NCBI GenBank assembly: GCA_031292255.1
Contig: JARLHN010000021.1
Span: 1 to 64,000 of the forward strand
DNA from: Oryzomonas sp.
GTDB taxonomy: Bacteria > Desulfobacterota > Desulfuromonadia > Geobacterales > Pseudopelobacteraceae
Direction: 5' to 3'
Length of the DNA stretch: 64,000 nt
Position numbers and translations under genes: made by a program. Numbering within the stretch: position 1 is the first letter of the stretch; each line of letters opens with the position of its first letter. Shown piece by piece: positions 1-64,000 of this stretch. The notes under the pieces are model-generated. The model saw only the letters and a list, made by a program, of their open reading frames with translations. It had not been told where the DNA came from and did no database searches.

Positions 1-138
1 CTCGCGACGGACACCCTTGCTGTTCAGCTATCGGTTCCCACCATCAGGGTCCGAAGAGGACTTGCACCTCCAAGTCACCAATCAGCCACCATAGCTGATT
101 GGATGGCGCTTACGCGCCACGCGCCATGCCTGGCGCAC
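1..138 (-). mobile_element. 5' end of a group IIC intron (domain I), cut by the window edge
   Basis: Read on the minus strand from 138, the sequence begins GTGCGCCAGGCATGGCGC, which fits the GUGYG 5' end of group II introns and the first hairpin of bacterial class C introns. Further in come GGAGGTGCAAGTCC, a GGGAACCGATAGCTGAACAG stretch and GCAAGGGTGTCCGTCGCGA, which match domain I of known IIC introns as I remember them. The intron lies directly behind a terminator hairpin followed by TTTTGTTT, the typical IIC target. The rest of the ribozyme and any reverse transcriptase lie left of the window. Confidence 0.88.
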
Positions 139-142
139 AAAC

Positions 143-180
143 AAAAGCGGCAGGGGAAACATATCCCCTGCCGCTTTTTT
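143..180 (-). terminator. Rho-independent terminator, target of the intron
   Basis: A perfect 10-bp stem (GCGGCAGGGG / CCCCTGCCGC, loop of 8) is flanked by A and T runs on both sides, so it could terminate in either direction. On the minus strand it follows the cytochrome gene and is followed by TTTTGTTT and then the intron 5' end. Confidence 0.85.
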
Positions 181-339
181 CATGCCGTAACACCGGGCGG
201 TCGCCCAGGGCCGCGCCTATTTGACAAAGGACCCTCTGGAGCCATGGTCCGAGCCTACAGGGAACATAGGGGCGCAGCAAGCGGCACCCCTATGCAGACT
301 ACGGTCAGTGCAGCTTTCCCCGGAATTCCCCGATGAACC
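181..339 (-). other. Structured spacer between cytochrome stop and terminator
   Basis: The 159 bases after the cytochrome stop codon hold no convincing coding frame but several strong inverted repeats. One is CATAGGGG/CCCCTATG near 264-296; another is GGACC/GGTCC near 230-252. It would form the 3' UTR of the cytochrome mRNA, ending in the terminator at 143-180. It could instead be a separate small RNA. I recognise no known riboswitch or RNA family. Confidence 0.35.
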
Positions 340-651
340 TTATTTTTTCAATGGGTTCAGTTTCCAGTAGATGCCCAGCACATCCCGCTCGTTGGCGTTC
401 AGGCTGGCTCCCCGTTTTTCCATCTCCAACATGATCTTTGCCATATCCTTGTTTGCAGACAACGCGGCATCGATCCGCATGTCGGTGTGACAGAGCGTGC
501 ATTTCGCCTGAATGATGGCATGGGCCTTCTTGAAGTCGCCCCCGACGACGTTCCCCAGATTGCTGCCGGACGGGGGGACGTCCTGGACGGCCAACAGGGG
601 TGCGGCGAACATGATCGTGATGGCAAACGACAACGCCTGACTGAGTTTCAT
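340..651 (-). CDS. small secreted monoheme c-type cytochrome
   Basis: The product is about 103 residues and begins with a Sec signal peptide (MKLSQALSFAITIMFAAPLLA) that should target it to the periplasm. One haem-binding motif, CTLCH, lies near residue 55 of the precursor, so it carries a single covalent haem and probably moves electrons in the periplasm. The start at 651 is chosen over the upstream methionine at 708. It is preceded by AAGGAG at good spacing, and the signal peptide begins there. The gene stands alone, with a structured 3' region and a terminator behind it. Partner proteins are not evident. Confidence 0.8.
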   Translation of the reverse strand: MKLSQALSFAITIMFAAPLLAVQDVPPSGSNLGNVVGGDFKKAHAIIQAKCTLCHTDMRIDAALSANKDMAKIMLEMEKRGASLNANERDVLGIYWKLNPLKK

Positions 652-1068
652 TGCTGCTCCTTTCGATACGGAAAATGTTTCAGGTAACCATCGAGACAAC
701 TTTACCACAAATCGCCGTTCAGAACCTGGGTAAGTTCGGCAGCAGATGCAACTAGACGGCTCCTACGCGTTTCTGTCGATTCAATACGCGCTTGCCGGCC
801 ACATAGTAACATGTATTCAAGTACTGGTACATCGGAACACAAAAATTTCGGAAGGATTTTTATGGAACCGCCGATGACGGCGCGCCGGCTCCAAGAGGAA
901 TTCAGTGTGACCTAAAGCCCCATTCCATATTCAGGGAGAAGGCGGATACGGTCGGAAAAAGGCCGCAAAGAGAATCAGCGGCAGCCGCCATTTATGGTAG
1001 AATCATTATAGGATTATCTGCCGACGTTGTGGCCTGTGGGAATGCACCGGAACGCTCAGGGGATACTG
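652..1068. other. Divergent intergenic region, cytochrome / L,D-transpeptidase
   Basis: This 417-bp spacer should hold the promoters of both flanking genes, but no clear -35/-10 pair stands out. TAGAAT at 998-1003 is a possible -10 for the rightward gene. A 17-codon ATG frame at 862-915 follows a Shine-Dalgarno-like GGAAGGA. Nothing else supports it as a gene. Confidence 0.3.
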
Positions 1069-1902
1069 ATGAAATACCTTGCCCAAACCATGCTCAGCCT
1101 CGTTGTGGTGTTACTCTGCTTTTCCCGGGGCTTGGCCTCGGCCAAGCTCAAGTCGCTGTGCGAGGTCAATTTCCCCAGTGATACCACCATCGAATGGAAC
1201 TGCGTGAAACTGACGTGGGAGGACTCCCCCGAGAAGCTTTTCGGAGCCTACTGGCAGGATGTTCTACGATTCAACCGCATGGACCGGCGCCACTTCTACG
1301 GCGGGATATCCATCAAGGTGCCCGCGAGGCTGGAGGATATCAAGGGGTTTACCCCGCTGCCCACATACTACCCGGAGGCAGCAGCGGAGAAGAACTTCAT
1401 ATTGGTGGACCAGTCCGAGATGTTTCTGGGGGCCTATGAGCATGGCAGGCTCGTGCTCTCGTTCCCCGCAGCAGTGGGTATCGAGGGTCACCGGGTCCCC
1501 AACGGGGAGTTCAGGGTCGATGCCGTCGACCGCCGGCATACCTCCAACATGTACAGGGTCGAGGAAATTGGCCGCCTTTACCCGATGCACTACGGGCTCA
1601 GGTTTTTCAGGGACAAGTCCCTCCCCACCACACCCTCATACTATATCCACGGCCGCGACGTGCCGGGGTACCCGGCTTCCCATGGCTGTATCGGCCTCTA
1701 CGACGAGGAGATGCAGATTGAATATTACCGCGATTACGACCGGAAGGTTTACGGGAAGGATTATCACGAACTGAAGCAGCCACTGCTACAGGGGGCCCAA
1801 AGTCTCTATCAATGGGTCGTCGGTCATCATGACGACAACGGAAAGTTCCACAAGATCAGTTACGGCCCCCGGGTTCTGATCGTCGGCACCCCGCCGCTGT
1901 GA
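1069..1902 (+). CDS. L,D-transpeptidase (YkuD family)
   Basis: The 277-residue product has an N-terminal hydrophobic signal segment (residues 1-24) and a C-terminal YkuD catalytic domain. The signature is visible as HGRDVPGYPASHGCIGL, with the nucleophilic cysteine at about residue 207 and its histidine partners. Family members form or edit peptidoglycan 3-3 cross-links, or attach proteins to the wall, in the periplasm. The start at 1069 is chosen because it opens the signal peptide behind AGGGG. The 1027 start would add 14 residues without a ribosome site. It is monocistronic and ends at a bidirectional terminator. Confidence 0.88.
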   Translation: MKYLAQTMLSLVVVLLCFSRGLASAKLKSLCEVNFPSDTTIEWNCVKLTWEDSPEKLFGAYWQDVLRFNRMDRRHFYGGISIKVPARLEDIKGFTPLPTYYPEAAAEKNFILVDQSEMFLGAYEHGRLVLSFPAAVGIEGHRVPNGEFRVDAVDRRHTSNMYRVEEIGRLYPMHYGLRFFRDKSLPTTPSYYIHGRDVPGYPASHGCIGLYDEEMQIEYYRDYDRKVYGKDYHELKQPLLQGAQSLYQWVVGHHDDNGKFHKISYGPRVLIVGTPPL

Positions 1903-1979
1903 CCCATCCCCCTGCCGCACCATCATCGTCGATCCTGTCGTAACATTTCGTTACCCGCGCAAGGGTCTGAAAACAAGAG

Positions 1980-2013
1980 GGCCTGTCGGTATCCGGCGCC
2001 GACAGGCCTTTGT
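1980..2013. terminator. Bidirectional terminator between convergent genes
   Basis: A 10-bp stem (GGCCTGTCGG / CCGACAGGCC, 1980-1989 with 1999-2008) is followed by TTTGT on the plus strand and a short T-rich stretch on the minus strand. It serves the L,D-transpeptidase gene and the convergent ferritin-like gene. Confidence 0.75.
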
Positions 2014-2039
2014 AACTTCGTGCAAAATATGTGGCCGTC

Positions 2040-2537
2040 CTATTCCCGGACGTAGATGTCCTGGTCGCTCTCGTGCACCATGGTCATGATGTGGGCGTAC
2101 TCGGATTCGATCAGGTCGTAATGTCCCTGGGTTTCCTTGACAACCCGATCAAAGACGCTCCTGACCCCGGGATCGACCATATCCTTTGCAAACTGGGCAT
2201 ACTGGCCGATACACGCCTTCTCCTCGGCCAGGGCCAGTTCCAGCGCCTTCTGCTCGATCATTTCCTCGGTCATCGCTTTTTCCAGTTTCATGTAGGTGGG
2301 GTTCTTCGTGTCCACCGGAGAATTCATATAGCTGGTCAGGTCTCCGAAATCCCCCCCCTTGTAGTGCGCAAAGAACCCCTTGAGATGGCCAACCTCCTCG
2401 TTGGCCAACAGTTCGAACACCTTCCTGGTCCGCTCGTTTTTTGCCACCGAGGCGGCCTTGCGGTAGAAATCCATGCTGTCCTTTTCGGCTTTGATGGCCA
2501 GCTTCAAGGCCTCCTGTAGCGAAAACTCCCTGCCCAT
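2040..2537 (-). CDS. rubrerythrin/ferritin-like four-helix protein
   Basis: This 165-residue, mostly helical protein has carboxylate/histidine motifs spaced as in the ferritin-like superfamily: AIKAEKDSMDFY near residue 15, NEEVGH near 46, and ALAEEKACIGQY near 103. Such proteins bind a di-iron centre and, in anaerobes, usually reduce peroxide or store iron. There is no rubredoxin Cys4 domain, so it is not a full rubrerythrin. A strong ribosome site (AGGAGGT) precedes the ATG, and a good sigma-70 promoter lies 36-63 bp upstream. It is one of three ferritin-like genes in this window. Confidence 0.8.
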   Translation of the reverse strand: MGREFSLQEALKLAIKAEKDSMDFYRKAASVAKNERTRKVFELLANEEVGHLKGFFAHYKGGDFGDLTSYMNSPVDTKNPTYMKLEKAMTEEMIEQKALELALAEEKACIGQYAQFAKDMVDPGVRSVFDRVVKETQGHYDLIESEYAHIMTMVHESDQDIYVRE

Positions 2538-2572
2538 GGTTCACCTCCTATGGATATAGTTGTATGTATAGG

Positions 2573-2600
2573 AGTATAGCGGGGAAAACTAACCGGTCAA
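2573..2600 (-). promoter_or_regulatory. sigma-70-type promoter of the ferritin-like gene
   Basis: On the minus strand a TTGACC -35 box (2595-2600) and a TATACT -10 box (2573-2578) are separated by 16 bp, followed by a short leader with AGGAGGT before the ATG at 2537. Confidence 0.72.
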
Positions 2601-2628
2601 GGCCACATGAAAAAGTTTTCAGGCCGGG

Positions 2629-3399
2629 TCACAGGTCCTGTTCCAGCAGCGCGTTGACAACGGTGCCGGCCATGGTCAGGCCGAAGATAGAGGGAATGTA
2701 GGAGATGCTACCCAGGATCACGCGGCGGTTTTCGCAGCGGAACACCTGGTCCTCCCGGTTGGGACAGATGCACTCCGTGCCGCAGAAGGCGGCCTGGGGG
2801 TTGAGTTCCCGGTGCTCCTCGGTGGAGTAGACGACCTGTACGCCGTCATGGATGCCGGCCTTGCGAAGGATCTTGCGCATGCTGCGGGCCATGCGGCAGT
2901 TGCGGGTGGCGGAAATATCCGCCACGTGGATCTTGGTGGGGTCGAGCTTGTTGGCCGCCCCCATGCTGGAGATGACCGGGATGGCCTCCGTGCGGCAGAT
3001 GGTGATCAGGGCGGCCTTGGCGGTGAAATGGTCGATGGCGTCCAGCACGTAGTCGGGGCGCGGCGTCAAAAGCTCCGCGGCATTCCCGGCGGAGAAGAAG
3101 GCCTTGACCGGGATGATCTCGGCTGCGGGGTTGATGTCCCTGAGCCGCCCGGCCATGACCTCGACCTTGGACATGCCGACCGTGCTGGAAAGGGCGTGGA
3201 GTTGGCGGTTGACGTTGGTCAGGCAGATGTCGTCGAAATCCACCAGGGTGATGGAGCCGACCCCGGCCCGGCCGAGGGCCTCGGCCGCATAGCTGCCGAC
3301 CCCGCCGATGCCGCAGATCATGACGCGCTTCCGGGAAAGCCTATCGAGCCCCTGGTGGCCGATCAGGAGTTCCGTGCGGGAAAAACGATGGAGTGTCAC
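2629..3399 (-). CDS. tcdA: tRNA threonylcarbamoyladenosine dehydratase
   Basis: The 256-residue protein belongs to the ThiF/MoeB/E1-like ATP-dependent adenylating family. It has the nucleotide-binding loop GIGGVGSYAAEAL near residues 30-42, then VDFDDICLTNVNRQ and DAIDHFTAKA. The overall length and the C-terminal hydrophobic segment fit TcdA (CsdL/YgdL), which cyclises t6A to ct6A at position 37 of ANN-decoding tRNAs. The start is a GTG with GGAGGTG in front. It overlaps the stop of the upstream heptosyltransferase by 4 bp (GTGA), so the two are translationally coupled despite unrelated roles. Confidence 0.82.
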   Translation of the reverse strand: MTLHRFSRTELLIGHQGLDRLSRKRVMICGIGGVGSYAAEALGRAGVGSITLVDFDDICLTNVNRQLHALSSTVGMSKVEVMAGRLRDINPAAEIIPVKAFFSAGNAAELLTPRPDYVLDAIDHFTAKAALITICRTEAIPVISSMGAANKLDPTKIHVADISATRNCRMARSMRKILRKAGIHDGVQVVYSTEEHRELNPQAAFCGTECICPNREDQVFRCENRRVILGSISYIPSIFGLTMAGTVVNALLEQDL

Positions 3400-4472
3400 G
3401 GCTGCACCTCCGGCAATGATGCGAGCAGATCACGACAGGCCTCGCATACTTCCGCCACGGTAACCTGATCAAAGCATATCCGTGACCGGCAGGAGGCGAT
3501 ATCCTTACAGGGAAGACAGGGAATATCCTTGCTGATGCTGCGCACCGAATCGGCCAGCGGATAGAACTTTTTCACGTTGATAGGCCCGTGCAGCGCCACA
3601 AGCGGCGTGCCCATGGCAGCGGCGATATGCATGGGCGCGGAGTCGTTGGTGACGAACAGACGCAGCCTGCCGATCAGCTCAAAGGCCTGGGAGAGGGAAA
3701 GGGACGACGTATCCACTGCCCTGTTTTTCATGGCGGCCATGGCCTGCTGGACGATGGGCCGCTCGCTCGGACTGCCGAACACGAGCACGGTGTAGCCGTA
3801 GGTCTCTGCCAGATAATCGGCGACCGCCGCGAACCGATCGGCACCCCAGCGTTTGAAATCATTGGATGCGCAGGGATTGATACCCACGAGCGTCTTTCCC
3901 TGGAGCCCCTGCTGTACGAGGTAGTCATCGACCTCTCCACGGGCCGTTACCGGGCCGTAGAACTCAAGCCTGGGACTCTTCGGCAGGTCCCTTTCATCCA
4001 GGCAACCGGCATCCACGAGAAAACGGAGATTGGTTTCGGCCGCGTGCATGGCGGCGGAGGCGAAACCGATATCAAAGCTGGAACGTACCGAAAAAAACAG
4101 CGAAAGAAGCTGTCTCCTGTGCCCGACCTTTGTTCGCCCCCGGGCAAGCAGGACAACTAAGGCACTGTCCGTAACATTGTGCAAGTCTATGACGTAATCA
4201 TACCGTATAGAACGCAGGGCCGAGACAACTTCGCGAAACAGACGCCAGAAGCGGCAAAGTTCACCCCGGCGCAGATGCGCCTTCAACTCCTTCTTGGGTA
4301 CGACCAACTGCCGTCCAATGTCCGGGTGATGGGCCAGCGCGGCGGCAAACCGGTCATAGACGGCGACATCGATCCGGCAGTCGGGATAGCGCTCTTTCAA
4401 GGCCCGTATGGCGGGCGTGGTGAGCAGGATGTCGCCCAGGGAACTGAGCCTGACGAGAAGGATCTTTGTCAT
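3396..4472 (-). CDS. family 9 glycosyltransferase, heptosyltransferase-like
   Basis: The 358-residue protein has the GT9 (ADP-heptose:LPS heptosyltransferase) layout. The N-terminus ILLVRLSSLGDILLTTPAIRAL forms the first Rossmann strand and acceptor loop. TNDSAPMHIAAAMGTPLVALHGP near residues 260-280 binds the nucleotide sugar. A C-terminal Cys cluster (CLPCKDIASCRSRIC) is common in this family. It should add a heptose or related sugar to the inner core of LPS at the cytoplasmic face. It lies in the minus-strand run waaC - DUF4254 - this gene - tcdA. The exact acceptor cannot be told from sequence. Confidence 0.82.
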   Translation of the reverse strand: MTKILLVRLSSLGDILLTTPAIRALKERYPDCRIDVAVYDRFAAALAHHPDIGRQLVVPKKELKAHLRRGELCRFWRLFREVVSALRSIRYDYVIDLHNVTDSALVVLLARGRTKVGHRRQLLSLFFSVRSSFDIGFASAAMHAAETNLRFLVDAGCLDERDLPKSPRLEFYGPVTARGEVDDYLVQQGLQGKTLVGINPCASNDFKRWGADRFAAVADYLAETYGYTVLVFGSPSERPIVQQAMAAMKNRAVDTSSLSLSQAFELIGRLRLFVTNDSAPMHIAAAMGTPLVALHGPINVKKFYPLADSVRSISKDIPCLPCKDIASCRSRICFDQVTVAEVCEACRDLLASLPEVQP

Positions 4473-4531
4473 GCGGTCCGCACGTCAGCAATGCCTGTTG
4501 CACCAGCGGGGATCATGAAATCGGCAATCAC

Positions 4532-5143
4532 CTACTCCTCCTGCCGGGCGCGGTACAATTCCGGATTGAGCGTCGGGTCGTTGTACATCTTGAATTGCTT
4601 GTAGAGCTTCATCCGCTTTCTGCCGGCCACATAATCGGCCAGCAACTGTTCAAGAGCGACATACAAATCAAAGCGTTGGAGCTTCAGCACGGCAAGACGG
4701 TGGAGCGAGCGCTGCCGATGGTCATTGTCGATATCGGCGCGGCGGCTGTCTTCGTCCATGTGATAAATCTTGAGCGACATGATGGAGATGCGGTCCACAA
4801 TGCTGCCGGGGGTCTCGGAATTGATCCTCTCCTCGACCTGTTCGGGGACGGCGGCCATAACCTCCGGCAGGATCGCTTCGTCGAGTTTCTCGATCAGGTC
4901 GTTGCGTTGCTGGTTGAGCTTGTCGATGGCGCGCTTGACGGCGGCAATGGCGCTGTCGTCAACATCGGTGCGGCGCGCCTTGTCCTCCTCGTGCCACAAC
5001 AGGTAGTTGCGGTAGGCCAGTTCCAGCGCAATGGGGCTGATCGCGATATCCAGCCCGTCATAGACGACGGGATCGGTGTGCCAATAACTTACATAGCGGT
5101 CTAGGGCATCTTCGAGCCCGGTCAGGTTCAGCCTGGTCAACAT
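4532..5143 (-). CDS. DUF4254 family protein
   Basis: This 203-residue soluble, charged, mainly helical protein resembles the DUF4254 family, for which I know no established reaction. Visible landmarks are YRNYLLWHEEDKAR near residue 45 and a basic C-terminal segment, GRKRMKLYKQFKMYNDP. No signal peptide or membrane segment is present. The start at 5143 is preferred over 5194 because AAGGA precedes it at normal spacing and the first 17 codons of the longer frame lack a ribosome site. It lies between two heptosyltransferase genes, which suggests a role in LPS core assembly; that is inference only. Confidence 0.65.
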   Translation of the reverse strand: MLTRLNLTGLEDALDRYVSYWHTDPVVYDGLDIAISPIALELAYRNYLLWHEEDKARRTDVDDSAIAAVKRAIDKLNQQRNDLIEKLDEAILPEVMAAVPEQVEERINSETPGSIVDRISIMSLKIYHMDEDSRRADIDNDHRQRSLHRLAVLKLQRFDLYVALEQLLADYVAGRKRMKLYKQFKMYNDPTLNPELYRARQEE

Positions 5144-5241
5144 GGTACATCCTTTCCATTCGGGTAATATCCGATCAAGAACTTGTTCGTACATAACTTT
5201 ATGCAGGTATCGCGCCCGGCTTTGGGGGAGATTTTCCTGGC

Positions 5242-5330
5242 ATGATTAAGTAAAAGCGCGGGCGTAGCCTGGCTACGTCGAGTATTTTACGATTGAGGGG
5301 CTGGGAAAGATGCCCCGATAACGGGATGCG
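5242..5330. repeat. degenerate copy of the GCGTAGC-hairpin repeat
   Basis: The core GGCGTAGC-CTG-GCTACGTCGAG, then TATTTTACGATTGAG, aligns with the middle of the 181-bp elements at 15014 and 27119. The terminal inverted repeats of those elements are not recognisable here. It lies between waaC and the DUF4254 gene and may act as a transcription stop hairpin. Confidence 0.6.
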
Positions 5331-5343
5331 AAACCCAAAAGCT

Positions 5344-6393
5344 TTATTTACGAATACGTTCCAAGTCCGTTATCGCGGCAAAGAGGGCGTCTACGGAGAT
5401 ACTGCTGCGGCACTCCCCATCCCTGTCGCAGGAGGTCCGGTAGCAGCCGGTGCATTCCATGGCGGCCTGAACGGCGCGGTGTTGCCTTCCCTTGGGGGCA
5501 TATGTGGCGGCGCTGGTGGCCCGGTAAAAGGAAACCGTCGGTGTGCCGACGGCAGCGGCAAGATAGAGCGGCCCGGTATCGCCACCGATAACCAAGTCCA
5601 CCCTCCTGAGCACCGGGATGAGCTCCCTGATGCGCAGCCAGGGGAGGAGCCGCACCGCAGCGCCGACCTCGCGGGCGATCTGTTCCCCAAAGGCCTTCTC
5701 GTCGGGGCTCCCCCAGTTTATCAGTATGGTCGCCCCAGGGTACTGCGCCACGATCCTGCGCGCCAGTTCCGACCATCCCTCCGGATACCACAGTTTGGTG
5801 CTCCAGGTGGTTCCCACCTGGAAAAGAACGACCAAACCCTCTGGCAGTTCCGCCCGGTAGCGCTCTGCGGCTGCCTCGTCCTCAGGAGCGGAGTAGACGG
5901 CGCCCGCCAGCTCCATGCCTTGGTAGTCCCTGTTGAACGGGACGCTGACCACCCGCAGGTAGCGGTCGGTAACGTTTTGGTCGCTGTCCCGGAACGGGAT
6001 GCGGCGGGTAGTGAAAAGAGCATTCACCTTTTCCTGCAGCACCTGCCAGGAGAAGCCTACCCGTTCACGGCTGCCGCAAAGCCAGGCGATCAGGCCGCTC
6101 TTCAGGTTCCCTTGGATGTCGAAGACCAGGTCGTAGGAGCGTTCCCGCAACCCCTTGCGCAGGGCCATCAAGTCGCTGCGGGTCTCGGCGGAAAAGGGGG
6201 CCTTGCGCCATTTCTTCGTCCTGACGGGGAAGATCCGCCTCAGGCCGGGGTTGTGCTCCAGCACCGGAAGGAACTGCTCTTCGGCCACCCAGTCGATCTC
6301 GATTCCGGGCGACACCTGGTGCAAATAGTCTATGACCGCCAGGGCGTGGATGATGTCGCCCAGGGAGGAGGTCTTGATGATCAGGACTTTCAG
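5344..6393 (-). CDS. waaC: lipopolysaccharide heptosyltransferase I, CTG start
   Basis: The GT9 protein is 349 residues when read from a CTG at 6393. That start restores the conserved N-terminus KVLIIKTSSLGDIIHAL, which matches WaaC enzymes that add the first heptose to Kdo. Starting at the later TTG (6324) would delete this essential strand. AAGGAG lies 8 nt before the CTG. No in-frame ATG, GTG or TTG was found between this motif and the upstream junction. GGDTGPLYLAAAVGTPTVSFY near residue 260 is the sugar-nucleotide loop. The CTG overlaps the TGA of a short wecB-like leader frame, suggesting translational coupling. Confidence 0.75.
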   Translation of the reverse strand: MKVLIIKTSSLGDIIHALAVIDYLHQVSPGIEIDWVAEEQFLPVLEHNPGLRRIFPVRTKKWRKAPFSAETRSDLMALRKGLRERSYDLVFDIQGNLKSGLIAWLCGSRERVGFSWQVLQEKVNALFTTRRIPFRDSDQNVTDRYLRVVSVPFNRDYQGMELAGAVYSAPEDEAAAERYRAELPEGLVVLFQVGTTWSTKLWYPEGWSELARRIVAQYPGATILINWGSPDEKAFGEQIAREVGAAVRLLPWLRIRELIPVLRRVDLVIGGDTGPLYLAAAVGTPTVSFYRATSAATYAPKGRQHRAVQAAMECTGCYRTSCDRDGECRSSISVDALFAAITDLERIRK

Positions 6394-6470
6394 TGTTCCA
6401 ACTCCTTGGCGACCGGCGCCATCTTGATCGCCTCGGGTCGGGTTCCGAAGATTGAAAGGATTTTTTTCAT
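6390..6470 (-). pseudogene. 5' remnant of UDP-GlcNAc 2-epimerase gene
   Basis: From the ATG at 6470 the frame reads MKKILSIFGTRPEAIKMAPV, then AKELEH and a stop. This is the N-terminus of WecB-type UDP-N-acetylglucosamine 2-epimerases, including the GTRPEA signature. The other roughly 350 residues are missing, and the frame ends exactly where waaC begins. The same frame stays open upstream to about 6560 with no similarity I recognise. It is probably a deletion scar, now perhaps acting as a leader peptide for waaC. Confidence 0.75.
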
Positions 6471-6804
6471 GGTCGCAACGGTTTCATTTTCGTGCCTTTG
6501 AACATCGTCCCAACAGCCTCTGGACATGGCGGGAATATGCATCAAAAACGGCAAGTTATCGTATCATCTTTCCGGATAATCCATAAGCGGCAGGACATTG
6601 CTGCCATCGCCCAACGTGGATGTGGCTATGACAAGGACATGCACGGACCATCCCAAAAGATAAGCAAAGAAGTGTTCCAATTCACTTAATATAACAGTAT
6701 GTAAAAAGTTTTATACAGTGTCAACCAAGAGTTTCAATACAATGAGAATTCTGTTTTTATTATTGAGGCAGACAAAGCCGGCGATTTTATGTGTTGGATG
6801 GTCA

Positions 6805-6833
6805 TTGACATTTCCATCGTCCCTGTGTATTAG
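6805..6833 (+). promoter_or_regulatory. sigma-70-type promoter of the plus-strand glycosyltransferase island
   Basis: A perfect TTGACA (6805-6810) and TATTAG (6828-6833) are separated by 17 bp in an AT-rich stretch. Transcription should start near 6840, only about 8 nt before the ATG at 6848, which has no Shine-Dalgarno. The mRNA would have a very short leader. Confidence 0.6.
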
Positions 6834-6847
6834 ATAACCAAGAAATT

Positions 6848-8050
6848 ATGGAATCGGCGAAAAAAACACATCCCACAAAACCAACAATTGCTGTAATCGT
6901 TCCGAAATACGGCCTTGTGGGCGGTGGCGAACGTTTTGCCTTTGAAGTTACGGAACGAATGGCACGTGAAGGCCGCTACGAATTCCATGTGTTTGCCAAC
7001 CGCTGGCGGTCGGCAGAAGGCTCTCCGGTAATATTCCACAATGTACCCACTGTCAAATTCCCCCGTTTTCTGCGTGCATTCGTTTTTCCCTGGTTTGCCC
7101 AACGCTTGGTTGCCCGTGGTGGATTCAACCTGGTTCATAGTCACGAGAGAATATTTCAAGCCGATATCTTCTCGCTGCATGGCGCCCCCCACGAGACTTG
7201 GGTGCGCAAAATCCGGCAAAAACGTCCGAGCCTTTTTGATCGTGGCGTAGCGGCTGTTGAGCGGCAAATGATAAAAAATGGTGCGGACTCCTTTTTCCTT
7301 CCCGTTTCATCCATCACCAAAGAAGAGTTTCGCCGTGCATACACCACCTTGCCAGGCACCTGGCAGATTTTGCATCCAGGCGTCGATGCAGCCCGTTTCT
7401 CCACGCCGGACCGTGACATGTGCCGGGCGAACATCAGGGGACGTTACGGCATCGGCGTTTCTGACCTGCTCATCCTTTTTGTCGGGATGAATTTCGAAAC
7501 AAAGGGGCTGGACACGGCTATAGCCGCTGTTGCAAAAGCGCGGACCAAAAGGCCCGAGGCGAATATCCGGCTTCTCGTCGTCGGCCGGGGCAATGAAAAA
7601 AAGTATGCCGCCATCTGCCGTTCGCTCGGAGTTGCCGAGGCAGTGACATTTGCGGGAACGCAGAGCGAGGGAATTGAGTATTACTACGGGGCGGCTGACA
7701 TCTTCATCATGCCCTCGGCGTTCGACACCTTCGGCATGGTAGTGCTTGAAGCAATGGCCACCGGGCTTCCGGTGATCATCAGCTCTAATGTGGGTGCCAA
7801 AGACGTTGTCAAGGAAGGAATCAACGGCTTTATTCTTCCGGACCGCCTGGATGCGGACATGGCCGCCGACAGAATCATCCGGTTGCTTGACAGAGAGCGA
7901 CGTATGGAGATGGGGCGCGAGGCATCGCGAAGTGCCGTACTGCATGATTGGAACCATCTGGTCGGTAGGATGGAATCTCTGTATCAGGATATTTTGCAGC
8001 GGAAAAAGCTATCTGCTGCTGGAAGAGAAAAGACAGACCTTCATCGTTAA
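6848..8050 (+). CDS. family 4 glycosyltransferase (LPS core, WaaG-like)
   Basis: The 400-residue GT-B fold glycosyltransferase has an N-terminal glycine-rich acceptor loop, PKYGLVGGGERFAFEV (residues 19-34). Its C-terminal GT4 donor site reads SAFDTFGMVVLEAMATGLPVI, with the EX7E pair near residues 292-300. It has the look of WaaG-type enzymes that transfer glucose or a related hexose to heptose of the LPS inner core in the cytoplasm. It is first in a plus-strand operon opposite to its neighbours and has its own promoter. No ribosome site precedes the ATG. GC is lower than in the flanking lpx genes, consistent with acquisition. Confidence 0.8.
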   Translation: MESAKKTHPTKPTIAVIVPKYGLVGGGERFAFEVTERMAREGRYEFHVFANRWRSAEGSPVIFHNVPTVKFPRFLRAFVFPWFAQRLVARGGFNLVHSHERIFQADIFSLHGAPHETWVRKIRQKRPSLFDRGVAAVERQMIKNGADSFFLPVSSITKEEFRRAYTTLPGTWQILHPGVDAARFSTPDRDMCRANIRGRYGIGVSDLLILFVGMNFETKGLDTAIAAVAKARTKRPEANIRLLVVGRGNEKKYAAICRSLGVAEAVTFAGTQSEGIEYYYGAADIFIMPSAFDTFGMVVLEAMATGLPVIISSNVGAKDVVKEGINGFILPDRLDADMAADRIIRLLDRERRMEMGREASRSAVLHDWNHLVGRMESLYQDILQRKKLSAAGREKTDLHR

Positions 8051-8121
8051 GTTTTCGGGATAGTTCCGTGGAAACCGGAGAGTTCACCACTCCGTGCTGG
8101 AGCTCAAAAATCGGCAATCGT

Positions 8122-9246
8122 ATGAAAATAGCCTTCTGTAGCGACATAAGCCAGTTTCACCAAGACCTTCTCCGCGATCGCGCATGGTCGCAGAATTTTT
8201 TGGGATCGGCCTGGGTGACCAGCCTTTACGAGCGACAAACGGAGTTGGGGATTGAATTAGCATCCGGAGATGTCGCGCTGCAACGGGTTAAGTCGGGGCA
8301 ATGGCGAGCGGACGAGGTACAAGTGATCCAGGAGATGGATGCACGCCATGGCCGGGAGCTGTGCCGCCTTGGTTCGGTGCCATCCGTCCTTGTGATGCTC
8401 GAATCACCACTAGTGGCATACCGCAGCGTTGACCACCTTATGCGATCGGATGTCACGTTCGCCCACTGCGTCGGACCGCAAGCAATTTTTGCCCATGCGC
8501 AAGCGCTGCGCCAGTCTCGCCATTGGCGGCTTTCTTTTCCCAGCTATTGGCGCGATCAGCTACCCATTCCGCAGCCGTGGGCACAGCGCAAACACGCTGT
8601 ACTGGTGGCGGCAAACAAATATTGGCGCGAACGCAAGTGGGCGGCGGCACGCAATGCCAATGACGCTTTTCGCGCTCTTAAAAAAACACTCCGGCAACAT
8701 TTTTCCGCGACGTACCAGTCCTGCCGACTGTTGCAGTTGCATGATGCGCGACTCGACCTGCTGCAGGTTCTTGGTGTCCATGATAAAATCGAGGTTTTTG
8801 GGCGAGGCTGGAACGACACCGGAAATATGCCGCCACACCAGGCTGCGAGACTTGCCGGGATTCATTCGGTGTTCAAGGGGGCATGTGACAACAAGCATGA
8901 GCTTTTAAGCCTCTACAAATTCACGATTGCATTTGAGAATACGGCATATCCCGGCTACGTGACCGAAAAAATTATCGATGCAATGGTGGCTGCATCCGTG
9001 CCCCTGTACCTGGGGGCTCCGGACATTGTTGAACAGGTGCCTACCGAAGCCTTTGTCAATGTGCGTGCATTCCGTTCAGTTGATACACTGGCTGAATATA
9101 TGGAGCAGATGACCGACACCGAGGCGACGGCAATAATAGATGCGGGGCAAACATTTTTGCGATCTTCATTCGGCCAACGACATACCTACGAGGGGTTCGG
9201 TGAATGGATAGTGTCGCTTGTCATGGGAAAAGAACCGGACGAATGA
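8122..9246 (+). CDS. GT10 fucosyltransferase-like protein
   Basis: About 374 residues. The C-terminal half contains KFTIAFENTAYPGYVTEKII followed by DAMVAASVPLYLGAPDIVE. This is the signature of alpha-1,3/1,4-fucosyltransferases of family GT10, which use GDP-fucose or a similar donor. The N-terminal acceptor domain is divergent. The start at 8122 (MKIAFCSDI) is preferred because it opens the first beta strand. A GTG at 8068 would add 18 residues, and neither has a strong ribosome site. The stop overlaps the next gene's ATG (ATGA). The donor sugar is uncertain, since no GDP-fucose genes are visible here. Confidence 0.75.
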   Translation: MKIAFCSDISQFHQDLLRDRAWSQNFLGSAWVTSLYERQTELGIELASGDVALQRVKSGQWRADEVQVIQEMDARHGRELCRLGSVPSVLVMLESPLVAYRSVDHLMRSDVTFAHCVGPQAIFAHAQALRQSRHWRLSFPSYWRDQLPIPQPWAQRKHAVLVAANKYWRERKWAAARNANDAFRALKKTLRQHFSATYQSCRLLQLHDARLDLLQVLGVHDKIEVFGRGWNDTGNMPPHQAARLAGIHSVFKGACDNKHELLSLYKFTIAFENTAYPGYVTEKIIDAMVAASVPLYLGAPDIVEQVPTEAFVNVRAFRSVDTLAEYMEQMTDTEATAIIDAGQTFLRSSFGQRHTYEGFGEWIVSLVMGKEPDE

Positions 9247-10220
9247 GCGGGAGTCAGCCAATCGCCATTGAGATTCTGGTGCTTACATACAATCGAGCGC
9301 CGCTTATCGGAGCAACGCTCGAATCATTGCTGAACCAGGTACACCCCGCTAGCCGCATCTGCGTGCTTGACAATGGAAGCACCGACGACACGGCGAAGGT
9401 GGTGCGATCGTTTGCAGGGCGGGGTATCGAACTATTTTCCCGGGCATCGAATGATCCGCGTGCCTGCTGGCCGGAACTGCAAGCCATGGCCCAAGGGCCA
9501 TGGACCATGCTGTTTCATGATGATGATCTGCTGCATCCGAACTATCTGCGTGATGTGTCTGCAGCGCTTGCCCGCGAGCAACACGCCACCGTGGCGGTGT
9601 CGGCCATGCGCGTGTACCGGGAACCGGAAGGCGCGGTATGGGCTCCTGTTCGCGGGGGTCATTATCACATGCTCACCGGACAACAACTGGCTACGCGCCT
9701 GTACGGTGGGTTTCCAATGCCATTTTGCTCGGCTGTCTATCGAACCGATGTGCTGAAGCGAGGGACCTGCCACTTTGAAAAATTCGGCAAGATTGTTGAT
9801 CGCCCTTTCGTGATCGACGCCGCTTTGGCAGGCGGCGCAGTAGTCATGCTTGATCCGTACGTCAAATACCGGGTTCATGCGAACCAGGACAGTGCCGACC
9901 AATCCACCGGGCCATTTCTTTCGGAAGTATTCGCGCTACAGTGCTACTACCGCAACATACTGGGGGAGCGATTGAGCGACTCCTCCGGACGTGTCTTTCT
10001 GCGCCGGAATTACCGTAATCTGTTGGGGGAGTTTACTCGACTGAATCGCAATCCTTCTGCTCCCATCTCGCAGGATGATTTTTTTCGCAAAGCACTGGAG
10101 GCAAAAGCAGCATCGACCTGGTCGCTCCGCTGCGGCGCTTGGTATGCTGCCCTGACTGAAGTTCCGCGACGGATTGAGCGGGGAGTCAAGACATTTTTTC
10201 GCAAGGGCGCATCCAACTGA
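9243..10220 (+). CDS. family 2 glycosyltransferase
   Basis: The 325-residue product has a GT-A fold: IEILVLTYNRAPLIGATLESLLNQ at the N-terminus, VLDNGSTDDT for the nucleotide, and FHDDDLLHPNYL near residue 90 as the metal-binding DXD motif. It should add a sugar during LPS core or O-chain synthesis in the cytoplasm. The start is the ATG at 9243, which overlaps the previous stop (ATGA) and implies translational coupling. The longer frame from 9204 would overlap the upstream gene needlessly. The C-terminal 80 residues are basic and may contact the membrane. Confidence 0.8.
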   Translation: MSGSQPIAIEILVLTYNRAPLIGATLESLLNQVHPASRICVLDNGSTDDTAKVVRSFAGRGIELFSRASNDPRACWPELQAMAQGPWTMLFHDDDLLHPNYLRDVSAALAREQHATVAVSAMRVYREPEGAVWAPVRGGHYHMLTGQQLATRLYGGFPMPFCSAVYRTDVLKRGTCHFEKFGKIVDRPFVIDAALAGGAVVMLDPYVKYRVHANQDSADQSTGPFLSEVFALQCYYRNILGERLSDSSGRVFLRRNYRNLLGEFTRLNRNPSAPISQDDFFRKALEAKAASTWSLRCGAWYAALTEVPRRIERGVKTFFRKGASN

Positions 10221-10288
10221 ACGATTCCCTGCCCCACGGCCACCGGAATAATATGAATTAAACCATCTTTTGGCAAAATGGAGTGTTT

Positions 10289-10993
10289 ATGAAGTTACCT
10301 GAACTTATTTGGCGACTTTCCTCTGGAGGATACAGGTTGCATCGTTTCTTCAACCGGATGAAGGTCAACAGGCTAAAGCCCAAAAAATCCATCGTAAACC
10401 TGCATCTGCTGAAAAAGATGAAAGCAAGAAGGCTGCTCGCCAAGTCCGACAAGCTCCACTTGGGGTGCGGCACCACCCACTTGGAAGGTTTTATCAACAT
10501 TGATGCCGTGCTTACTCCTGCTCTTGATTTCCGCTGCCGACTGAACAAACTGTCTGATTTTTTCCCGGAGAACTCCCTATCGGAGATCTACATCTGCCAC
10601 ACTCTCGAGCATTTGCCATCGCGCTTTTTGTCACTTTATCTCAAGCAATTTCATGGGCTCCTGAAAACAGGCGGGCTGCTGCGCATCTCAGTGCCTGATA
10701 TTGAAAAGTGCCTGATCGTATCAAGAAAGCAGCAATGGACGGACAAACAGATTGATTGGCTGCAAGGCATGGTTGGAGGAGCGCAAGACCACAAATACAA
10801 CTATCACACGATTTTTTTCTGGCCTGAATACCTAAAACGAAAACTTGAGCAAGCAGGGTTTGCCAATATCGAAGAATACCCATTAACGCCGCATTTTGCC
10901 GGAGATGATGTCAGAGACGCCAGCAACGTTGCAGGGTTTGAGCTGTATGGAATGGGGATAAGCCTGAACATGAAGGGCGAGAAATTATTATAA
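10289..10993 (+). CDS. SAM-dependent methyltransferase (class I)
   Basis: The 234-residue protein has the SAM-binding motif LHLGCGTTHLEGFINIDAV near residue 58, CHTLEHLP near 107 (post-II region) and LLKTGGLLRISVPDIEKC, a typical type-11 methyltransferase layout. It carries an unusually basic N-terminus (RLHRFFNRMKVNRLKPKKS). The ATG at 10289 has GGAG at 6 nt and is preferred to the GTG two codons upstream. It is last in the plus-strand LPS island and ends 7 bp before a convergent heptosyltransferase gene. The substrate is probably a sugar of the LPS, by context only. Confidence 0.75.
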   Translation: MKLPELIWRLSSGGYRLHRFFNRMKVNRLKPKKSIVNLHLLKKMKARRLLAKSDKLHLGCGTTHLEGFINIDAVLTPALDFRCRLNKLSDFFPENSLSEIYICHTLEHLPSRFLSLYLKQFHGLLKTGGLLRISVPDIEKCLIVSRKQQWTDKQIDWLQGMVGGAQDHKYNYHTIFFWPEYLKRKLEQAGFANIEEYPLTPHFAGDDVRDASNVAGFELYGMGISLNMKGEKLL

Positions 10994-11000
10994 TATCTTC

Positions 11001-12095
11001 TCACTCTGTCGCGGCACAAGAGCAGCCTGAAGATATCAGCACCTTATCGATTTGTGAAATAACCGTGTCCACGCTCAGCTCTTCGAGACATTTGCTCCGC
11101 TGAGAATCGTTACACCCCATCCTGCGACACGGAACACACTCCATCGCAGGGCAGACAATGCTGTGCATATCATTGGCAAGCCGCCAGTCGCGCCAATCCG
11201 AGGGGCCATGGATCGTTACCGTCGGCGTCCCGAGCGCTGCGGCGACGTGGGGCGCGGCACTGTCCACGCCTATGTGGAGCGAGCTCATGGAAATGATTGC
11301 CGCCAGTTCCCCCAGGGTGGTCTTTCCGGCCATATTCAAGGCGTATTCTTCACGGCCCCTGACGATCTCCCCGGCAGCCGCCTCCTCTTCGGGAGAGCCA
11401 ATAAAAACTGTGCTGATCCGGTGTATTGACCAAAGCCAGTCAACAACCTCCCCCCATTTTTTACTGTCCCATTCCTTGTATTTCCAACGTGAAAACGGGT
11501 TTATCGTAATCCATCGGGTATCCAAAACCAAACCGCCTTCTGTCAACAGCTCCATTGCACGTTCGTGGTCTTGCTGCGAAATATGGAGTCGCGGCACGGA
11601 GTCCCCGGTATCGATACCGATTTCACGTACGATGCGCAAAGACTGGTCTGCCCCTGGATGCACATGAGCCCCCCCAAAGGGAGGGCTGCACGGGATAGCC
11701 TTCGTTAACAGGAGGCCGTGCCAGAATTGCTTTCCGCCAACGCTTCGCCCGACCCGCGCCGTGGCGCCCGTGAGAAAAGTCAGTATCGTGCCCCGGTCTC
11801 CTGTTCTCAGGTCGATCACGAGATCGTAATGCGCCCGGCGAAGTCGGCAAATGAATCGGGCATATTCTATTACAGCTTGCCGTACCGTACCACGAACCTT
11901 GACCGATTCAACTACTTCATGAAGGTACGGATCAGCCGCCAGCAAGCTGCCAAAGGGTTTGCGCACCATAATCGAAACACGGGCCGCGGGATAGGTCTCT
12001 TTAACAGCACGGATCGTAGGGGTGGTCAGGACGACATCGCCGATATCGCCAAGTTGCACGATCAGAATATTTTCAACACCAGGCAGCATAGTCAC
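11001..12095 (-). CDS. family 9 glycosyltransferase, heptosyltransferase-like
   Basis: This third GT9 protein of the cluster is 364 residues. The N-terminus ILIVQLGDIGDVVLTTPTIRAV is the canonical first strand, and HIGVDSAAPHVAAALGTPTVTIHGP near residue 270 is the donor loop. A C-terminal Cys motif (CVPCRRMGCNDSQRSKC) follows. It likely extends the LPS inner core, perhaps as a WaaQ-type branching heptosyltransferase. The start is a GTG at 12095; an ATG two codons on (12089) is equally possible because neither has a clear ribosome site. It is the last gene of the minus-strand core run behind two GT2 genes. Confidence 0.8.
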   Translation of the reverse strand: MTMLPGVENILIVQLGDIGDVVLTTPTIRAVKETYPAARVSIMVRKPFGSLLAADPYLHEVVESVKVRGTVRQAVIEYARFICRLRRAHYDLVIDLRTGDRGTILTFLTGATARVGRSVGGKQFWHGLLLTKAIPCSPPFGGAHVHPGADQSLRIVREIGIDTGDSVPRLHISQQDHERAMELLTEGGLVLDTRWITINPFSRWKYKEWDSKKWGEVVDWLWSIHRISTVFIGSPEEEAAAGEIVRGREEYALNMAGKTTLGELAAIISMSSLHIGVDSAAPHVAAALGTPTVTIHGPSDWRDWRLANDMHSIVCPAMECVPCRRMGCNDSQRSKCLEELSVDTVISQIDKVLISSGCSCAATE

Positions 12096-12154
12096 TTTTT
12101 CTCAACATTGTCCGGCGGGGAAAGCCCATAACCGGACTGATCTTTGAAATGATA

Positions 12155-12952
12155 TTACGGCTCTTTACCATTACCCAAGGCGGCCTCTTGTGTCTTATCG
12201 ACATGCTGCCGTTCCCACAGCAGAACGTATTTCATGAATATGGTAATGGCGCTCATCACCGAAATGACGAAGCCAGGCAAACCATCGAGAAAACCCTTTT
12301 TGACGAAATAGTGCTTGATGAATCCGTGCAGGGGGTTTATGAGCAGATTATGGAATCGCACCCTGCGGCCGTCCCGTTGATACGATTGGGAGGCACTCAC
12401 CGCATAGCGCACCGTACGTTGCAGGCAGTCCTGAAAGTCCTGGAACGAAAAATGATACAGGTCACCGGTCAAGCGACCGACTTTACCGGCAGTCACGAGG
12501 CTGTCATGGGGGTCCAAACCGGTCCAACTCCCGGAGTTTCTCCGTATGAGACGAAGATTCCAATCAGGATACCATGCATGATTAATCCATTTTCCAAGAT
12601 AAATCGTTTTCCTGTTAACCTGATAACCGGTGCACTCTCCTCGTTCTATTGTACAAACAATGGATCTTTTGAGTTCAGGTGACACGACCTCGTCACAGTC
12701 GAGTGCCAGAATCCATTCGCAGGTACATTTTTCAAAGGCTGAATTTTTCTGTGCAACGTGTCCTTTCCATTGCTCTATGAATACCCTGGCCCCACAAGCC
12801 TTGGCAATTTCGGCTGTTCTGTCGGTGGACATGGAATCGACCACGATAATTTCCGTGGCAATGTCCCTGACCGCTTCAAGGCATCTTTCGATATTGCTTT
12901 CTTCATTAAATGAAATAACGGATACGGACAACGTCGGTGAACCCAAGGTCAT
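12155..12952 (-). CDS. GT2 LPS core glycosyltransferase, WaaE/LgtF-like
   Basis: The 265-residue enzyme begins LSVSVISFNEESNIERCLEAV, has IIVVDSMSTDRT for the nucleotide and ALDCDEVV as the metal-binding acidic motif. HAWYPDWNLRLIRR follows, as in beta-1,4-glucosyltransferases of the LPS inner core (WaaE, LgtF). The C-terminal 60 residues include a hydrophobic stretch (GLPGFVISVMSAITIFMKYVLL) that could anchor it to the inner membrane. The ATG at 12952 has GGAGG just upstream and replaces the longer frame. The gene follows another GT2 and precedes a heptosyltransferase. Confidence 0.82.
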   Translation of the reverse strand: MTLGSPTLSVSVISFNEESNIERCLEAVRDIATEIIVVDSMSTDRTAEIAKACGARVFIEQWKGHVAQKNSAFEKCTCEWILALDCDEVVSPELKRSIVCTIERGECTGYQVNRKTIYLGKWINHAWYPDWNLRLIRRNSGSWTGLDPHDSLVTAGKVGRLTGDLYHFSFQDFQDCLQRTVRYAVSASQSYQRDGRRVRFHNLLINPLHGFIKHYFVKKGFLDGLPGFVISVMSAITIFMKYVLLWERQHVDKTQEAALGNGKEP

Positions 12953-13041
12953 TCCTTCCTCCGGCAACATCGCAAGCATTCACGGCCTGGGCGGCGCCCC
13001 TGTCGCCCGCCTGCCATCCCTACAGGGAAATGCTGCCGGTA

Positions 13042-13935
13042 TTACACAAATATTTTTTTTGCAAAACAACAAAAACGTTTCCAGGCATAGGCAATGTCTT
13101 TCCGCGGTTCCGGCACTGCCCCCTGATAGGGGGTGCCCATCCGCAGATAAAAACGGTTGAAAAAACGGGCCGTAATCCCCCATTTTTTGAGAAAAAGGCC
13201 ATTGGCATGCTTTACCTTCTGCTTCTTCAGTTTGTTGGTGGAAACCTCAAGAAAATGATAGACCCTGCTCTTGCCGACCCCTTGAAAAACCCTGACTCCC
13301 GCCTGCCACAGCTTCATTGCAAAATCCGGATCAGAGTAAAACCCCGGATAAAATTCCGTGCTGTACCCTCCCACGCGATCCCAGATCGCGCGGTGGACGA
13401 CATTGGGCGGCCAGGAAGCACCGTTCCAGTCCGCGAAGGCAAAGGTGTCATACTGCGCCAAAAGTCGTTCCTCGGCGAAATCCACGGGAGAGCGGCCAAA
13501 TGAGTGGGGTGCTATGGCGCACTTCTTACCCACATCTTTCGGTTCGATGGCCGTAGCCGAGATAAAGAAGCTTTCGTGCCCCACCCTGCGGATCGCCTCC
13601 CACAGATGGAAATCCCAGTCGGGGCAGACATACATGTCATCGTTGAGATACACGATGTAGTCGGTTTTTGCCAAGGTATAGGCGGAGTTCACGGCTTGGC
13701 ATACCCCAACGTTGTCAGCACTGTAGGTGTGGTCAATGCCCTCCATCTCCGCCCAGTCCTTACTGCCGTCTTCGCCAACATTGATGTGCAGGACGATCTG
13801 GTGGGCAAACCTGCTATTCGTTCGGATACTCCTCACGCAGAGCCTGAGAAAATCGATATTGTTCCATGTTGGAATCAGGATGGTGAACAATGGGCTGGCA
13901 TCCTGTCCGAGCGGTTGGTCTGGAGCCATGATCAT
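13042..13935 (-). CDS. family 2 glycosyltransferase
   Basis: The 297-residue protein has the GT-A start LFTILIPTWNNIDFLRLCVRS, the NVGVCQAVNSAY segment, and YLNDDMYVCPDWD as the DXD-like metal site near residue 105. FYPGFYSDPDFAMKLWQAG near residue 215 looks like the acceptor loop. It is probably a cytoplasmic LPS core transferase. The start at 13935 is chosen because AAGGTGAT precedes it. The longer frame would run into waaF, whose stop lies 7 bp upstream. Sugar specificity cannot be read from the sequence. Confidence 0.78.
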   Translation of the reverse strand: MIMAPDQPLGQDASPLFTILIPTWNNIDFLRLCVRSIRTNSRFAHQIVLHINVGEDGSKDWAEMEGIDHTYSADNVGVCQAVNSAYTLAKTDYIVYLNDDMYVCPDWDFHLWEAIRRVGHESFFISATAIEPKDVGKKCAIAPHSFGRSPVDFAEERLLAQYDTFAFADWNGASWPPNVVHRAIWDRVGGYSTEFYPGFYSDPDFAMKLWQAGVRVFQGVGKSRVYHFLEVSTNKLKKQKVKHANGLFLKKWGITARFFNRFYLRMGTPYQGAVPEPRKDIAYAWKRFCCFAKKIFV

Positions 13936-13942
13936 AAAACTA

Positions 13943-14998
13943 TCACCTTTTGATGCATGAATGTCCCAGCTCCAGCGCCGCCGCCACCACGTCATCCGCC
14001 GTAACCGCCGTCATGCAGCGATGGTCGGTCGGGCACTCCCGCAGTTTGCAGGGGGCGCACGCCGTGTCCTTGCGGACGATGACCGCCCTATCGGTATAGG
14101 GCGCGGTGCCGGTATGGTCGGTGGGGCCGAAAATTGCCACCAGAGGGACGCCGAAGGCGGCGGCGATATGCATGGGTCCGGAATCGTTGGTCACCATGAA
14201 ATCGCTGCGCTTGATGAGCGCCATCAGTTCCCGCACGGTGGTCCTGCCCGCCATGTTGAGACAGGCCCCTCCCAGGCGCCGTTCGATGTCGGCGGCAATG
14301 TCCGCCTCGCCGGGGCTGCCGAACAGCACGATCCGTGCCCGCCATTCCTCGGCGAGCCGCCGTGCGACGTCGGCGAACCTGTCCGGATACCACCGTTTGG
14401 CCGACCCGTAGGTGGCGCCGGGATTGATGGCGATCACACGGTCGCCCGTCAGTATCCCCTCCCCTGCCAGCATGACCTCGGCGGCGCGGTCTTCAGTCGG
14501 CGTGGTGCAGAGGCGCGGTACCACATCTTCACCCGTTATGCCGAAATGGCGCACCAGGTTGAGGTAATACCGCACCTCATGTCGAAGCGGCGGCGTCACA
14601 TCCTCCGCATAGCGGTCGGTTAAGAGCAGGCTGCGGCCGTCGCTGCTTTTGCCGAGCCTGACCGGAATTCCCGCCAGCCAGGGCACCAGGGCGGAATCGA
14701 AGGAATTGGGCAGGATGATTGCCATGTCGAACGAGCGTTTGCGCAGTTCTGACGCCAACCGGAGCCTTCCCGTCACCCCGTGGTGCGCTCCTTTGCGGTC
14801 AAAGACCATGACCTTGTCTACCCAATCATGGGGTAAAAAGAGCTCCGCAACCAGGGGGTTGGCCAACACGGTAAGTTCAGCATGGGGGTAGTGCTCGCGC
14901 ACCACGCCGATAGCCGGCGTCGTCATGACGGCATCACCGATCCAGTTAACCCCGCGGATCAGGATACGGCGGACCTTGTCTTGCTCCGGAAGTGTCAC
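13943..14998 (-). CDS. waaF: lipopolysaccharide heptosyltransferase II
   Basis: The 351-residue GT9 enzyme matches WaaF in order: RILIRGVNWIGDAVMTTPAI at the N-terminus, INPGATYGSAKRWYPDRFADV near residue 180, and TNDSGPMHIAAAFGVPLVAIFGPTD near 265. It has a C-terminal Cys cluster, CAPCKLRECPTDHRC. It transfers the second L-glycero-D-manno-heptose from ADP-heptose to heptose I. It heads the core run waaF-GT2-GT2-GT9 and is separated from the upstream Trm112-like gene by a 181-bp palindromic repeat. That repeat may hold or interrupt its promoter. Confidence 0.88.
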   Translation of the reverse strand: MTLPEQDKVRRILIRGVNWIGDAVMTTPAIGVVREHYPHAELTVLANPLVAELFLPHDWVDKVMVFDRKGAHHGVTGRLRLASELRKRSFDMAIILPNSFDSALVPWLAGIPVRLGKSSDGRSLLLTDRYAEDVTPPLRHEVRYYLNLVRHFGITGEDVVPRLCTTPTEDRAAEVMLAGEGILTGDRVIAINPGATYGSAKRWYPDRFADVARRLAEEWRARIVLFGSPGEADIAADIERRLGGACLNMAGRTTVRELMALIKRSDFMVTNDSGPMHIAAAFGVPLVAIFGPTDHTGTAPYTDRAVIVRKDTACAPCKLRECPTDHRCMTAVTADDVVAAALELGHSCIKR

Positions 14999-15013
14999 GG
15001 GGTGTCCTTGCTC

Positions 15014-15194
15014 AGGAGGCTAGCAATAATAAGCTGACCAAAATTGCGCTCAGTTTTTGGTCGGATTTGGCTGTAGCGATTGAACAAAACCGCAGGCGTA
15101 GCAGGGCTACGTCGAGGATTTTGTGATTGAGCTGCGGTCAAATATGGCCGGAAGATGAGGTGCAAGATGTTCATGTTATTGTTGCTAGCCTCCT
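15014..15194. repeat. 181-bp palindromic MITE-like element, copy 1
   Basis: The ends are inverted repeats: AGGAGGCTAGCAATAATAAG at the left, and the right end reads AGGAGGCTAGCAACAATAAC on the other strand. The centre holds the hairpin GGCGTAGC-AGG-GCTACGTC. A second copy of the same length lies at 27119-27299 and a 48-bp remnant at 15413. The right end overlaps the last seven codons and the stop of the Trm112-like gene. No coding capacity is evident. Confidence 0.85.
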
Positions 15195-15371
15195 TAAGGC
15201 CGGATGCGCCACCGCTTCGGCCTCGTCCGCAAGCAGAACCGGGATACCTTCACGCACCGGATATCGCACCCCGCACGGGCGGCAGAGCAGATACCGCCCT
15301 TCGTCAAACAACGAGAGTTCACCTTTGCAGACAGGGCAGGCAAGTATGGATTGCAAATCTTCAGACAGCAT
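15171..15371 (-). CDS. Trm112-like zinc-ribbon protein (UPF0434/YcaR type)
   Basis: The 66-residue protein has LACPVCKGELSLFDEGRYLLC-RPCGVRYPVREGIPVLL, i.e. two Cys pairs (CPVC and CRPC) of a small zinc ribbon as in the YcaR/Trm112 family. The bacterial relatives commonly sit next to lpxK or kdsB in LPS clusters, as here, and their role is not firmly established. The last seven residues (RRLATIT) and the stop are encoded by the right end of the repeat at 15014-15194, so the native C-terminus has been replaced. The gene is flanked on both sides by members of the same repeat family. Confidence 0.8.
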   Translation of the reverse strand: MLSEDLQSILACPVCKGELSLFDEGRYLLCRPCGVRYPVREGIPVLLADEAEAVAHPALRRLATIT

Positions 15372-15412
15372 CGTGCACCCAGTAGTAAATTTATTTATAT
15401 TGCCACAGGCTT

Positions 15413-15460
15413 AGGAGGCTAGCAATAATAAGTTGAACAACGTTATTGTTGCTCGCCTCC
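15413..15460. repeat. 48-bp minimal copy of the same element family
   Basis: AGGAGGCTAGCAATAATAAG is followed after only a few bases by the inverted end TTATTGTTGCTCGCCTCC, so just the two terminal repeats remain. It lies between lpxK and the Trm112-like gene. Confidence 0.8.
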
Positions 15461-15470
15461 AAAGTTATTT

Positions 15471-16550
15471 TTAAAGTAAATTACTCAGCAGGACCGTCAG
15501 GGTGGTGGGGTCGTCAATGACAAGCTCAAGCCGGGCGAGCATGATCCTGTCGGCAAACTCCGGCGCACGGCCACGCAGTTTCACCCCATCCTTTTCCGTC
15601 GTCACGGCGCAGTCGGCGCCGCACGCCCGGAAGGCCGCCGTCAGGCCGGCCAGTTGGAACGGGGTATAGGCGGCATGATCGGGAAGCCGGACGGTGTGAA
15701 CAACATCCAGCCCCAAGGCGCGCAGTTCCTCGAAAAAGGGTCCCGGTTCCCCAATACCCGCAAAGGCAAGGACCTTTCTGCCCCACAGGCTATCGAAGGA
15801 TACGGCCGGCCCGCCGATCAAGGGAACGGCATCGCCCAGGCGATGGCGGGCGGAGCAGGTCGGTTTCCCCGCCAGAGGGGCAGGGACGTGACCTTGGGGA
15901 CAACGGGTGTACATGACCAGGTCGGCCCTCTGAACGGCACTCAAAGGCTCCCGCAGCAGCCCCGCCGGCAGCATCCGGCCGTTGCCGAACGGCCGGGCAC
16001 AATCTACCAGCAGGATATCCAGGTCGCGCCGGAGGCGCAGGTGCTGGAAACCATCGTCCAGCAGGAAGATATCGGGAGACAACCGCTCCATGGCCAGCAT
16101 GCCGGCCTTGTAACGGTCAGCCCCCATCACCACCATCAGGCCGGGCACCGTGGCGGCCAGCAGGTACGGTTCGTCCCCGCACTGCCCGGCATCCAGGCGA
16201 ATCGTGCGGCCATCGGCGACAATGGCTGTCTCCCCCTCCATGCTGCCGCCGTACCCCCGTGACAGGACCGCCACCTTCATTCCCCGATCAATGAGCAACC
16301 GGGCGATAAGGGCCGTGGCAGGGGTCTTGCCGGTGCCGCCAACCGTGATGTTGCCAATTGAGATCACCGGTCGGGGGAGGCGCCTGGCCGTGAGGATGCG
16401 TTTAGCGTACAGGGCGCCGCGGATAGACTGGATGCAGGCATAGACCAGGGACAAGGGAGAGAGCGCGAGGACCAGCAGGCGTCCGGAAAGCCCCGGTCGT
16501 ATTCCTGCGGCAATGCTGCGCCAGTATGTGGGAAAGAAGGTCAAATCCAT
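15471..16550 (-). CDS. lpxK: tetraacyldisaccharide 4'-kinase
   Basis: The protein is about 359 residues, with an N-terminal membrane-associated segment (PLSLVYACIQSIRGALY) and the P-loop GNITVGGTGKTPATALIARLL near residues 58-78. FLLDDGFQHLRLRRDLDILLVD follows near 155, a signature of LpxK. It phosphorylates the 4' position of the lipid A disaccharide at the inner membrane. The start is uncertain: ATG 16550 (MDLTFFPTYWRSIAAG) fits the family, while a GTG at 16580 adds ten residues, and neither has a good ribosome site. In relatives it usually follows waaA directly. Here three lipoprotein genes lie between them. Confidence 0.88.
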   Translation of the reverse strand: MDLTFFPTYWRSIAAGIRPGLSGRLLVLALSPLSLVYACIQSIRGALYAKRILTARRLPRPVISIGNITVGGTGKTPATALIARLLIDRGMKVAVLSRGYGGSMEGETAIVADGRTIRLDAGQCGDEPYLLAATVPGLMVVMGADRYKAGMLAMERLSPDIFLLDDGFQHLRLRRDLDILLVDCARPFGNGRMLPAGLLREPLSAVQRADLVMYTRCPQGHVPAPLAGKPTCSARHRLGDAVPLIGGPAVSFDSLWGRKVLAFAGIGEPGPFFEELRALGLDVVHTVRLPDHAAYTPFQLAGLTAAFRACGADCAVTTEKDGVKLRGRAPEFADRIMLARLELVIDDPTTLTVLLSNLL

Positions 16551-16611
16551 CCTGATGGACCCGTTCCCGTCCGTCACCACTCATGCCGACGGACGGGAAG
16601 GGGCGATCCGA

Positions 16612-18207
16612 TCACTTTATCCTGCGGATCGTATAGTTCAGGGAGTCGGCCACGTAGAGACCGGTGCCGTCCGTCGTGATGCCGATGGGACAATTAAATA
16701 ACGCCTGATTCGGGGATAGGGGTGTTGGTTGATTGGGACCGTTCACTGGCGCGATCGTATCCTGGGTGCCGGCTATCCTCGTAACGGGGCCGGAATACTG
16801 ACCTGTGGGATTCAGGACTATACTGAAGACGACCTGGCCGCGAGCCGGACCGCCGTAGATGACCGGCCCCCAATCGGTCACGTACAGGTTGGTTCCGTCC
16901 GTCGTAATGCCGTTCGGCCCGTTGAAGAGCGCCTTATCCCCCGTCGGGACCGATGGGGTGATGTTCGTGCCGAGGTTGCCGGGGCTGCCCGCTATCGTAG
17001 TAACTTGGCCAGTGGCGATGGATACCTTGCGGATGGTGTAGTTGCTGTTGTCCGTCACATACAGGTTGGTCCCGTCAGTGGTGATACGCAAGGGAACGTT
17101 AAAGCGCGCAGCTGTCCCTGTCGCATCAATCGAGCCGGCCGCGCCGGGAGAACCGGCCAGGGTCGTCGTATTGCCGGTAGCAATATCCACCTTTCGGATC
17201 GCATAGTTATCAGTGACGTACAGGTTTGTACCATCCGTGGTGATACCGATGGGGGCGGCGAATCGTGCCGTACCGGTTGTTACCACCACACCGGTTGCCG
17301 ACAGGGTATTCCCCGTGCCGTCAAACGAACCGGAAGCGCCAGTGCCCGACAGGGTTGCGGAAATCCACGCCCCATGATTGTCAGGAGATATCTTCTTGAT
17401 CACGTAATTGTAGGTATCCGTCACATACAGATTGGTCCCATCCGTGGTGATGTCGCTTGGATAGTTGAACGGTATGATGACTCCGCCGCTTGTCTTCAAT
17501 GTTGTGGCCGTCATGATCCCGTTTGTACCGGGCGTTAGCTTGACGATATTGTTGTTGGCGTTGTCCAGCACAAAGAATGTCGTTCCATCCATCGTGGTGA
17601 TGCCGATGGGCCTGCCGAACAGCGACGGCGGACTCTTTGCCGTGGAATAGTCGCTGAATATGTTGACTCCTGACGTACCGGTTACGCCGGCTACCGTCGA
17701 GACATTGGAAAACGGCATTGTGAGCGGCGTTCCCTGAATGGCTCCCGCCAACTTTACGTTTGTACCGTTTGCTGCTGTGATCGAATCCAGGTAGTTTTCG
17801 GCAGCCGCTTGATCGGAATACATCCGCGTGATCGTATTGTGCCCATCAGACACCAACCAGTAGTTCGATTCCTTTTGAATGCAGGTAAATTGGTACGAGG
17901 GCGTGCCGGCTACGGACAGGACCAATTGCCCGTTCGAGATGGCCCATGTCCCGTGGACGTCGGCAATTGGTGTAGGCTTTCTATTTGCTTGGCTGTCCCA
18001 TGCCGCCGATCCGCCCGAAGAGGTTTGGAAGGCGACATACCCCTTTATGGAGTTAATTGGGGTACTGTAGAGCACCTTACCGGAAACATCCGAAGGGGTC
18101 AACGCAGTTGGAGTGCTGGCGATGATGCTTGTGGACGTGCCACCCCCGCACCCGGAAATGAACATTGAAAACAATACGACTACCATCAACCACATGCTTT
18201 TCTGCAT
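16612..18207 (-). CDS. NHL-repeat beta-propeller lipoprotein
   Basis: The 531-residue precursor starts with a lipoprotein signal peptide ending in the lipobox FISGC (Cys near residue 20). The C-terminal two thirds carry at least five propeller blades with the recurring phrase ITTDGTNLYVTD...NYTIRKV, typical of NHL repeats. An N-terminal region of about 150 residues resembles a separate domain with many Ser/Thr. It should sit lipid-anchored in the periplasm or outer membrane; ligands are unknown. A clear GAGGTG site precedes the ATG. It is the last of three related genes lying between waaA and lpxK. Confidence 0.78.
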   Translation of the reverse strand: MQKSMWLMVVVLFSMFISGCGGGTSTSIIASTPTALTPSDVSGKVLYSTPINSIKGYVAFQTSSGGSAAWDSQANRKPTPIADVHGTWAISNGQLVLSVAGTPSYQFTCIQKESNYWLVSDGHNTITRMYSDQAAAENYLDSITAANGTNVKLAGAIQGTPLTMPFSNVSTVAGVTGTSGVNIFSDYSTAKSPPSLFGRPIGITTMDGTTFFVLDNANNNIVKLTPGTNGIMTATTLKTSGGVIIPFNYPSDITTDGTNLYVTDTYNYVIKKISPDNHGAWISATLSGTGASGSFDGTGNTLSATGVVVTTGTARFAAPIGITTDGTNLYVTDNYAIRKVDIATGNTTTLAGSPGAAGSIDATGTAARFNVPLRITTDGTNLYVTDNSNYTIRKVSIATGQVTTIAGSPGNLGTNITPSVPTGDKALFNGPNGITTDGTNLYVTDWGPVIYGGPARGQVVFSIVLNPTGQYSGPVTRIAGTQDTIAPVNGPNQPTPLSPNQALFNCPIGITTDGTGLYVADSLNYTIRRIK

Positions 18208-18501
18208 AGAAACACCTCATACAATCGTTTGTTAATATGTAATGTACTAATATACGCTCAATGATTAATTTTTTAACCTGAAATGGCGGTTATGCACTCA
18301 AAAGACGCCACGGCCATGCAGAAATATTTTTGCCGGTCACCTACTTACAGATGTTTGTAGAGGGTGGTGGTCTTATCCCCCTCCTGGTTCAGGAGGTGTT
18401 AGGGGTGGTCGCCTGCAACTCCTCCAATATACATCTTCACCCCCCCCGACAGCAGCGGGGCAATCAGTCTGGAATCGGAATACGCCCCATTAAATTGCCG
18501 T
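18208..18501. other. Intergenic region between two NHL lipoprotein genes
   Basis: The right-hand gene ends at 18502 and the left-hand gene starts at 18207. The AT-rich part near 18215-18285 probably holds the promoter of the 16612-18207 gene, but no single -35/-10 pair is convincing. Around 18365-18402 there is a CCCCCTCCTGGTTCAGGAGG-type palindrome related to those in the cus region. Confidence 0.4.
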
Positions 18502-19629
18502 TCACTGGGGTGGGCATCTAAGTACTTTGTTGTTCGTTGCATCTACCACGTACACATAGCCGGATGGGTCGACAGCTACCGCATTTGGCCATCCGGTCGT
18601 AGACCAAGGCCCATTTAGTGAGTTCCCGCCAGAGTCGTACTCACGGAGCATGTAATAGTAAGTATCGACCACATAGACTTTTGTGCCTGTAGGGTCGACA
18701 GCGACCCCGGACGGCGTTCCAGTTGTAGACCACTTCGTCTTATAGGTTCCGTCTGAAGCGTATTTCCAGATCATGCGTCCGCTGAAATCCGCCACGTACA
18801 CGTTGCCGGAAGCGTCGACCGCGACCCCTGACGGCACTCCGGTCGTAGACCATGACGTTATCAGGGCGCCGGAAGAATTGTATATATAAAGATAATTGTT
18901 CGCGGCATCCGTCACATAAACGTTGCCATGAGAGTCCACCGCGACCCCCGCCGGCGCTGTAGTAACAAAAGGCGTCAACGGTGTTCCCAAGGGGTTGTAT
19001 ATGTTGAGCAAGTTTTTGTCGTAATCCGTCACATAGACATTCCCGGATATATTGTCAACTGCAACTCCCCCCACAACATTGCTTGTTAAAGTCGTAGATC
19101 CCTTGCCGGCCTGAATGCCCAGGGAAGAAAATTTACGGATCAATGAAGAATTGTTGGAGAAGATGGCGGCATCTGCAACATATACATTGCTGGAAGAGTC
19201 AACCGCAACACCTACCGGGTCCACCGGTTTTACATTCGTCGACCAGATGGCGAAGATGTCTGTAGGAGTAACCTGAATGGGTATTGCGGCCGTTACTCCA
19301 CCATATGTTGCAGATATCGTTGTCGTACCCATGGTGTTCGAGATTGCCGCCCCACCGGCGCTTATGTTCATAACGCCCGTATTGGTTGAATTCCACGCCA
19401 CCAAGCTTGCCTGTACAGATTGCTGGCTTCCATCGGAATAGGTCCCCGTGACCCCGAATTGCCGTGTTGCCCCGAGAGGGATGCTTCTTGCCGCCGGGCT
19501 GACGGCAATGGATATGAGCGTTGGCGGTTGATTGGTTGGGTTGTTATTGCCGTGGCCACATCCGGAGATGAGGAGAAATATCAGTATCGGTACAAATAAC
19601 GTGATTGGGAAGAGAGGCGTTTTTGTCAT
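18502..19629 (-). CDS. Ig-like plus NHL-repeat lipoprotein
   Basis: The 375-residue precursor has a lipobox FLLISGC (Cys about 24). A bacterial Ig-like (BIG2-type) domain follows at roughly residues 38-120 (ISIAVSPAARSIPLGATRQF ... GTTTISATYGG). About six propeller blades then repeat the pattern WSTTGTPSGVAVDxSGNVYVAD. It is presumably anchored in the envelope and exposed to the periplasm or surface. AAGGGGAA precedes the ATG. It is a paralogue of the next gene upstream: both domain order and the start region (GGGGAATACCATGAC) match, indicating tandem duplication. Function unknown. Confidence 0.78.
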   Translation of the reverse strand: MTKTPLFPITLFVPILIFLLISGCGHGNNNPTNQPPTLISIAVSPAARSIPLGATRQFGVTGTYSDGSQQSVQASLVAWNSTNTGVMNISAGGAAISNTMGTTTISATYGGVTAAIPIQVTPTDIFAIWSTNVKPVDPVGVAVDSSSNVYVADAAIFSNNSSLIRKFSSLGIQAGKGSTTLTSNVVGGVAVDNISGNVYVTDYDKNLLNIYNPLGTPLTPFVTTAPAGVAVDSHGNVYVTDAANNYLYIYNSSGALITSWSTTGVPSGVAVDASGNVYVADFSGRMIWKYASDGTYKTKWSTTGTPSGVAVDPTGTKVYVVDTYYYMLREYDSGGNSLNGPWSTTGWPNAVAVDPSGYVYVVDATNNKVLRCPPQ

Positions 19630-19817
19630 GGTATTCCCCTTGAATCAATTTGAGTTCAGTACCGTAATTTCAGTAACAAAATTATTCCGATTTGTTTTGC
19701 TCATTGCATCAGCCCGCTACTCCGGGAAGTTGTTGAGATAGTGATTTTTGCAAAAAACGCTCTGTTGCCGAGTTGAGCGCTCCGCCCCAATTCGGGTAGA
19801 TAACAACACCGCGGACA

Positions 19818-20960
19818 TCATGGGGACTGATTGTATTTGTACAGCAAATTGTGAAACAAATCCGTCACATACACATTGCCGGCAGTGTCGAGCGCCACCC
19901 CGTATGGATTATACCCCGCTGGTGGAAAGAGTGTCGTAGCGAAATTCCCGAACGTGTCGTACTTGCGAATCGTCTCGCCGAGATAATCGGTTACGTACAC
20001 ATAGTTGGAATGGTCTACCGCCACACCGTATGCATAATCGGTCGTAGACCACGACGCTGTCTGGGTTCCGGATCCGTCGGAGCTGTACTTACGGAGAAGG
20101 CTGTTGGTGATATCGGTCACATACACATTGCCGGAATAATCGACCGCGACCCCGGACGGTGTCCCGGTCGTAGACCAAGACGTAATAAACGTTCCATTCG
20201 CGTCATACTTGCACAACATCTTGTCAAGAGAATCCGCCACATACACATACACCGTGCCGGAGGAATAATCGACCGCGACTCCGGATGGAGTTCCCGTCGT
20301 TGACCAAGAGGTACTCTGGGTTCCCGAAGCGTTAAATTTGCGCACCAGATTGTTCGAAATATCGATCACATACAAATTATTGAGAGGATCAATCGCCACC
20401 CCGTCCGGTGCCCCGACCGTAGGCCAGGATGCAATGGGAGTCCCGACAGAGTTATATACATGCAGCATATTGTTCGTGGAATCAGTTACGAAAACATTAC
20501 CGGAGCTGGAGACATTTTGGAAAGAAGCGACCGCAACCCCGGTCGGGCTCCCGGTAGTAAACCAGGAAGTAGCCCCATTGATCACGCCTTGGGGGATAAC
20601 CGTAAGAAGGGTTGAACCCGGTACTCCATTCAACGCCACAGATATCTTCGACGTTTTTCCAACTGAAGCAGGATCGGTGGATACCGAGAGCACGCCTGCG
20701 GCGGTTATCGTGGCAACAGTCGTATCCGATGATCTCCATGTTACGGAGCTTGTCAGGTCACTGGAGCTTCCATCGGAGTAAAACCCCGTGGCATTGAATT
20801 GCTGCGTTGCCCCGACAGGAAGCGTCGGCATGTTCGGGGAAATGGATATGGCCGTCAGTGTCGCCCCGGTGCCACCAGAACCGCCGCATCCGGCAACGAG
20901 AAGAAGCATCAGAACTGATACAAGTAGTGCCATCGGGTAACGTAGTGATCTTCCGGTCAT
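19818..20960 (-). CDS. Ig-like plus NHL-repeat lipoprotein (paralogue)
   Basis: The 380-residue precursor has a lipobox LLLVAGC (Cys about 25) followed by glycine/serine and a BIG2-type Ig domain (ISISPNMPTLPVGATQQFNA). Propeller blades then repeat SWSTTGTPSGVAVDYSGNVYVTD with only small changes. The strong similarity between blades points to recent blade duplication or gene conversion. Ribosome site AAGGGGAA. It is first of the three lipoprotein genes in transcription order, so its upstream gap (20961-21292) may carry their promoter. No enzymatic motif is visible. Confidence 0.78.
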   Translation of the reverse strand: MTGRSLRYPMALLVSVLMLLLVAGCGGSGGTGATLTAISISPNMPTLPVGATQQFNATGFYSDGSSSDLTSSVTWRSSDTTVATITAAGVLSVSTDPASVGKTSKISVALNGVPGSTLLTVIPQGVINGATSWFTTGSPTGVAVASFQNVSSSGNVFVTDSTNNMLHVYNSVGTPIASWPTVGAPDGVAIDPLNNLYVIDISNNLVRKFNASGTQSTSWSTTGTPSGVAVDYSSGTVYVYVADSLDKMLCKYDANGTFITSWSTTGTPSGVAVDYSGNVYVTDITNSLLRKYSSDGSGTQTASWSTTDYAYGVAVDHSNYVYVTDYLGETIRKYDTFGNFATTLFPPAGYNPYGVALDTAGNVYVTDLFHNLLYKYNQSP

Positions 20961-21292
20961 GGTATTTCCCCTTATCCTGTCCTAAACTTAGAATACCAAT
21001 TGGTTACAGTTTTCAAATCGCATCTATGCAGCCGAACCGAGAAATCTTCACCAATACGCCTGACACCACGTACCTGTAGAAAACCATCCCATCCGGCATC
21101 CGGTTTTTCCGTTTGATCTTACTACAAGACCGCCCAACGGCGCATTCCATTTTTTGAAACATGCCTTGTCTATTGCCATCTTTGGCCGGCCCCACATCTA
21201 GTTCCGATAGCCCGTTATTTACGTTCAACGTCAGCATTGTTCGATTAGCTAAGTGCCTAAAGGTAAAATCCCTGCCTTATCCCCTCACCCCT
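20961..21292. other. Intergenic region downstream of waaA
   Basis: This 332-bp spacer lies between the waaA stop and the first NHL lipoprotein gene. I see no gene, no strong terminator and no repeat of the families found elsewhere in the window. It should contain the lipoprotein promoter, but I cannot place it. Confidence 0.3.
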
Positions 21293-22582
21293 TCATATAT
21301 ACTCGGCGATGACCGCCATGTGCCGCCCGGTGGCCCCGCCGTTTTCCCGTACCATGGCCAGCCCGTTCGCCCCCATTTCCCGACGCTGCCGGTTGTCTTC
21401 GATCATGCCGCGGCAGGCCGCGGTCAGGCCGGCAGGGTCAGCCACCTGGATGCCGGCCCGGCATTTCAGGACCAGCGTTGCAATCTCCCTGAAATTGGCC
21501 ATGTGGGGGCCGAAGATGGACGGTATCCCCAGGGAGGCCGGTTCCAGGAGGTTATGGCCACCGGTCGCCACCAGACTGCCCCCCACGAAGGCCAGGTCCG
21601 ACAGGGCGTAGATATCCGTCAACTCCCCCACGGTGTCCACCAGCAACACTGCGCCGCCGGAAAACAATGGGTTCGCTGCCGTACCCAGGGCCGTACGCCG
21701 CCGGAACGGCAGGCCCACCTTTTCCAGCAGGCCGGCGACCTGGACGGCCCGCTCGGGATGACGCGGCACCAGGACCAGCATGAGCGAATCATGGACCGCC
21801 AGGAGTTCCCGGAAAGCCGCCAGGACCAGCTCTTCCTCGCCGGGATGGGTGCTGGCGGCCGTGATGACGGCCATCTCTCCGGGGATGGCATACCGTATCC
21901 GCAGGGCCGCCCGTTCTGCCGGCGTCACGTGGCGGCAGGGGATGTCGTACTTGAGGTTGCCCGTCGCCAGCACCTTCTCCGCCGGGGCACCGATGGCGAT
22001 GATCCGTTCCCGGTCAACATCGGTCTGCATGCACAGGCGGGAGCAGAATTCCAGGGCGTGACGGAAGAACCAGGCAAACCGCAGGTAGCGGCCATAGGAG
22101 CGGTCCGAGATACGGCCGTTGGCCAGGACCACCGGGATGCCGCGGCGGGCGGCCTCCCGGTTGAAGTTGGGCCAGATCTCGGTCTCCATGATGATGACCA
22201 ACGCCGGCTTGATGGCGTCCAGGGTGCGGCGTACGGCGGGCAAAAAGTCAAAGGGGAAATAGATGCACAAATCTTTTTCCGGGAAACCGGAGGCAACCCC
22301 ACGGCCGGTTTCGGTGGTGTTTGAGACCACGATGCAATGGCCGGGATAGCGAAGGCGCAGCGCCTTGAGCAGGGGCCGGGCGGCAATGGATTCGCCCACC
22401 GAGACGGCATGCAGCCAGATCACCGGGCGGTTGGCGATGGCGGCGAGCCCGGCAGAGGGGATATGTCCGAAACGCTCGCCCAGGGCTGCCGGCCGGCCGC
22501 GGCTGATCGAGCGGTACAGGTGGTAGAGGAGCGCCGGCACGAACAGCATTAGGGACAGTATGTTGTAGGCCGCGTAGAACAT
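21293..22582 (-). CDS. waaA: Kdo transferase (3-deoxy-D-manno-octulosonic acid transferase)
   Basis: The 429-residue GT30 enzyme has an N-terminal membrane anchor (NILSLMLFVPALLYHLY). GERFGHIP near residue 35 and WLHAVSVGESIAARPLL near 60 contain the catalytic Glu region. The C-terminal donor domain has FVGGSLVATGGHNLLEPASLGIPSIFGP. It adds Kdo to the lipid A precursor at the inner membrane. ATG 22582 is chosen because the family begins MFYxxYN; the 22624 start would overlap the upstream phosphatase gene. It lies 7 bp after the PAP2 gene and is last of the lpxB-msbA-lpxL-PAP2-waaA run. Confidence 0.9.
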   Translation of the reverse strand: MFYAAYNILSLMLFVPALLYHLYRSISRGRPAALGERFGHIPSAGLAAIANRPVIWLHAVSVGESIAARPLLKALRLRYPGHCIVVSNTTETGRGVASGFPEKDLCIYFPFDFLPAVRRTLDAIKPALVIIMETEIWPNFNREAARRGIPVVLANGRISDRSYGRYLRFAWFFRHALEFCSRLCMQTDVDRERIIAIGAPAEKVLATGNLKYDIPCRHVTPAERAALRIRYAIPGEMAVITAASTHPGEEELVLAAFRELLAVHDSLMLVLVPRHPERAVQVAGLLEKVGLPFRRRTALGTAANPLFSGGAVLLVDTVGELTDIYALSDLAFVGGSLVATGGHNLLEPASLGIPSIFGPHMANFREIATLVLKCRAGIQVADPAGLTAACRGMIEDNRQRREMGANGLAMVRENGGATGRHMAVIAEYI

Positions 22583-22589
22583 GGGAAAT

Positions 22590-23276
22590 TCAGGCCCCGC
22601 CGTTGGGAGCCGGCTCCCGGTCAAACCTCATCAGGTAGTAGAGCGCCACAGCCGTGAGATGTACGCACCCCCACGCCCAGAGGACGTCACTGACGAAGTG
22701 GGCACCTTGGGCAAGGCGGGCCACCCCCATAATAAGCCCATAGATCATGCCCCACGTGAATATCCGGGCAGCGATCCGCGGTGAGCGGCGGCGCAGGGCG
22801 AAAAACGGCATGGCCAGGTAGAAGGCCGAAGCACCGTGTCCGGAGGGAAACGAGTTTCCCTTGCCCGCCACCCCCCTTTCCCATGGATGGTGAAACGTCT
22901 TTGTGCCCCCGAACTGGGTAATGTCGCGCGGGCGCGGACGCCCCCAATGATCCTTGAAGGCCGTATTGACCAGCAAACCGGGCCCCAGCATCAGTAAGAT
23001 CACCATAAATATCGCGCTCTTTCTGTATGACGCCAAGCCGGGTTTGAAGTATCCTGCCGCGAACAGCGCCAAGGCAGCATATCCCAGGAGATAGGAGGGA
23101 TAAAAACCGTACTGGTAGAGAAAATGCCACGGCTGTGCGTCTCCCACCGGCCATGCCCCATCGATATGGAAAAACGCGGAGACCTTCAGATCGGCCCCGG
23201 TTACGGCGATGAGCAGCGTCCCCACGAAAAGCACCGCAATCGGCACCCCGAAATCCATAAGTTTTCTGTTCAGCAT
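22590..23276 (-). CDS. PAP2-family lipid phosphatase (possibly lipid A phosphatase)
   Basis: The 228-residue membrane protein has about six hydrophobic segments and all three PAP2 phosphatase motifs: KDHWGRPRPRD near residue 107, PSGHGA near 145 and RLAQGAHFVSD near 188. The active site would face the periplasm. Enzymes of this type remove phosphate from lipid A (LpxE/LpxF), undecaprenyl-PP or phosphatidate. Its place between lpxL and waaA, with a 7-bp overlap with lpxL, makes a lipid A substrate the best guess. A dephosphorylated lipid A would lower the net negative charge of the outer membrane. Confidence 0.82.
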   Translation of the reverse strand: MLNRKLMDFGVPIAVLFVGTLLIAVTGADLKVSAFFHIDGAWPVGDAQPWHFLYQYGFYPSYLLGYAALALFAAGYFKPGLASYRKSAIFMVILLMLGPGLLVNTAFKDHWGRPRPRDITQFGGTKTFHHPWERGVAGKGNSFPSGHGASAFYLAMPFFALRRRSPRIAARIFTWGMIYGLIMGVARLAQGAHFVSDVLWAWGCVHLTAVALYYLMRFDREPAPNGGA

Positions 23277-24187
23277 GACGGCTCCCCGGCTCGCTTCCAG
23301 CGGCGATGCACCCAGTACCAGTCCGCCGGGTGGGCGACAGTGAAATTCTCCACATAGCGAGACAAGGCCTGGACGTCGCGCTGGATGCCCTGCTCGGACG
23401 TGTCGCTGCCAAGTTCGTATTCGGGATGCAGGGTGATGACGTTTGTTGCGCCTTCACGGTGGATGGATGCCGGAACCAGGGCCGCCCCGGTCTTCCGGCC
23501 GATGATGACCGGCGCCTTGCTGGCCCAGGCCTTTCTGCCGAGGACATCGATCAGCACCCCGTCCTCGGGAAAGACGGCCTGGTCCGCCAGGATGCCGATA
23601 ACGCCGCCTCCTTTCAACACGCCGAGCATCGTTTTCAGGCCACCCTGTTTGTAAATGATCCTGTTATTGTAATGCAGCCGCATTTTTTCCACCATGGTGT
23701 TGAGGTAGGGGTTGTCCTGACGGCGCGCTACGACCGCTATGGGTTCATTGTGCGCATGCGAGAATGCCAGGGCCAATAGTTCCCAGTTACCGCAGTGTCC
23801 TGTCACAAAGATGACCCCTTTGTGCCGCTGCCGGGCGCGCTCGAAATTTTCGTACCCTCTGAATTCGACGTTTTTTAGTATGGCTTCTCCCCTGCCGTGA
23901 TACAGCCGGCAGGTCTCAAGCAGCGATAACCCCAGATGCCGGAACAGCTCACGTGCAATCTCCTCAGGCGTTTCCAGGGGGAACGTCCAGTCGGGGCGCC
24001 TTTTCATGTAGGGGAGTGCCTGGCGAATATTCTCGATGGCGATGCGGCACCGTTTGGGCAACAGCAGGGCAATGAGACCGCCGACTACCTTTCCGGTGGC
24101 GTTCATGGCCACTGCGGGGACAGCTGCCGCCCCCAGAGAAAAAAGATAGAACAGAGCGGCCTGAGCAGACCAGAGGAGGCGTTTCAT
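23270..24187 (-). CDS. lpxL: Kdo-dependent lipid A acyltransferase
   Basis: The 305-residue protein belongs to the LpxL/HtrB/LpxM family. It has an N-terminal membrane anchor (AALFYLFSLGAAAVPAVAM) and the catalytic HX4E motif VTGHCGNWE near residue 135. GVIGILADQ near 195 is another conserved family segment. It transfers a secondary acyl chain to Kdo2-lipid IVA at the cytoplasmic face. LpxL and LpxM cannot be told apart safely from sequence alone. The ATG overlaps the msbA stop (ATGA), and its own stop overlaps the PAP2 start, so these genes are tightly coupled. Confidence 0.85.
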   Translation of the reverse strand: MKRLLWSAQAALFYLFSLGAAAVPAVAMNATGKVVGGLIALLLPKRCRIAIENIRQALPYMKRRPDWTFPLETPEEIARELFRHLGLSLLETCRLYHGRGEAILKNVEFRGYENFERARQRHKGVIFVTGHCGNWELLALAFSHAHNEPIAVVARRQDNPYLNTMVEKMRLHYNNRIIYKQGGLKTMLGVLKGGGVIGILADQAVFPEDGVLIDVLGRKAWASKAPVIIGRKTGAALVPASIHREGATNVITLHPEYELGSDTSEQGIQRDVQALSRYVENFTVAHPADWYWVHRRWKRAGEPSC

Positions 24188-25935
24188 GGCTCGTCGCTGG
24201 GGTCACCGGCGCTGCGATCGCTGAATTGCAGGGAGTGGAGCCGGCTGTAGAGACTGCTGTTCTTCAACAGGTCGTCATTGGAACCGCTTTCAACAATACG
24301 GCCCTGTTCAAGGACAATGATGGTATCGGCATGCAGTACGGTGGAGAGACGGTGGGCAATGACAAAAGTGGTGCGGTTGATCATCAGGTTGTCCAGGGCC
24401 TTTTGCACCATCTTTTCGCTTTCCGTGTCCAGGGCGCTGGTGGCCTCGTCCAGTATCAGGATCGGCGCATTTTTGAGAATCGCCCGCGCGATGCAGATGC
24501 GCTGGCGTTGCCCGCCGGACAGCCGCAGCCCCCGGTCGCCGATGTTGGTGTCGTACCCATGGGGCAACTGCTGGATGAAATCATCGGCAAAGGCCGCCTT
24601 GGCCGCCTCCACCACCTCTTCCTGGGTGGCGCCCGGTTTCCCGTAACGGATATTGTTGGCGATGCTTTCGTTGAACAGGGTGGTTTCCTGGTCCACCAGG
24701 GCAATCTGGGAAACCAGAGATGCAACGGTTACGTCGCGGATGTCGCGGCCGTCGATGAAGATGGCGCCTTCGCTTACATCGTAGAAACGGGGGATCAGGG
24801 AGACCAGGGTCGTCTTCCCGCCGCCCGAGGGACCCACCAGTGCGACCATGCGGCTGCTTTCCGCGACCAGGGAAATGTTCCTGAGCACCGGTTCGCCGCC
24901 GTAATTGAAGGATACGTTGCGAAACTCGACCCGGCCGGATGAACGTTCCATGTCCACCGCACCTGGTCTATCGACGATAGCCCGGCGCTCGTCCAGGAGA
25001 TGAAAGACGCGATCCGCCGCGCCGGCCGAGCGCTGCACTACATTGTACGACGATTGCAGCTTTTTGATCGGGGTGAATACCATGACCATTGCGGCAATGA
25101 ACGAGAAGAATTCCGAGGGTGTCATGCGGCCCGACATGACCTGGCTGCCGCCGAAGTAGACCACCCCGGCCACCCCCAGGGAGATGATGGACTCGGAAAC
25201 CGGCATGGCCAGGGATTCATATTTTATATACCGGCGGATCTGGCGGAAAAACTCCAGGTTGGTCGCCTGAAAGCCGGCAATGGTCTGGTTTTCCAGACCA
25301 AAGGCCTTGATGACCTTGACGCCGGAAAAGGTCTCCTGAAGAACGGCTGTCAGGCCGCCCATGACGTTGAGGCTCCGGCCGGAGGCATTCTTGATCTTCT
25401 TGCCGATCAGTTTGGCGGGATAGGCCGTGGCCGGAATCACCACGAACGAGATGATCGCCAGCGCCCAGTTGCGATAGAAGATGACCCCCATGAGCGAAAC
25501 AGCGGAGATCAGGTCGCGGAACAGCCCGGTGACCACCTGCCCGATCCCCTCCTGCATCTGGGAAATATCGTTGGTCATGTGCGACATTAGTTCACCGGTG
25601 GACTGGCGGTTGAAAAAGGCCATATCCTGGCGGAGCGTGTTTGCATAGAGGGTATTGCGGATATCCTGGATCGCCTTCTGGCCGGCCAGCTTGATGGTAG
25701 TATCGTAGGTAAAGCGGGCAAAACCCCTGACCACGAACAGGATGACGATCCCGACCGGCACGAGCAGGAAGATGCCGGTATCCTTGCCGGCGAAGATCTT
25801 CTTCAAAACCGGTTCGACCAGATAGGCGAAAGCGCCGTCCATGCCTCCCACGATTGCCGAGCAGAGCGCAGAGATGAGCAACAGCCCCCAATAGGGCTTG
25901 AAAAATCCGAGGGAACGTTCCAGTGTTGATTTCAT
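24184..25935 (-). CDS. msbA: lipid A flippase, ABC transporter
   Basis: The 583-residue half-transporter has an N-terminal six-helix exporter domain (residues 15-310). The C-terminal nucleotide-binding domain has Walker A GPSGGGKTTL near 370, the Q-loop region, signature LSGGQRQRICIARA near 475 and Walker B ILILDEATSALD near 497. It works as a homodimer to flip core-lipid A from the cytoplasmic to the periplasmic leaflet. The start overlaps the lpxB stop (ATGA) and the stop overlaps lpxL. The position directly after lpxB supports MsbA rather than a drug exporter. Confidence 0.9.
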   Translation of the reverse strand: MKSTLERSLGFFKPYWGLLLISALCSAIVGGMDGAFAYLVEPVLKKIFAGKDTGIFLLVPVGIVILFVVRGFARFTYDTTIKLAGQKAIQDIRNTLYANTLRQDMAFFNRQSTGELMSHMTNDISQMQEGIGQVVTGLFRDLISAVSLMGVIFYRNWALAIISFVVIPATAYPAKLIGKKIKNASGRSLNVMGGLTAVLQETFSGVKVIKAFGLENQTIAGFQATNLEFFRQIRRYIKYESLAMPVSESIISLGVAGVVYFGGSQVMSGRMTPSEFFSFIAAMVMVFTPIKKLQSSYNVVQRSAGAADRVFHLLDERRAIVDRPGAVDMERSSGRVEFRNVSFNYGGEPVLRNISLVAESSRMVALVGPSGGGKTTLVSLIPRFYDVSEGAIFIDGRDIRDVTVASLVSQIALVDQETTLFNESIANNIRYGKPGATQEEVVEAAKAAFADDFIQQLPHGYDTNIGDRGLRLSGGQRQRICIARAILKNAPILILDEATSALDTESEKMVQKALDNLMINRTTFVIAHRLSTVLHADTIIVLEQGRIVESGSNDDLLKNSSLYSRLHSLQFSDRSAGDPSDEP

Positions 25936-27077
25936 TGACCTTCCATTGTCGCCAGTATCAGTCGTGCCACATTCGCGGAGGCGCCGCCACCGCCCAATCG
26001 GCCCCGTACGGCCGCCAGCTTTTCCCTGATTGCACCGGCATACCCCGCATCCGTAAGTATTGAACCGATCTCGTCCGCGATCATGACCGGATTTGCCTCT
26101 TCCTGGATGAGTTCCCTGACCACGGTTTCTCCGGCAACAATGTTGCAGAGGCCGATGTTGTCCACCTTCACCAAGCGTTTCGCCAATTGGTACGTGAGGG
26201 GCGAGAGCTTGTAGATGATGACCATTGGCGTGCCGACCAGGGCGATTTCCAGGGTGACGGTGCCCGAAACGGAGATGACGGCGTCGCAGGCCCGGATCAG
26301 GTCGTGGATCCGTTCGCGGCTGATGACGACATCGAGGCCGGCTGTCGTGAGCAGCATGGTTACGTCATCATCGCGCAACGTGGATGCCAGAGGAAGGACA
26401 AACTGGATATCGGGAAAGCGCTTCTTCAGCAGGACGGCCGCTTCGGTGATAACCGGCAGGAGGCGCTCGATTTCGTTCCGGCGGCTGCCGGGGAAGAGTC
26501 CGACGATCTTGCGGCCGGGATCGAGCCCGAAACCGGCGGCCATATCGTCCCGTTCTCCGGCGACCTTGACAAGGTCGATCATGGGATGCCCCACAAAGGA
26601 AACCTGCACGCCGGCATGTTTGTAAAAGGAGGCTTCAAAGGGAAGGATCACCGCCATGTGATCCACCAGCCGGGCGATCTCCCTAACCCGTCCCTGGCGC
26701 CAAGCCCAGATCTGCGGGCTGATGTAGTACAGCACCTTTACGCCGGCCTTGCGGGCCGCCTTGGCCAGGCGCAGGTTGAACCCGGGATAATCGATCAGGA
26801 TCAGCAGGTCAGGCCGGTCGGCAGACAGAATTCTTTTCAGCTTGAGGAAGGCGCCCGAGATGACATCGAAATGCTTGAGCACCTCCACCAGCCCCACCAC
26901 GGCCATGTCGGCCGAATCGACCAGGGTCTCGACCCCCGCCTCGCGCATGCGGGCGCCGCCGATGCCGAAAAAATGCAACAACGGGTCCAGCCTGAGCGCT
27001 TCCCGGACCAGGTCGGCGCCGTAGATGTCAGCGGAGGCCTCGCCCGCCACGATCATGATTCGACGCCGTGTCTTCAC
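25932..27077 (-). CDS. lpxB: lipid-A-disaccharide synthase
   Basis: This GT19 enzyme of about 381 residues starts IMIVAGEASADIYGADLVREAL. It has the family marks GIGGARMREAGVE, YYISPQIWAWRQGRV and LFPGSRRNEI, and ends with NIVAGETVVRELIQEEANP. It joins UDP-2,3-diacylglucosamine and lipid X. The longest frame (ATG 27146) begins inside the 181-bp repeat (residues MFNLSLPAS), which cannot be native. A GTG at 27077 or the ATG at 27056 are better starts, though no strong ribosome site decides. Insertion of the repeat separated it from the gnnB-like gene. Confidence 0.88.
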   Translation of the reverse strand: MKTRRRIMIVAGEASADIYGADLVREALRLDPLLHFFGIGGARMREAGVETLVDSADMAVVGLVEVLKHFDVISGAFLKLKRILSADRPDLLILIDYPGFNLRLAKAARKAGVKVLYYISPQIWAWRQGRVREIARLVDHMAVILPFEASFYKHAGVQVSFVGHPMIDLVKVAGERDDMAAGFGLDPGRKIVGLFPGSRRNEIERLLPVITEAAVLLKKRFPDIQFVLPLASTLRDDDVTMLLTTAGLDVVISRERIHDLIRACDAVISVSGTVTLEIALVGTPMVIIYKLSPLTYQLAKRLVKVDNIGLCNIVAGETVVRELIQEEANPVMIADEIGSILTDAGYAGAIREKLAAVRGRLGGGGASANVARLILATMEGQ

Positions 27078-27118
27078 GCCAATAAGGGCATTGGCGTCTT
27101 CTCCGTCTCCCCGACGTA

Positions 27119-27299
27119 AGGAGGCTGGCAATGATAAGTTGAACATAATTGCGCTCGGATTTTGATCAGATTTGGCTGCAGCGATTGAACAAAACCGCAG
27201 GCGCAGCAGTGCTACGTCGAGGATTCTGTGATTGAGCTGCGGTCAAAGGTGGCCGGAATATGAGATGCAAGATGTTCATGTTATTGTTGCCAGCCTCCT
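27119..27299. repeat. 181-bp palindromic MITE-like element, copy 2
   Basis: Same length and ends as the copy at 15014 (AGGAGGCTGGCAATGATAAG; right end TTATTGTTGCCAGCCTCCT), with the central GGCGCAGC-AGT-GCTACGTC hairpin. By eye about 85-90% of bases agree between the copies. It separates lpxB from the gnnB-like gene. Confidence 0.85.
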
Positions 27300-27354
27300 T
27301 GGTTCATATCCGCCTGCGTCGCCGGTTCGCCCCTGCCCTGTTCCCGGCGCGCAA

Positions 27355-28446
27355 TTAAGCCAGGACCTCTTTGACGGTTTCCGCCACCATCCGCACCGAT
27401 GCGTCGGGCATTTCCGGATAGACCGGGAGCGACATGCAGCGGCTGGCCACGTCCTCGGCAACCGGCAAGTGCACGCCTGCGCAGGCTTGGGCAAAGACGT
27501 CCTGTTTGTGGAGAGGGATGGGATAGTAGACGGCCGAGGCAATCTGTTGTTCCGAGAGTTTGGCCATGACCGCATCGCGCCGGTCAGTCAGGATGGTATA
27601 CTGGTGATAGACGTGTCTCCCCGTGCCATCCTCGTGGGGAACGGTCGCCACATCGGCCAGCAGGGAGGAATAGAGGTGCGCCACGCGGCGGCGGCCTGCG
27701 TTGAATTCATCGATCCGCTTGAGCTTCACCCGCAATATGGCGGCCTGAATATCGTCAAGTCGGCTGTTGAAGCCGATCACGCTGTGATGGTATCGCACAC
27801 GGCTGCCATGGTTGCGCAGCACCCTGACCTGTTCCGCCAGTTCAGCCGTGGCGCAGGTGACCATGCCGCCATCGCCGTAGCATCCCAGGTTCTTGCTGGG
27901 AAAAAAGCTGAAACATCCCAGAAGGCCGAGGGTACCGGTCATGCGGCCGCTGATCTCCGCACCGAAGGATTGGGCGCAATCCTCGATCAAAAGCAGGTCA
28001 TGCTTCTTGCAGATAGCCGTGAACGCCGCCATGTCGGCCGGTTGGCCGAAGAGGTGCACGGGGATGATCGCCTTGGTGCGGGGGGTGATGGCCTTTTCGA
28101 TCATGGCAGGATCGAGGTTGAAGGTCTTGGGGTCGATGTCGGTGAAGACCGGCGTGGCTCCGGCATAGCAGACGGCCTCGGCCGTGGCGATAAAGGTGAA
28201 CGGAGAGGTGATGACCTCATCCCCCGGACCGATGCCGGCCGCCAGGATGGCCAGATGGAGGGCGTCGGTGCCCGATGCGCAGGTGACGGCATGGGGCGCA
28301 CCCAGATATGCAGCGGCTTCCTGCTCCAGGGCGGTTACGTTGGGTCCCAGGATGAATTGGCTGCTCTCCAGGGACGCAAGAACGGCCGCATCGATTTCCG
28401 TTTTCAGCATTTGGTATTGGTTCTTGAGGTCTACCATTGGGATCAT
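27355..28446 (-). CDS. gnnB: DegT/DnrJ/EryC1-type sugar aminotransferase, GnnB-like
   Basis: The 363-residue PLP-dependent aminotransferase has the nucleotide-sugar aminotransferase fold. CASGTDALHLAIL near residue 58 is the phosphate-binding region. LIEDCAQSFGAE near 155 and CFSFFPSKNLGCYGDGG near 180 follow; the Lys in SKNLG should bind PLP. Beside a Gfo/Idh oxidoreductase and lpxA, it fits GnnB, which converts the 3-keto sugar to UDP-GlcNAc3N in Acidithiobacillus and Leptospira. The ATG overlaps the preceding stop (ATGA). A WecE- or PseC-like role on another sugar is possible but fits the context less well. Confidence 0.75.
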   Translation of the reverse strand: MIPMVDLKNQYQMLKTEIDAAVLASLESSQFILGPNVTALEQEAAAYLGAPHAVTCASGTDALHLAILAAGIGPGDEVITSPFTFIATAEAVCYAGATPVFTDIDPKTFNLDPAMIEKAITPRTKAIIPVHLFGQPADMAAFTAICKKHDLLLIEDCAQSFGAEISGRMTGTLGLLGCFSFFPSKNLGCYGDGGMVTCATAELAEQVRVLRNHGSRVRYHHSVIGFNSRLDDIQAAILRVKLKRIDEFNAGRRRVAHLYSSLLADVATVPHEDGTGRHVYHQYTILTDRRDAVMAKLSEQQIASAVYYPIPLHKQDVFAQACAGVHLPVAEDVASRCMSLPVYPEMPDASVRMVAETVKEVLA

Positions 28447-29387
28447 GGGTGTGTCCTTTTCAGACTTAGGTTGATTTTGAGGGCCGTTTCCAATGCCATC
28501 TTTCCTGCCCTGCCGCTTACCTGCGGCTGTTTCCCTTCCCTGATGGCCGCGATAAACGATTCGATCTCGTTTCTCAGCGCATCGGCCTCTCCCAGCGCCC
28601 GCTCATCCACCTTCACATTGGGAACTCCCGGAAACAACTCGCCGCTTCCCTTTCGGGCCACCAGCAGCTTGCGGTTCTGGAAGTCGAGCGTTATGTAGGC
28701 GTCGCGCTGGAATATGCGCATCTTGCGTTCGCTCTTCAGGCTGATGCGGCTGGCGGTCACGTTGGCTACGCAGCCGTTCTCGAAAACGATGCGGGCATTG
28801 GCGATATCCTCCTCGCCGGTGAAGACCGGCGCCCCGATGGCATCAATGTGCTCAACCGGGGACCCGACGATATGCTGGATGATGTCGATGTCGTGGATCA
28901 TCAGGTCCAGGACCACGTTAACGTCCGTACCACGCGGCTTGAAGGGAGCGATGCGCACCGACTCGATGAAGAGCGGCTCGTGGAGGATGTCCCCCAGCGC
29001 CACCAGGGCCGGGTTGAAACGCTCCAGGTGGCCAACCTGGAAGACCAGCCGGCGTGCTTCGGCGAGGGCTATCAGTTCGTCGGCCTCGGCCGTTGTGACG
29101 GTGATCGGTTTTTCGATCAGCACGTGGACGCCGGCTGCCAGGAAATCGCGGGCAACGGTGTGGTGAAACTGGGTTGGAACTACCACGCTGACCGCATCCA
29201 CCTTGCCGATCAAAGCACGATGATCGCTGTAGGGTGTCGTCCCCAGCGCCGCCGCAATCTCGGCGACCCGCTTCGGATCGCTGTCCACTACACCGACCAG
29301 TTCCACATCCGGGATGGCGGCGTACTTCTGGGCATGGAAATTACCCAGATAGCCCACGCCTATGACGGCCGTCTTGAGGGCGCTCAT
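28443..29387 (-). CDS. gnnA: Gfo/Idh/MocA NAD-dependent oxidoreductase, GnnA-like
   Basis: The 314-residue protein has an N-terminal Rossmann fold (TAVIGVGYLGNFHAQKYAA, then GVVDSDPKR) and the family motif EKPITVT near residue 93. HDIDIIQHIVGSP near 170 lies in the catalytic region. GnnA enzymes oxidise C3 of UDP-GlcNAc for later amination. The gene sits between lpxA and the aminotransferase with ATGA overlaps on both sides. This is the lpxA-gnnA-gnnB order known from bacteria with 2,3-diamino-2,3-dideoxyglucose in lipid A. Assignment rests on family plus context. Confidence 0.75.
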   Translation of the reverse strand: MSALKTAVIGVGYLGNFHAQKYAAIPDVELVGVVDSDPKRVAEIAAALGTTPYSDHRALIGKVDAVSVVVPTQFHHTVARDFLAAGVHVLIEKPITVTTAEADELIALAEARRLVFQVGHLERFNPALVALGDILHEPLFIESVRIAPFKPRGTDVNVVLDLMIHDIDIIQHIVGSPVEHIDAIGAPVFTGEEDIANARIVFENGCVANVTASRISLKSERKMRIFQRDAYITLDFQNRKLLVARKGSGELFPGVPNVKVDERALGEADALRNEIESFIAAIREGKQPQVSGRAGKMALETALKINLSLKRTHP

Positions 29388-30163
29388 CCGCGACAGATGC
29401 CCCGTTCGGAGCGTTCGATAAAGTCCAGCAGGTATTCCACTTCGGTGCACTCCTTGATCTCTGCCCTGATGCGGGCAATGGCGTCGGGCAGTTTCAGTCC
29501 TGCCATGAAAAGCGTCTTATAGGTCTTTTTCAGGTTGCTGATCACCTCGTCCGTGAATCCGCGGCGTTTAAGGCCGATCAGGTTCAATCCCCTCAGCTTG
29601 GCGTCGCGCTTTCCCGATGTAGCGATCATGTAGGGCGGAATGTCCAGGCCGATCAGGGTGCCTCCGCCGACCATGACATGGGCGCCGACCGTGGCGAATT
29701 GATGCACCGCCACCAGGCCGCCCAGGATGACGTGATCCTCGATCGTGACATGCCCGGCCAGGGTCGCCACGTTGGCCATGACCACGTTGTTGCCGACGCG
29801 GCAATCGTGCGCCACGTGGGAGTAAGCCATGAGAAGGTTGTTGCTGCCGACCACGGTTTCGCCATGGCCGGAAACCGTGCCGCGGTGAATCGTGGCAAAC
29901 TCGCGGACCATGTTGTTGTCACCGATGCGGGTCCAGGTCTCTTCACCCCGGTATTTCAGGTCCTGGGGCGGAGCACCGACCGAGGTCTGATGGAAGATAT
30001 GGTTGTTTTCGCCGATCTCCGTCCAGTCGCCGATCACGGCATGGGCACCGATCTTGGTGCCCTTTCCGATGGAGACCTGTTTGCCGATGATAGCATACGG
30101 GCCTACCTCGACATCAGGAGCCAGACGTGCGCTCGGCTCGATTAGTGCGCTTGGGTGTATCAT
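29384..30163 (-). CDS. lpxA: UDP-N-acetylglucosamine acyltransferase
   Basis: The product is 259 residues, close to the usual 255-265, and is a left-handed beta-helix built of hexapeptide repeats. The start MIHPSALIEPSARL, TIHRGTV near residue 100, the catalytic histidine in SHVAHDCRVGNN near 120 and HQFATVGAHVMVGGG near 155 are typical of LpxA. It adds 3-hydroxyacyl to position 3 of UDP-GlcNAc, or to the 3-amino group if the gnn genes work. The 30163 start has GGGGGAG in front. The frame extends to 30421 but that part overlaps fabZ. Its stop overlaps gnnA. Confidence 0.9.
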   Translation of the reverse strand: MIHPSALIEPSARLAPDVEVGPYAIIGKQVSIGKGTKIGAHAVIGDWTEIGENNHIFHQTSVGAPPQDLKYRGEETWTRIGDNNMVREFATIHRGTVSGHGETVVGSNNLLMAYSHVAHDCRVGNNVVMANVATLAGHVTIEDHVILGGLVAVHQFATVGAHVMVGGGTLIGLDIPPYMIATSGKRDAKLRGLNLIGLKRRGFTDEVISNLKKTYKTLFMAGLKLPDAIARIRAEIKECTEVEYLLDFIERSERGICRG

Positions 30164-30212
30164 GGGAACTCCCCCTGGTATGGTGCTGCCTAAGAGAATT
30201 TCTAAAGCTTTG

Positions 30213-30656
30213 CTACGCCGCCTTATCGGCAAAGGTGGCCTTGAGGGCGGCCTCGGTGACCAGAGTGTCGCCCACGAATGCCTTGCCGTCCACCCCCCAG
30301 ATACCGCGGCGGTTGAAAGTCGTTTCGATCTGGATGCGCAGTTGGTCACCGGGAAATACCGGTTTTCTGAACTTCGCATTGTCGATTGACATGAAATAGC
30401 TGACCTTTTTCTTTGTCTCATCGTCCGATGCCAGATAGGCCATGATGCCGGCCACCTGAGCCATGGCCTCGACGATCAGCACTCCCGGCATGACCGGATG
30501 GCCGGGAAAGTGCCCTTGGAAAAAGGGCTCGTTAATGGTGACGTTCTTGATTCCGACGCAGCGTTTACCGTGCTCCAACTCAATGATCCGATCGACCATG
30601 AGGAAGGGAAACCGGTGGGGGAGAATCTTCATGATTTCATTGACGTCCATCAGCAT
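30213..30656 (-). CDS. fabZ: 3-hydroxyacyl-ACP dehydratase
   Basis: The 147-residue hot-dog fold enzyme carries the active-site histidine in QGHFPGHPVMPGVL near residue 55 and the glutamate in VEAMAQVAG near 69. It dehydrates 3-hydroxyacyl-ACP in fatty acid elongation and so competes with LpxA and LpxD for the same acyl donors. That is why it is often, as here, between lpxD and lpxA. GAGG lies 6 nt before the ATG. It is separated from lpxA by 49 bp and from lpxD by 28 bp in a single apparent operon. Confidence 0.92.
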   Translation of the reverse strand: MLMDVNEIMKILPHRFPFLMVDRIIELEHGKRCVGIKNVTINEPFFQGHFPGHPVMPGVLIVEAMAQVAGIMAYLASDDETKKKVSYFMSIDNAKFRKPVFPGDQLRIQIETTFNRRGIWGVDGKAFVGDTLVTEAALKATFADKAA

Positions 30657-30684
30657 GGGAAACCTCGTTGAAATAAAATATCAG

Positions 30685-31722
30685 TTATTTTTTAAGCAGT
30701 TCTTCCAGTTCGACAATACGTTTTTCCAAGGCGCTGACCGTTTTTTTCAGGGCCGGCAGGTTGGTGACAACCGCCATGGACTTGAGCCATTCCTTGTGTG
30801 GCTGGGACGGGTAGCCGCTGTAGCCGGCGTTGGCAGCCAGCGAGTTGGGCACCCCTGACTTGGCACCCACCATCACGTTGTCACCGATGGTCAGATGGCC
30901 GGCAATACCAACCTGCCCGGCCAGGGTTACGTGGTCGCCGACCGTGGTGCTGCCCGATATCCCCACCTGGGAGACAATCATGCAGTCGCGCCCAATCTGG
31001 CAGTTGTGGGCGATCTGTACCAGGTTATCGAGCTTGGTGCCCTTCTTTATCAGGGTCGCCTCCAGGGCGGCCCGGTCGATGGCCGTATTGGCGCCGACCT
31101 CCACATCGTCCTCAAGCACCACGATGCCGATCTGTGGAATGCGGTAGTAACCGCGACCGTCCGGGGCATAACCAAACCCGTCGCTCCCGATGACCGCGCC
31201 GGGCTGTATGATCACCCGGTCGCCGAGGCGGCAACGCTCGCGGATCACCGCATTTGCGTGCACCACACAGTCATTGCCGATCACGGCCCCCTCGTAAATG
31301 ACGGCGCCGCTATGGATGACGGTGCGGTCGCCGATGGCAACGTTGTTCCCGACACAGGCGCCGGGATAGATGCTGATCCCCTCCCCCAGCGCTACGCCGG
31401 TTCCCACGTTTGACTCGGGCATTACACCCAGCGGCGGATGAGGGGCCGTGTGGAAGAGCGTCAGAAGCTTGGCGAATCCCAGGTAGGGGTTGGCCACCTC
31501 GATCACATTGCGGCCGTAACTTTCTCCTCCGGGCGCCATCAGTACCGCTCCGGCCTTTGTCTGCGCAACCTTGGCGGCATATTTGGAGTTTGCCAGAAAC
31601 GTTACCGTGTCGGGTCCGGCACTTTCCAAGGGCGCAAGTCCGCCAACGCGTACCGTTTCGTCCCCCTTGACCGTGCCCCCCAGATAATCGGCCACTTCCT
31701 TCAATGTTTTGCTCTGCTTCAT
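30685..31722 (-). CDS. lpxD: UDP-3-O-(3-hydroxyacyl)glucosamine N-acyltransferase
   Basis: The product is 345 residues. The N-terminal uridine-binding domain ([20 protein letters not shown]) is followed by a hexapeptide-repeat beta-helix from about residue 100. The catalytic histidine lies in [12 protein letters not shown] near residue 245, and a short helical C-terminus ([21 protein letters not shown]) ends the protein as in other LpxD trimers. It N-acylates the lipid A precursor. The start at 31722 is chosen because the longer frame (to 31818) lacks family similarity. The gap to skp is 138 bp, with nothing else evident. Confidence 0.9.
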
Positions 31723-31860
31723 GTCACTGCCCCGTATCGGTACGCCATGAAATCCCAGACAGCATGATGCGCCGTCCGGTAGAAGGCCGTCGCACGGACA
31801 GGTGCGATACGGCGGCAACGGTCGGACATCGTGAAACAGTCCGGCTTCGTGGGGAGACCG

Positions 31861-32379
31861 TTATTTCTTTTTAGTGGCGTTGAAGAGCTTCAGCACTTCG
31901 TCGGTCACATCGGCCTTGTCATCGACGTACAGAATCACGCTGTCGTTTTTGGCAAAGATAAAGGCATAGCCGTTGATGTGAGCGTATTCCTTGATAACCT
32001 TCTCCATCTCCTCAAGGATCTTGCGGGTGAACTCCTCATCCTTGCCCTGGAGCTCATCCTGGGCATCCTTGGTGAAACGCTGAAACTCCTTCAGCTTCTG
32101 CTGATAGTCCTTTTCCTTGCCGGCACGGGCCGTTTCGGACAACAACATGCCTTGTTTTTCAAGTTCTTCCTTCAGCCTCTTGAGTTCGTCCTGCTTGCCG
32201 TTGATCTCGTCTTGGTATTTTTTGAGTCGTGCCGCCAACTGTTCCTTGGCCTCCTTACCCGCCTCGGAATTGTTGAGCGCCCGTTGCATATCCACATAGC
32301 CGATCTTGACATCGGCAGCAGACGCCGTCCCCGCCGCCAGGCAAAGGACCATGATTCCCGCCAGTATAAACCTTCTCAT
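31861..32379 (-). CDS. skp: periplasmic chaperone Skp/OmpH
   Basis: The 172-residue precursor has a clean signal peptide (MRRFILAGIMVLCLAAGTASA) followed by IGYVDMQRALNNSEAGKEA. A long charged coiled-coil segment occupies residues 45-120, and the globular part returns at the end. Skp trimers hold unfolded outer-membrane proteins and deliver them to the BAM complex. GGAGAG precedes the ATG at 32379; the frame upstream to 32514 overlaps bamA and is not used. It is directly downstream of bamA, the usual arrangement. Confidence 0.88.
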   Translation of the reverse strand: MRRFILAGIMVLCLAAGTASAADVKIGYVDMQRALNNSEAGKEAKEQLAARLKKYQDEINGKQDELKRLKEELEKQGMLLSETARAGKEKDYQQKLKEFQRFTKDAQDELQGKDEEFTRKILEEMEKVIKEYAHINGYAFIFAKNDSVILYVDDKADVTDEVLKLFNATKKK

Positions 32380-32413
32380 GATTAATGCTCTCCTTTTTCT
32401 GTAGTGATGCAGC

Positions 32414-34744
32414 CTAAAAGAGGCTACCGATTGTAAACTCGAGTCTGCCGCCCGGACTGTCCAGGCCGGGGCGCGGGTTGAGCGGAATGCCGTACTCCAC
32501 GACGAGCGGCCCAAGCGGCGAGGCCCACTTGATCCCCAAGCCGTAGCTCATCAACACCGAACCGAACATCTTGCTGAAGGTTTCACTGGTTGAATTACCG
32601 TAATCGAAAAAGACGACCCCCTTGACCCCCACATCGGCGAGGATGGGGAAGCCTAACTCCGCATTGCCGTTAAACTCTTTGTCGCCCCCCAGGTAGACCA
32701 CATTGTCGGACGAAGAGCCGTTGATCGGGCTCGCAAGCCCCAGATGATCCACCGGGCAAACCGTGCGGGACCTGTAGCCGGTCAGCGAGTAGATGCCGCC
32801 GAGGTAGAATTTTTCGTCGATCGGCACCAGCTGCCCCTCCACCGCCTGGACATACCCCAAAACCAGCTTGGTGGAGAAGACCACCTTCTTGTAGAGGGGG
32901 TGAAACCAGGTATTCTCCAGGGTATAACGGGCAAACTTGTTGTTCCCCCCCAGGCCGGCAAATTCGGCCGTAAAGGAATCGATGAAGCCGGTTGTGGGAT
33001 CGAGGCGGTAGTCGGTATTGTTATGGGTGATACTGGCCATGATGGAACTGGTCGTCGTTTCCCCCAGCGGAAAGTTGTCCGGGGTGGCGATATGGAAATC
33101 ATCATAGGCCGCCTGCGGGTTGTAGAGATCCTTGACCTCGAACTTGTACATGAAGAAGGTGCCGACATAGTCATTGATCGGGTAGCCCCCCTTGATATCG
33201 CCGCCGGTCAGGCGCTTGGTGTAATCGTTGTAAATGCGCTGCGTGCGGTAGATGTCGCCTCCCAGGTTCCACTTGGTGTCAAGGAAGTAGGGGTCGGTCA
33301 CGCCGATGGAATAGGTCTGCGACCTCGAGCCGATGGAACCGGAAACATTCGCCTTGAGCCCCAGGCCGAGGAAGTTCGATTGCTGCACGGAGCCCTGGCC
33401 GATGATGCCGTCCAGGGAGCTGTAACCGCCGCCGACACTGAAGGTACCGGTCGGCTTCTCCTTTACATCCACGTTGACGTTGAGCTTGTTGCCGGCGCTC
33501 CCTTTGGCCGTCGCAAGATTGGCTTCCTCAAAATAACCTGTGTTCATCAGGTTTTGCTTGCTGCGCTTCATGCCGGTGGCACTGGAGAGTTCGCCCTCGG
33601 TGACGCGCAGCTCGCGACGGATCACCTTGTCGCGGGTCTTGGGGTTGCCGGCGATGTTGATCCGTTCGAGCGAAACCAGCTCCCCTTTTTCCATATCAAA
33701 GGTCAGATCAATGATAAGTTTCGCGTTGTCGGGCTTTGTCAGAGGATTGACGTTGGCAAAGGCATACCCCTTGTCGGCGTAGATGTCGGTCAGGGCAGCG
33801 ATATCGGTGCGAAGGGTGCTCCGGCTGAAAATCTGTCCAGGTTCGGCCTTGATATGCTTTCGCAGCTCGCTGACAGGTTCCAGCAGGTCTCCCTTGAAGT
33901 TGATATCGCCGATCCGGAACTGCTCCCCTTCCGTGATGCCGATGAATACCTCCAGGGCGTCCTTGGCATCGGTCAGCTTGACCACCGGCTCACCCACCTT
34001 GACATTGATGTAGCCGTTGTTCATGTAGTGGTCGGCAAGCAGCAAGGCGTCGTTTTTCAACACCTCCTCCTTGTACGTACCGGCCCCGGTCAGCCACGAC
34101 AGGAACCACTTTTCCTTGGTTTCCATGACCTTGCGCAGCTGGCTGGCGGTGAAGGCCCGGTTCCCGTCGAAGTGGATGATACGGATGAGGATTTTCTTTC
34201 CCTCGGTAATCTTGAAGGTAATCGCAAGTTCCGTGGGTGTGCGTTTTTCCACCACCGGCTCGATTTCGGCAAGGTAGTAACCGTCATCGCCGTACAGTTT
34301 CTTGATCTTGGCAACGCTCTTGGCAAGGTCCTTGGTGGAGAGTATGGAGTTCTGGTGGAACTCCAGAGCCTCCTTGAGCTTGTCCGTGCCCAGTTCCTTG
34401 TTCCCCTCGAATTTTATGTCGCGGACAACCGGTTTTTCCAGCACCGTATAGACGAGGACCGTGCCCTTGTCAGTCTCCTCCGTAGCCACCTGGATATCCT
34501 GGAACTGGCCGAGTTTGTATATGGCGCGGATATCGGCGTCGGTCTTGTCTTCATTCAAGGCATCGCCGGCCTTGATGGAGACGACATTGAGGATGGCAGC
34601 CGATTCGATTCGGTGGTTACCCTTGATCCGTACCTCGTAAATCTTTTCGCCTTCAGCGCGCGCTGTTCCGGCAACGATGAGTTGCAAGGCGCATATAAAC
34701 AGTATTACCGTACGGAATATGGGCACTCTTCCCCCGAGACTCAT
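32414..34744 (-). CDS. bamA: outer membrane protein assembly factor BamA
   Basis: The 776-residue precursor has a signal peptide (residues 1-30) and five POTRA domains to about residue 430 ([62 protein letters not shown]). A 16-strand Omp85 barrel follows, ending in FTIGSLF with a C-terminal aromatic. It inserts beta-barrel proteins into the outer membrane. The lid-loop motif, usually (V/I)RG(F/Y), reads [10 protein letters not shown], so the normally invariant arginine is threonine. It overlaps the lolD stop by 4 bp and precedes skp. Confidence 0.92.
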
Positions 34745-35421
34745 AAAAGTAGTTCAAGCCGGCCGTCAACCAGCCGCACGGTTCTTCCCATGGCGGCGGC
34801 CAAATGTTCATTGTGGGTGACCACCACCAGGGTCAGTCCCTTTTTCTGCTGCAGTTCGGCCAACAGTGCATGAATACCCTCACTGGTCTTCATATCCAGA
34901 TTGCCGGTCGGCTCATCCGTCAGCAGCAACTCAGGCGACAGCTCCAGGGCACGCGCAATAGCCACCCGCTGTTGTTCGCCTCCGGACAGTTCGCCGGGGC
35001 GGTGAGTCATGCGGTGGCCCAGTCCGACATCATTCAACAACTCCTCTGCCGTTGCCCTGGCCTTGTCGCGATCTATTCGAGCGATCAGGGCCGGCATCAT
35101 GACATTCTCCAAGGCTGTGAATTCGGGCAACAGATGGTGGAACTGGAAGACAAAGCCGATGCTCTTGTTGCGGAACACCGCCAGTTCACGGTCGCTCTTC
35201 CGAAAAAGGTCCTCGTTGCGAAAGCTGACGCTCCCCGATGAAGGCCGGTCCAGCGCCCCCAGCAGGTGCAGCAGCGTACTTTTGCCGGCGCCAGAGGCCC
35301 CCACCAGGGCGGTGGTGGTTGCTGCCTCCACATCAAGGTCGATGCCGGTCAGCACCTCAATCCGGTTCGGCCCGGTCGTGTAGGTTTTGCACAGGCCGCG
35401 CACCTCCAGCAGATTACTCAT
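34741..35421 (-). CDS. lolD: lipoprotein-releasing ABC transporter ATPase
   Basis: The 226-residue ATPase has Walker [16 protein letters not shown] near residue 42, [16 protein letters not shown] (Q-loop with the LLPEF segment typical of LolD), signature [15 protein letters not shown] near 143 and Walker [13 protein letters not shown] near 163. With LolC/E it extracts mature lipoproteins from the inner membrane and passes them to LolA. The ATG at 35421 overlaps the end of lolC by 8 bp, and the longer frame to 35481 is rejected. The envelope lipoproteins in this window would be among its clients. Confidence 0.9.
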
Positions 35422-36676
35422 AGCGCAACGCCTCGGCGGGCAACATTCTCGACGCCTGCCACGATGGGTACAGTGTGGCAATGAACGAGATCAGCACCGC
35501 CGTTACCGATATCAGGACCACATCGGACGGCACCACCAACGACGGGAAATGATCCAGGTAGTAAACGTCCTTGCTGAAAAAGTTCAAACCGGTGACCTTT
35601 TCGATGACGTTGATGATCGATTCGAGGTTAAGGGCGATCAAAAGTCCCGAGGCAACCCCCAGGATGGTGCCGATGACGCCGATGATCAGCCCTTCCAGGA
35701 CAAATATCTTCATGATGCTGAGGCCGGTGGCCCCCATGGACTTGAGAATGGCAATATCCCTGGTCTTCTCCATCACCACCATGAAAAGGGTTGAAGCGAT
35801 GCCGAAGGCCGCCACAAGGACGATCAGGGTCAGGATGATGAACATGACCATCTTCTCCGTTTTGAGGGCAAAGAGGATGTTGCGGTTCATCTGCATCCAG
35901 TCGCGGGCGTAGTATTCGGGCGCCATGGCCTGGTTGATGGCGCGCACCAGTTCGCCGGTGTGATAGACGTCGTCCACCTTGAGCTGGATGCCGGTGACGG
36001 TATCGCCCAGATCGAAAAAGGACTGGGCTTGGGCCAAGCTGACATAGGCCAGGGTCGAGTCGTACTCGAACATGCCGGTATTGAATATTCCCATCACGCG
36101 AAATGACTTCATCCGGGGCATCATGCCCAGCGGCGTGATGTTCCCCATGGGGGAAACGACGTTGACCGTATCACCCACGAGCAGACCGAGGTGTTTGGCC
36201 AACTCCTTGCCCACCACCAATCCCGGTTTGGCGCCAAAGCCTGAGCCCATGGCCGGGTCGAGGTGGTCGAGAGAACCCTCGACGATCGACGTGCTCAATT
36301 TGGTTACTTGGCGGTCCGAGCGGACATCGATCCCCCGCAGCACTACGCCGGAGACATTTTTGCCGGACGACAGCATGACCTGATTGTAGATGAACGGCGT
36401 GGCGGCCCGCACCCCTTTGAAGCCTTTGAGCTTCGCCATGACCTGCTGGTAATCCTCCATGGGAGCGCCGTTATGGGTGACCACCACATGGGCATTGGTC
36501 CCGAGGATCTTGTCCTTAAGGTCTTCTTCAAAACCGGTCATTACCGCCAGCACCACGATCAGCGCCATAACCCCCAGGGCAACCCCTGCGGTGGAAATGA
36601 AGGTAATGATCGAGATGAATGTAGACTTGCGCTTGGCCTTCAGGTAGCGCAGCCCGATAAAAAGCTCAAAGGGCAT
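35414..36676 (-). CDS. lolC: lipoprotein-releasing permease, LolC/LolE family
   Basis: The 420-residue inner-membrane protein starts with [20 protein letters not shown], the first helix at residues 20-45. A large periplasmic domain covers roughly 50-265, and three C-terminal helices follow ([39 protein letters not shown] and [21 protein letters not shown]). This is the LolC/LolE topology. Only one permease gene is present next to lolD, so it may form a homodimer or act like LolF; C and E cannot be separated by sequence. It lies 3 bp after lysS and overlaps lolD. Confidence 0.87.
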
Positions 36677-36679
36677 CGC

Positions 36680-38158
36680 CTATTTCGTTTCCTTCCGCAA
36701 TTGGGGAAACAGGATCACGTCGCGGATCGAGGCCGAATCCGTCAGCAACATCACCAAACGGTCGATGCCGATGCCTTCGCCGGCCGTTGGGGGCAAGCCG
36801 TACTCCAGGGCGCGGACATAATCCTCATCCATGTAGTGGGCTTCTTCGTCACCCTTGTTCTTCTCGGCCACCTGGGAGAGAAAACGCTCCTTCTGGTCAA
36901 CCGGGTCATTCAGCTCCGAGAAGGCATTGGCGATCTCCCGACCGCCGATGATCAATTCGAAACGATCGACGATATCCGGGTCGTGATCGTTTTTGCGCGA
37001 CAGCGGCGACACCTCGGTCGGATAGGCGGTGATGAAGGTCGGCTGGATCAGCTTGTGCTCCGCCACCTCCTCGAATATCTCCATGATCAGCTTGCCATAG
37101 CCAATGTCCTGGGAAAGGTCGAGACCGAGGCTGCGGGCATAGGCCAGGGCCAGATCGCGGTCATTCAGCTGCATGGCATCGATATCGCCATACTCCAGGA
37201 TCGCCTCCCGAACGGTCAGGCGCTTCCAGGGACGCTTGAAGCTGATCCCGTTCCCCTGACAGTTGAAGTCCAGGGTGCCGAGCACCTCCTGGGCCACATG
37301 GCAGAAGAGTTCCTCGGTGAAGTCCATCAACTCCTCATAGGTGGCGTAGGCCTGATAGAACTCCATCATGGTGAACTCGGGGTTATGGCGCACCGAGATC
37401 CCTTCGTTCCTGAAATTCCGATTGATCTCGAAAACCCTTTCCAGTCCGCCCACAACCAGACGTTTCAAGTAGAGTTCAGGCGCAATGCGCAGGAAGAGCT
37501 GCATGTCCAGGGCGTTATGGTGGGTTACGAACGGCCGGGCCGCTGCGCCGCCGGGGATCGGCTGCATCATGGGGGTCTCGACCTCAAGGAAGTCGCGGCC
37601 GGCCATGAAACCGCGAATCAGATTGACGATACGGGAGCGTTTGATAAAGACGTCCCGCGATTCGGGGTTGACGATCAGGTCCACATACCGTTGGCGGTAA
37701 CGGGTCTCCAGATCGGTGAGGCCGTGGAATTTCTCCGGCAGGGGGTGCAGAGACTTGACCAGAAGGCGGACCTGCTTTGCATGGAGCGAGAGTTCGCCGG
37801 TCTTGGTGCGGAACGGGAACCCCTCGATGCCGACGATATCGCCAATGTCAAAGGACTCAAAGGCCTCAAAGGCTTCTGCGCCGATATCATCTTTTTTAAC
37901 GTAGACCTGGATACGCCCTTTGCGGTCCTGAAGCTGGATAAAGGCCGCCTTGCCAAAAGAGCGCCGGGCAAGGATGCGGCCGGCCACAACATACTGTTCA
38001 TCGCCGGCATCGAACTGTTCCTTGTCGCCATAGGCGGCAATCACCTCGGCCGATGTATGCTGCGGCTTGAAATCATTGGGATATGGATTGACTCCCGCCT
38101 CCCAGAGGGCATCGACTTTGCGCCGTCTCTGAAGCAGGAGTTCGCTGAGTTCTTCCAT
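36680..38158 (-). CDS. lysS: lysyl-tRNA synthetase, class II
   Basis: The 492-residue enzyme has an N-terminal OB-fold anticodon-binding domain (YVVAGRILARRSFGKAAFIQLQD). The class II catalytic core carries motif 2 FEINRNFRNEGISVRHNPEFTM near residue 260 and motif 3 AGEGIGIDRLVMLL near 468. Length is normal. It charges tRNA-Lys in the cytoplasm. It appears to be the first gene of the long minus-strand series, with lolC only 3 bp behind, so envelope biogenesis genes may share its transcript. The region before it (38159-38288) shows no obvious promoter. Confidence 0.93.
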   Translation of the reverse strand: MEELSELLLQRRRKVDALWEAGVNPYPNDFKPQHTSAEVIAAYGDKEQFDAGDEQYVVAGRILARRSFGKAAFIQLQDRKGRIQVYVKKDDIGAEAFEAFESFDIGDIVGIEGFPFRTKTGELSLHAKQVRLLVKSLHPLPEKFHGLTDLETRYRQRYVDLIVNPESRDVFIKRSRIVNLIRGFMAGRDFLEVETPMMQPIPGGAAARPFVTHHNALDMQLFLRIAPELYLKRLVVGGLERVFEINRNFRNEGISVRHNPEFTMMEFYQAYATYEELMDFTEELFCHVAQEVLGTLDFNCQGNGISFKRPWKRLTVREAILEYGDIDAMQLNDRDLALAYARSLGLDLSQDIGYGKLIMEIFEEVAEHKLIQPTFITAYPTEVSPLSRKNDHDPDIVDRFELIIGGREIANAFSELNDPVDQKERFLSQVAEKNKGDEEAHYMDEDYVRALEYGLPPTAGEGIGIDRLVMLLTDSASIRDVILFPQLRKETK

Positions 38159-38288
38159 AGTATTTGTTTAGCCTTTCGTGAAAAACGTTTCCGGAATCCG
38201 GAGAGGACAAGACTGCTAAAAATATCGCCAACATCCTGTCAGGTCAAGAAAAAAAGGGCATGGCCGCCAGGCCGCGCCATGGGCGGGC

Positions 38289-38442
38289 TAGTGTTCCGTA
38301 CAGTTGGTTCAGCGCAGTGATTCCAAGGAATTTCAACCCCTGGAAATGCGCGGCGACGCGGGACTTCGCCGGGGAGCCGTAACGCAGCCAGGGGCTAAAT
38401 GAGCCGAAATAACCTTGAATGAATCAACCGTACACGACACTA
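38289..38442. repeat. 154-bp long-palindrome element abutting the RNase E/G gene
   Basis: The two halves are imperfect inverted copies: TAGTGTTCCGTACAGTTGGT... on the left and TAGTGTCGTGTACGGTTGAT... read from the right. Shared blocks TTCAAGG, ATTTC and CCCCTGG follow inward from both ends. The outermost TAG of the right end is the stop codon of the RNase E/G gene. No coding content. Confidence 0.7.
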
Positions 38443-40917
38443 AAGGTCTTCCTCTGTTTTTTTGGCATCACGGGAACGACTGCTGCGCTTTTTGGGCGCA
38501 ACGACCTCCTCAACCGGCTCGGATAACGCTTTGGCGGTCTTTTTGGCGGTAGTTCGGCGAGGTTTTTCCGGTTTCGCCGACTCAAGTGCCGTTTCGGCCG
38601 GGAGTGCCGCCAGCGCCTCTTCTCTTTTTTTCGGGGCACGCGGAGCCCTGGCCCGCTTTGGCTTTTCTGCTGTCGGCGCTGCCTCGGGCTTCTCAACATG
38701 CGGCGGTTCGGAAACAACGGCCCCAGGCTGGACAGCGGCCCCATCGAGTTCCTGCCCCCCTTTGCGGCTGCTGCGGCGCGGCTTGGCACGCTTTCCGGGT
38801 GACACCTCTTCGGCCGTTTCAACGGCAGGCGGGACAACAGCGGCCGCCACTTCCGCGGCAGGCGGGGCGGTGGTTTCTGCGACCGCCTGCGCCCTTTTGC
38901 TGCTCCGTCGGGGCCTATTCGTGGCCGGTGCCTCCGTGGGCTCAACCATGGCCTGTTGCTCCAAGGGTGTCACCGGGGCGGCCTCGACGACCTGCGCTGC
39001 GGTTTCTGCGGTTTCCGCGGTTTCCGCTGTTCCTCCATCCAGCGCCTTGCCTCCCTTGCGGCGGCGGCGCTTGCGTTTCTTGGACTTGGCCGGGGTCTCC
39101 AACGCGGCACCCTCGCCCAGATCGGACGCTTCTTCCGCTGACGGCACGGTTGCTTGCTCAAGCTTTGCAGGGGCTTCCTCCATCGGCAGAGCTTCAGCGG
39201 ACTGCTCGGCTGCCGCCCCCTCTCCGGCATGCTTCTTCTTCTTGCGGCGGCGCTTGCGTTTCTTCCCGCCATCGGCAACGCCCCCCTCAACCGTCTTCTC
39301 CTCCCCTACCTCGGGTTCGGGCCGCGCCTCTTTCCGCTCTGACGGTTTTCGTTCCGCCGGCTTCGGCGCCTCGGCAGCCTCGGCCTCGGAGGCCAGAACA
39401 TCCTCCAAACGTGGATTTTCGCGTTTGACGGTCTCCAGCTCAAGCTGGTTCATGGTAAAGGAGGGTTTCCCCTTGACCGTCACCTCGATCTCGTAATCGT
39501 TCTCGATCTGGGTAAGTTCGCGCTTCTTGCGATTGAGCAGGTAGTAGGCTACTTCCAGCGGCAAGGAGCCGCGCACCTCGGCAACGGTCCCCTTGGCGGC
39601 AGCTGCATGTACCTTACGCAGGAATGAGAGGGCCATGGCCTCGACCGACTTGACCTTGCCACGCCCCTCGCAATGGGGACATGCCAGGTGAATGGCATCG
39701 TTTAGCGTCTTGGCGATGCGCTGGCGCGACATCTCCAACATGCCGAATTCGGAGATGCGCCCCAGGTTGACCCTGGCCTTGTCTATCTTGAGTGCCTGCT
39801 TGAGGACCTTCTCAACCTCTATATTATGCTTCGTTTCCCGCATGTCGATGAAATCGATCACGATCAGGCCGCCCAGGTCGCGCAACCGGAGCTGGCGCGC
39901 CACCTCTTCGGCAGCCTCCATGTTGGTCTTGAAGGCGGTATCTTCAATCCCCCGCTCGCCGCTGGATTTGCCCGAATTGACGTCGATGCTGACCAGCGCC
40001 TCGGTAGGTTCGATGATCAATGAGCCGCCGGAGGGAAGCGGGACCCGCTTTTCATAGATCTGGTCGATCTGCTCTTCCAGTTGGAAACGGGAGAAGATGG
40101 GACGCTTCTCCTTGTGCAGCTTGACCCGCTTCTCGCACTTGGGCATGGTCTCGCGGAAGAACTCCTTGGCCTCACGGTAGGCATCTTTGCTGTCAACAAG
40201 CACCTCATCGATATCGTCGGAAAAGTAATCGCGGATGGAGCGGATGATCAGCCCGCTGTCGCGGTAGATTTCACCCGCCCCGCTGGTCTCGGCCGCCCGC
40301 AATTTGATATCTTCGTACAACTCCAGCAGGTTTTCCAGGTCCTTGTTCAACTCCTCCGGCGTGCGGCCGACTGCCTCGGTTCGGATGATGTAGCCGATAC
40401 CATCGGGGACGTTCAGGCCTGTCACGATCTCCTTGAGCTTCTTGCGCGTGCCCTCCTGTTCGACCTTGCGGGAGATGCCGGTGGAGTCGCTGCCCGGCAT
40501 GATCACCATGTAGCGTCCCGGCAGGGAAATGTAGCTGGTCAGGGCAGAGCCCTTGTTGTCGCGCTCATCTTTCTCCACCTGCACCACCAGTTCCTGGCCG
40601 CGACGCAGCACCTCCTGGATGCGGGGGCGGCGCTTGCGCTGATCTTCCGGGACATCGTCGCGCCACTGCCAGAAGTCCGGGTGCAACTCCCCCATCTGGA
40701 GAAAGCCCGGCTTGGCCCGCCCGATATCGACGAAGGCGGCCTGGAGCCCCGGCTCCACCCTCAGCACTACCCCCTTGTAGATGTTTCCCTTGGTCTGTTC
40801 CTTGCCGCTGATCTCGATGTTGAGTTCCATCAGGCGGCCGTCATGCACGATAGCCACCCGCGCCTCCTCGGGGTGCATGACGTTGATCAGCATCTTCTTG
40901 CTTACTATAGTGCTCAT
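38440..40917 (-). CDS. rng: ribonuclease E/G family endoribonuclease
   Basis: The 825-residue protein has an S1 RNA-binding domain near residues 35-130 (GNIYKGVVLRVEPGLQAAFVDIG) and the catalytic DNase I-like core. Metal-binding aspartates lie in VSIDVNSGK near 305 and GLIVIDFIDM near 348, and the zinc-link is CPHCEG near 413. From about residue 525 the tail is low-complexity Ala/Glu/Pro with five or six Lys/Arg clusters, likely a disordered RNA- or protein-binding region as in RNase E degradosome scaffolds. ATG 40917 has AAGGGA in front. The stop codon falls on the end of a palindromic repeat. Confidence 0.88.
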   Translation of the reverse strand: MSTIVSKKMLINVMHPEEARVAIVHDGRLMELNIEISGKEQTKGNIYKGVVLRVEPGLQAAFVDIGRAKPGFLQMGELHPDFWQWRDDVPEDQRKRRPRIQEVLRRGQELVVQVEKDERDNKGSALTSYISLPGRYMVIMPGSDSTGISRKVEQEGTRKKLKEIVTGLNVPDGIGYIIRTEAVGRTPEELNKDLENLLELYEDIKLRAAETSGAGEIYRDSGLIIRSIRDYFSDDIDEVLVDSKDAYREAKEFFRETMPKCEKRVKLHKEKRPIFSRFQLEEQIDQIYEKRVPLPSGGSLIIEPTEALVSIDVNSGKSSGERGIEDTAFKTNMEAAEEVARQLRLRDLGGLIVIDFIDMRETKHNIEVEKVLKQALKIDKARVNLGRISEFGMLEMSRQRIAKTLNDAIHLACPHCEGRGKVKSVEAMALSFLRKVHAAAAKGTVAEVRGSLPLEVAYYLLNRKKRELTQIENDYEIEVTVKGKPSFTMNQLELETVKRENPRLEDVLASEAEAAEAPKPAERKPSERKEARPEPEVGEEKTVEGGVADGGKKRKRRRKKKKHAGEGAAAEQSAEALPMEEAPAKLEQATVPSAEEASDLGEGAALETPAKSKKRKRRRRKGGKALDGGTAETAETAETAAQVVEAAPVTPLEQQAMVEPTEAPATNRPRRSSKRAQAVAETTAPPAAEVAAAVVPPAVETAEEVSPGKRAKPRRSSRKGGQELDGAAVQPGAVVSEPPHVEKPEAAPTAEKPKRARAPRAPKKREEALAALPAETALESAKPEKPRRTTAKKTAKALSEPVEEVVAPKKRSSRSRDAKKTEEDL

Positions 40918-41005
40918 TCGTGTATCCCTTTCAAGTGAGACATGCCCACATGACTGCATTTAAATGAATGATTATATAGATTTCAACACCGAAAGCAAAG
41001 AAAAA

Positions 41006-41043
41006 GGGACGCCCGGCGGAAATTGGCTGCCGCCGGACGTCCC
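41006..41043 (-). terminator. terminator of the ferritin-like gene
   Basis: On the minus strand a GC-rich hairpin (GGGACGTCCGGCGG / CCGCCGGGCGTCCC) is followed by TTTTTCTTT, about 50 bp after the stop codon at 41092. Confidence 0.85.
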
Positions 41044-41091
41044 TGTGCAGGGAAAGGTGGGATGGAGGGCATCAGCGAACCCGGCCTGTCA

Positions 41092-41565
41092 TCAATTTTC
41101 CGTCATGAAATGCCGCTCGTAGAGATCCTCCAGGGCCTGCAGGTGGCGGCTTTCTTCCTTCAAAAGCTGCTGAAAGAGCTGCCCCATGGGGGCGCCGCTG
41201 CACCCCGATGCAACCTTGCCGTAAAAATCAACAGCCCCCTTTTCCAGGTGAATGGCGTACACCAGGGCCTCGCGCACACCCGATTCGGGACCGAGATCCT
41301 GTTTCTTGAAGACATAATCCAGGTGCATGGTGGGTATTATCTGGTCAAGAGCCTCGCCACCCTTCATGCGTCCTTCCAGCAACGCCTTTTCCAACTGGTG
41401 TTTATGATCGAGCTCATCCAGGGCGTTATCCCGCAAGAGTTCCCGTGCCCCCTTGTTCGTCAACCTGCGGATGGCGGCAAGATAGTTGCGAAAACCCTCA
41501 TTCTCCATTTCGATGGCCATCTCAACGGCCGCATCAAAGGTATAGCAGACATGGTCGTTACTCAT
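41092..41565 (-). CDS. ferritin-like (rubrerythrin-type) diiron protein
   Basis: The 157-residue helical protein has the paired Glu/His pattern of ferritin-like proteins: AAVEMAIEMENEGFRNYL near residue 11, NALDELDHKHQLEKAL near 45, YAIHLEKGAVDFY near 98 and LLKEESRHLQALEDLY near 133. It probably binds two irons and handles peroxide or oxygen. No rubredoxin domain follows. GGAAGGGAG precedes the ATG at 41565, and it has its own promoter and terminator, i.e. a stand-alone stress gene. It is only distantly similar to the copies at 2040 and 45205. Confidence 0.78.
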   Translation of the reverse strand: MSNDHVCYTFDAAVEMAIEMENEGFRNYLAAIRRLTNKGARELLRDNALDELDHKHQLEKALLEGRMKGGEALDQIIPTMHLDYVFKKQDLGPESGVREALVYAIHLEKGAVDFYGKVASGCSGAPMGQLFQQLLKEESRHLQALEDLYERHFMTEN

Positions 41566-41633
41566 GATGTACTCCCTTCCTCTATCTCTATCTGGTATAG
41601 GCGCTACCTGCATCCGTTCTTATAGGCAGTTAT

Positions 41634-41662
41634 ACTGTAACGTATATTGTATACGGTTTCAA
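41634..41662 (-). promoter_or_regulatory. putative sigma-70 promoter of the ferritin-like gene
   Basis: On the minus strand TTGAAA (41657-41662) and TACAGT (41634-41639) are 17 bp apart. The spacer contains the palindrome GTATACAATATAC, which could be an operator. Confidence 0.45.
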
Positions 41663-41698
41663 GAATGCAATTCCGCTGCAGGGCATTCGACAAAAAAA

Positions 41699-41735
41699 AG
41701 AGCGCCCCGATTCCGGCGGGGAAACGGGGCGCTCT
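41699..41735 (-). terminator. terminator of the cyclophilin gene
   Basis: The hairpin AGAGCGCCCCG / CGGGGCGCTCT is followed on the minus strand by eight Ts (TTTTTTTTG), 22 bp after the stop at 41758. Confidence 0.9.
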
Positions 41736-41757
41736 CGGCTACAAAAGCGCACAATAC

Positions 41758-42270
41758 TTATTCCACGACCTTGGCCGAGGTGATGAAAACCGGTTCCACA
41801 GGGACATCGGAATGGCCGTTCCTTGTGCCGGTCTTGACGGCGCGGATCTCATCCACCACCTCCATCCCCTCCAGCACGTGACCAAAGACGCAGTAACCGT
41901 AGCGGTCCTGCTGCTTGCCCTGATGGTCAAGAAAGACGTTGTCCACCACGTTGATGAAGAATTGGGATGTGGCCGAATCGACAACGGCGGTACGGGCCAT
42001 TGCCAAGGTGCCGCGTTTGTTGGAGAGGCCGTTGGCGGCCTCGTTCTTAATGGCAAACTTGGGCTTTTTCTGCACCAGGTTTTCATCCAGGCCGCCCCCC
42101 TGGACCATAAACTCCCTGATGACCCGGTGGAATATCAGGCCGTCGTAATAGCCTTCTTTGACATAGGTAAGGAAATTCTTTACGGTGATGGGCGCCTTAT
42201 CCTTGAACAGCTCGATCTTGATGGAGCCCTTGGATGTTTCCAGCATGACTTGCGGGTTCTGCTCCGACAT
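41758..42270 (-). CDS. cyclophilin-type peptidyl-prolyl isomerase
   Basis: The 170-residue, signal-less cyclophilin is probably cytoplasmic. Core motifs are [17 protein letters not shown] (FHRVI...MVQGGD-type active site) near residue 52, TLAMAR near 93, [10 protein letters not shown] near 106 and [15 protein letters not shown] near 135. It speeds cis-trans isomerisation of Xaa-Pro bonds in folding proteins. The ATG at 42270 has GGGAGG in front and replaces the longer frame to 42291. It is monocistronic with a strong terminator. The 295-bp spacer to the divergent prmC gene should hold both promoters; I see no clear boxes. Confidence 0.9.
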
Positions 42271-42565
42271 CTGCAACCTCCCGATACACAACTTTCTGAT
42301 TTTGTCTCGTTAGTTGGCTGTTTAGCACACTATGGCGCAAAATTAAACCTTCTTTTTCAGAGTTGCCAAAGACATGGCACAGGGGCAAGCACGGGACACT
42401 AGCCTTTAAACGGGCCTATCCACACCGCCTTGCAGCCCGGCAATTTACATGACCATCAGCCGGAACAGGGGGAGAGGCCAATTGTTTCCGTCAGCGTTTC
42501 CGCTTTTTTCTGGAGCATGGCCGCATTATAGGTTAGTATCCGCCCATTCTTTTCGGAACGGCGAC

Positions 42566-43429
42566 ATGACACATCAGGAAACCTGGACAACCCTCAAGGT
42601 CCTTACCTGGACCAAAGAGTATCTCACCGCCAAAGGTATCGAAAACGCCCGCCTCGAAGCGGAGTGGCTGCTGTGCGCTGCCACCGGCCTGGACCGGGTC
42701 GGCCTCTATCTCAATTTCGACAAACCTCTCAACGATGACGAACTGGCATCGTTTCGCTCCCTGGTAGCCCGCCGGGCCAGACGCGAACCGCTTCAGCACA
42801 TCCTTGGCACCCAGGAGTTCTACGGCCTGGAATTCGAGGTCTCCCCGGATGTGCTGATCCCCCGCCACGACACGGAAACCCTGGTAACGGAGGCGCTGAC
42901 GCGCAGGCCTGAGGCGCGGAGTGTGCTGGACATCGGCACCGGCAGCGGCTGTATCGCCGTTGCCCTGGCCCGCCACCTGCCCGGTGCGGCCGTAACGGCC
43001 ATCGACATTTCCCCTGCCGCTCTGGTGGTGGCACGCCGCAATGCCGGGAGCAACGAAGTTGCGATCGAGTTCCTGGCTGGTTCGCTGCTGGAGCCGGTGA
43101 CCGGACGACGCTTCGACCTGATCGTGTCCAACCCCCCCTACATTCCCACCACGGACATAGACGGGCTTGAGCCTGAGGTGCGGGACTTCGATCCCCGCGG
43201 CGCCCTCGATGGCGGTTCGGACGGGCTGGACGTCTATAGGACGCTGATACCCACGGTCCCAGAGCATCTTAACCCGGCCGGCTGGCTCCTGGTGGAGGTG
43301 GGGATAGGCCAGGCTCCGGCGGTTGTGGAATTGTTTCGAACGTGTGCTGATTACAATCCGCCCATAACGGCCTGCGATCCCGGCGGTATCGAGCGCGTGG
43401 TGGGCGCACAACGAAAGGATGTGCCATGA
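42566..43429 (+). CDS. prmC: peptide chain release factor N5-glutamine methyltransferase
   Basis: The 287-residue enzyme has an N-terminal helical recognition domain (residues 1-85) and a SAM-binding domain with VLDIGTGSGCIAVALARHLPG near residue 122. The catalytic NPPY motif lies in DLIVSNPPYIPTTDI near 190. PrmC methylates the glutamine of the GGQ motif in release factors 1 and 2. ATG 42566 (MTHQETW) is chosen because the preceding 39 codons of the open frame look non-coding. It overlaps the next gene by 4 bp. prfA is not next to it in this window. Confidence 0.88.
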   Translation: MTHQETWTTLKVLTWTKEYLTAKGIENARLEAEWLLCAATGLDRVGLYLNFDKPLNDDELASFRSLVARRARREPLQHILGTQEFYGLEFEVSPDVLIPRHDTETLVTEALTRRPEARSVLDIGTGSGCIAVALARHLPGAAVTAIDISPAALVVARRNAGSNEVAIEFLAGSLLEPVTGRRFDLIVSNPPYIPTTDIDGLEPEVRDFDPRGALDGGSDGLDVYRTLIPTVPEHLNPAGWLLVEVGIGQAPAVVELFRTCADYNPPITACDPGGIERVVGAQRKDVP

Positions 43430-43977
43430 CGGTAGATGAGGCGAATCAGGCACTGGCAGAGGCTGACCTGCTGGTCGCCGGGGAGGACGTGACAGCGGCC
43501 ATCGGGCGGCTGGCCGGGGAGATTACGACACAACTCTCGGGAGCAAACCCGGTGCTGCTCTGTGTCATGAACGGCGGCCTGATCTTTGCCGGGCAACTAT
43601 TGACCAGACTGGTATTTCCCCTGGAAGTCGAGTATTGCCATGCCACCCGCTATGGCCGGGAAACAACCGGGGCGGGTCTGGACTGGATCGTCCGGCCGCG
43701 GCTGGAGTTGCGGGGCAGAACGGTGCTTCTCCTGGATGACATCCTGGACGAAGGCATTACCCTGGCAGCCATTGCCGACTATTGCCGTCAGCAGGGGGCG
43801 GCACGGGTAATGATGGCGGTCCTGGTCGACAAGCGCCACGACCGCAAGGTCTCATCCGGTTTTCGGGCCGATTTCACCGGCGTGGAGACCGAAGACCGGT
43901 TCCTGTTCGGCTTTGGCCTGGACTATAAAGGGTATTGGCGTAATGCGCCGGGAATCTATGCGGTGAAGGGGCTCTGA
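43426..43977 (+). CDS. hpt: hypoxanthine-guanine phosphoribosyltransferase
   Basis: The 183-residue enzyme has the PRPP-binding motif RTVLLLDDILDEGITLAAI near residue 100, the phosphate loop VMNGGLIFAGQL near 46 and a C-terminal VDKRHDRKV near 130. It salvages hypoxanthine or guanine to the nucleotide in the cytoplasm. The YGRETTGAG segment differs from the usual catalytic flexible-loop sequence, so substrate preference may vary. It is coupled to prmC by an ATGA overlap. It converges on the peroxiredoxin gene, with a CCCCTTTTAAGGGG hairpin between them. Confidence 0.82.
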   Translation: MTVDEANQALAEADLLVAGEDVTAAIGRLAGEITTQLSGANPVLLCVMNGGLIFAGQLLTRLVFPLEVEYCHATRYGRETTGAGLDWIVRPRLELRGRTVLLLDDILDEGITLAAIADYCRQQGAARVMMAVLVDKRHDRKVSSGFRADFTGVETEDRFLFGFGLDYKGYWRNAPGIYAVKGL

Positions 43978-44014
43978 ATAAAAAGGTTCTGCATGGCATC
44001 CCCCTTTTAAGGGG

Positions 44015-44479
44015 CTATGATGTTTCAAGGAACCTGAGAACCTCAGCCGGGTGTTGTTCCGCCTTGGCCACCTTGGCCCAGTGCTTCCTCACCACGCCGT
44101 CCGGGCCGATGACCACGGTGGAGCGGATGGTACCGGTGGTCTTTTTGCCGTACATCACCTTTTCCCCATAGGCTTGGTAAGCCTGCATCATGGTGGTATC
44201 CGGATCGGACAAAAGGACGAACGGCAGGTCCTGGGCGGCAATGAATTTCCCATGGGATGCGATACTGTCCTTGCTGACGCCCAGGAGCACGACCCCCAGG
44301 TCGGTCAATTTGCGGTAGTCATCCCTGAAACCGCACGCTTCCTTCGTGCAGCCGGGGGTGCTGTCCTTGGGGTAGAAATACAGGACAACGCTCTTTCCGG
44401 CATACCCCTTCAGGCTGTGACGCTTGCCGTCGCTCCCCTCGAGGTCGAAATCAGGAGCCTTCTTTCCTTCCAGCGACAT
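44015..44479 (-). CDS. bcp: thiol peroxidase, Bcp/PrxQ type
   Basis: The 154-residue peroxiredoxin has APDFDLEGSDG at the start and the peroxidatic/resolving pair in DSTPGCTKEACGFRD (Cys about 44 and 49, the CX4C arrangement of atypical 2-Cys PrxQ). TIRSTVVIGPDGVV lies near residue 118. It reduces H2O2 and organic peroxides with thioredoxin. There is no signal peptide. GGAGG lies 9 nt before the ATG. It is monocistronic, and together with the nearby ferritin-like proteins gives this part of the window an oxidative-stress flavour. Confidence 0.9.
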   Translation of the reverse strand: MSLEGKKAPDFDLEGSDGKRHSLKGYAGKSVVLYFYPKDSTPGCTKEACGFRDDYRKLTDLGVVLLGVSKDSIASHGKFIAAQDLPFVLLSDPDTTMMQAYQAYGEKVMYGKKTTGTIRSTVVIGPDGVVRKHWAKVAKAEQHPAEVLRFLETS

Positions 44480-44647
44480 GGTTCATTTCCTCCTTTGCAC
44501 TCCAAAGAAACAAATAGGATAATTTATATCTACCTTACCATGCAGTTACAAAACAGCAAGCTCAATTTAGCCGTACGGGGAACGGTCACGACTTCCATTA
44601 TTTATTTCTGAACGGAAATCATGTAGAATTTCTTTGAGGACAAATCA

Positions 44648-45052
44648 ATGGACATCAGCCGAAAGGATTTTTTTAAAAAGAGCCTGTACTCCCTTGGCGA
44701 GGCGATCACGACTGTGACAGGCGCCCTGAAGGAGCCGCACAACGAACGGCCTACCATCCGCGACACCGCCGATTTCGTCCCGGTCCAACGGGAGAACATG
44801 CGGGCAATAGCCCGCAACGAACGCTGTCTGGCCAGAAACTGCGGCTGTTTCGCATGCTTTGAACGGTGCGAAGCCCAGGCCATTACGGTGGTCATGGGCG
44901 AAGGGATCAGGATCGACAAAGCCAAATGTACCGGCTGCGGCACCTGCGAATATGTCTGCCCGGTGACCCCCAAGGCGGTCGAGTTGCAACCTTGTAATGA
45001 GCCCGAGCCACCGGCACGGGATGCGGCTTCCTCAATCACGCGGGGGGAATGA
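44648..45052 (+). CDS. 4Fe-4S ferredoxin-like protein with Tat-like N-terminus
   Basis: The 134-residue protein has two cysteine clusters: CLARNCGCFACFERC near residues 60-74 and the classical CTGCGTCEYVCPVTP near 97-111, so it should carry one or two 4Fe-4S centres. The first cluster is irregular, with extra cysteines. The N-terminus ISRKDFFKKSLYSLGEA resembles a Tat motif (S-R-K-x-F-F-K), but no hydrophobic region follows, so export is doubtful. It may be an electron-transfer subunit without its enzyme beside it. GAGGA precedes the ATG. The partner is unknown. Confidence 0.68.
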   Translation: MDISRKDFFKKSLYSLGEAITTVTGALKEPHNERPTIRDTADFVPVQRENMRAIARNERCLARNCGCFACFERCEAQAITVVMGEGIRIDKAKCTGCGTCEYVCPVTPKAVELQPCNEPEPPARDAASSITRGE

Positions 45053-45093
45053 CCCTGCCGCAGGAGAAACCGGTCTTTGCCGCATGCGCCAAA

Positions 45094-45127
45094 GAAAGGC
45101 CCTGTTCCGAAAGGAGCCGGGCCTTTC
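45094..45127 (+). terminator. possible terminator after the ferredoxin gene
   Basis: The inverted repeat GAAAGGCCC / GGGCCTTTC lies 40 bp after the stop at 45052. The U-tract is weak, so it could stop transcription in either direction or merely stabilise the 3' end. Confidence 0.45.
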
Positions 45128-45204
45128 ATGTTGCGGAGATATTATCCGGCATCATCCCGCCCGCTCTTGTGCTATAATAACGCCATACGAAGGAGGTAAC
45201 CGTT

Positions 45205-45699
45205 ATGGACGCAATCGAATTCATGGCCCGTTTCGAAGAGGATGGCCTTCGTTTTTTTGAAACCCTCGGCGCCGAAAGCATCGATGCGGAACGAAAGGGG
45301 CTGTTCGAACTCCTGGCTGACAACCAGAAACGCCACCTCGGCTCCCTTGAAAAACTGAAAGAGAACCTGCACGGCATCGAGACCGATACCACACTGGTTG
45401 ACCGGGCCGGCGTGGTGGTCAACGGCTTCCGGCGGACGCTTGGCAGCTACGACCTTCCCAAGGAGTTCAGACAGGATGCCGACGCCTTTGACCATATCGT
45501 AAAGGCCGAAGAGGAGGTCATTGAACTGCTTGACGGAATGGCCAAGGCCGAAGCCGAGGAGAATACCCGTGAGTTGCTGGTATTGCTGGCAGAGGAGGAA
45601 AAACGGCATCTAAGCAGGATGGAGAATATCTACGAATTTATTGAAGCCCCCCGCAGCTTTCTGGAATGGGGTGAATTTTCAAACTTGCACCAGCTGTAA
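45205..45699 (+). CDS. ferritin-like (rubrerythrin-type) protein
   Basis: The 164-residue, strongly acidic helical protein has ferritin-like motifs: FMARFEEDGLRFFETLG near residue 6, LADNQKRHLGSLEKL near 38, HIVKAEEEVIELL near 98 and LAEEEKRHLSRMENIY near 130. It likely holds a di-iron site for peroxide reduction or iron storage. An excellent ribosome site (AAGGAGGT) precedes the ATG, and a TATAAT box lies at 45173-45178 without a clear -35. A strong terminator follows. It is the third ferritin-like gene in the window. Confidence 0.78.
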   Translation: MDAIEFMARFEEDGLRFFETLGAESIDAERKGLFELLADNQKRHLGSLEKLKENLHGIETDTTLVDRAGVVVNGFRRTLGSYDLPKEFRQDADAFDHIVKAEEEVIELLDGMAKAEAEENTRELLVLLAEEEKRHLSRMENIYEFIEAPRSFLEWGEFSNLHQL

Positions 45700-45725
45700 G
45701 AGTTTATCGTGACAGAATGGACGTG

Positions 45726-45753
45726 GGGCGCTTGAGCAGGGCGCCCTTTTTTT
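45726..45753 (+). terminator. terminator of the ferritin-like gene
   Basis: The stem GGGCGC / GCGCCC is followed by eight Ts, 27 bp after the stop codon. Confidence 0.85.
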
Positions 45754-45827
45754 GTGCGCCATAGCGAGTTGAAACGGTTGTATCCGGATTTTGCAGTACG
45801 CCCCCCACGTTCGATTGCAATCAGGTA

Positions 45828-46754
45828 TCAGTGGGTGTGGCCGTGGTGGTGGGACGCGTGGCTCAGATCCCTGATAAACGGCCCGGCCAGACATGCGATG
45901 CACTCCACCTGCAAGGTGGTGTGGGTAATGTGGTAGCGGTCCAGGAGCATGTGCTCCACCGCGTGTATCACATCGGCCTGCTTCCATTTGAAGTCGTCGC
46001 TCACGTCCAGATGGGCGGAGAGCACCACGATATGGGAACAGATCGACCAAATGTTGAGATGGTGGATATCCTGGACCCCCGGAACATTGCGGATGCTCCC
46101 GGCGATCTCGTTCACCTTCATCCCGCGCGGCACCCCTTCCAGCAGGATATGGGTCGATTCCCGCAATACCCGCCAAGCCCCGAAGAAGACCACGAAGCCG
46201 ATGCCGATGGAGATGAGTGCATCGACCACATACCAATGGGAGAAGTATATGACCACCCCGCCGATGATGACGCCGACGGATGCGGCTGCGTCGCCGATGA
46301 CGTGCAGGAACGCGCTGTGCACGTTGAGATCGTCGTGGGAGTGCTGGTGAAGCGCCGACGCAGCGATAAGGTTCATCACCAGGCCGACCACCGCGATGAT
46401 GAACATGGGCAGGCTGTTGACCGGCTCCGGCTCCATCAGCCGCCCACTGGCCTCATAGAGGATGCCGAGCGCGATCAAAAAGATCGATACCCCGTTGATG
46501 AAGGAGGCGAACACCTCGGTGCGGTGCCAGCCAAAGGTGCGTGTTTCGGATGAAGGGAGCCCGGCCAGCTTGATGGCCCCCAGGGAAAGCAGCAGGGCGA
46601 ACAGGTCGAGAAACACATGGGCGGCATCGGACAAAAGGGCCAGGGAGTTGGTCCAGATGCCGCCGAAGACCTCGGCCACCAGGGTGACCACCGTGAGCAC
46701 GATGGCATAGGTAAACCGGGCGGCGATGCTCTTGTCGGGATTGTGCTCTTCCAT
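45828..46754 (-). CDS. cation diffusion facilitator (CDF) metal exporter
   Basis: The 308-residue inner-membrane protein has six predicted helices. Metal-site residues lie in ALLSDAAHVFLDLFALL near residue 40 and HVIGDAAASVGVIIGG near 150 (the HxxxD/DxxxD pairs of CDF proteins), and a cytoplasmic C-terminal domain follows. Its last residues are His-rich (HASHHHGHTH). It exports Zn2+, Co2+ or similar ions by proton exchange. ATG 46754 is chosen over 46883 because the family begins there. No ribosome site is seen, but a TATAGT lies 7 nt before the ATG. It diverges from the copper operon. Confidence 0.85.
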   Translation of the reverse strand: MEEHNPDKSIAARFTYAIVLTVVTLVAEVFGGIWTNSLALLSDAAHVFLDLFALLLSLGAIKLAGLPSSETRTFGWHRTEVFASFINGVSIFLIALGILYEASGRLMEPEPVNSLPMFIIAVVGLVMNLIAASALHQHSHDDLNVHSAFLHVIGDAAASVGVIIGGVVIYFSHWYVVDALISIGIGFVVFFGAWRVLRESTHILLEGVPRGMKVNEIAGSIRNVPGVQDIHHLNIWSICSHIVVLSAHLDVSDDFKWKQADVIHAVEHMLLDRYHITHTTLQVECIACLAGPFIRDLSHASHHHGHTH

Positions 46755-46847
46755 ATATTTTACTATAGCATGACTCTGGGCCACAAGCACCCATATCTCC
46801 ACCGTGGACCGCAAAACTTTTGGGACGGCACATCTCGAATCACTGTG

Positions 46848-46876
46848 GAATATTCTCCATCCGATGTCGGATATTC
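46848..46876 (+). promoter_or_regulatory. upstream activator site 1 (inverted repeat)
   Basis: GAATATTCTCC, 10 bp, then GGATATTC form a 29-bp imperfect palindrome. The same 29-bp layout recurs at 52103-52131. Both lie about 70 bp upstream of a sigma-54 promoter, so the NtrC-family regulator at 50469 is the likely binder. It also lies 94 bp upstream of the divergent CDF gene. Confidence 0.7.
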
Positions 46877-46951
46877 TTCGCACGCCACCTTAAACCAACA
46901 AAACCCCAACATAACCTGTTAATATTTATACAATAATCGATCTGATAATTA

Positions 46952-46967
46952 TGGCACGCTCCTTGAT
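46952..46967 (+). promoter_or_regulatory. sigma-54 promoter 1
   Basis: TGGCACG-CTCC-TTGAT matches the -24/-12 consensus TGGCACG-N4-TTGCW at all but one core base. It lies 73 bp upstream of the HMA-domain gene and presumably drives that gene and the sensor kinase. Confidence 0.78.
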
Positions 46968-47040
46968 ACCTGAACCGTGATACCTTCTCGGATTCAGGTG
47001 ATAATAAACAGGAGAGCATGAACAGCTCCCTGGAGAAGCC

Positions 47041-47478
47041 ATGCGAAAAAATTTCATCAACATCTCTTTGATCGTTATTGCAGCCGCCTTTCTGACGCTG
47101 CTCGCACTGCGGGGGCGGGCCGGGGCGGCCATTGACTCGGTGGCGGTCCTGAATACCGCGGGCATGGCCGGCAGAAGCTGCGCGGACAGGATCAACAAAA
47201 CTTTACAGGGCATCAAGGGCGTTGCCACGACCGAGGTGGACCTTGACCATGGCCGGGTCATCGTCGGGTACGACACCAGGACGGTCAAACCGGAAATACT
47301 GACGGAGAACGTCAAAAAGGCCGGGTTCGACAGCACGGTCCAGGAGGTCGTCACGCCCGAGCGATACCGGCAGGTCACCGGCAGGGATGTCGGCACGAGC
47401 GACGCTGCCCGACCGGGATGCTGCAGCGGGTGTAGAACGGACACCCAATCAGCTAATTCCAACCTTAAATCAAAATAA
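47041..47478 (+). CDS. secreted HMA-fold protein, degenerate metal site
   Basis: The 145-residue precursor has a signal peptide or N-terminal anchor (residues 7-30, ISLIVIAAAFLTLLALRG). A heavy-metal-associated domain of about 65 residues follows (ADRINKTLQGIKGVATTEVD ... ILTENVKKAGFD). The usual GMTCxxC is GMAGRSC, so only the second cysteine (about 47) remains. A C-terminal CCSGC offers an alternative thiol site. It may bind or sense Cu/Ag in the periplasm. GGAGAAG precedes the ATG. It is first behind the sigma-54 promoter and is followed by the sensor kinase gene. Confidence 0.72.
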   Translation: MRKNFINISLIVIAAAFLTLLALRGRAGAAIDSVAVLNTAGMAGRSCADRINKTLQGIKGVATTEVDLDHGRVIVGYDTRTVKPEILTENVKKAGFDSTVQEVVTPERYRQVTGRDVGTSDAARPGCCSGCRTDTQSANSNLKSK

Positions 47479-47559
47479 TTCACGAGCAGGTGCTCACCCG
47501 CTCAGTGAGAGACCGATTCCAGGTTTAACTTTCCCCGAGGTTGCGCTATATATGCTCCT

Positions 47560-48651
47560 ATGAAATCAACCATCCTTCGCACCGCCCTGTTGGGCATTTT
47601 CATCCTCGGCATCAGCCTGCTCCACTATCTGACACCGCTGCACCTCCACTACCTGCACGACATCTTCCAACGCTTCTACTACCTGCCGATCATCCTGGCG
47701 GCCCTCTGGTTCGGCTTCCGCGGCGGCCTGCTCTGTTCCCTGGTGGTCAGCATCGTCTACGCGCCCCACATCCTCTTCCAGTGGGGTGGCCAGTTGACCC
47801 TGGAGATGGAGAGATACCTGGAAATCGTCATGTATAACGTGGTCGGAGGCGTCACGGGGCTCCTGGCACAGCGTGAACGCGCCCGAAGCCTGGAACTCCA
47901 GCGGACCGCCCAGGGCCTGGAGGAGTCCTACAACAAGCTGCAAACCCAGTCGGAACGGATCATGGCCATCGAAGATCAGTTGCGGCGGGCAGAACGGCTC
48001 TCAACACTGGGGGAGATGGCGGCGGTACTGGCCCACGAGATCAGGAACCCGCTCGGCTCGATCCGAGGCACGGCCGAGATCCTGCGGGACGATTATCGGC
48101 CCGGCGACCCCAAGCACGAGTTCATCGAAATCCAGATTAAGGAAACAGAGCGGCTCAACCGGGTGGTGGAGGAGTTTCTGCGCATGGCGCGTCCCCAGCC
48201 GTCGGAGATGGGGCGCTGCTCATTGCGGGAAGAGTTGGAAACCATCGTCACCCTGACCTCCAACGATGCCAAAAACCGCAAGATCAAACTCACGCTGATA
48301 CCGCCGGCCGGCGATCCGGCCGTCAAGGCCGATGGCGAAAAGCTGCGCCAGGCGTTCCTGAATATCGTCATCAACGCCTTGCAGGCCACGCCGACGGGTG
48401 GCACCGTGACCATCGCCACCCAAAAGACGGACTCCCTGTACGAGATCCGCTTCAGCGATAGCGGGCCGGGGATCGAGGCCGACGCCCTTGCCAGGGTATT
48501 CGAGCCGTTTTTCACCACCAAGCCGGACGGCACCGGCCTGGGGCTGGCCATCACCCGGAAGATCATAGAGGCACACAACGGCACGCTGGAGATGGAGAGC
48601 GAACCCGGCAAGGGGACGACGGTCATTGTCAGGTTGCCCATATCAGAATAG
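47560..48651 (+). CDS. membrane sensor histidine kinase
   Basis: The 363-residue protein has three or four hydrophobic segments in residues 1-100 with very short external loops, and a coiled-coil linker (LELQRTAQGLEESYNKLQTQ). The HisKA phosphorylation site is VLAHEIRNPLGSIRG (His 159), followed by an HATPase domain with NIVINALQA, DSGPGIEAD and GTGLGLAI. The compact sensor suggests detection within the membrane rather than in a periplasmic domain. It should phosphorylate the NtrC-type regulator encoded 1.8 kb downstream; a MazEF module and gene debris intervene. The proposed signal is copper or silver. Confidence 0.85.
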   Translation: MKSTILRTALLGIFILGISLLHYLTPLHLHYLHDIFQRFYYLPIILAALWFGFRGGLLCSLVVSIVYAPHILFQWGGQLTLEMERYLEIVMYNVVGGVTGLLAQRERARSLELQRTAQGLEESYNKLQTQSERIMAIEDQLRRAERLSTLGEMAAVLAHEIRNPLGSIRGTAEILRDDYRPGDPKHEFIEIQIKETERLNRVVEEFLRMARPQPSEMGRCSLREELETIVTLTSNDAKNRKIKLTLIPPAGDPAVKADGEKLRQAFLNIVINALQATPTGGTVTIATQKTDSLYEIRFSDSGPGIEADALARVFEPFFTTKPDGTGLGLAITRKIIEAHNGTLEMESEPGKGTTVIVRLPISE

Positions 48652-48732
48652 TAGTTGCATCGACATGACAACAATTGTATCTTCAATGTAGATACAATCA
48701 CTTGCTAAGCTCTCTTCTGCCGCCACATGGTT

Positions 48733-48816
48733 CCCCCCTTTGAAAAGGGGGGGCAGGGGGGATTTGCATTTAAAGATCAAGGGCAAATCCCCCTGAATCC
48801 CCCTTTTCAAAGGGGG
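48733..48816. repeat. CCCCCTTT-type palindromic repeat
   Basis: CCCCCCTTTGAAAAGGGG lies at the left, and the right end CCCCCTTTTCAAAGGGGG is its inverted copy. Inner arms GGGGGGATTTGC / GCAAATCCCCC form one long hairpin of about 84 bp. It lies between the sensor kinase and mazE and could end the kinase transcript. Confidence 0.75.
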
Positions 48817-48870
48817 ACTTGATCGTTAGCGGAAGATCGCGTTAATCAGTTACAATTGTGGAGGTGCCGT

Positions 48871-49113
48871 ATGGAAGCACGGGTACAGAAATGGGGTCAC
48901 AGCTTGGCATTGCGCATCCCCAGCGCATTTGCGAAACACGCGCGGATGCAGCCGGGCAGCAGGGTGGATGTCTCCGAGGTCAAGGGAAAACTCGTAATCA
49001 CGATTCTTGAAGCCGATGAACCGACGTTGGAGATGCTGCTTGCAGAGGTCACGCCGGACAACATTCACCATGAAATCGCTACCGGCGTAGCTGTCGGTGA
49101 CGAAGCATGGTAG
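48871..49113 (+). CDS. mazE: MazE-type antitoxin (AbrB fold)
   Basis: The 80-residue protein has the swapped-hairpin AbrB/MazE DNA-binding motif at its N-terminus: VQKWGHSLALRIPSAFAKHARMQPGSRVDV. An acidic C-terminal tail (ILEADEPTLEMLLAEVTPDN) should wrap around and inhibit the toxin. It normally autoregulates its own operon. ATG 48871 has GGAGGTG in front. It overlaps mazF by 7 bp. The pair sits between the two halves of a two-component system and is probably an insertion. Confidence 0.88.
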   Translation: MEARVQKWGHSLALRIPSAFAKHARMQPGSRVDVSEVKGKLVITILEADEPTLEMLLAEVTPDNIHHEIATGVAVGDEAW

Positions 49114-49454
49114 CCAAAACAGGCTATGTCCCTGATCGGGGCGATATGGTCTGGCTCGCCTTTGATCCACAGTCCGGGCATGAGCAGGCAGGCAGGCGCC
49201 CGGCGTTTGTGTTGTCGCCGGCGTCGTACAACGGCAGAATAGGATTGGCCCTGTTCTGTCCCCTAACCAGCCAGATCAAGGGCTATCCCTTCGAAGTCCC
49301 AATTTCACCCGGATTGGCGGTGAGCGGTGTGGTCCTGTCCGATCAGATCAAAAGCCTTGATTGGAGGGCGCGTCAGGCCGAGTTTATTTGCAAGCTGCCG
49401 GAGGATGTGGCGGTGAAGGTGCTGAAACTGGTTGGGACGCTCTTGAAGGCGTGA
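49107..49454 (+). CDS. mazF: MazF-type endoribonuclease toxin
   Basis: The 115-residue toxin of the MazF/PemK family has the family start PDRGDMVWLAFDPQSGHEQAGRRPAFVLSP. The arginine pair after GHEQAG belongs to the RNA-cleaving site. SGVVLSDQIKSLDWRARQAEF near residue 75 holds the conserved Ser/Asp segment. It cleaves mRNA at short specific sequences when not bound by MazE. The length is normal and no frame damage is seen, so the module looks functional. The start overlaps mazE by 7 bp. Confidence 0.9.
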   Translation: MVAKTGYVPDRGDMVWLAFDPQSGHEQAGRRPAFVLSPASYNGRIGLALFCPLTSQIKGYPFEVPISPGLAVSGVVLSDQIKSLDWRARQAEFICKLPEDVAVKVLKLVGTLLKA

Positions 49455-49468
49455 GGAGATCCAAACTG

Positions 49469-49609
49469 ATGATGCCCGAAGAACTCGCTGAAACGCTTGA
49501 AGTCATGGCGGATGATGAACTTATGGCCTATTTGCGACAGGGTATCGCGGAGATGGAAACCGGCATGTTCGTCCCCTGGGAGGATGCCAAGCGGGAGCTT
49601 GGAATATGA
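49469..49609 (+). CDS. small antitoxin-like protein
   Basis: The 46-residue acidic frame reads MMPEELAETLEVMADDELMA, then YLRQGIAEMETGMFVPWEDA and KRELGI. The ending resembles the C-terminal toxin-binding tails of Phd/RelB-type antitoxins (..VPWEDAKRELG). No DNA-binding domain is present, so it may be a truncated antitoxin. GAGGAG precedes the ATG at slightly long spacing. It lies 14 bp behind mazF and could be co-transcribed. No second toxin gene follows, only disrupted AT-rich sequence. Confidence 0.5.
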   Translation: MMPEELAETLEVMADDELMAYLRQGIAEMETGMFVPWEDAKRELGI

Positions 49610-49804
49610 ATGTTCCAGTTAGGTAGATCACCGGTTTACGCTCGCATGCGCGTGAACTGCTCAATAACAAAGTTGAACAAAAACAAAGAGGAATGAAATG
49701 AATGACTGTATGTGACTTTCGCCGACTTGACACGCTAACGTTTGAATCTGCACGGAATTCAATACGACAATATTGTATTTTACCTGCCCCTTGGCTCTAC
49801 CAAT

Positions 49805-50398
49805 ATGACAGATACTTCTGAACAATTCGCAAAACAGCAACACCAAAAAATAGATTGTTAGAATTGCTGGAAATAGTTCGCGGCAGTGGTTGGGCGATGA
49901 ATCGGAAAGGCCAGTGTGCTCATATCTCAAATGAAATTAGAAGTGGAAGAATTTCAATCGAAGAAATTCATTATTTTTGGAATGCTATTGACTCGCTCCA
50001 CGATTTAGAACTTCGAGACTTAATAAACGCGAATCATGAACAACTCATACAAATCGAACTCACCTTCGACCGCATCCGAAACAACCTCCGTACGTGGCAT
50101 TCTAGCTCAGATAGCCTGTGTTTCTTGACTAAAGTAATCCTTATGTTCAATTGGGGACAATCTCCAGCTTTTGACACACGAATCCGGGACATGTTGAAGG
50201 TCAAAAATAATATTTCAAGCAAGAACCTTTGTCACCGCACTTAAGGAAATTGGTAGCTGGATACAGATATTTGAATCTAAGTACAGCATAAAACTTGACG
50301 AATTGGCAACCAACGAGATGAATTCACTAAATGAGTTTAGGGCGCTTAGGCCACTTCCTCTCGGAAGAAGCTTTGATATGATGCTATTTTCATTGTGA
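49805..50398 (+). pseudogene. frameshifted AT-rich gene of unknown function
   Basis: Three adjoining frames appear to be one gene of about 197 codons. ATG 49805 reads MTDTSEQFAKQQHQK; the frame then shifts by one base at a run of six A (near 49846) to NRLLELLEIVRGSGW... It shifts back near a run of five A (about 50205) into ARTFVTALKEIGSWIQIFES... and ends at the stop 50396-50398. Base composition is much richer in AT than its neighbours, which suggests foreign origin. I recognise no domain. Homopolymer sequencing error is an alternative to real decay. Confidence 0.55.
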
Positions 50399-50468
50399 AA
50401 TTTTCAACCAGGCGTAACAGCGGTGATGCCTCTGTGCTCTCAGCCGTTCACCTCCGAACAGGACTGCC

Positions 50469-51833
<1,365 letters not shown>

Positions 51834-51851
51834 ACCTAATAAAAGCATTTG

Positions 51852-52070
51852 CACCACAAAAGCACAAAGAACACGAAGGAAAATCAGTTAGCTGCCTTAC
51901 CAAATTCATTCACCAATTTGGTTCGAGTCTTTATTTTCATAAGCGTTTGAATTTCTTTGTGCCCTTTGTGTCTTTGTGGTGATTAACTGCCCTTTTAAGG
52001 TTAAAAGCCTGAGTTGTGTTTTCTCTCTTTTGATTTTCCTCTGAGTTTCTGTGTCTCTGCGGCAGGTTAA
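51852..52070. repeat. CACAAAG-type inverted repeat region
   Basis: CACCACAAAAGCACAAAGAA near the left is mirrored by TTCTTTGTGCCCTTTGTG and TCTTTGTGGTG near 51954-51982. A second block, TTTCTGTGTCTCTGCGGCAG, follows at about 52046. I recall similar CACAAAG repeats from many unrelated bacterial genomes. It fills the spacer between the regulator gene and the cus promoter and holds no convincing gene. Confidence 0.6.
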
Positions 52071-52102
52071 TCTTTTGTGATTTGACTCTTTCAATTTCTG
52101 GA

Positions 52103-52131
52103 GAATATGCTCCCACCCCTGTAGGATATTC
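52103..52131 (+). promoter_or_regulatory. upstream activator site 2 (inverted repeat)
   Basis: GAATATGCTCC, 10 bp, then GGATATTC; it has exactly the length and layout of the site at 46848. Its right half is identical to that site's and the left half differs at one base. It ends 67 bp before the sigma-54 promoter of cusC. Confidence 0.72.
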
Positions 52132-52198
52132 TACAATTCTTTTCTGCCCCATTCTGTACTTCGCAAACAATCGTTGTATAATCGGCATATTGCATCGT

Positions 52199-52214
52199 TG
52201 GCACACCCCTTGAT
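52199..52214 (+). promoter_or_regulatory. sigma-54 promoter 2 (cus operon)
   Basis: TGGCACA-CCCC-TTGAT keeps the -24 GG and near-consensus spacing and shares the unusual TTGAT with promoter 1. It lies 42 bp upstream of the cusC ATG. Confidence 0.75.
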
Positions 52215-52256
52215 ATAGCTTCTCGCATGACCACGAACCGACACCGAGGCATCATT

Positions 52257-53564
52257 ATGAAAACCTGCATCGTTTTTCTTGCCCTGCTCGTCGCAGGCAT
52301 CCTTCCGGCAGGCTTCAGCTGGGCCGTTGAGACCAAGCCGACTGAGAATCTCCCTGAATTGGTGAACATCGCCCTGGCGAACAATCCCGAGGTCGCGGCA
52401 TCCGGGGCGCACTTCAGGATGCTTGAATACAAGGCCCAGCAGGCCGGCAGCCTGGAAGACCCGATGCTGATGCTGAAGATCCAGAACGGCATCATCAGCG
52501 ATCCGCTCAATTTCAGACGCGACCCCATGACCCAGAAGGTCGTGGGCATCAGCCAGCAACTCCCCTGGTTCGGCAAACGCGACCTCCGCAGCGAAGTGGC
52601 GCGGCACGACGCCGAGGCTTCCCACTGGAATCGGGAGGAGCGCATCCTGGACGTCATCCGTGGGGTCAAGGAAACCTACTACCAGATCTACTTCACCGAC
52701 AAATCTCTGGAGATCCTTGCCAAGAACACCCGCATCCTGGACGACTTCATCACCATTGCCGAAAACCGCTACGCGGTCGGCCAAGGGGTCCAGCAGGACA
52801 TCTTCAAGGCCCAGCTCGAAAAATCAAAGCTGATCGATATGCGCATCACCCTGGACCAACAACGGCGCAGCCTGGAAATCAGGATGAACAGCCTTCTCTA
52901 CCGTCCCGCGGATACCCCGATCGGTGCCATCCCCGACCCGCGGATCACCCCTCTCACCCGTAGCGATACGGAATTGCTGGAGCAGGCCGAGCAAAACCGA
53001 CCGCTCCTTCAGGGGATGCAGGCCCAAATCGGCAAGAGCCAAGCGGCCCAGGCCCTGGCCCGCAAGGAGTTCTTTCCCGACTTCACCGTCTCCTTCGAGT
53101 ACATGCAACGGGAACCGACCCCGGGGAGCGACGGCGCTGACATGTACAGCCTTGGGGTCACCTTCAACCTGCCGGTGCAGCGGGAGCGCCGCCACGCCAT
53201 GCTGGCCGAGGCGGCCTCGGAACAGACCATGTCCACGGCGGAACTGAACGACGCCCGGAATGCCATCCGCAGCACCATCGCCGACCTGATCTCCCAGATG
53301 GAACGCCGCCGGAAGCTGGCCGAGCTGTACAAGGGAGGCATCATCCCCCAGGCCGAGCAGGCCCTGGAATCGGCGGTCATTGCCTACAGGGCGGGCAAGG
53401 TGGATTTCCTGGCCCTTTTGGACAGCCGGCTGACGCTTTTCAACTACGAGCGGGACTACTACGATTCCCTGGCCGATTACCAGATCCGGCTGGCCCAGTT
53501 GGAGGCCACGGTGGGGGCCGACCTGGAAAGCGGACATTCCCTGGCAAACCACGACCATCATTAG
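52257..53564 (+). CDS. cusC: TolC-family outer membrane channel of copper/silver efflux
   Basis: The 435-residue precursor has a signal peptide (KTCIVFLALLVAGILPAGFSWA). Two outer-membrane efflux repeats of long helices and strands follow; typical phrases are ISQQLPWFGKRDLRSEVARHDAEA and SLGVTFNLPVQRERRHAMLAEAA. It forms the trimeric exit duct for the CusBA pump. The C-terminus is His-rich (SLANHDHH). ATG 52257 opens the signal peptide and has GAGG before it; the longer frame from 52227 is not used. It is the first gene after the sigma-54 promoter. CzcC-type is an alternative name, but CusA chemistry favours Cu/Ag. Confidence 0.85.
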   Translation: MKTCIVFLALLVAGILPAGFSWAVETKPTENLPELVNIALANNPEVAASGAHFRMLEYKAQQAGSLEDPMLMLKIQNGIISDPLNFRRDPMTQKVVGISQQLPWFGKRDLRSEVARHDAEASHWNREERILDVIRGVKETYYQIYFTDKSLEILAKNTRILDDFITIAENRYAVGQGVQQDIFKAQLEKSKLIDMRITLDQQRRSLEIRMNSLLYRPADTPIGAIPDPRITPLTRSDTELLEQAEQNRPLLQGMQAQIGKSQAAQALARKEFFPDFTVSFEYMQREPTPGSDGADMYSLGVTFNLPVQRERRHAMLAEAASEQTMSTAELNDARNAIRSTIADLISQMERRRKLAELYKGGIIPQAEQALESAVIAYRAGKVDFLALLDSRLTLFNYERDYYDSLADYQIRLAQLEATVGADLESGHSLANHDHH

Positions 53565-53599
53565 TACCTTGCAACACTCGTAAATAACGTAAAAACAAT

Positions 53600-53790
53600 C
53601 CTCTCCCCTAGAGAGGAGGGTTAGGGTGGGGGGGAAGTTGCCATGGAATGGGCATATTGCAGCTTCGCCCACCCCCTGGCCCCCTCCCGTCAAGGGAGGG
53701 GGACTTTCCGAACGATTTAATGTTACAGAGTACCAGGCACAAGATCCTCTCTCCCCGCGAGAGAGGAACCCTAACGAGGAAAGGTGCTCC
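53600..53790. repeat. cluster of CCCCTCC palindromes between cusC and cusB
   Basis: Three GC-rich inverted repeats follow one another: CCTCTCCCCTAGAGAGG (53600), CCCCCTCCCGTCAAGGGAGG (53681) and CTCTCTCCCCGCGAGAGAGG (53755). The first two are in opposite orientation. The last ends just before the cusB ribosome site. They fill the whole 228-bp spacer; no gene is present. Confidence 0.7.
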
Positions 53791-53792
53791 AC

Positions 53793-55187
53793 ATGGCCTT
53801 GAACAAGAAGATCGCACTCCCCATGGTCATTCTGGTCCTTGCCGTCGTCGTTGCCAGTTGGCTTTACAGAAGCGGCAAGATGAGCAAGGTGAGCGGCTGG
53901 TTCAAAAGCGACGGCACCGCCAAACAGGAACTGAGCGCCAAACCGGTCTACACCTGCCCCATGCACCCCTTCATCATCAAGGACAAGCCGGGGGTCTGCC
54001 CGATCTGCGGCATGGAGCTGATCAAGAAGCTTAACGACGCCCAGACCGCTGCACCCCAGACGCCGGAGCAGAAGCAGCAGGCCGCGATGCTCGGCCATGT
54101 TGCCCTTTCGCCGACCCAGCGGGTGATGGCCAATGTTGCCACGGCCGAGGCAAGGCAGGAGGACCTGAACAGGGAGATCAACGCCGTGGGCATCGTCCAG
54201 TACGACCAGTCGCGCCAGGCCAAGGTAACTGCCTGGATCGCCGGACGCATCGACAAACTGCACGTCAGCGCGGTCGGCGACTACGTCGGCAGGAACAGGC
54301 CGGTGGCCGAGGTCTATTCGCCCGACCTCCTGGCCTCTCAACAGGAATACCTGCTGGCAATCAAAAGCCGCGAACAACTGAAGGACTCGCCGATCCCCTC
54401 CATCGCCCAAAACGGCGAGGGGTTGGTGCAGTCGGCCAAACAGCGCCTGATGCTCTTCGGGGTCAAGGAGAGCCAGATCGCTCAATTGGAGAAGGCCGGC
54501 AAACCCAACATCCGCCTGCCGATCTACACCCCACTGTCGGGCGTGGTCATCGAAAAGATGGTCCAGCAGGGGCAGTACGTCAACACGGGCGACGTATTGT
54601 TCAACATCGCCGACCTCTCCCGGGTATGGGTCGAGATCGAGGTCTACGAAAACGAATTCCCCAACATAAGGATCGGGCAACGGGTGGAGATCCAGTCCCA
54701 GTCTTTCCCCGGCAAGCCCTTCAGCGGCCGGATCGCCTTCATCTATCCCTTTCTCGACCCCAAGACCAGGACGGTCAAGGCGCGTGTGGAGATGGCCAAC
54801 CCCGGTTTGAAGCTCAAACCGGACATGTTCGTACGGGCGTCGGTCAAGGTAGCGTTGGGCAAAACCATCGTAGTGCCGGTCACGGCGGTGATGGATACCG
54901 GCAAGCGCCAAGTGGCCTGGGTCGAGACCTCGCCCGGCATGTTCGAGCCGCGGGACGTGCAGCTCGGCCAGCGCACCGACGACAGGGTGCAGGTCCTGTC
55001 CGGCCTGAAACCTGGGGACAAAGTGGCGGTCTCCGGCGCCTACCTGATCGACTCGGAATCCCAGCTCAAGGGAGGCGGCGGCCATGAAAACATGCCCGGC
55101 ATGAAGATGGACGGGCAGAAGCCCGCGCCGGCGGCACCGGCTCCGGCCAAGAAGGATACGCTGAAGATGGATGATATGAAGATGTAG
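53793..55187 (+). CDS. cusB: periplasmic adaptor of the copper/silver efflux pump
   Basis: The 464-residue membrane-fusion protein has an N-terminal anchor (IALPMVILVLAVVVASWLY). A heavy-metal-binding domain, YTCPMHPFIIKDKPGVCPIC-GMEL, occupies residues 53-76. The hairpin/lipoyl and beta-barrel domains follow (GRIDKLHVSAVGDYVGRNRP; YTPLSGVVIEKMVQQGQYV). The C-terminal tail is rich in Met, Lys and His (ENMPGMKMDGQ...MDDMKM). It links CusA to CusC and passes Cu+/Ag+ to the pump. ATG 53793 has AAAGGTG in front and is preferred to the GTG at 53784. Confidence 0.88.
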   Translation: MALNKKIALPMVILVLAVVVASWLYRSGKMSKVSGWFKSDGTAKQELSAKPVYTCPMHPFIIKDKPGVCPICGMELIKKLNDAQTAAPQTPEQKQQAAMLGHVALSPTQRVMANVATAEARQEDLNREINAVGIVQYDQSRQAKVTAWIAGRIDKLHVSAVGDYVGRNRPVAEVYSPDLLASQQEYLLAIKSREQLKDSPIPSIAQNGEGLVQSAKQRLMLFGVKESQIAQLEKAGKPNIRLPIYTPLSGVVIEKMVQQGQYVNTGDVLFNIADLSRVWVEIEVYENEFPNIRIGQRVEIQSQSFPGKPFSGRIAFIYPFLDPKTRTVKARVEMANPGLKLKPDMFVRASVKVALGKTIVVPVTAVMDTGKRQVAWVETSPGMFEPRDVQLGQRTDDRVQVLSGLKPGDKVAVSGAYLIDSESQLKGGGGHENMPGMKMDGQKPAPAAPAPAKKDTLKMDDMKM

Positions 55188-55190
55188 GAT

Positions 55191-55284
55191 TCCACCCCCC
55201 AACCCCCTCCTTATCAAGGAGGGGGAGCGCAAAAATCCCCATGAGACATCTCCCCTCCTGGATTAGGAGGGGTCGGGGGTGGTT
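55191..55284. repeat. CCCCTCC palindromes between cusB and cusA
   Basis: CCCCCTCCTTATCAAGGAGG and CCCCTCCTGGATTAGGAGGG, 50 bp apart, form two hairpins in the 112-bp spacer. They are of the same type as the repeats at 53600 and 18365. Confidence 0.7.
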
Positions 55285-55299
55285 GAAAGGTTTGGCCCC

Positions 55300-58200
55300 A
55301 TGATAGAGAGAATCATCGAATACTCCGCCAGGAACCGCGTCATCGTCCTGATGATTTTTGCCCTGATCATCGCCGCCGGGGTCTGGTCGGTCTATAAGAC
55401 CCCGGTGGATGCCATCCCGGACCTGTCCGACAACCAGGTGATCGTGTTCACCGACTATCCCGGCCGTTCGCCCCAGGTGGTGGAGGACCAGGTCACCTAT
55501 CCCCTGGCGGTCAACCTGCAAGGCCTGCCCCAGGTCAAGGCCGTGCGCGCCTCGTCGGCCTTCGGCTTCTCCATGATCTACGTGATTTTCGAGGATAAGG
55601 CCGACATTTACTGGGCCCGCACCCGTGTCCTGGAGCGCCTTAACTACGCCGCATCCCTGCTCCCCCCCGGCGTGGTGCCGACCCTCGGCCCGGACGGCAC
55701 CGGCGTTGGGCATGTGTTCTGGTACACCATCGAGGGCAAGGGATACGACCTGGAGCAACTCCGGACACTTCAGGACTGGTTCGTGCGCTACCAGTTGAAC
55801 ACCGTGCAGGGTGTGGCCGAGGTGGCCTCCATAGGCGGCATGGTGCGGGAGTACCAGATCGACCTGGACCCCAACAAGCTTCTTGCCTACAACATCAAGG
55901 TGAGCCAGGTGATGGAGGCGGTCAAACGTTCCAACAACGACGTCGGGGGGAGGCTGATAGAGCAGGCCGACGCCGAATACCTGATCCGCGGCCAGGGGTA
56001 CGTGAAGTCCGGGACCGACCTGGAGAACGTCGTGGTGGGCGCGGACATGCGCGGCACGCCGATCTACGTCAGGAACCTGGGCACGGTCCAGATGGGGGGT
56101 GCCATCCGGCGCGGCCTTCTGGACATGAACGGCGAGGGGGAGGCCGTGGGCGGCATCGTGGTGATGCGCTACGGCGAGAACGCCAAGGATGTCATCGACC
56201 GGGTCAAGGTCAAGATCAAGGACCTGGAGAAGGGGTTGCCGCCGGGCGTGAAGATCATGGTCTCCTATGACCGCTCCGACCTGATCGAACGGGCCATCGA
56301 CACCTTGAAACATAACCTGGTGGAGGAATCGGTCGTTGTCTCGCTGGTGATTCTGGTGTTCCTGCTCCACTTCCAGAGCGCCCTGGTGATTGTGCTGACC
56401 CTGCCTATCTCGGTGCTGATCGCCTTCATCACCATGAAGCTGATGGGGGTCACCTCCAACATCATGTCGTTAGGGGGCATCGCCATCGCCATCGGCGTGC
56501 TGGTGGACGCCGGGGTGATCATGGTGGAGAACTGCTATCGCCACCTGTCGGAGATGCCGCCGGAAGAACGCAAGGAAAAGCAGTTGGAGGTGATCATCAC
56601 CAGTGCCAAGCAGGTCGGCCGGGCGATCTTCTTCTCCCTGGCGATCATCGTGCTCTCCTTTGTGCCGGTCTTCATGCTTGAGGGACAGGAGGGGAAGCTG
56701 TTTCATCCATTGGCCTTCACCAAGACCTTCTCCATGATGGGCTCGGCCATGATCGCCATCACCTTGGTGCCGGTACTGATGTACTACTTAATGCGGGGCA
56801 AGATGCCGCCGGAAAGTTCCAACCCGGTGTCCACCTTCTTCATAAAATTATATTCGCCGGTCATCCACTGGGTGCTGGTTTGGAAAAAGACCACTATTGC
56901 ACTGAATATCGTGGCCCTGTTGATTGCCGTGCCGCTCTTCATGCACTTGGGCAGCGAGTTCATGCCGCCTCTGGATGAGGGTTCGCTGCTTTACATGCCG
57001 GTCACCCTGCCCAACGTTTCCATTACCGAGGCCAAGCGACTGATACAGATGCAGGATACGATCATCAAGAGCGTGCCCGAGGTTGAGCATGTTCTCGGCA
57101 AGGTAGGCCGGGCCGAAACCTCCACCGATCCGGCGCCGGTCTCCATGTTCGAGACCATCATTATCCTCAAACCCAAAGACAAATGGCGACCAGGCATAAA
57201 AAAGGCCGACATCGTGGCCGAACTGGACAGCAAGCTGCAACAGATCGGCGTGCGCAACGGCTGGACCCAACCGATCATCAACCGCATCAATATGCTCTCC
57301 ACCGGGGTGCGCACCGACCTGGGCGTCAAGATCTTTGGAAATGACCTGAACGTGCTTAAAGATCTCGCGATTCAGACCGAGGCGATCTTGAAACCGATCA
57401 AGGGCGCAGCCGACGTGGTAGCTGAACGTGTCACCGGCGGCAACTACATCGACATCGACATCGATCGTGAGGCGGCCGCCCGTTATGGCGTTAATGTTGG
57501 CGACATCCAGGATGTCATCGAGACCGCCCTGGGGGGCGCAATGCTGTCCACCACGGTTGAAGGGAGGAACCGCTTCCCGATCCGCATCCGCTACCTGCGC
57601 GACTACCGCGACAATATTCCGGCCATCCGCAGGATCCTGGTGGCTGGTACGGAGGGTGCCCAGGTGCCGCTCTCACTGGTGACGAAGCTGAAAATATCCA
57701 CCGGCGCACCGGAGATCAACAGCGAAGGGGGACTCCTGCGTTCGCTGGTTTTTCTTAACGTCCGTGGCCGGGACATGGGTGGCTTTGTGACCGAGGCCAA
57801 ACAGGTCCTGGAGAAGCAGCTCAAGCTGCCGCCGGGCTACTACGTGGCCTGGTCGGGGCAATGGGAGAACCAGATCCGCGCCAAGGCCCGCCTGCAGATA
57901 CTGGTACCGATAGGAATAGTGATCATCTTCATCCTGCTCTACTTCACCTTCCATTCGGCCTTGGAGGCCAGCATGGTCATGCTCTCGGTCCCCTTTGCCC
58001 TGATAGGCGGAGTCTACCTGGTTTCCGCCCTGGGCTACAACCTCTCGGTTGCGGTATGGGTGGGCTTCATCGCCCTGTACGGCATCGCCGTGGAAACCGG
58101 GGTGGTGATGGTCATCTATCTCCATGAAGCCCTGGACAGGAAGCTGATCAACGGCCCCTGTACGGAGCAAGACATCTACGACGCCACCTTCGAGGGTGCC

Positions 58201-58437
58201 GTGCTGCGGTTGCGGCCCAAGCTGATGACCGTGGCCGTTGCCCTCCTGGGCCTGGTGCCGATCATGTGGTCCACCGGCACGGGGGCCGATGTGATGAAAC
58301 CGATTGCCGCCCCCATGATCGGCGGCATGATCTCTTCGGCGGTGCACGTACTGATCATGACGCCGGTGATCTTCGTGCTGATGAAAAAACGGGAGTTGAG
58401 GAAGGGGACCTTGAAGTATTCGGGGATGAAACACTAA
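55300..58437 (+). CDS. cusA: RND copper/silver efflux pump
   Basis: The 1045-residue heavy-metal RND transporter has twelve expected helices and two large periplasmic loops (residues about 35-335 and 560-860). Three methionines known to line the CusA metal path are present and correctly spaced: LLYMP (Met566), APVSMFE (Met616) and RINMLSTG (Met665), 50 and 49 residues apart as in E. coli CusA. This favours Cu+/Ag+ over Zn/Co. The proton-relay helix reads GVLVDAGVIMVENCYRHL. ATG 55300 follows AAAGG; the frame extends to a GTG at 55279. It is the last pump gene of cusCBA. Confidence 0.9.
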   Translation: MIERIIEYSARNRVIVLMIFALIIAAGVWSVYKTPVDAIPDLSDNQVIVFTDYPGRSPQVVEDQVTYPLAVNLQGLPQVKAVRASSAFGFSMIYVIFEDKADIYWARTRVLERLNYAASLLPPGVVPTLGPDGTGVGHVFWYTIEGKGYDLEQLRTLQDWFVRYQLNTVQGVAEVASIGGMVREYQIDLDPNKLLAYNIKVSQVMEAVKRSNNDVGGRLIEQADAEYLIRGQGYVKSGTDLENVVVGADMRGTPIYVRNLGTVQMGGAIRRGLLDMNGEGEAVGGIVVMRYGENAKDVIDRVKVKIKDLEKGLPPGVKIMVSYDRSDLIERAIDTLKHNLVEESVVVSLVILVFLLHFQSALVIVLTLPISVLIAFITMKLMGVTSNIMSLGGIAIAIGVLVDAGVIMVENCYRHLSEMPPEERKEKQLEVIITSAKQVGRAIFFSLAIIVLSFVPVFMLEGQEGKLFHPLAFTKTFSMMGSAMIAITLVPVLMYYLMRGKMPPESSNPVSTFFIKLYSPVIHWVLVWKKTTIALNIVALLIAVPLFMHLGSEFMPPLDEGSLLYMPVTLPNVSITEAKRLIQMQDTIIKSVPEVEHVLGKVGRAETSTDPAPVSMFETIIILKPKDKWRPGIKKADIVAELDSKLQQIGVRNGWTQPIINRINMLSTGVRTDLGVKIFGNDLNVLKDLAIQTEAILKPIKGAADVVAERVTGGNYIDIDIDREAAARYGVNVGDIQDVIETALGGAMLSTTVEGRNRFPIRIRYLRDYRDNIPAIRRILVAGTEGAQVPLSLVTKLKISTGAPEINSEGGLLRSLVFLNVRGRDMGGFVTEAKQVLEKQLKLPPGYYVAWSGQWENQIRAKARLQILVPIGIVIIFILLYFTFHSALEASMVMLSVPFALIGGVYLVSALGYNLSVAVWVGFIALYGIAVETGVVMVIYLHEALDRKLINGPCTEQDIYDATFEGAVLRLRPKLMTVAVALLGLVPIMWSTGTGADVMKPIAAPMIGGMISSAVHVLIMTPVIFVLMKKRELRKGTLKYSGMKH

Positions 58438-58439
58438 AC

Positions 58440-58556
58440 GGGCGCGCCTTTTCCGCGATATCTGCGTCAGGCTTCGCCGTGCTCTTGTGCGGCGTAGCGC
58501 TGCTACGCCTCCGCGGCACGGCTTGCCTTCCTTGATCTCACGAAAAAATCGCACCC
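58440..58556. repeat. 117-bp palindromic repeat after cusA
   Basis: The arms GGGCGCGCCTTTTCCGCGAT and, read from the right, GGGTGCGATTTTTTCGTGAG continue into GGCTTCGCCGTGC / GGCAAGCCGTGC. They meet at the central hairpin GGCGTAGC-GCT-GCTACGCC. The core is shared with the repeats at 5242, 15014, 27119 and 60204. Confidence 0.75.
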
Positions 58557-58604
58557 GATAGGGTCCACCCGGCAAAGCCGGGAAACATAAAAAGGAGAAT
58601 AACT

Positions 58605-59078
58605 ATGAAGAAACTGGCACTGATTATCGCGGCAACGACACTGGCCCTTTCGGCCCCGGCGGCATTCGCGGCCGACAATGAAGGTCATGACCACGGCTCC
58701 ATGGACATGGGGCACGGCGACCATTCCATGATGTCCATGGGTAAAGTGGCCCATGAAGAGGTCGTGGACGGAATCAAGGCAACCTTCAATGTCATCGACA
58801 TCCAGCATAAGATGAAGGAGATGGGAATGAAGGAAACTCATCATATCATGGTGATGTTCACAGACGCCAGGACGGGAAAAATGATGAGCGGCGGTATAGT
58901 AAAGATCAAGGTCATGGGGCCGGATAAATCCGAACAGGTCAAGGACCTGATGGGCATGGAAGGGGGATTCGGTTCCGATTTCACCCTGCCGAAGAAGGGC
59001 AAATACGGCGTGTTGTGCAAATTCAAGCTGGCGGACGGCAAGGTACGCAACGCCAAGTTCTGGTATACGGTGAAATAG
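58605..59078 (+). CDS. Met/His-rich periplasmic protein, probable Cu/Ag binder
   Basis: The 157-residue precursor has a Sec signal peptide (MKKLALIIAATTLALSAPAAFA). The mature N-terminus is extremely rich in His and Met (EGHDHGSMDMGHGDHSMMSM), followed by a small beta-type domain (DGIKATFNVIDIQHKMKEMG ... GKYGVLCKFKLADGKVRNAKFW). Met/His clusters of this kind bind Cu+ or Ag+ in the periplasm. It lies directly behind cusCBA and could deliver metal to CusB, as CusF does in enterobacteria, although it shows no CusF OB-fold signature. GGAG precedes the ATG, and a strong terminator follows. Confidence 0.65.
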   Translation: MKKLALIIAATTLALSAPAAFAADNEGHDHGSMDMGHGDHSMMSMGKVAHEEVVDGIKATFNVIDIQHKMKEMGMKETHHIMVMFTDARTGKMMSGGIVKIKVMGPDKSEQVKDLMGMEGGFGSDFTLPKKGKYGVLCKFKLADGKVRNAKFWYTVK

Positions 59079-59103
59079 GTCTCAGCCAGACCGATGAGCC
59101 AAC

Positions 59104-59147
59104 GAGAACGGGCAGCAAATATGTATCATATTTGCTGCCCGTTCTCG
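59104..59147 (+). terminator. terminator of the cus operon
   Basis: A 19-bp stem (GAGAACGGGCAGCAAATAT / ATATTTGCTGCCCGTTCTC) with a 5-6-base loop lies 25 bp after the stop. It is followed by only a short T stretch (GTTTCC). Confidence 0.75.
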
Positions 59148-59246
59148 TTTCCGTTCCATGCCGTACTGCCGCCAAAATCATCTCTTGAATCATAATCAAT
59201 CCCTGCTATCATAGGGCAATCATGCTGTCCGACCGGGAGGTTTTGT

Positions 59247-60203
59247 ATGCGCTGTGCGTTACTGTCGTTTTCCCTGGTTCTGGCACTGCTCTCCGGCTGC
59301 GCCTTTGTCAATATGCCGCTGATCCCGCCCCCCAGTCCCCTGGCCGAACAGGTCCTGGAAGGGGACGGAGCCAAGAAGATCCTGCTGCTGGACATCAGCG
59401 GCACCATCTCGGAGGAAGAGAAGTCGGGCGGCTTGCTGGAACGCTCCTCCCCCTCGCTGGTGTCCGTGATCCGTGAATCGCTGCACAAGGCGGAGCAGGA
59501 CCGGGACATCGCCGGCGTCATCCTGCGCATCAACTCTCCGGGCGGCACCGTGACCGCCAGCGATATCATCCGCCACGACATCAACGTGTTCAGGCAACGC
59601 AAGAAGATCCCGGTGCTGGCCTGCATCGTGGGCACCGGCGCGTCGGGAGGTTATTACGTGGCCACGGCGGCCGACGAGATTACCGCCCACCCCACGGCCA
59701 TCACCGGCAGCATCGGCGTGATCCTGATGAAGTTCAACGTGGAAGGTTTGATGGGCAAGATCGGGGTCGAGGAGCAGACCGTCAAGTCAGGCGACAAGAA
59801 GGACATCATGTCCCCCTTCCGCAAGGCCACGCCGGAAGAGGTAAAGCTGGGCCAGGAGATCATCGACCAGCTCTATGGCCGTTTTCTGGATGTGATCATG
59901 GAGCGGCCCAAAAACAGCCTCTCGCGGGACGAACTGCGCAAGGTGTCCGACGGGCGGATCTACACCGCCGGCCAGGCGTTGCAGGCGAAACTGATCGACC
60001 GGATCGGTTACCTGGATGACGTCATTACCCAGATCCGTACAGCTGTAGGGGACGAGAAGGCGCGGGTGGTGAGCTATTACCGCCCCGGCAACTACAAGGG
60101 GAGCATCTATGCCGGCGCAGCCGAAAAGGCGGGGCTGGCCGGGGCGCTGAGCGGATTCGACGCAATTTCGGGGAGCAGTTTCATGTACCTCTGGCGCCCT
60201 TGA
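59247..60203 (+). CDS. sppA: signal peptide peptidase SppA
   Basis: The 318-residue single-domain (short-form) SppA has an N-terminal hydrophobic segment that ends in the lipobox-like LLSGC, so it may be lipid-anchored. VILRINSPGGTVTASDII near residue 91 shapes the substrate cleft. The catalytic Ser sits in IVGTGASGGYYVA near 131 and the Lys in VKSGDKKD near 183. It degrades leftover signal peptides in the membrane. GGGAGG precedes the ATG. A 123-bp palindromic element begins at the base right after its TGA. Confidence 0.88.
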   Translation: MRCALLSFSLVLALLSGCAFVNMPLIPPPSPLAEQVLEGDGAKKILLLDISGTISEEEKSGGLLERSSPSLVSVIRESLHKAEQDRDIAGVILRINSPGGTVTASDIIRHDINVFRQRKKIPVLACIVGTGASGGYYVATAADEITAHPTAITGSIGVILMKFNVEGLMGKIGVEEQTVKSGDKKDIMSPFRKATPEEVKLGQEIIDQLYGRFLDVIMERPKNSLSRDELRKVSDGRIYTAGQALQAKLIDRIGYLDDVITQIRTAVGDEKARVVSYYRPGNYKGSIYAGAAEKAGLAGALSGFDAISGSSFMYLWRP

Positions 60204-60326
60204 GAGGTTGTTGAAAAACAGCCATCAGGCCTTCGTCCTCGAACGCCCTTTCGTGCGGCGTAGCGCTGCTACGCCTCCTCACGGCCTTCTGCGGGTGCAA
60301 CGATCTGACTATTTTTGAACAACCTC
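60204..60326. repeat. 123-bp palindromic element between sppA and the amidotransferase
   Basis: Terminal inverted repeats are GAGGTTGTTGAAAAACAG (left) and GAGGTTGTTCAAAAATAG (right, other strand). The centre has GGCGTAGC-GCT-GCTACGCC. The element starts immediately after the sppA stop codon, and its right end encodes the last five residues and stop of the convergent amidotransferase. Confidence 0.82.
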
Positions 60327-61010
60327 GGCTTGCACCCTTGACACCAGCACGAAGTTCTCCAGCAGACGCCTGGCGGTCGGGCCATAGCTTTCCTCGGCCT
60401 GCCAGGCGGCCACCAGTTCATCGGCTCGCCCGCTGGTGGCCCGGCCCCAGGCGCACCAGGTGCGGATGATCTCCTCGGTCATCTCGGGATGGAACTGGAC
60501 ACCCCAAGCGCATGGCCCGATGCGAAAGGCCTGGTGCGGGCAGGCCGGCGAAGAGGCCAGCAAGACCCCTTCCGCGGGGATGTCGAAACTGTCGTGGTGC
60601 CACTGGAAGGTGGCGTAGCGGGAAGAAAGCCCTGCAAACAGGCGGTCCTCCCTTCCGGCATGTGTAAGCTCCACCTCCAGCATTCCCAGTTCTTCCCAGC
60701 GGTTCGCCACCACCTTGCCCCCCAGTGCTGCCGCCAGCAGTTGCCCCCCCAGGCAGATCCCCAGGTAGGGAACGCCATGTGCCACCGTTTCCCTGATGAG
60801 ACCCTTTACCTGGGCGAGAAAGGGATGGCGCCGGTCATCATTGGCGCACATGGCGCCCCCCAGGACGATCACCGCCGTCGTCTCCTCCAATGGGGGCAAT
60901 GGTTCGTCGCAATAGGGATGGCACACCCTGACCGGTATGCCCATGTCCAGGAGGTTCGTAGCAATGTTGCCCGGCGGGACCTCCGGGTCGTTCTGGATGA
61001 TGTGGAACAT
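60309..61010 (-). CDS. class I glutamine amidotransferase-like protein
   Basis: The 233-residue protein has the triad-type GATase1 fold: GGAMCANDD near residue 50 (oxyanion region), nucleophile Cys in YLGICLGGQLLAAALGG near 85, and WGVQFHPEM near 170 with the catalytic His and Glu. It is a stand-alone domain of the GMP synthase-like type, and its amination substrate is unknown. The C-terminal EVVQK comes from the adjoining repeat element, so the original end was altered. The polysaccharide deacetylase gene lies 12 bp upstream, followed by nhaA, all on the minus strand. Confidence 0.82.
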   Translation of the reverse strand: MFHIIQNDPEVPPGNIATNLLDMGIPVRVCHPYCDEPLPPLEETTAVIVLGGAMCANDDRRHPFLAQVKGLIRETVAHGVPYLGICLGGQLLAAALGGKVVANRWEELGMLEVELTHAGREDRLFAGLSSRYATFQWHHDSFDIPAEGVLLASSPACPHQAFRIGPCAWGVQFHPEMTEEIIRTWCAWGRATSGRADELVAAWQAEESYGPTARRLLENFVLVSRVQAEVVQK

Positions 61011-61021
61011 GCGAGAGCCCC

Positions 61022-61828
61022 CTATTTCAGCGGATAGTCGGACATGCGGACGAAACGGAAACCGCGTCGCCGCAGTTCCGGAACAGCGGCCATGATCCCC
61101 GCCCCGGTGCCGCTTTCAGGGTGGTTCATGTGGCAGATGACGATGTCACCGGGGCCGGCTTTCACGAGCGCCGCCTTTACCTGGGCCGCGCTGTAGGTCG
61201 CACCGGCGTCCCCCAGAATGCTGAAGCCGGCCACCTCGTGCCCCAGGGCATTGGATACCTCCACCGCAACCTCGTCGTAATAGGCTGTGCCGGAACGGTA
61301 GAGTTTCGGCCGTTTCCCGGTAAGCGCCTCGATCTTGCGGGCATTGCGCTCAATCTCCTCCACCAGTTCGCCCGCATCCTTCGTGCCCTGGATGCCGTAC
61401 ACCGACCGGCCGCTGATTGAGGCCGGCTTGTGCCACATGCCGTGGTTAGCTATCTCGAAAAGCGGGTTGGCGGACAATCGCCTGAACAGCTCGGGATTGG
61501 CGTCGATCCAGCGGGCATTGACGAAAAGCGTGGCAGCTATCCGTTCCCGCACCAGAAAATCCACCAGCCTGGCGTCAACTCCATTCCCTCTCGTGCCGCC
61601 ACAGGCGTCCAGGGTCAGGGCGACCACCTTCTCTCCCGTATCCAGGCGGGTACGCACGCCTCTGACCGTCTCGCCCCATTGAAGCGGTTTGCGGCCGCTA
61701 AAACGTGCCGTCAGCTGCTGTTTGAGACTATCGAGGGCGGTCGCGGGTTCCGATGCGAGCGCCGGCACGGCCGTCAACAGCAGGACCAACACAACCAGAA
61801 AAACCTTCCAGAACATTGATCGTGCCAT
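61022..61828 (-). CDS. secreted polysaccharide deacetylase (NodB domain)
   Basis: The 268-residue precursor has a signal peptide (FWKVFLVVLVLLLTAVPALA). The NodB homology domain contains VALTLDACGGTRGNG (motif 1, the DACGG variant), FEIANHGMWHKP with the His-x3-His metal ligands, and IVICHMNHPESGTG near the end. It should remove acetyl groups from a cell-wall or surface glycan in the periplasm. ATG 61828 has AGGAGG just upstream and is preferred to the ATG at 61846 that overlaps the nhaA stop. It lies between nhaA and the amidotransferase in one likely operon. Confidence 0.84.
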   Translation of the reverse strand: MARSMFWKVFLVVLVLLLTAVPALASEPATALDSLKQQLTARFSGRKPLQWGETVRGVRTRLDTGEKVVALTLDACGGTRGNGVDARLVDFLVRERIAATLFVNARWIDANPELFRRLSANPLFEIANHGMWHKPASISGRSVYGIQGTKDAGELVEEIERNARKIEALTGKRPKLYRSGTAYYDEVAVEVSNALGHEVAGFSILGDAGATYSAAQVKAALVKAGPGDIVICHMNHPESGTGAGIMAAVPELRRRGFRFVRMSDYPLK

Positions 61829-61842
61829 GATGCCTCCTTGCT

Positions 61843-62991
61843 TCATGTATGCCTCCTGACGCCCAGCAGTCGCGCGACAGCCATTCCGATCCCGGCCGCC
61901 GCGATGCTCAGCATGGCCCCCATCTTGGCGGCGCCCTGGAGAGCCGGATCGGTGAAGGCCTCTCCGGCCACGAACAACGCCACCGTAAAACCGGTACCGG
62001 CGATGATGCCGGCCACCAGGAGATCGATGCGGCGCATCCCCCGGGGAAGACCGAAACCGAGCTTGCTGGCCAGCAAGCCGAAACCGAAGATGCCCAGGGG
62101 CTTACCGAAGATCAGGGCAGCCAGTACCAGCCAGGTGGCGGTCCCCAAGCTGGAGAACCCGACCCCGGCATTGGCCAGACCGAACATGAACATCCCTACG
62201 TCCACCACCGCCTTCCACTCGTGTTCGAATTGGGACAGGGGGGAGCGGTCGGCGGGGTCCACCTCGAAGAGCCGCAAGGTCTCGCGGCGGTTGTGGGGCA
62301 GAAAGGGAACGATGAAGACCAGGGCCAGGGCGGGATGGAGATGGGCCTGATGCAGGCCGCTCCAGCTCAAGACGCCGCCGATAAGCACGGCGGGCCAGTA
62401 GCTGCGGACCTTCAGGCGGCGCAGACCGTAGGCGGCAAGCATCCCCAGGCCGGTCAACAACAGCCAGGCCGGCTTCACCGGAAGGGCGGGATCGGGGTAG
62501 AAGATGGCAATGATGGCCAGCCCGACCGCATCGTCGGCAACGGCCAGGAGCAGCAGGTAGGATACCGCCGGATGGGCCGCCCCGAAGATGGCGCGGGCTA
62601 CCAGCCAGGCCAGGGCAATATCGGTGGCGGTGGGGATGCCCCACCCGTTGCGCAGTTCAGGCCCCCCCATCAGGGCGTTCAATCCCAGGTAGACCGCCAC
62701 CGGGCCCAGCACACCGCCCAAGGTGCCCAAAAGCGGGTTGACGGCCCTGGAGGGCGGGTTGAGGCCGCCGCCCGGCAGGCAGCTCCGGGTTACCTCCACC
62801 GCCGCGATGCCGAAAAAGAACACCATGAACAGCTCGTTGGTAATGGCGTGAAACGAGAGCCCGCCCACGAGCGGCTGATTCAGAAAGGCATGATAACCGG
62901 CCGGGGCGAGGTTGGCCCATATAATGGCGATCAGCACGCCGCTGATCATCGGAACGGAGAATTCTAGGAGCAGGTTGATGCGTTGTTTCAT
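61843..62991 (-). CDS. nhaA: Na+/H+ antiporter NhaA
   Basis: The 382-residue inner-membrane protein has 11-12 hydrophobic segments. Landmarks are GWGIPTATDIALAWLVAR near residue 115 and the paired aspartates in LLLAVADDAVGLAIIAIFY near 150, which bind sodium. FGKPLGIFGFG and GTGFTVALFVAGEAF near 335 lie in the pH-sensing and transport core. It exchanges cytoplasmic Na+ or Li+ for protons. It is a normal-length NhaA and first of a three-gene minus-strand unit. No strong ribosome site is seen before the ATG. Confidence 0.9.
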   Translation of the reverse strand: MKQRINLLLEFSVPMISGVLIAIIWANLAPAGYHAFLNQPLVGGLSFHAITNELFMVFFFGIAAVEVTRSCLPGGGLNPPSRAVNPLLGTLGGVLGPVAVYLGLNALMGGPELRNGWGIPTATDIALAWLVARAIFGAAHPAVSYLLLLAVADDAVGLAIIAIFYPDPALPVKPAWLLLTGLGMLAAYGLRRLKVRSYWPAVLIGGVLSWSGLHQAHLHPALALVFIVPFLPHNRRETLRLFEVDPADRSPLSQFEHEWKAVVDVGMFMFGLANAGVGFSSLGTATWLVLAALIFGKPLGIFGFGLLASKLGFGLPRGMRRIDLLVAGIIAGTGFTVALFVAGEAFTDPALQGAAKMGAMLSIAAAGIGMAVARLLGVRRHT

Positions 62992-63066
62992 GGAATCGTC
63001 CGAAAGTTATTTTGCAGAGTGTAGCACCTTTGGGGCCCGGTGTGAAGCGGGGCCTTCTGTTTCTTG

Positions 63067-63094
63067 TTGACCTGTGCGTTGAAGCGGATATGAT
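63067..63094 (+). promoter_or_regulatory. sigma-70-type promoter of the radical SAM gene
   Basis: TTGACC (63067-63072) and TATGAT (63089-63094) are 16 bp apart, 31 bp before the GTG start at 63125. Confidence 0.62.
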
Positions 63095-63124
63095 TTGACT
63101 ATACCAAAAGGATGAGGAGAACCT

Positions 63125-64000
63125 GTGCAGAAACAACGGCCCAAACTGCTGTACGCCGATGAAAAGGGAAACATCTACGACCACCCGGATCTGTGCATGG
63201 CCGGTATGAACGGAACCGTGCCGGTGCTGCCCGATGATGTGGAACTCATCCCGCTGCCCGAGGACAGCCGGCTGTTCACCATGCCCGCCATGCCGCCCAT
63301 TGCCTGGGACGCCCGGAAGAAGGGCTTTGTCACACTGGACAGCATCAGGGAGGGGAAGAGAATGCGGCGTATCCAGGCGGTATCGGCCTTCATGGCGCCC
63401 GGCTACGTGCGCACCCTGCTGCCGGCCTGCGACTATTCCCGCAAGACGGCCCACCTGCCGCTCTGGTCCTACACAGCCGTAGGGTGGGACGAGGAGCGGG
63501 ACTGTTTCGTGGTGGCCGCGTCCAGGGTCGATAACAACAGCAACTGGAACCCGGTCAATTACGACGACCGCACCCTTGACCCGCTGGTGCGCAAGCTGCT
63601 GGAGGAGATGCCGGGCAACCGCCTGCTGGAGCAGTTGGCCCGGTGCGCCGTGGACTACCACTGCTTTGCCGCAAAAAACCTCTTCTACCGCCGCTGGGAG
63701 GCGCCCTTGCCCACCTCGCCGGCCTGCAACTCGGCCTGCCTGGGGTGCATCAGCCTGCAACCATCGGAATGCTGTCCGGCCAACCACGAGCGGATCGGTT
63801 TCGTACCAACCCCGGAGGAGATCTGCCAGATCGCCCTCCCCCACCTGGAACAGGCCGAGCAGGCCATCGTCTCCTACGGTCAGGGATGCGAGGGGGACCC
63901 GATCCTCCAGGCGGACACCATAGCGGAGGCAACGGTCCGCCTGAAAAAGGCCACAAGCCGCGGCACGATCAACTTCAACTCCAACGGTTCCCTGCCGGAC
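63125..64000 (+). CDS. radical SAM protein, 3' end beyond the window
   Basis: An open frame runs from a GTG at 63125 (AGGAG 6-7 nt before it) through the right edge, at least 292 codons. The first 200 residues carry no signature I can name (AFMAPGYVRTLLPACDYSRK...). Then CNSACLGCISLQ gives the CX3CX2C iron-sulfur motif of radical SAM enzymes near residue 202, and VSYGQGCEGDPIL near 255 resembles the glycine-rich SAM-binding segment. An N-terminal extension of this size suggests a specialised subfamily. Substrate unknown. The last base of the window falls inside the gene. Confidence 0.75.
   Translation, partial: MQKQRPKLLYADEKGNIYDHPDLCMAGMNGTVPVLPDDVELIPLPEDSRLFTMPAMPPIAWDARKKGFVTLDSIREGKRMRRIQAVSAFMAPGYVRTLLPACDYSRKTAHLPLWSYTAVGWDEERDCFVVAASRVDNNSNWNPVNYDDRTLDPLVRKLLEEMPGNRLLEQLARCAVDYHCFAAKNLFYRRWEAPLPTSPACNSACLGCISLQPSECCPANHERIGFVPTPEEICQIALPHLEQAEQAIVSYGQGCEGDPILQADTIAEATVRLKKATSRGTINFNSNGSLPD

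Follow-up and report, generated by a model that had tools for sequence, protein, structure and literature searches.

The window, by which we mean the whole 64,000-nucleotide stretch of Oryzomonas sp. DNA that was analysed, contains a sensor-side operon, an NtrC-family regulator gene and a Cus-type efflux operon, with a paired palindromic element and a sigma-54-type box in front of each operon. The features are as follows, in the order in which they occur.

46844..46859, forward strand: dyad unit 1 of the HMA-operon enhancer, TGTGGAATATTCTCCA (unit PWM score 24.1)
46865..46880, forward strand: dyad unit 2 of the HMA-operon enhancer, TGTCGGATATTCTTCG, 21 bp after unit 1 (unit PWM score 16.3)
46952..46967, forward strand: sigma-54 -24/-12 box of the HMA operon, TGGCACGCTCCTTGAT, 71 bases after unit 2 (exact match)
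47041..47478, forward strand: secreted-type HMA-domain protein (PF00403)
47560..48651, forward strand: sensor histidine kinase with a short N-terminus (HisKA/HATPase_c)
48734..48816, no strand assigned: 34-nt inverted repeat (hairpin element) in the kinase-regulator insert
48871..49454, forward strand: MazE/PemK-like toxin-antitoxin pair in the same insert (PF04014, PF02452)
50469..51833, forward strand: NtrC-family response regulator (receiver, AAA+, Fis-type HTH)
52099..52114, forward strand: dyad unit 1 of the cusCBA enhancer, TGGAGAATATGCTCCC (unit PWM score 17.9)
52120..52135, forward strand: dyad unit 2 of the cusCBA enhancer, TGTAGGATATTCTACA, 21 bp after unit 1 (unit PWM score 23.1)
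52199..52214, forward strand: sigma-54 -24/-12 box of cusCBA, TGGCACACCCCTTGAT, 63 bases after unit 2 (exact match)
52227..53564, forward strand: CusC-like outer-membrane factor (PF02321)
53784..55187, forward strand: CusB-like adaptor with a heavy-metal-binding domain (PF16576, PF19335)
55279..58437, forward strand: CusA-like HME-RND pump (TIGR00914, 1179.9 bits against a cut-off of 701.45)
58605..59078, forward strand: secreted-type His/Met-rich protein of 157 aa, here F157, without a Pfam match

We infer copper or silver as the substrate and signal mainly from the sequence of the pump. Met573, Met623 and Met672 are present and form the methionine triad when aligned to E. coli CusA 3k07, and we take these residues to be the metal ligands of the E. 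coli protein. Among relatives' pumps of at least 80% identity, methionine occupies the three positions in all loci that reach them (36, 34 and 32, respectively, with at least one contig counted twice). The triad is also found in two distant pumps (L076 and L077) and is absent from a remote RND protein of 24% identity in L120. No CusF domain was detected among the ten window proteins scanned. In many relatives the F157 gene is preceded by a twin-dyad promoter of its own. An alternative is that the system responds to a different signal, such as zinc or other divalent metals, or membrane or redox stress, and that the Cus-like pump is one output of it. Such a reading would accommodate the cation diffusion facilitator encoded divergently beside the HMA promoter, whose nearest NCBIfam model is the zinc transporter ZitB (below its cut-off), as well as the FtrD-like and FtsX/ABC genes of uncharacterised role in the relatives' operon. 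Nor does Pfam recognise a metal-binding domain in the kinase. However, the methionine triad is kept in close relatives and in both distant pumps, and the HMA protein, the His/Met-rich F157 and the heavy-metal-binding domain of CusB all match copper/silver handling. We therefore favor copper or silver and regard a different signal as unlikely.

The kinase and the regulator are both of recognisable types. An AlphaFold model of the kinase places helices at residues 2-24, 30-39, 41-74 and from 80 onward, which with moderate confidence leaves no large loop, and the N-terminus is probably embedded in the membrane. His22, His33, Cys59 and His70 are invariant in an alignment of 42 of the 120 homologues listed; the model (mean pLDDT 73.7, pTM 0.47) is too weak to place these residues. 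The regulator has a receiver domain (PF00072, residues 5-112) with Asp53, which from family knowledge we take to be the phospho-acceptor, a AAA+ sigma-54 activation domain (PF00158, 143-310) with GAFTGA at residue 218, and a Fis-type HTH (PF02954, 406-447) with the recognition segment VPRHTLIYR. It thus combines HTH_8 with a sigma-54 domain and is not of the OmpR type with a winged helix.

The sequence GAATATNCTCC-N10-GGATATTC matches exactly at 46848-46876 and 52103-52131, and these are the only places in the window where it occurs with up to three mismatches (shuffle mean 0.01). The first-pass annotation had described two identical 29-bp sites. The sites themselves are far above chance, but they are not identical, as the two 29-mers agree at 23/29 positions. 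A PWM built from 40 sites of other genera ranks them at the top of the window (36.6 and 31.6), with the next place scoring 6.3, and in the own genome a model of the whole element gives E = 8.2e-5 for the HMA-operon element and E = 9.7e-7 for that of cusCBA. A search of the own genome for the 29-bp site near sigma-54 boxes, which had been proposed as a check, yielded no further exact site, and the near-matches with 2-3 mismatches have no sigma-54-like box in place. The earlier view that two promoters define the regulon may fall short as to the number, given a weak third candidate at C24:42009-42039 (E = 0.066) with one good dyad (18.2) and one poor dyad (1.4). A sigma-54-like box 52 bases further on and the relative L225 are the reasons to count it as a third promoter, though a weak one. 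Among the weaker model matches, that on C44 scores better than C24 (E = 0.017), but it and the two on C42 have no box in place and were treated as chance. A scan of viral contigs for the perfect unit TGTAGAATATTCTACA gave 37 contigs.

In the order as a whole, 107/141 genomes carry the element, and its targets there are cusCBA, the sensor operon (HMA/kinase) and small secreted proteins of the F157 type. Within the family, it occurs in 55/61 genomes with the regulator vs 1/15 without it (p = 7.7e-10). This test is partly circular, as the training sites were taken mainly from the surroundings of regulator orthologues. A separate count of the untrained families gives the element in 47/55 genomes with the regulator vs 4/10 without (p = 0.005). 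The window's own genus was left out of a further set before counting. No element reaches the threshold in 6/61 family genomes and 8/55 others that nonetheless encode the regulator. Among 80 loci, the recognition helix of five regulators contains "PRH", and a two-unit element is found at these five loci and at none of the others. Two of these are contigs already in the set (L187 and L205); the remaining three are new and distant and include a Calditrichia cus operon. One order member has a single-contig genome (L267, L286) in which the sites are at the cus operon and the regulator lies about 560 kb away, which indicates that the link between element and regulator is not mere adjacency.

These distributions also bear on whether the element is bound by something else, such as another enhancer-binding protein, with the adjacent regulator as a bystander. 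Other activators do exist in the own genome, where the regulator has 13 matches at E <= 1e-100, its own among them, and the sites in the 4/10 regulator-free genomes outside the family, which are weak, would be explained in this way. Yet element and regulator are jointly absent even within one genus (3/5 vs 0/10, p = 0.022), distant regulators with the same PRH helix also come with the element, and the sites at the cus operon of the order member just described persist though the regulator is far away. Thus, we consider a bystander role quite improbable. The comparison supports the assignment, made in the first-pass annotation and here resting on sequence, of an NtrC-type regulator to both sites and of sigma-54-type promoters to the cus and sensor genes.

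The 29-bp sequence, earlier described as a single inverted repeat, is in fact the interior of a tandem pair of 16-bp dyads. In 48 oriented sites (2 from the window and 46 further), the larger element is a tandem of two 16-bp palindromes, TGNAGAATATTCTNCA, set 21 bp apart. One of 49 sites was left out of the flank alignment (box offset 34), and among the 48 aligned sites conservation extends beyond the 29 bp to T (0.83) and G (0.96) in the left flank and to C (0.92) and A (0.90) in the right flank. It is this outer conservation that identifies two palindromes, as a site for a pair of activator dimers would be expected to have. One extended inverted repeat occupied by a single regulator dimer, a pattern that both window sites match at 14/14 fixed positions of GAATATNC-N13-GNATATTC, was dropped after the flank alignment and is the least probable of the alternatives, since the palindromic flanks are conserved outside it on both sides, an extra unit follows at the same 21-bp step in L208, L179 and weakly in L198, and the units of HMA promoters are often spaced by 20 or 22 with the 16-mers still recognisable, which a rigid dyad would not permit.

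The distances of 75 and 67 bases from the 29-mers to the boxes are as originally given, and both boxes are exact. A sigma-54-like box lies near 21/22 sites with 14/14 palindrome positions, 19/25 with 13/14 and 9/14 with 12/14, against a background of 1011/20000 random positions. Unit spacing is 20-22 bp in 103/106 promoter readings, and the gap from element to box falls into 50-54, 61-65, 74-78 or 83-86 in 103/106, these clusters lying about one helical turn apart; the clusters were defined after the data were seen and related promoters are not independent. In families outside training, 25/25 readings from 20 loci fall into the clusters. The 106 readings, 104 of which are distinct (one HMA promoter each in L179 and L207 was read twice), come from the fetched loci and not from every genome, include 10 with no identified downstream gene, and exclude exact duplicates of a promoter as well as pairs that lack a box. 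At 10/116 two-unit places there is no box of at least 9/12 in range, one of these being cut by a contig end. Among distant loci, L075 and L077 have their best boxes about 120 and 118 bases away from the element, outside the four clusters; L074 has a unit spacing of 23. Sigma-70 promoters were considered and set aside, as a search of 46750-52300 found 4, vs 3.4 in shuffles. The -12 box had been called unusual, but departure from GC is common in relatives' cusC (GC in 2/27) and HMA (GC in 0/23) promoters. The -12 dinucleotide is largely set by gene class, with GC in 35/36 F157 promoters and GA in 19/23 HMA promoters, which suggests that promoter strengths are tuned inside one regulon.

Several features set the sensor side of the window apart. 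Its gap of 71 is one of three outliers from the gap clusters, vs 75-76 in the three relatives from the genus whose HMA promoter was scored. The metal motif of its HMA protein reads GMAGRSC vs G[M/I]TCxSC in the 22 aligned relatives (23-sequence alignment), so that one Cys of CxxC, kept in 22/22, is lost. The protein alignments, including that of HMA, cover L151-L215 only and exclude sequences with internal stops, with less than 64% of the query length, or with identity under 60% for kinase and regulator or under 30% for the others. The operon lacks three genes, and a 1.8-kb insert with the hairpin and the MazEF-like pair separates kinase and regulator. On account of the gap, the lost Cys, the missing genes and the insert, the promoter and operon on the sensor side appear partly eroded, and the cusCBA arm would be expected to work normally. 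The earlier suggestion that the system regulates its own sensor gains support from comparison with relatives, while in the window itself the gap, the lost Cys and the insert weaken it.

Enterobacterial cus genes are controlled from sigma-70 promoters by the OmpR-type regulator of CusSR. The E. coli CusSR-cusCFBA system resembles that of the window in its homologous pump with the same methionine triad and in two-component control of pump and sensor; it differs from the NtrC-type regulator with Fis HTH and the sigma-54-like promoters found here. The first-pass annotation's claim of a different control scheme holds against this system but not in general, as sigma-54 control of copper genes has already been reported for Myxococcus xanthus CorSR (PMC3707914). 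As described there, CorSR and its curA operon share with the window a copper two-component system, a regulator with receiver, sigma-54 activation domain and Fis HTH, putative sigma-54 promoters, and sensor genes inside the target operon. CorS, however, is described there as having a periplasmic sensor and HAMP, whereas the window kinase is predicted to have no large loop and has no HAMP match in Pfam; curA comprises a multicopper oxidase and a P-type ATPase, whereas the window locus encodes the HMA protein, kinase, regulator, CusCBA and F157. The terms "binding site" and "inverted repeat" are absent from the main text of that paper. ZraSR/AtoSC-type NtrC systems are among the nearest NCBIfam equivalog models for the kinase and regulator, but the window proteins score far under the cut-offs (ZraR 386.9/760, AtoC 477.1/714, ZraS 224.2/479 bits) and the targets differ. 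Metal-stress control through sigma-54 is known for ZraSR (PMC12316311). Studies of sigma-54 in the related bacteria Geobacter sulfurreducens (PMC2725144) and Desulfovibrio vulgaris (PMC4641369, PMC3333781) concern, in their main texts, the same promoter class. In term searches of those main texts, efflux, copper and heavy metal are absent from the first, efflux and heavy metal from the second, and copper and heavy metal from the third, in which efflux appears in the reference list only. Deletion of rpoN in G. sulfurreducens reportedly did not succeed (PMC4641369). The literature searched describes no copper/silver control circuit for these metal-reducing bacteria.

The locus most probably forms an efflux regulon of the copper/silver type under sigma-54 control. 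Its regulator, the product of 50469-51833, is predicted to occupy the twin dyads as two dimers and to act by looping to the boxes. In the mechanism that we propose, copper(I) or silver(I) would alter the state of the membrane kinase (47560-48651), which would phosphorylate the regulator at Asp53. Phosphorylated dimers on both dyads would then assemble the AAA+ ring, the DNA would loop from the dyads to the sigma-54 polymerase waiting at the -24/-12 boxes, and the GAFTGA loops would open the cusCBA promoter (box 63 bases from unit 2) and the HMA-kinase promoter (71).

Sigma-54 copper control has a precedent in Myxococcus CorSR. Rather tentatively, we suggest that the window system represents an ancient sigma-54 copper/silver regulon that extends across Geobacter's order and is recognisable in Calditrichia and other Deltaproteobacteria. 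Such a regulon would have a dedicated lineage of PRH-helix regulators, twin-dyad enhancers locked to one helix face within the order, and a kinase with a membrane-buried sensor (invariant His22, His33, Cys59 and His70). Its Cus pump would be coupled to an uncharacterised HMA-FtrD-like-FtsX/ABC membrane module, and the window would be a lineage without the module that is losing the matching promoter arm. The comparison yields a precise predicted operator together with a lineage of regulators and a list of targets. It also provides a natural experiment on enhancer geometry, in which about 100 related promoters show an activator-to-promoter distance that steps by about one helical turn.

The first-pass annotation described two 29-bp activator sites with sigma-54-type boxes, and both pairs are present in the window at the following places.

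46844-46880: element upstream of the HMA protein gene, with the first 29-bp site at 46848-46876
47041-47478: HMA protein
47560-48651: kinase
50469-51833: NtrC-type response regulator (the regulator)
52099-52135: element upstream of cusC, with the second 29-bp site at 52103-52131
45828-46754, minus strand: cation diffusion facilitator, divergent from the HMA promoter (ZitB is the closest named model, with a score under its cut-off)

Nowhere else in the window is the 29-mer matched within three mismatches (shuffle mean 0.01). The boxes share the exact sequence TGGCAC-N5-TTGAT; calling the 29-bp sites identical was too strong, as they agree at 23 of 29 positions. The proposed search of the genome itself (G000; 3.72 Mb in 44 contigs, 88% complete) was run, and the window pair gave the only exact matches to the 29-mer pattern.

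Several lines of evidence define the element more closely. Among 48 oriented and aligned sites, TG is conserved 4 and 3 bases to the left of the 29-mer and CA 3 and 4 bases to its right, which argues that the true element, as read from sequence, is two tandem 16-bp palindromes, TGNAGAATATTCTNCA, with a step of 21 bp from unit to unit. An extra unit at the same 21-bp step is found in three loci of relatives (L208, L179 and, weakly, L198). A sigma-54-like box lies 20-110 bases away from 21/22 sites with 14/14 palindrome positions, from 19/25 with 13 and from 9/14 with 12; for random control positions the figure is 1011/20000. With a PWM trained on 40 sites of other genera, the window sites take the two top places (36.6 and 31.6; next place 6.3), and a 37-position model built without the window's genus recovers them alone in their own genome at E < 0.001 (9.7e-7 and 8.2e-5). 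The next match of this model, on contig C44 (E = 0.017), has no box in place. At C24:42009-42039 (E = 0.066), one good and one poor dyad are followed 52 bases downstream by the box TGGCATGATGAATGCT and then by a gene for a 119-aa secreted-type protein, a relative of which in L225 has the full element; judged from these features, this is a possible third promoter of the genome.

From 102 sources (the window, L234, L151-L230 and L267-L286), 106 readings of promoters with two units and a box were assembled, at 104 distinct places; in 103 readings the units are 20, 21 or 22 bp apart. Gaps from the second unit to the box cluster at 50-54 (49 readings), 61-65 (27), 74-78 (21) and 83-86 bases (6), with three readings between clusters (68, 70 and 71). 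A uniform null reached this periodicity in 0 of 5000 trials, with cluster limits set after inspection and promoters that are related by descent and not independent. All 25 promoters from other families (20 loci) fall inside the clusters. For cusC the gaps are 52-54 or 62-65, a jump of about one helical turn within a gene class; those of F157, a His/Met-rich 157-aa protein, are 50-54 or 61-63, and those of HMA genes mostly 74-77 or 84-86. This is the pattern expected of an activator that has to face the polymerase over a short loop. A box of at least 9/12 is missing in range at 10 of 116 two-unit places.

The element also tracks the regulator. Across the order it occurs at E <= 0.01 in 107 of 141 genomes, spread over 27 of 29 genera, and the regulator at E <= 1e-150 in 114 of 141. 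In the family (76 genomes), the 29-mer pattern with up to two mismatches matched in 52 genomes and a reversed control in 1; regulator orthologues are at least 69% identical, clearly separated from the next matches listed (at most 51%). Loci were fetched around 65 orthologue matches and 15 additional motif places. Counts compiled by hand from both searches place the element in 55/61 family genomes with the regulator versus 1/15 without (p = 7.7e-10), and within genus g7 in 3/5 versus 0/10 (p = 0.022). Three other families, which contributed no training sites to the model, give 47/55 versus 4/10 (p = 0.005); the four exceptions (G090, G091, G093 and G137) are weak matches and may be served by a more distant regulator. 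Five family members (G002, G012, G021, G032 and G056) have two regulator orthologues each. Exact copies of the perfect unit TGTAGAATATTCTACA are also present in 37 viral contigs (L288-L324).

Genes downstream of the 106 readings
F157: 36
cusC: 27
HMA protein: 23
Second small His-rich protein: 4
Kinase: 3
Regulator: 2
119-aa protein: 1
Gene not identified: 10

The -12 dinucleotide is specific to gene class: GC in 35/36 F157 promoters, GA in 19/23 HMA promoters, and GA or GT in 25/27 cusC promoters. The operon of L152 runs HMA, FtrD-like protein, FtsX/MacB-type permease, ABC ATPase, kinase, regulator, cusCBA, F157, and L267 has the same gene set minus kinase and regulator. In the window pump, Met occupies positions 573, 623 and 672, as in E. 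coli CusA. The first-pass annotation picked out a real promoter pair. What stands after the comparison is an enhancer of twin dyads, linked to the regulator and phased on the helix, with a broader range of targets.

FtrD-like, FtsX/MacB permease and ABC ATPase module
L152:10534-12993 (FtrD-like protein with PF10080)
L267:5338-7809
L075:7059-9835

In relatives this module comes after the HMA gene, and in L075 it is the apparent target.

Beyond the order, a scan of named genomes gave 80 loci, five of which (L071, L072, L074, L075 and L077) have PRH in the regulator's recognition helix, and only these five have the two-unit element. L071 and L072 are contigs already in the set (as L187 and L205) and are not independent evidence; the new loci L074, L075 and L077 have regulators 54%, 51% and 48% identical. 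L077 (Calditrichia) carries a perfect TGTAGAATATTCTACA ahead of a small ORF and cusCBA; the box TGGCACGGCAATTGAC follows 118 bases downstream. In L075 (Deltaproteobacteria), the element precedes an operon of HMA-like, FtrD-like, permease and ATPase genes, and a box that matches at 9/12 lies 120 bases downstream. Neither gap falls in any of the four clusters, and neither is among the 106 readings. In L074 the element (spacing 23) stands upstream of the regulator's own gene, and a 12/12 box follows at a gap of 85. The two-unit element was not found in L073 (59% identity) or L076 (50%), both without PRH.

The copper two-component system CorSR of M. xanthus has a regulator of the sigma-54 type and putative sigma-54 promoters (PMC3707914), features in which it resembles the present system. 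By main-text terms, such a circuit was not found in papers on sigma-54 in Geobacter and Desulfovibrio (PMC2725144, PMC4641369, PMC3333781), nor did searches of the open-licence literature list one.

No second copy of the kinase N-terminus was found in the genome at E <= 1. Four residues, His22, His33, Cys59 and His70, do not vary among 43 aligned sequences, nor among 56 from fetched loci including the window; our guess is that they bind metal. An AlphaFold model of moderate confidence, with helices at 2-24, 30-39, 41-74 and from 80 onward, suggests a kinase without a sizeable periplasmic domain.

The locus in the window has itself changed. Between HMA and kinase it lacks the FtrD-like, permease and ATPase genes, as does the genus relative L151, and the L152 permease, alone of the three queried, has a best match of 28% identity in the 88% complete genome. 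The window HMA motif is GMAGRSC, lacking the first Cys kept in the other 22 aligned proteins, and the HMA-promoter gap is 71 versus 75-76 in L151-L153. About 1.8 kb lie between kinase and regulator, with a 34-nt inverted repeat and a MazE/PemK-like pair; genus relatives vary at this place too, with an interval of 0.4 kb in L151, 0.9 kb in L153 and 2.2 kb in L154, and adjacent genes in L152. The repeat (48734-48816) is 85% complementary and rich in C/G runs, and resembles a small repeat element that has inserted between the two genes. Together, the absent module, the lost Cys, the gap of 71 and the insert argue that in this genome the sensor side is probably in decay or rewired. The cusC promoter is typical, and one of the two window promoters may be losing function in this lineage.
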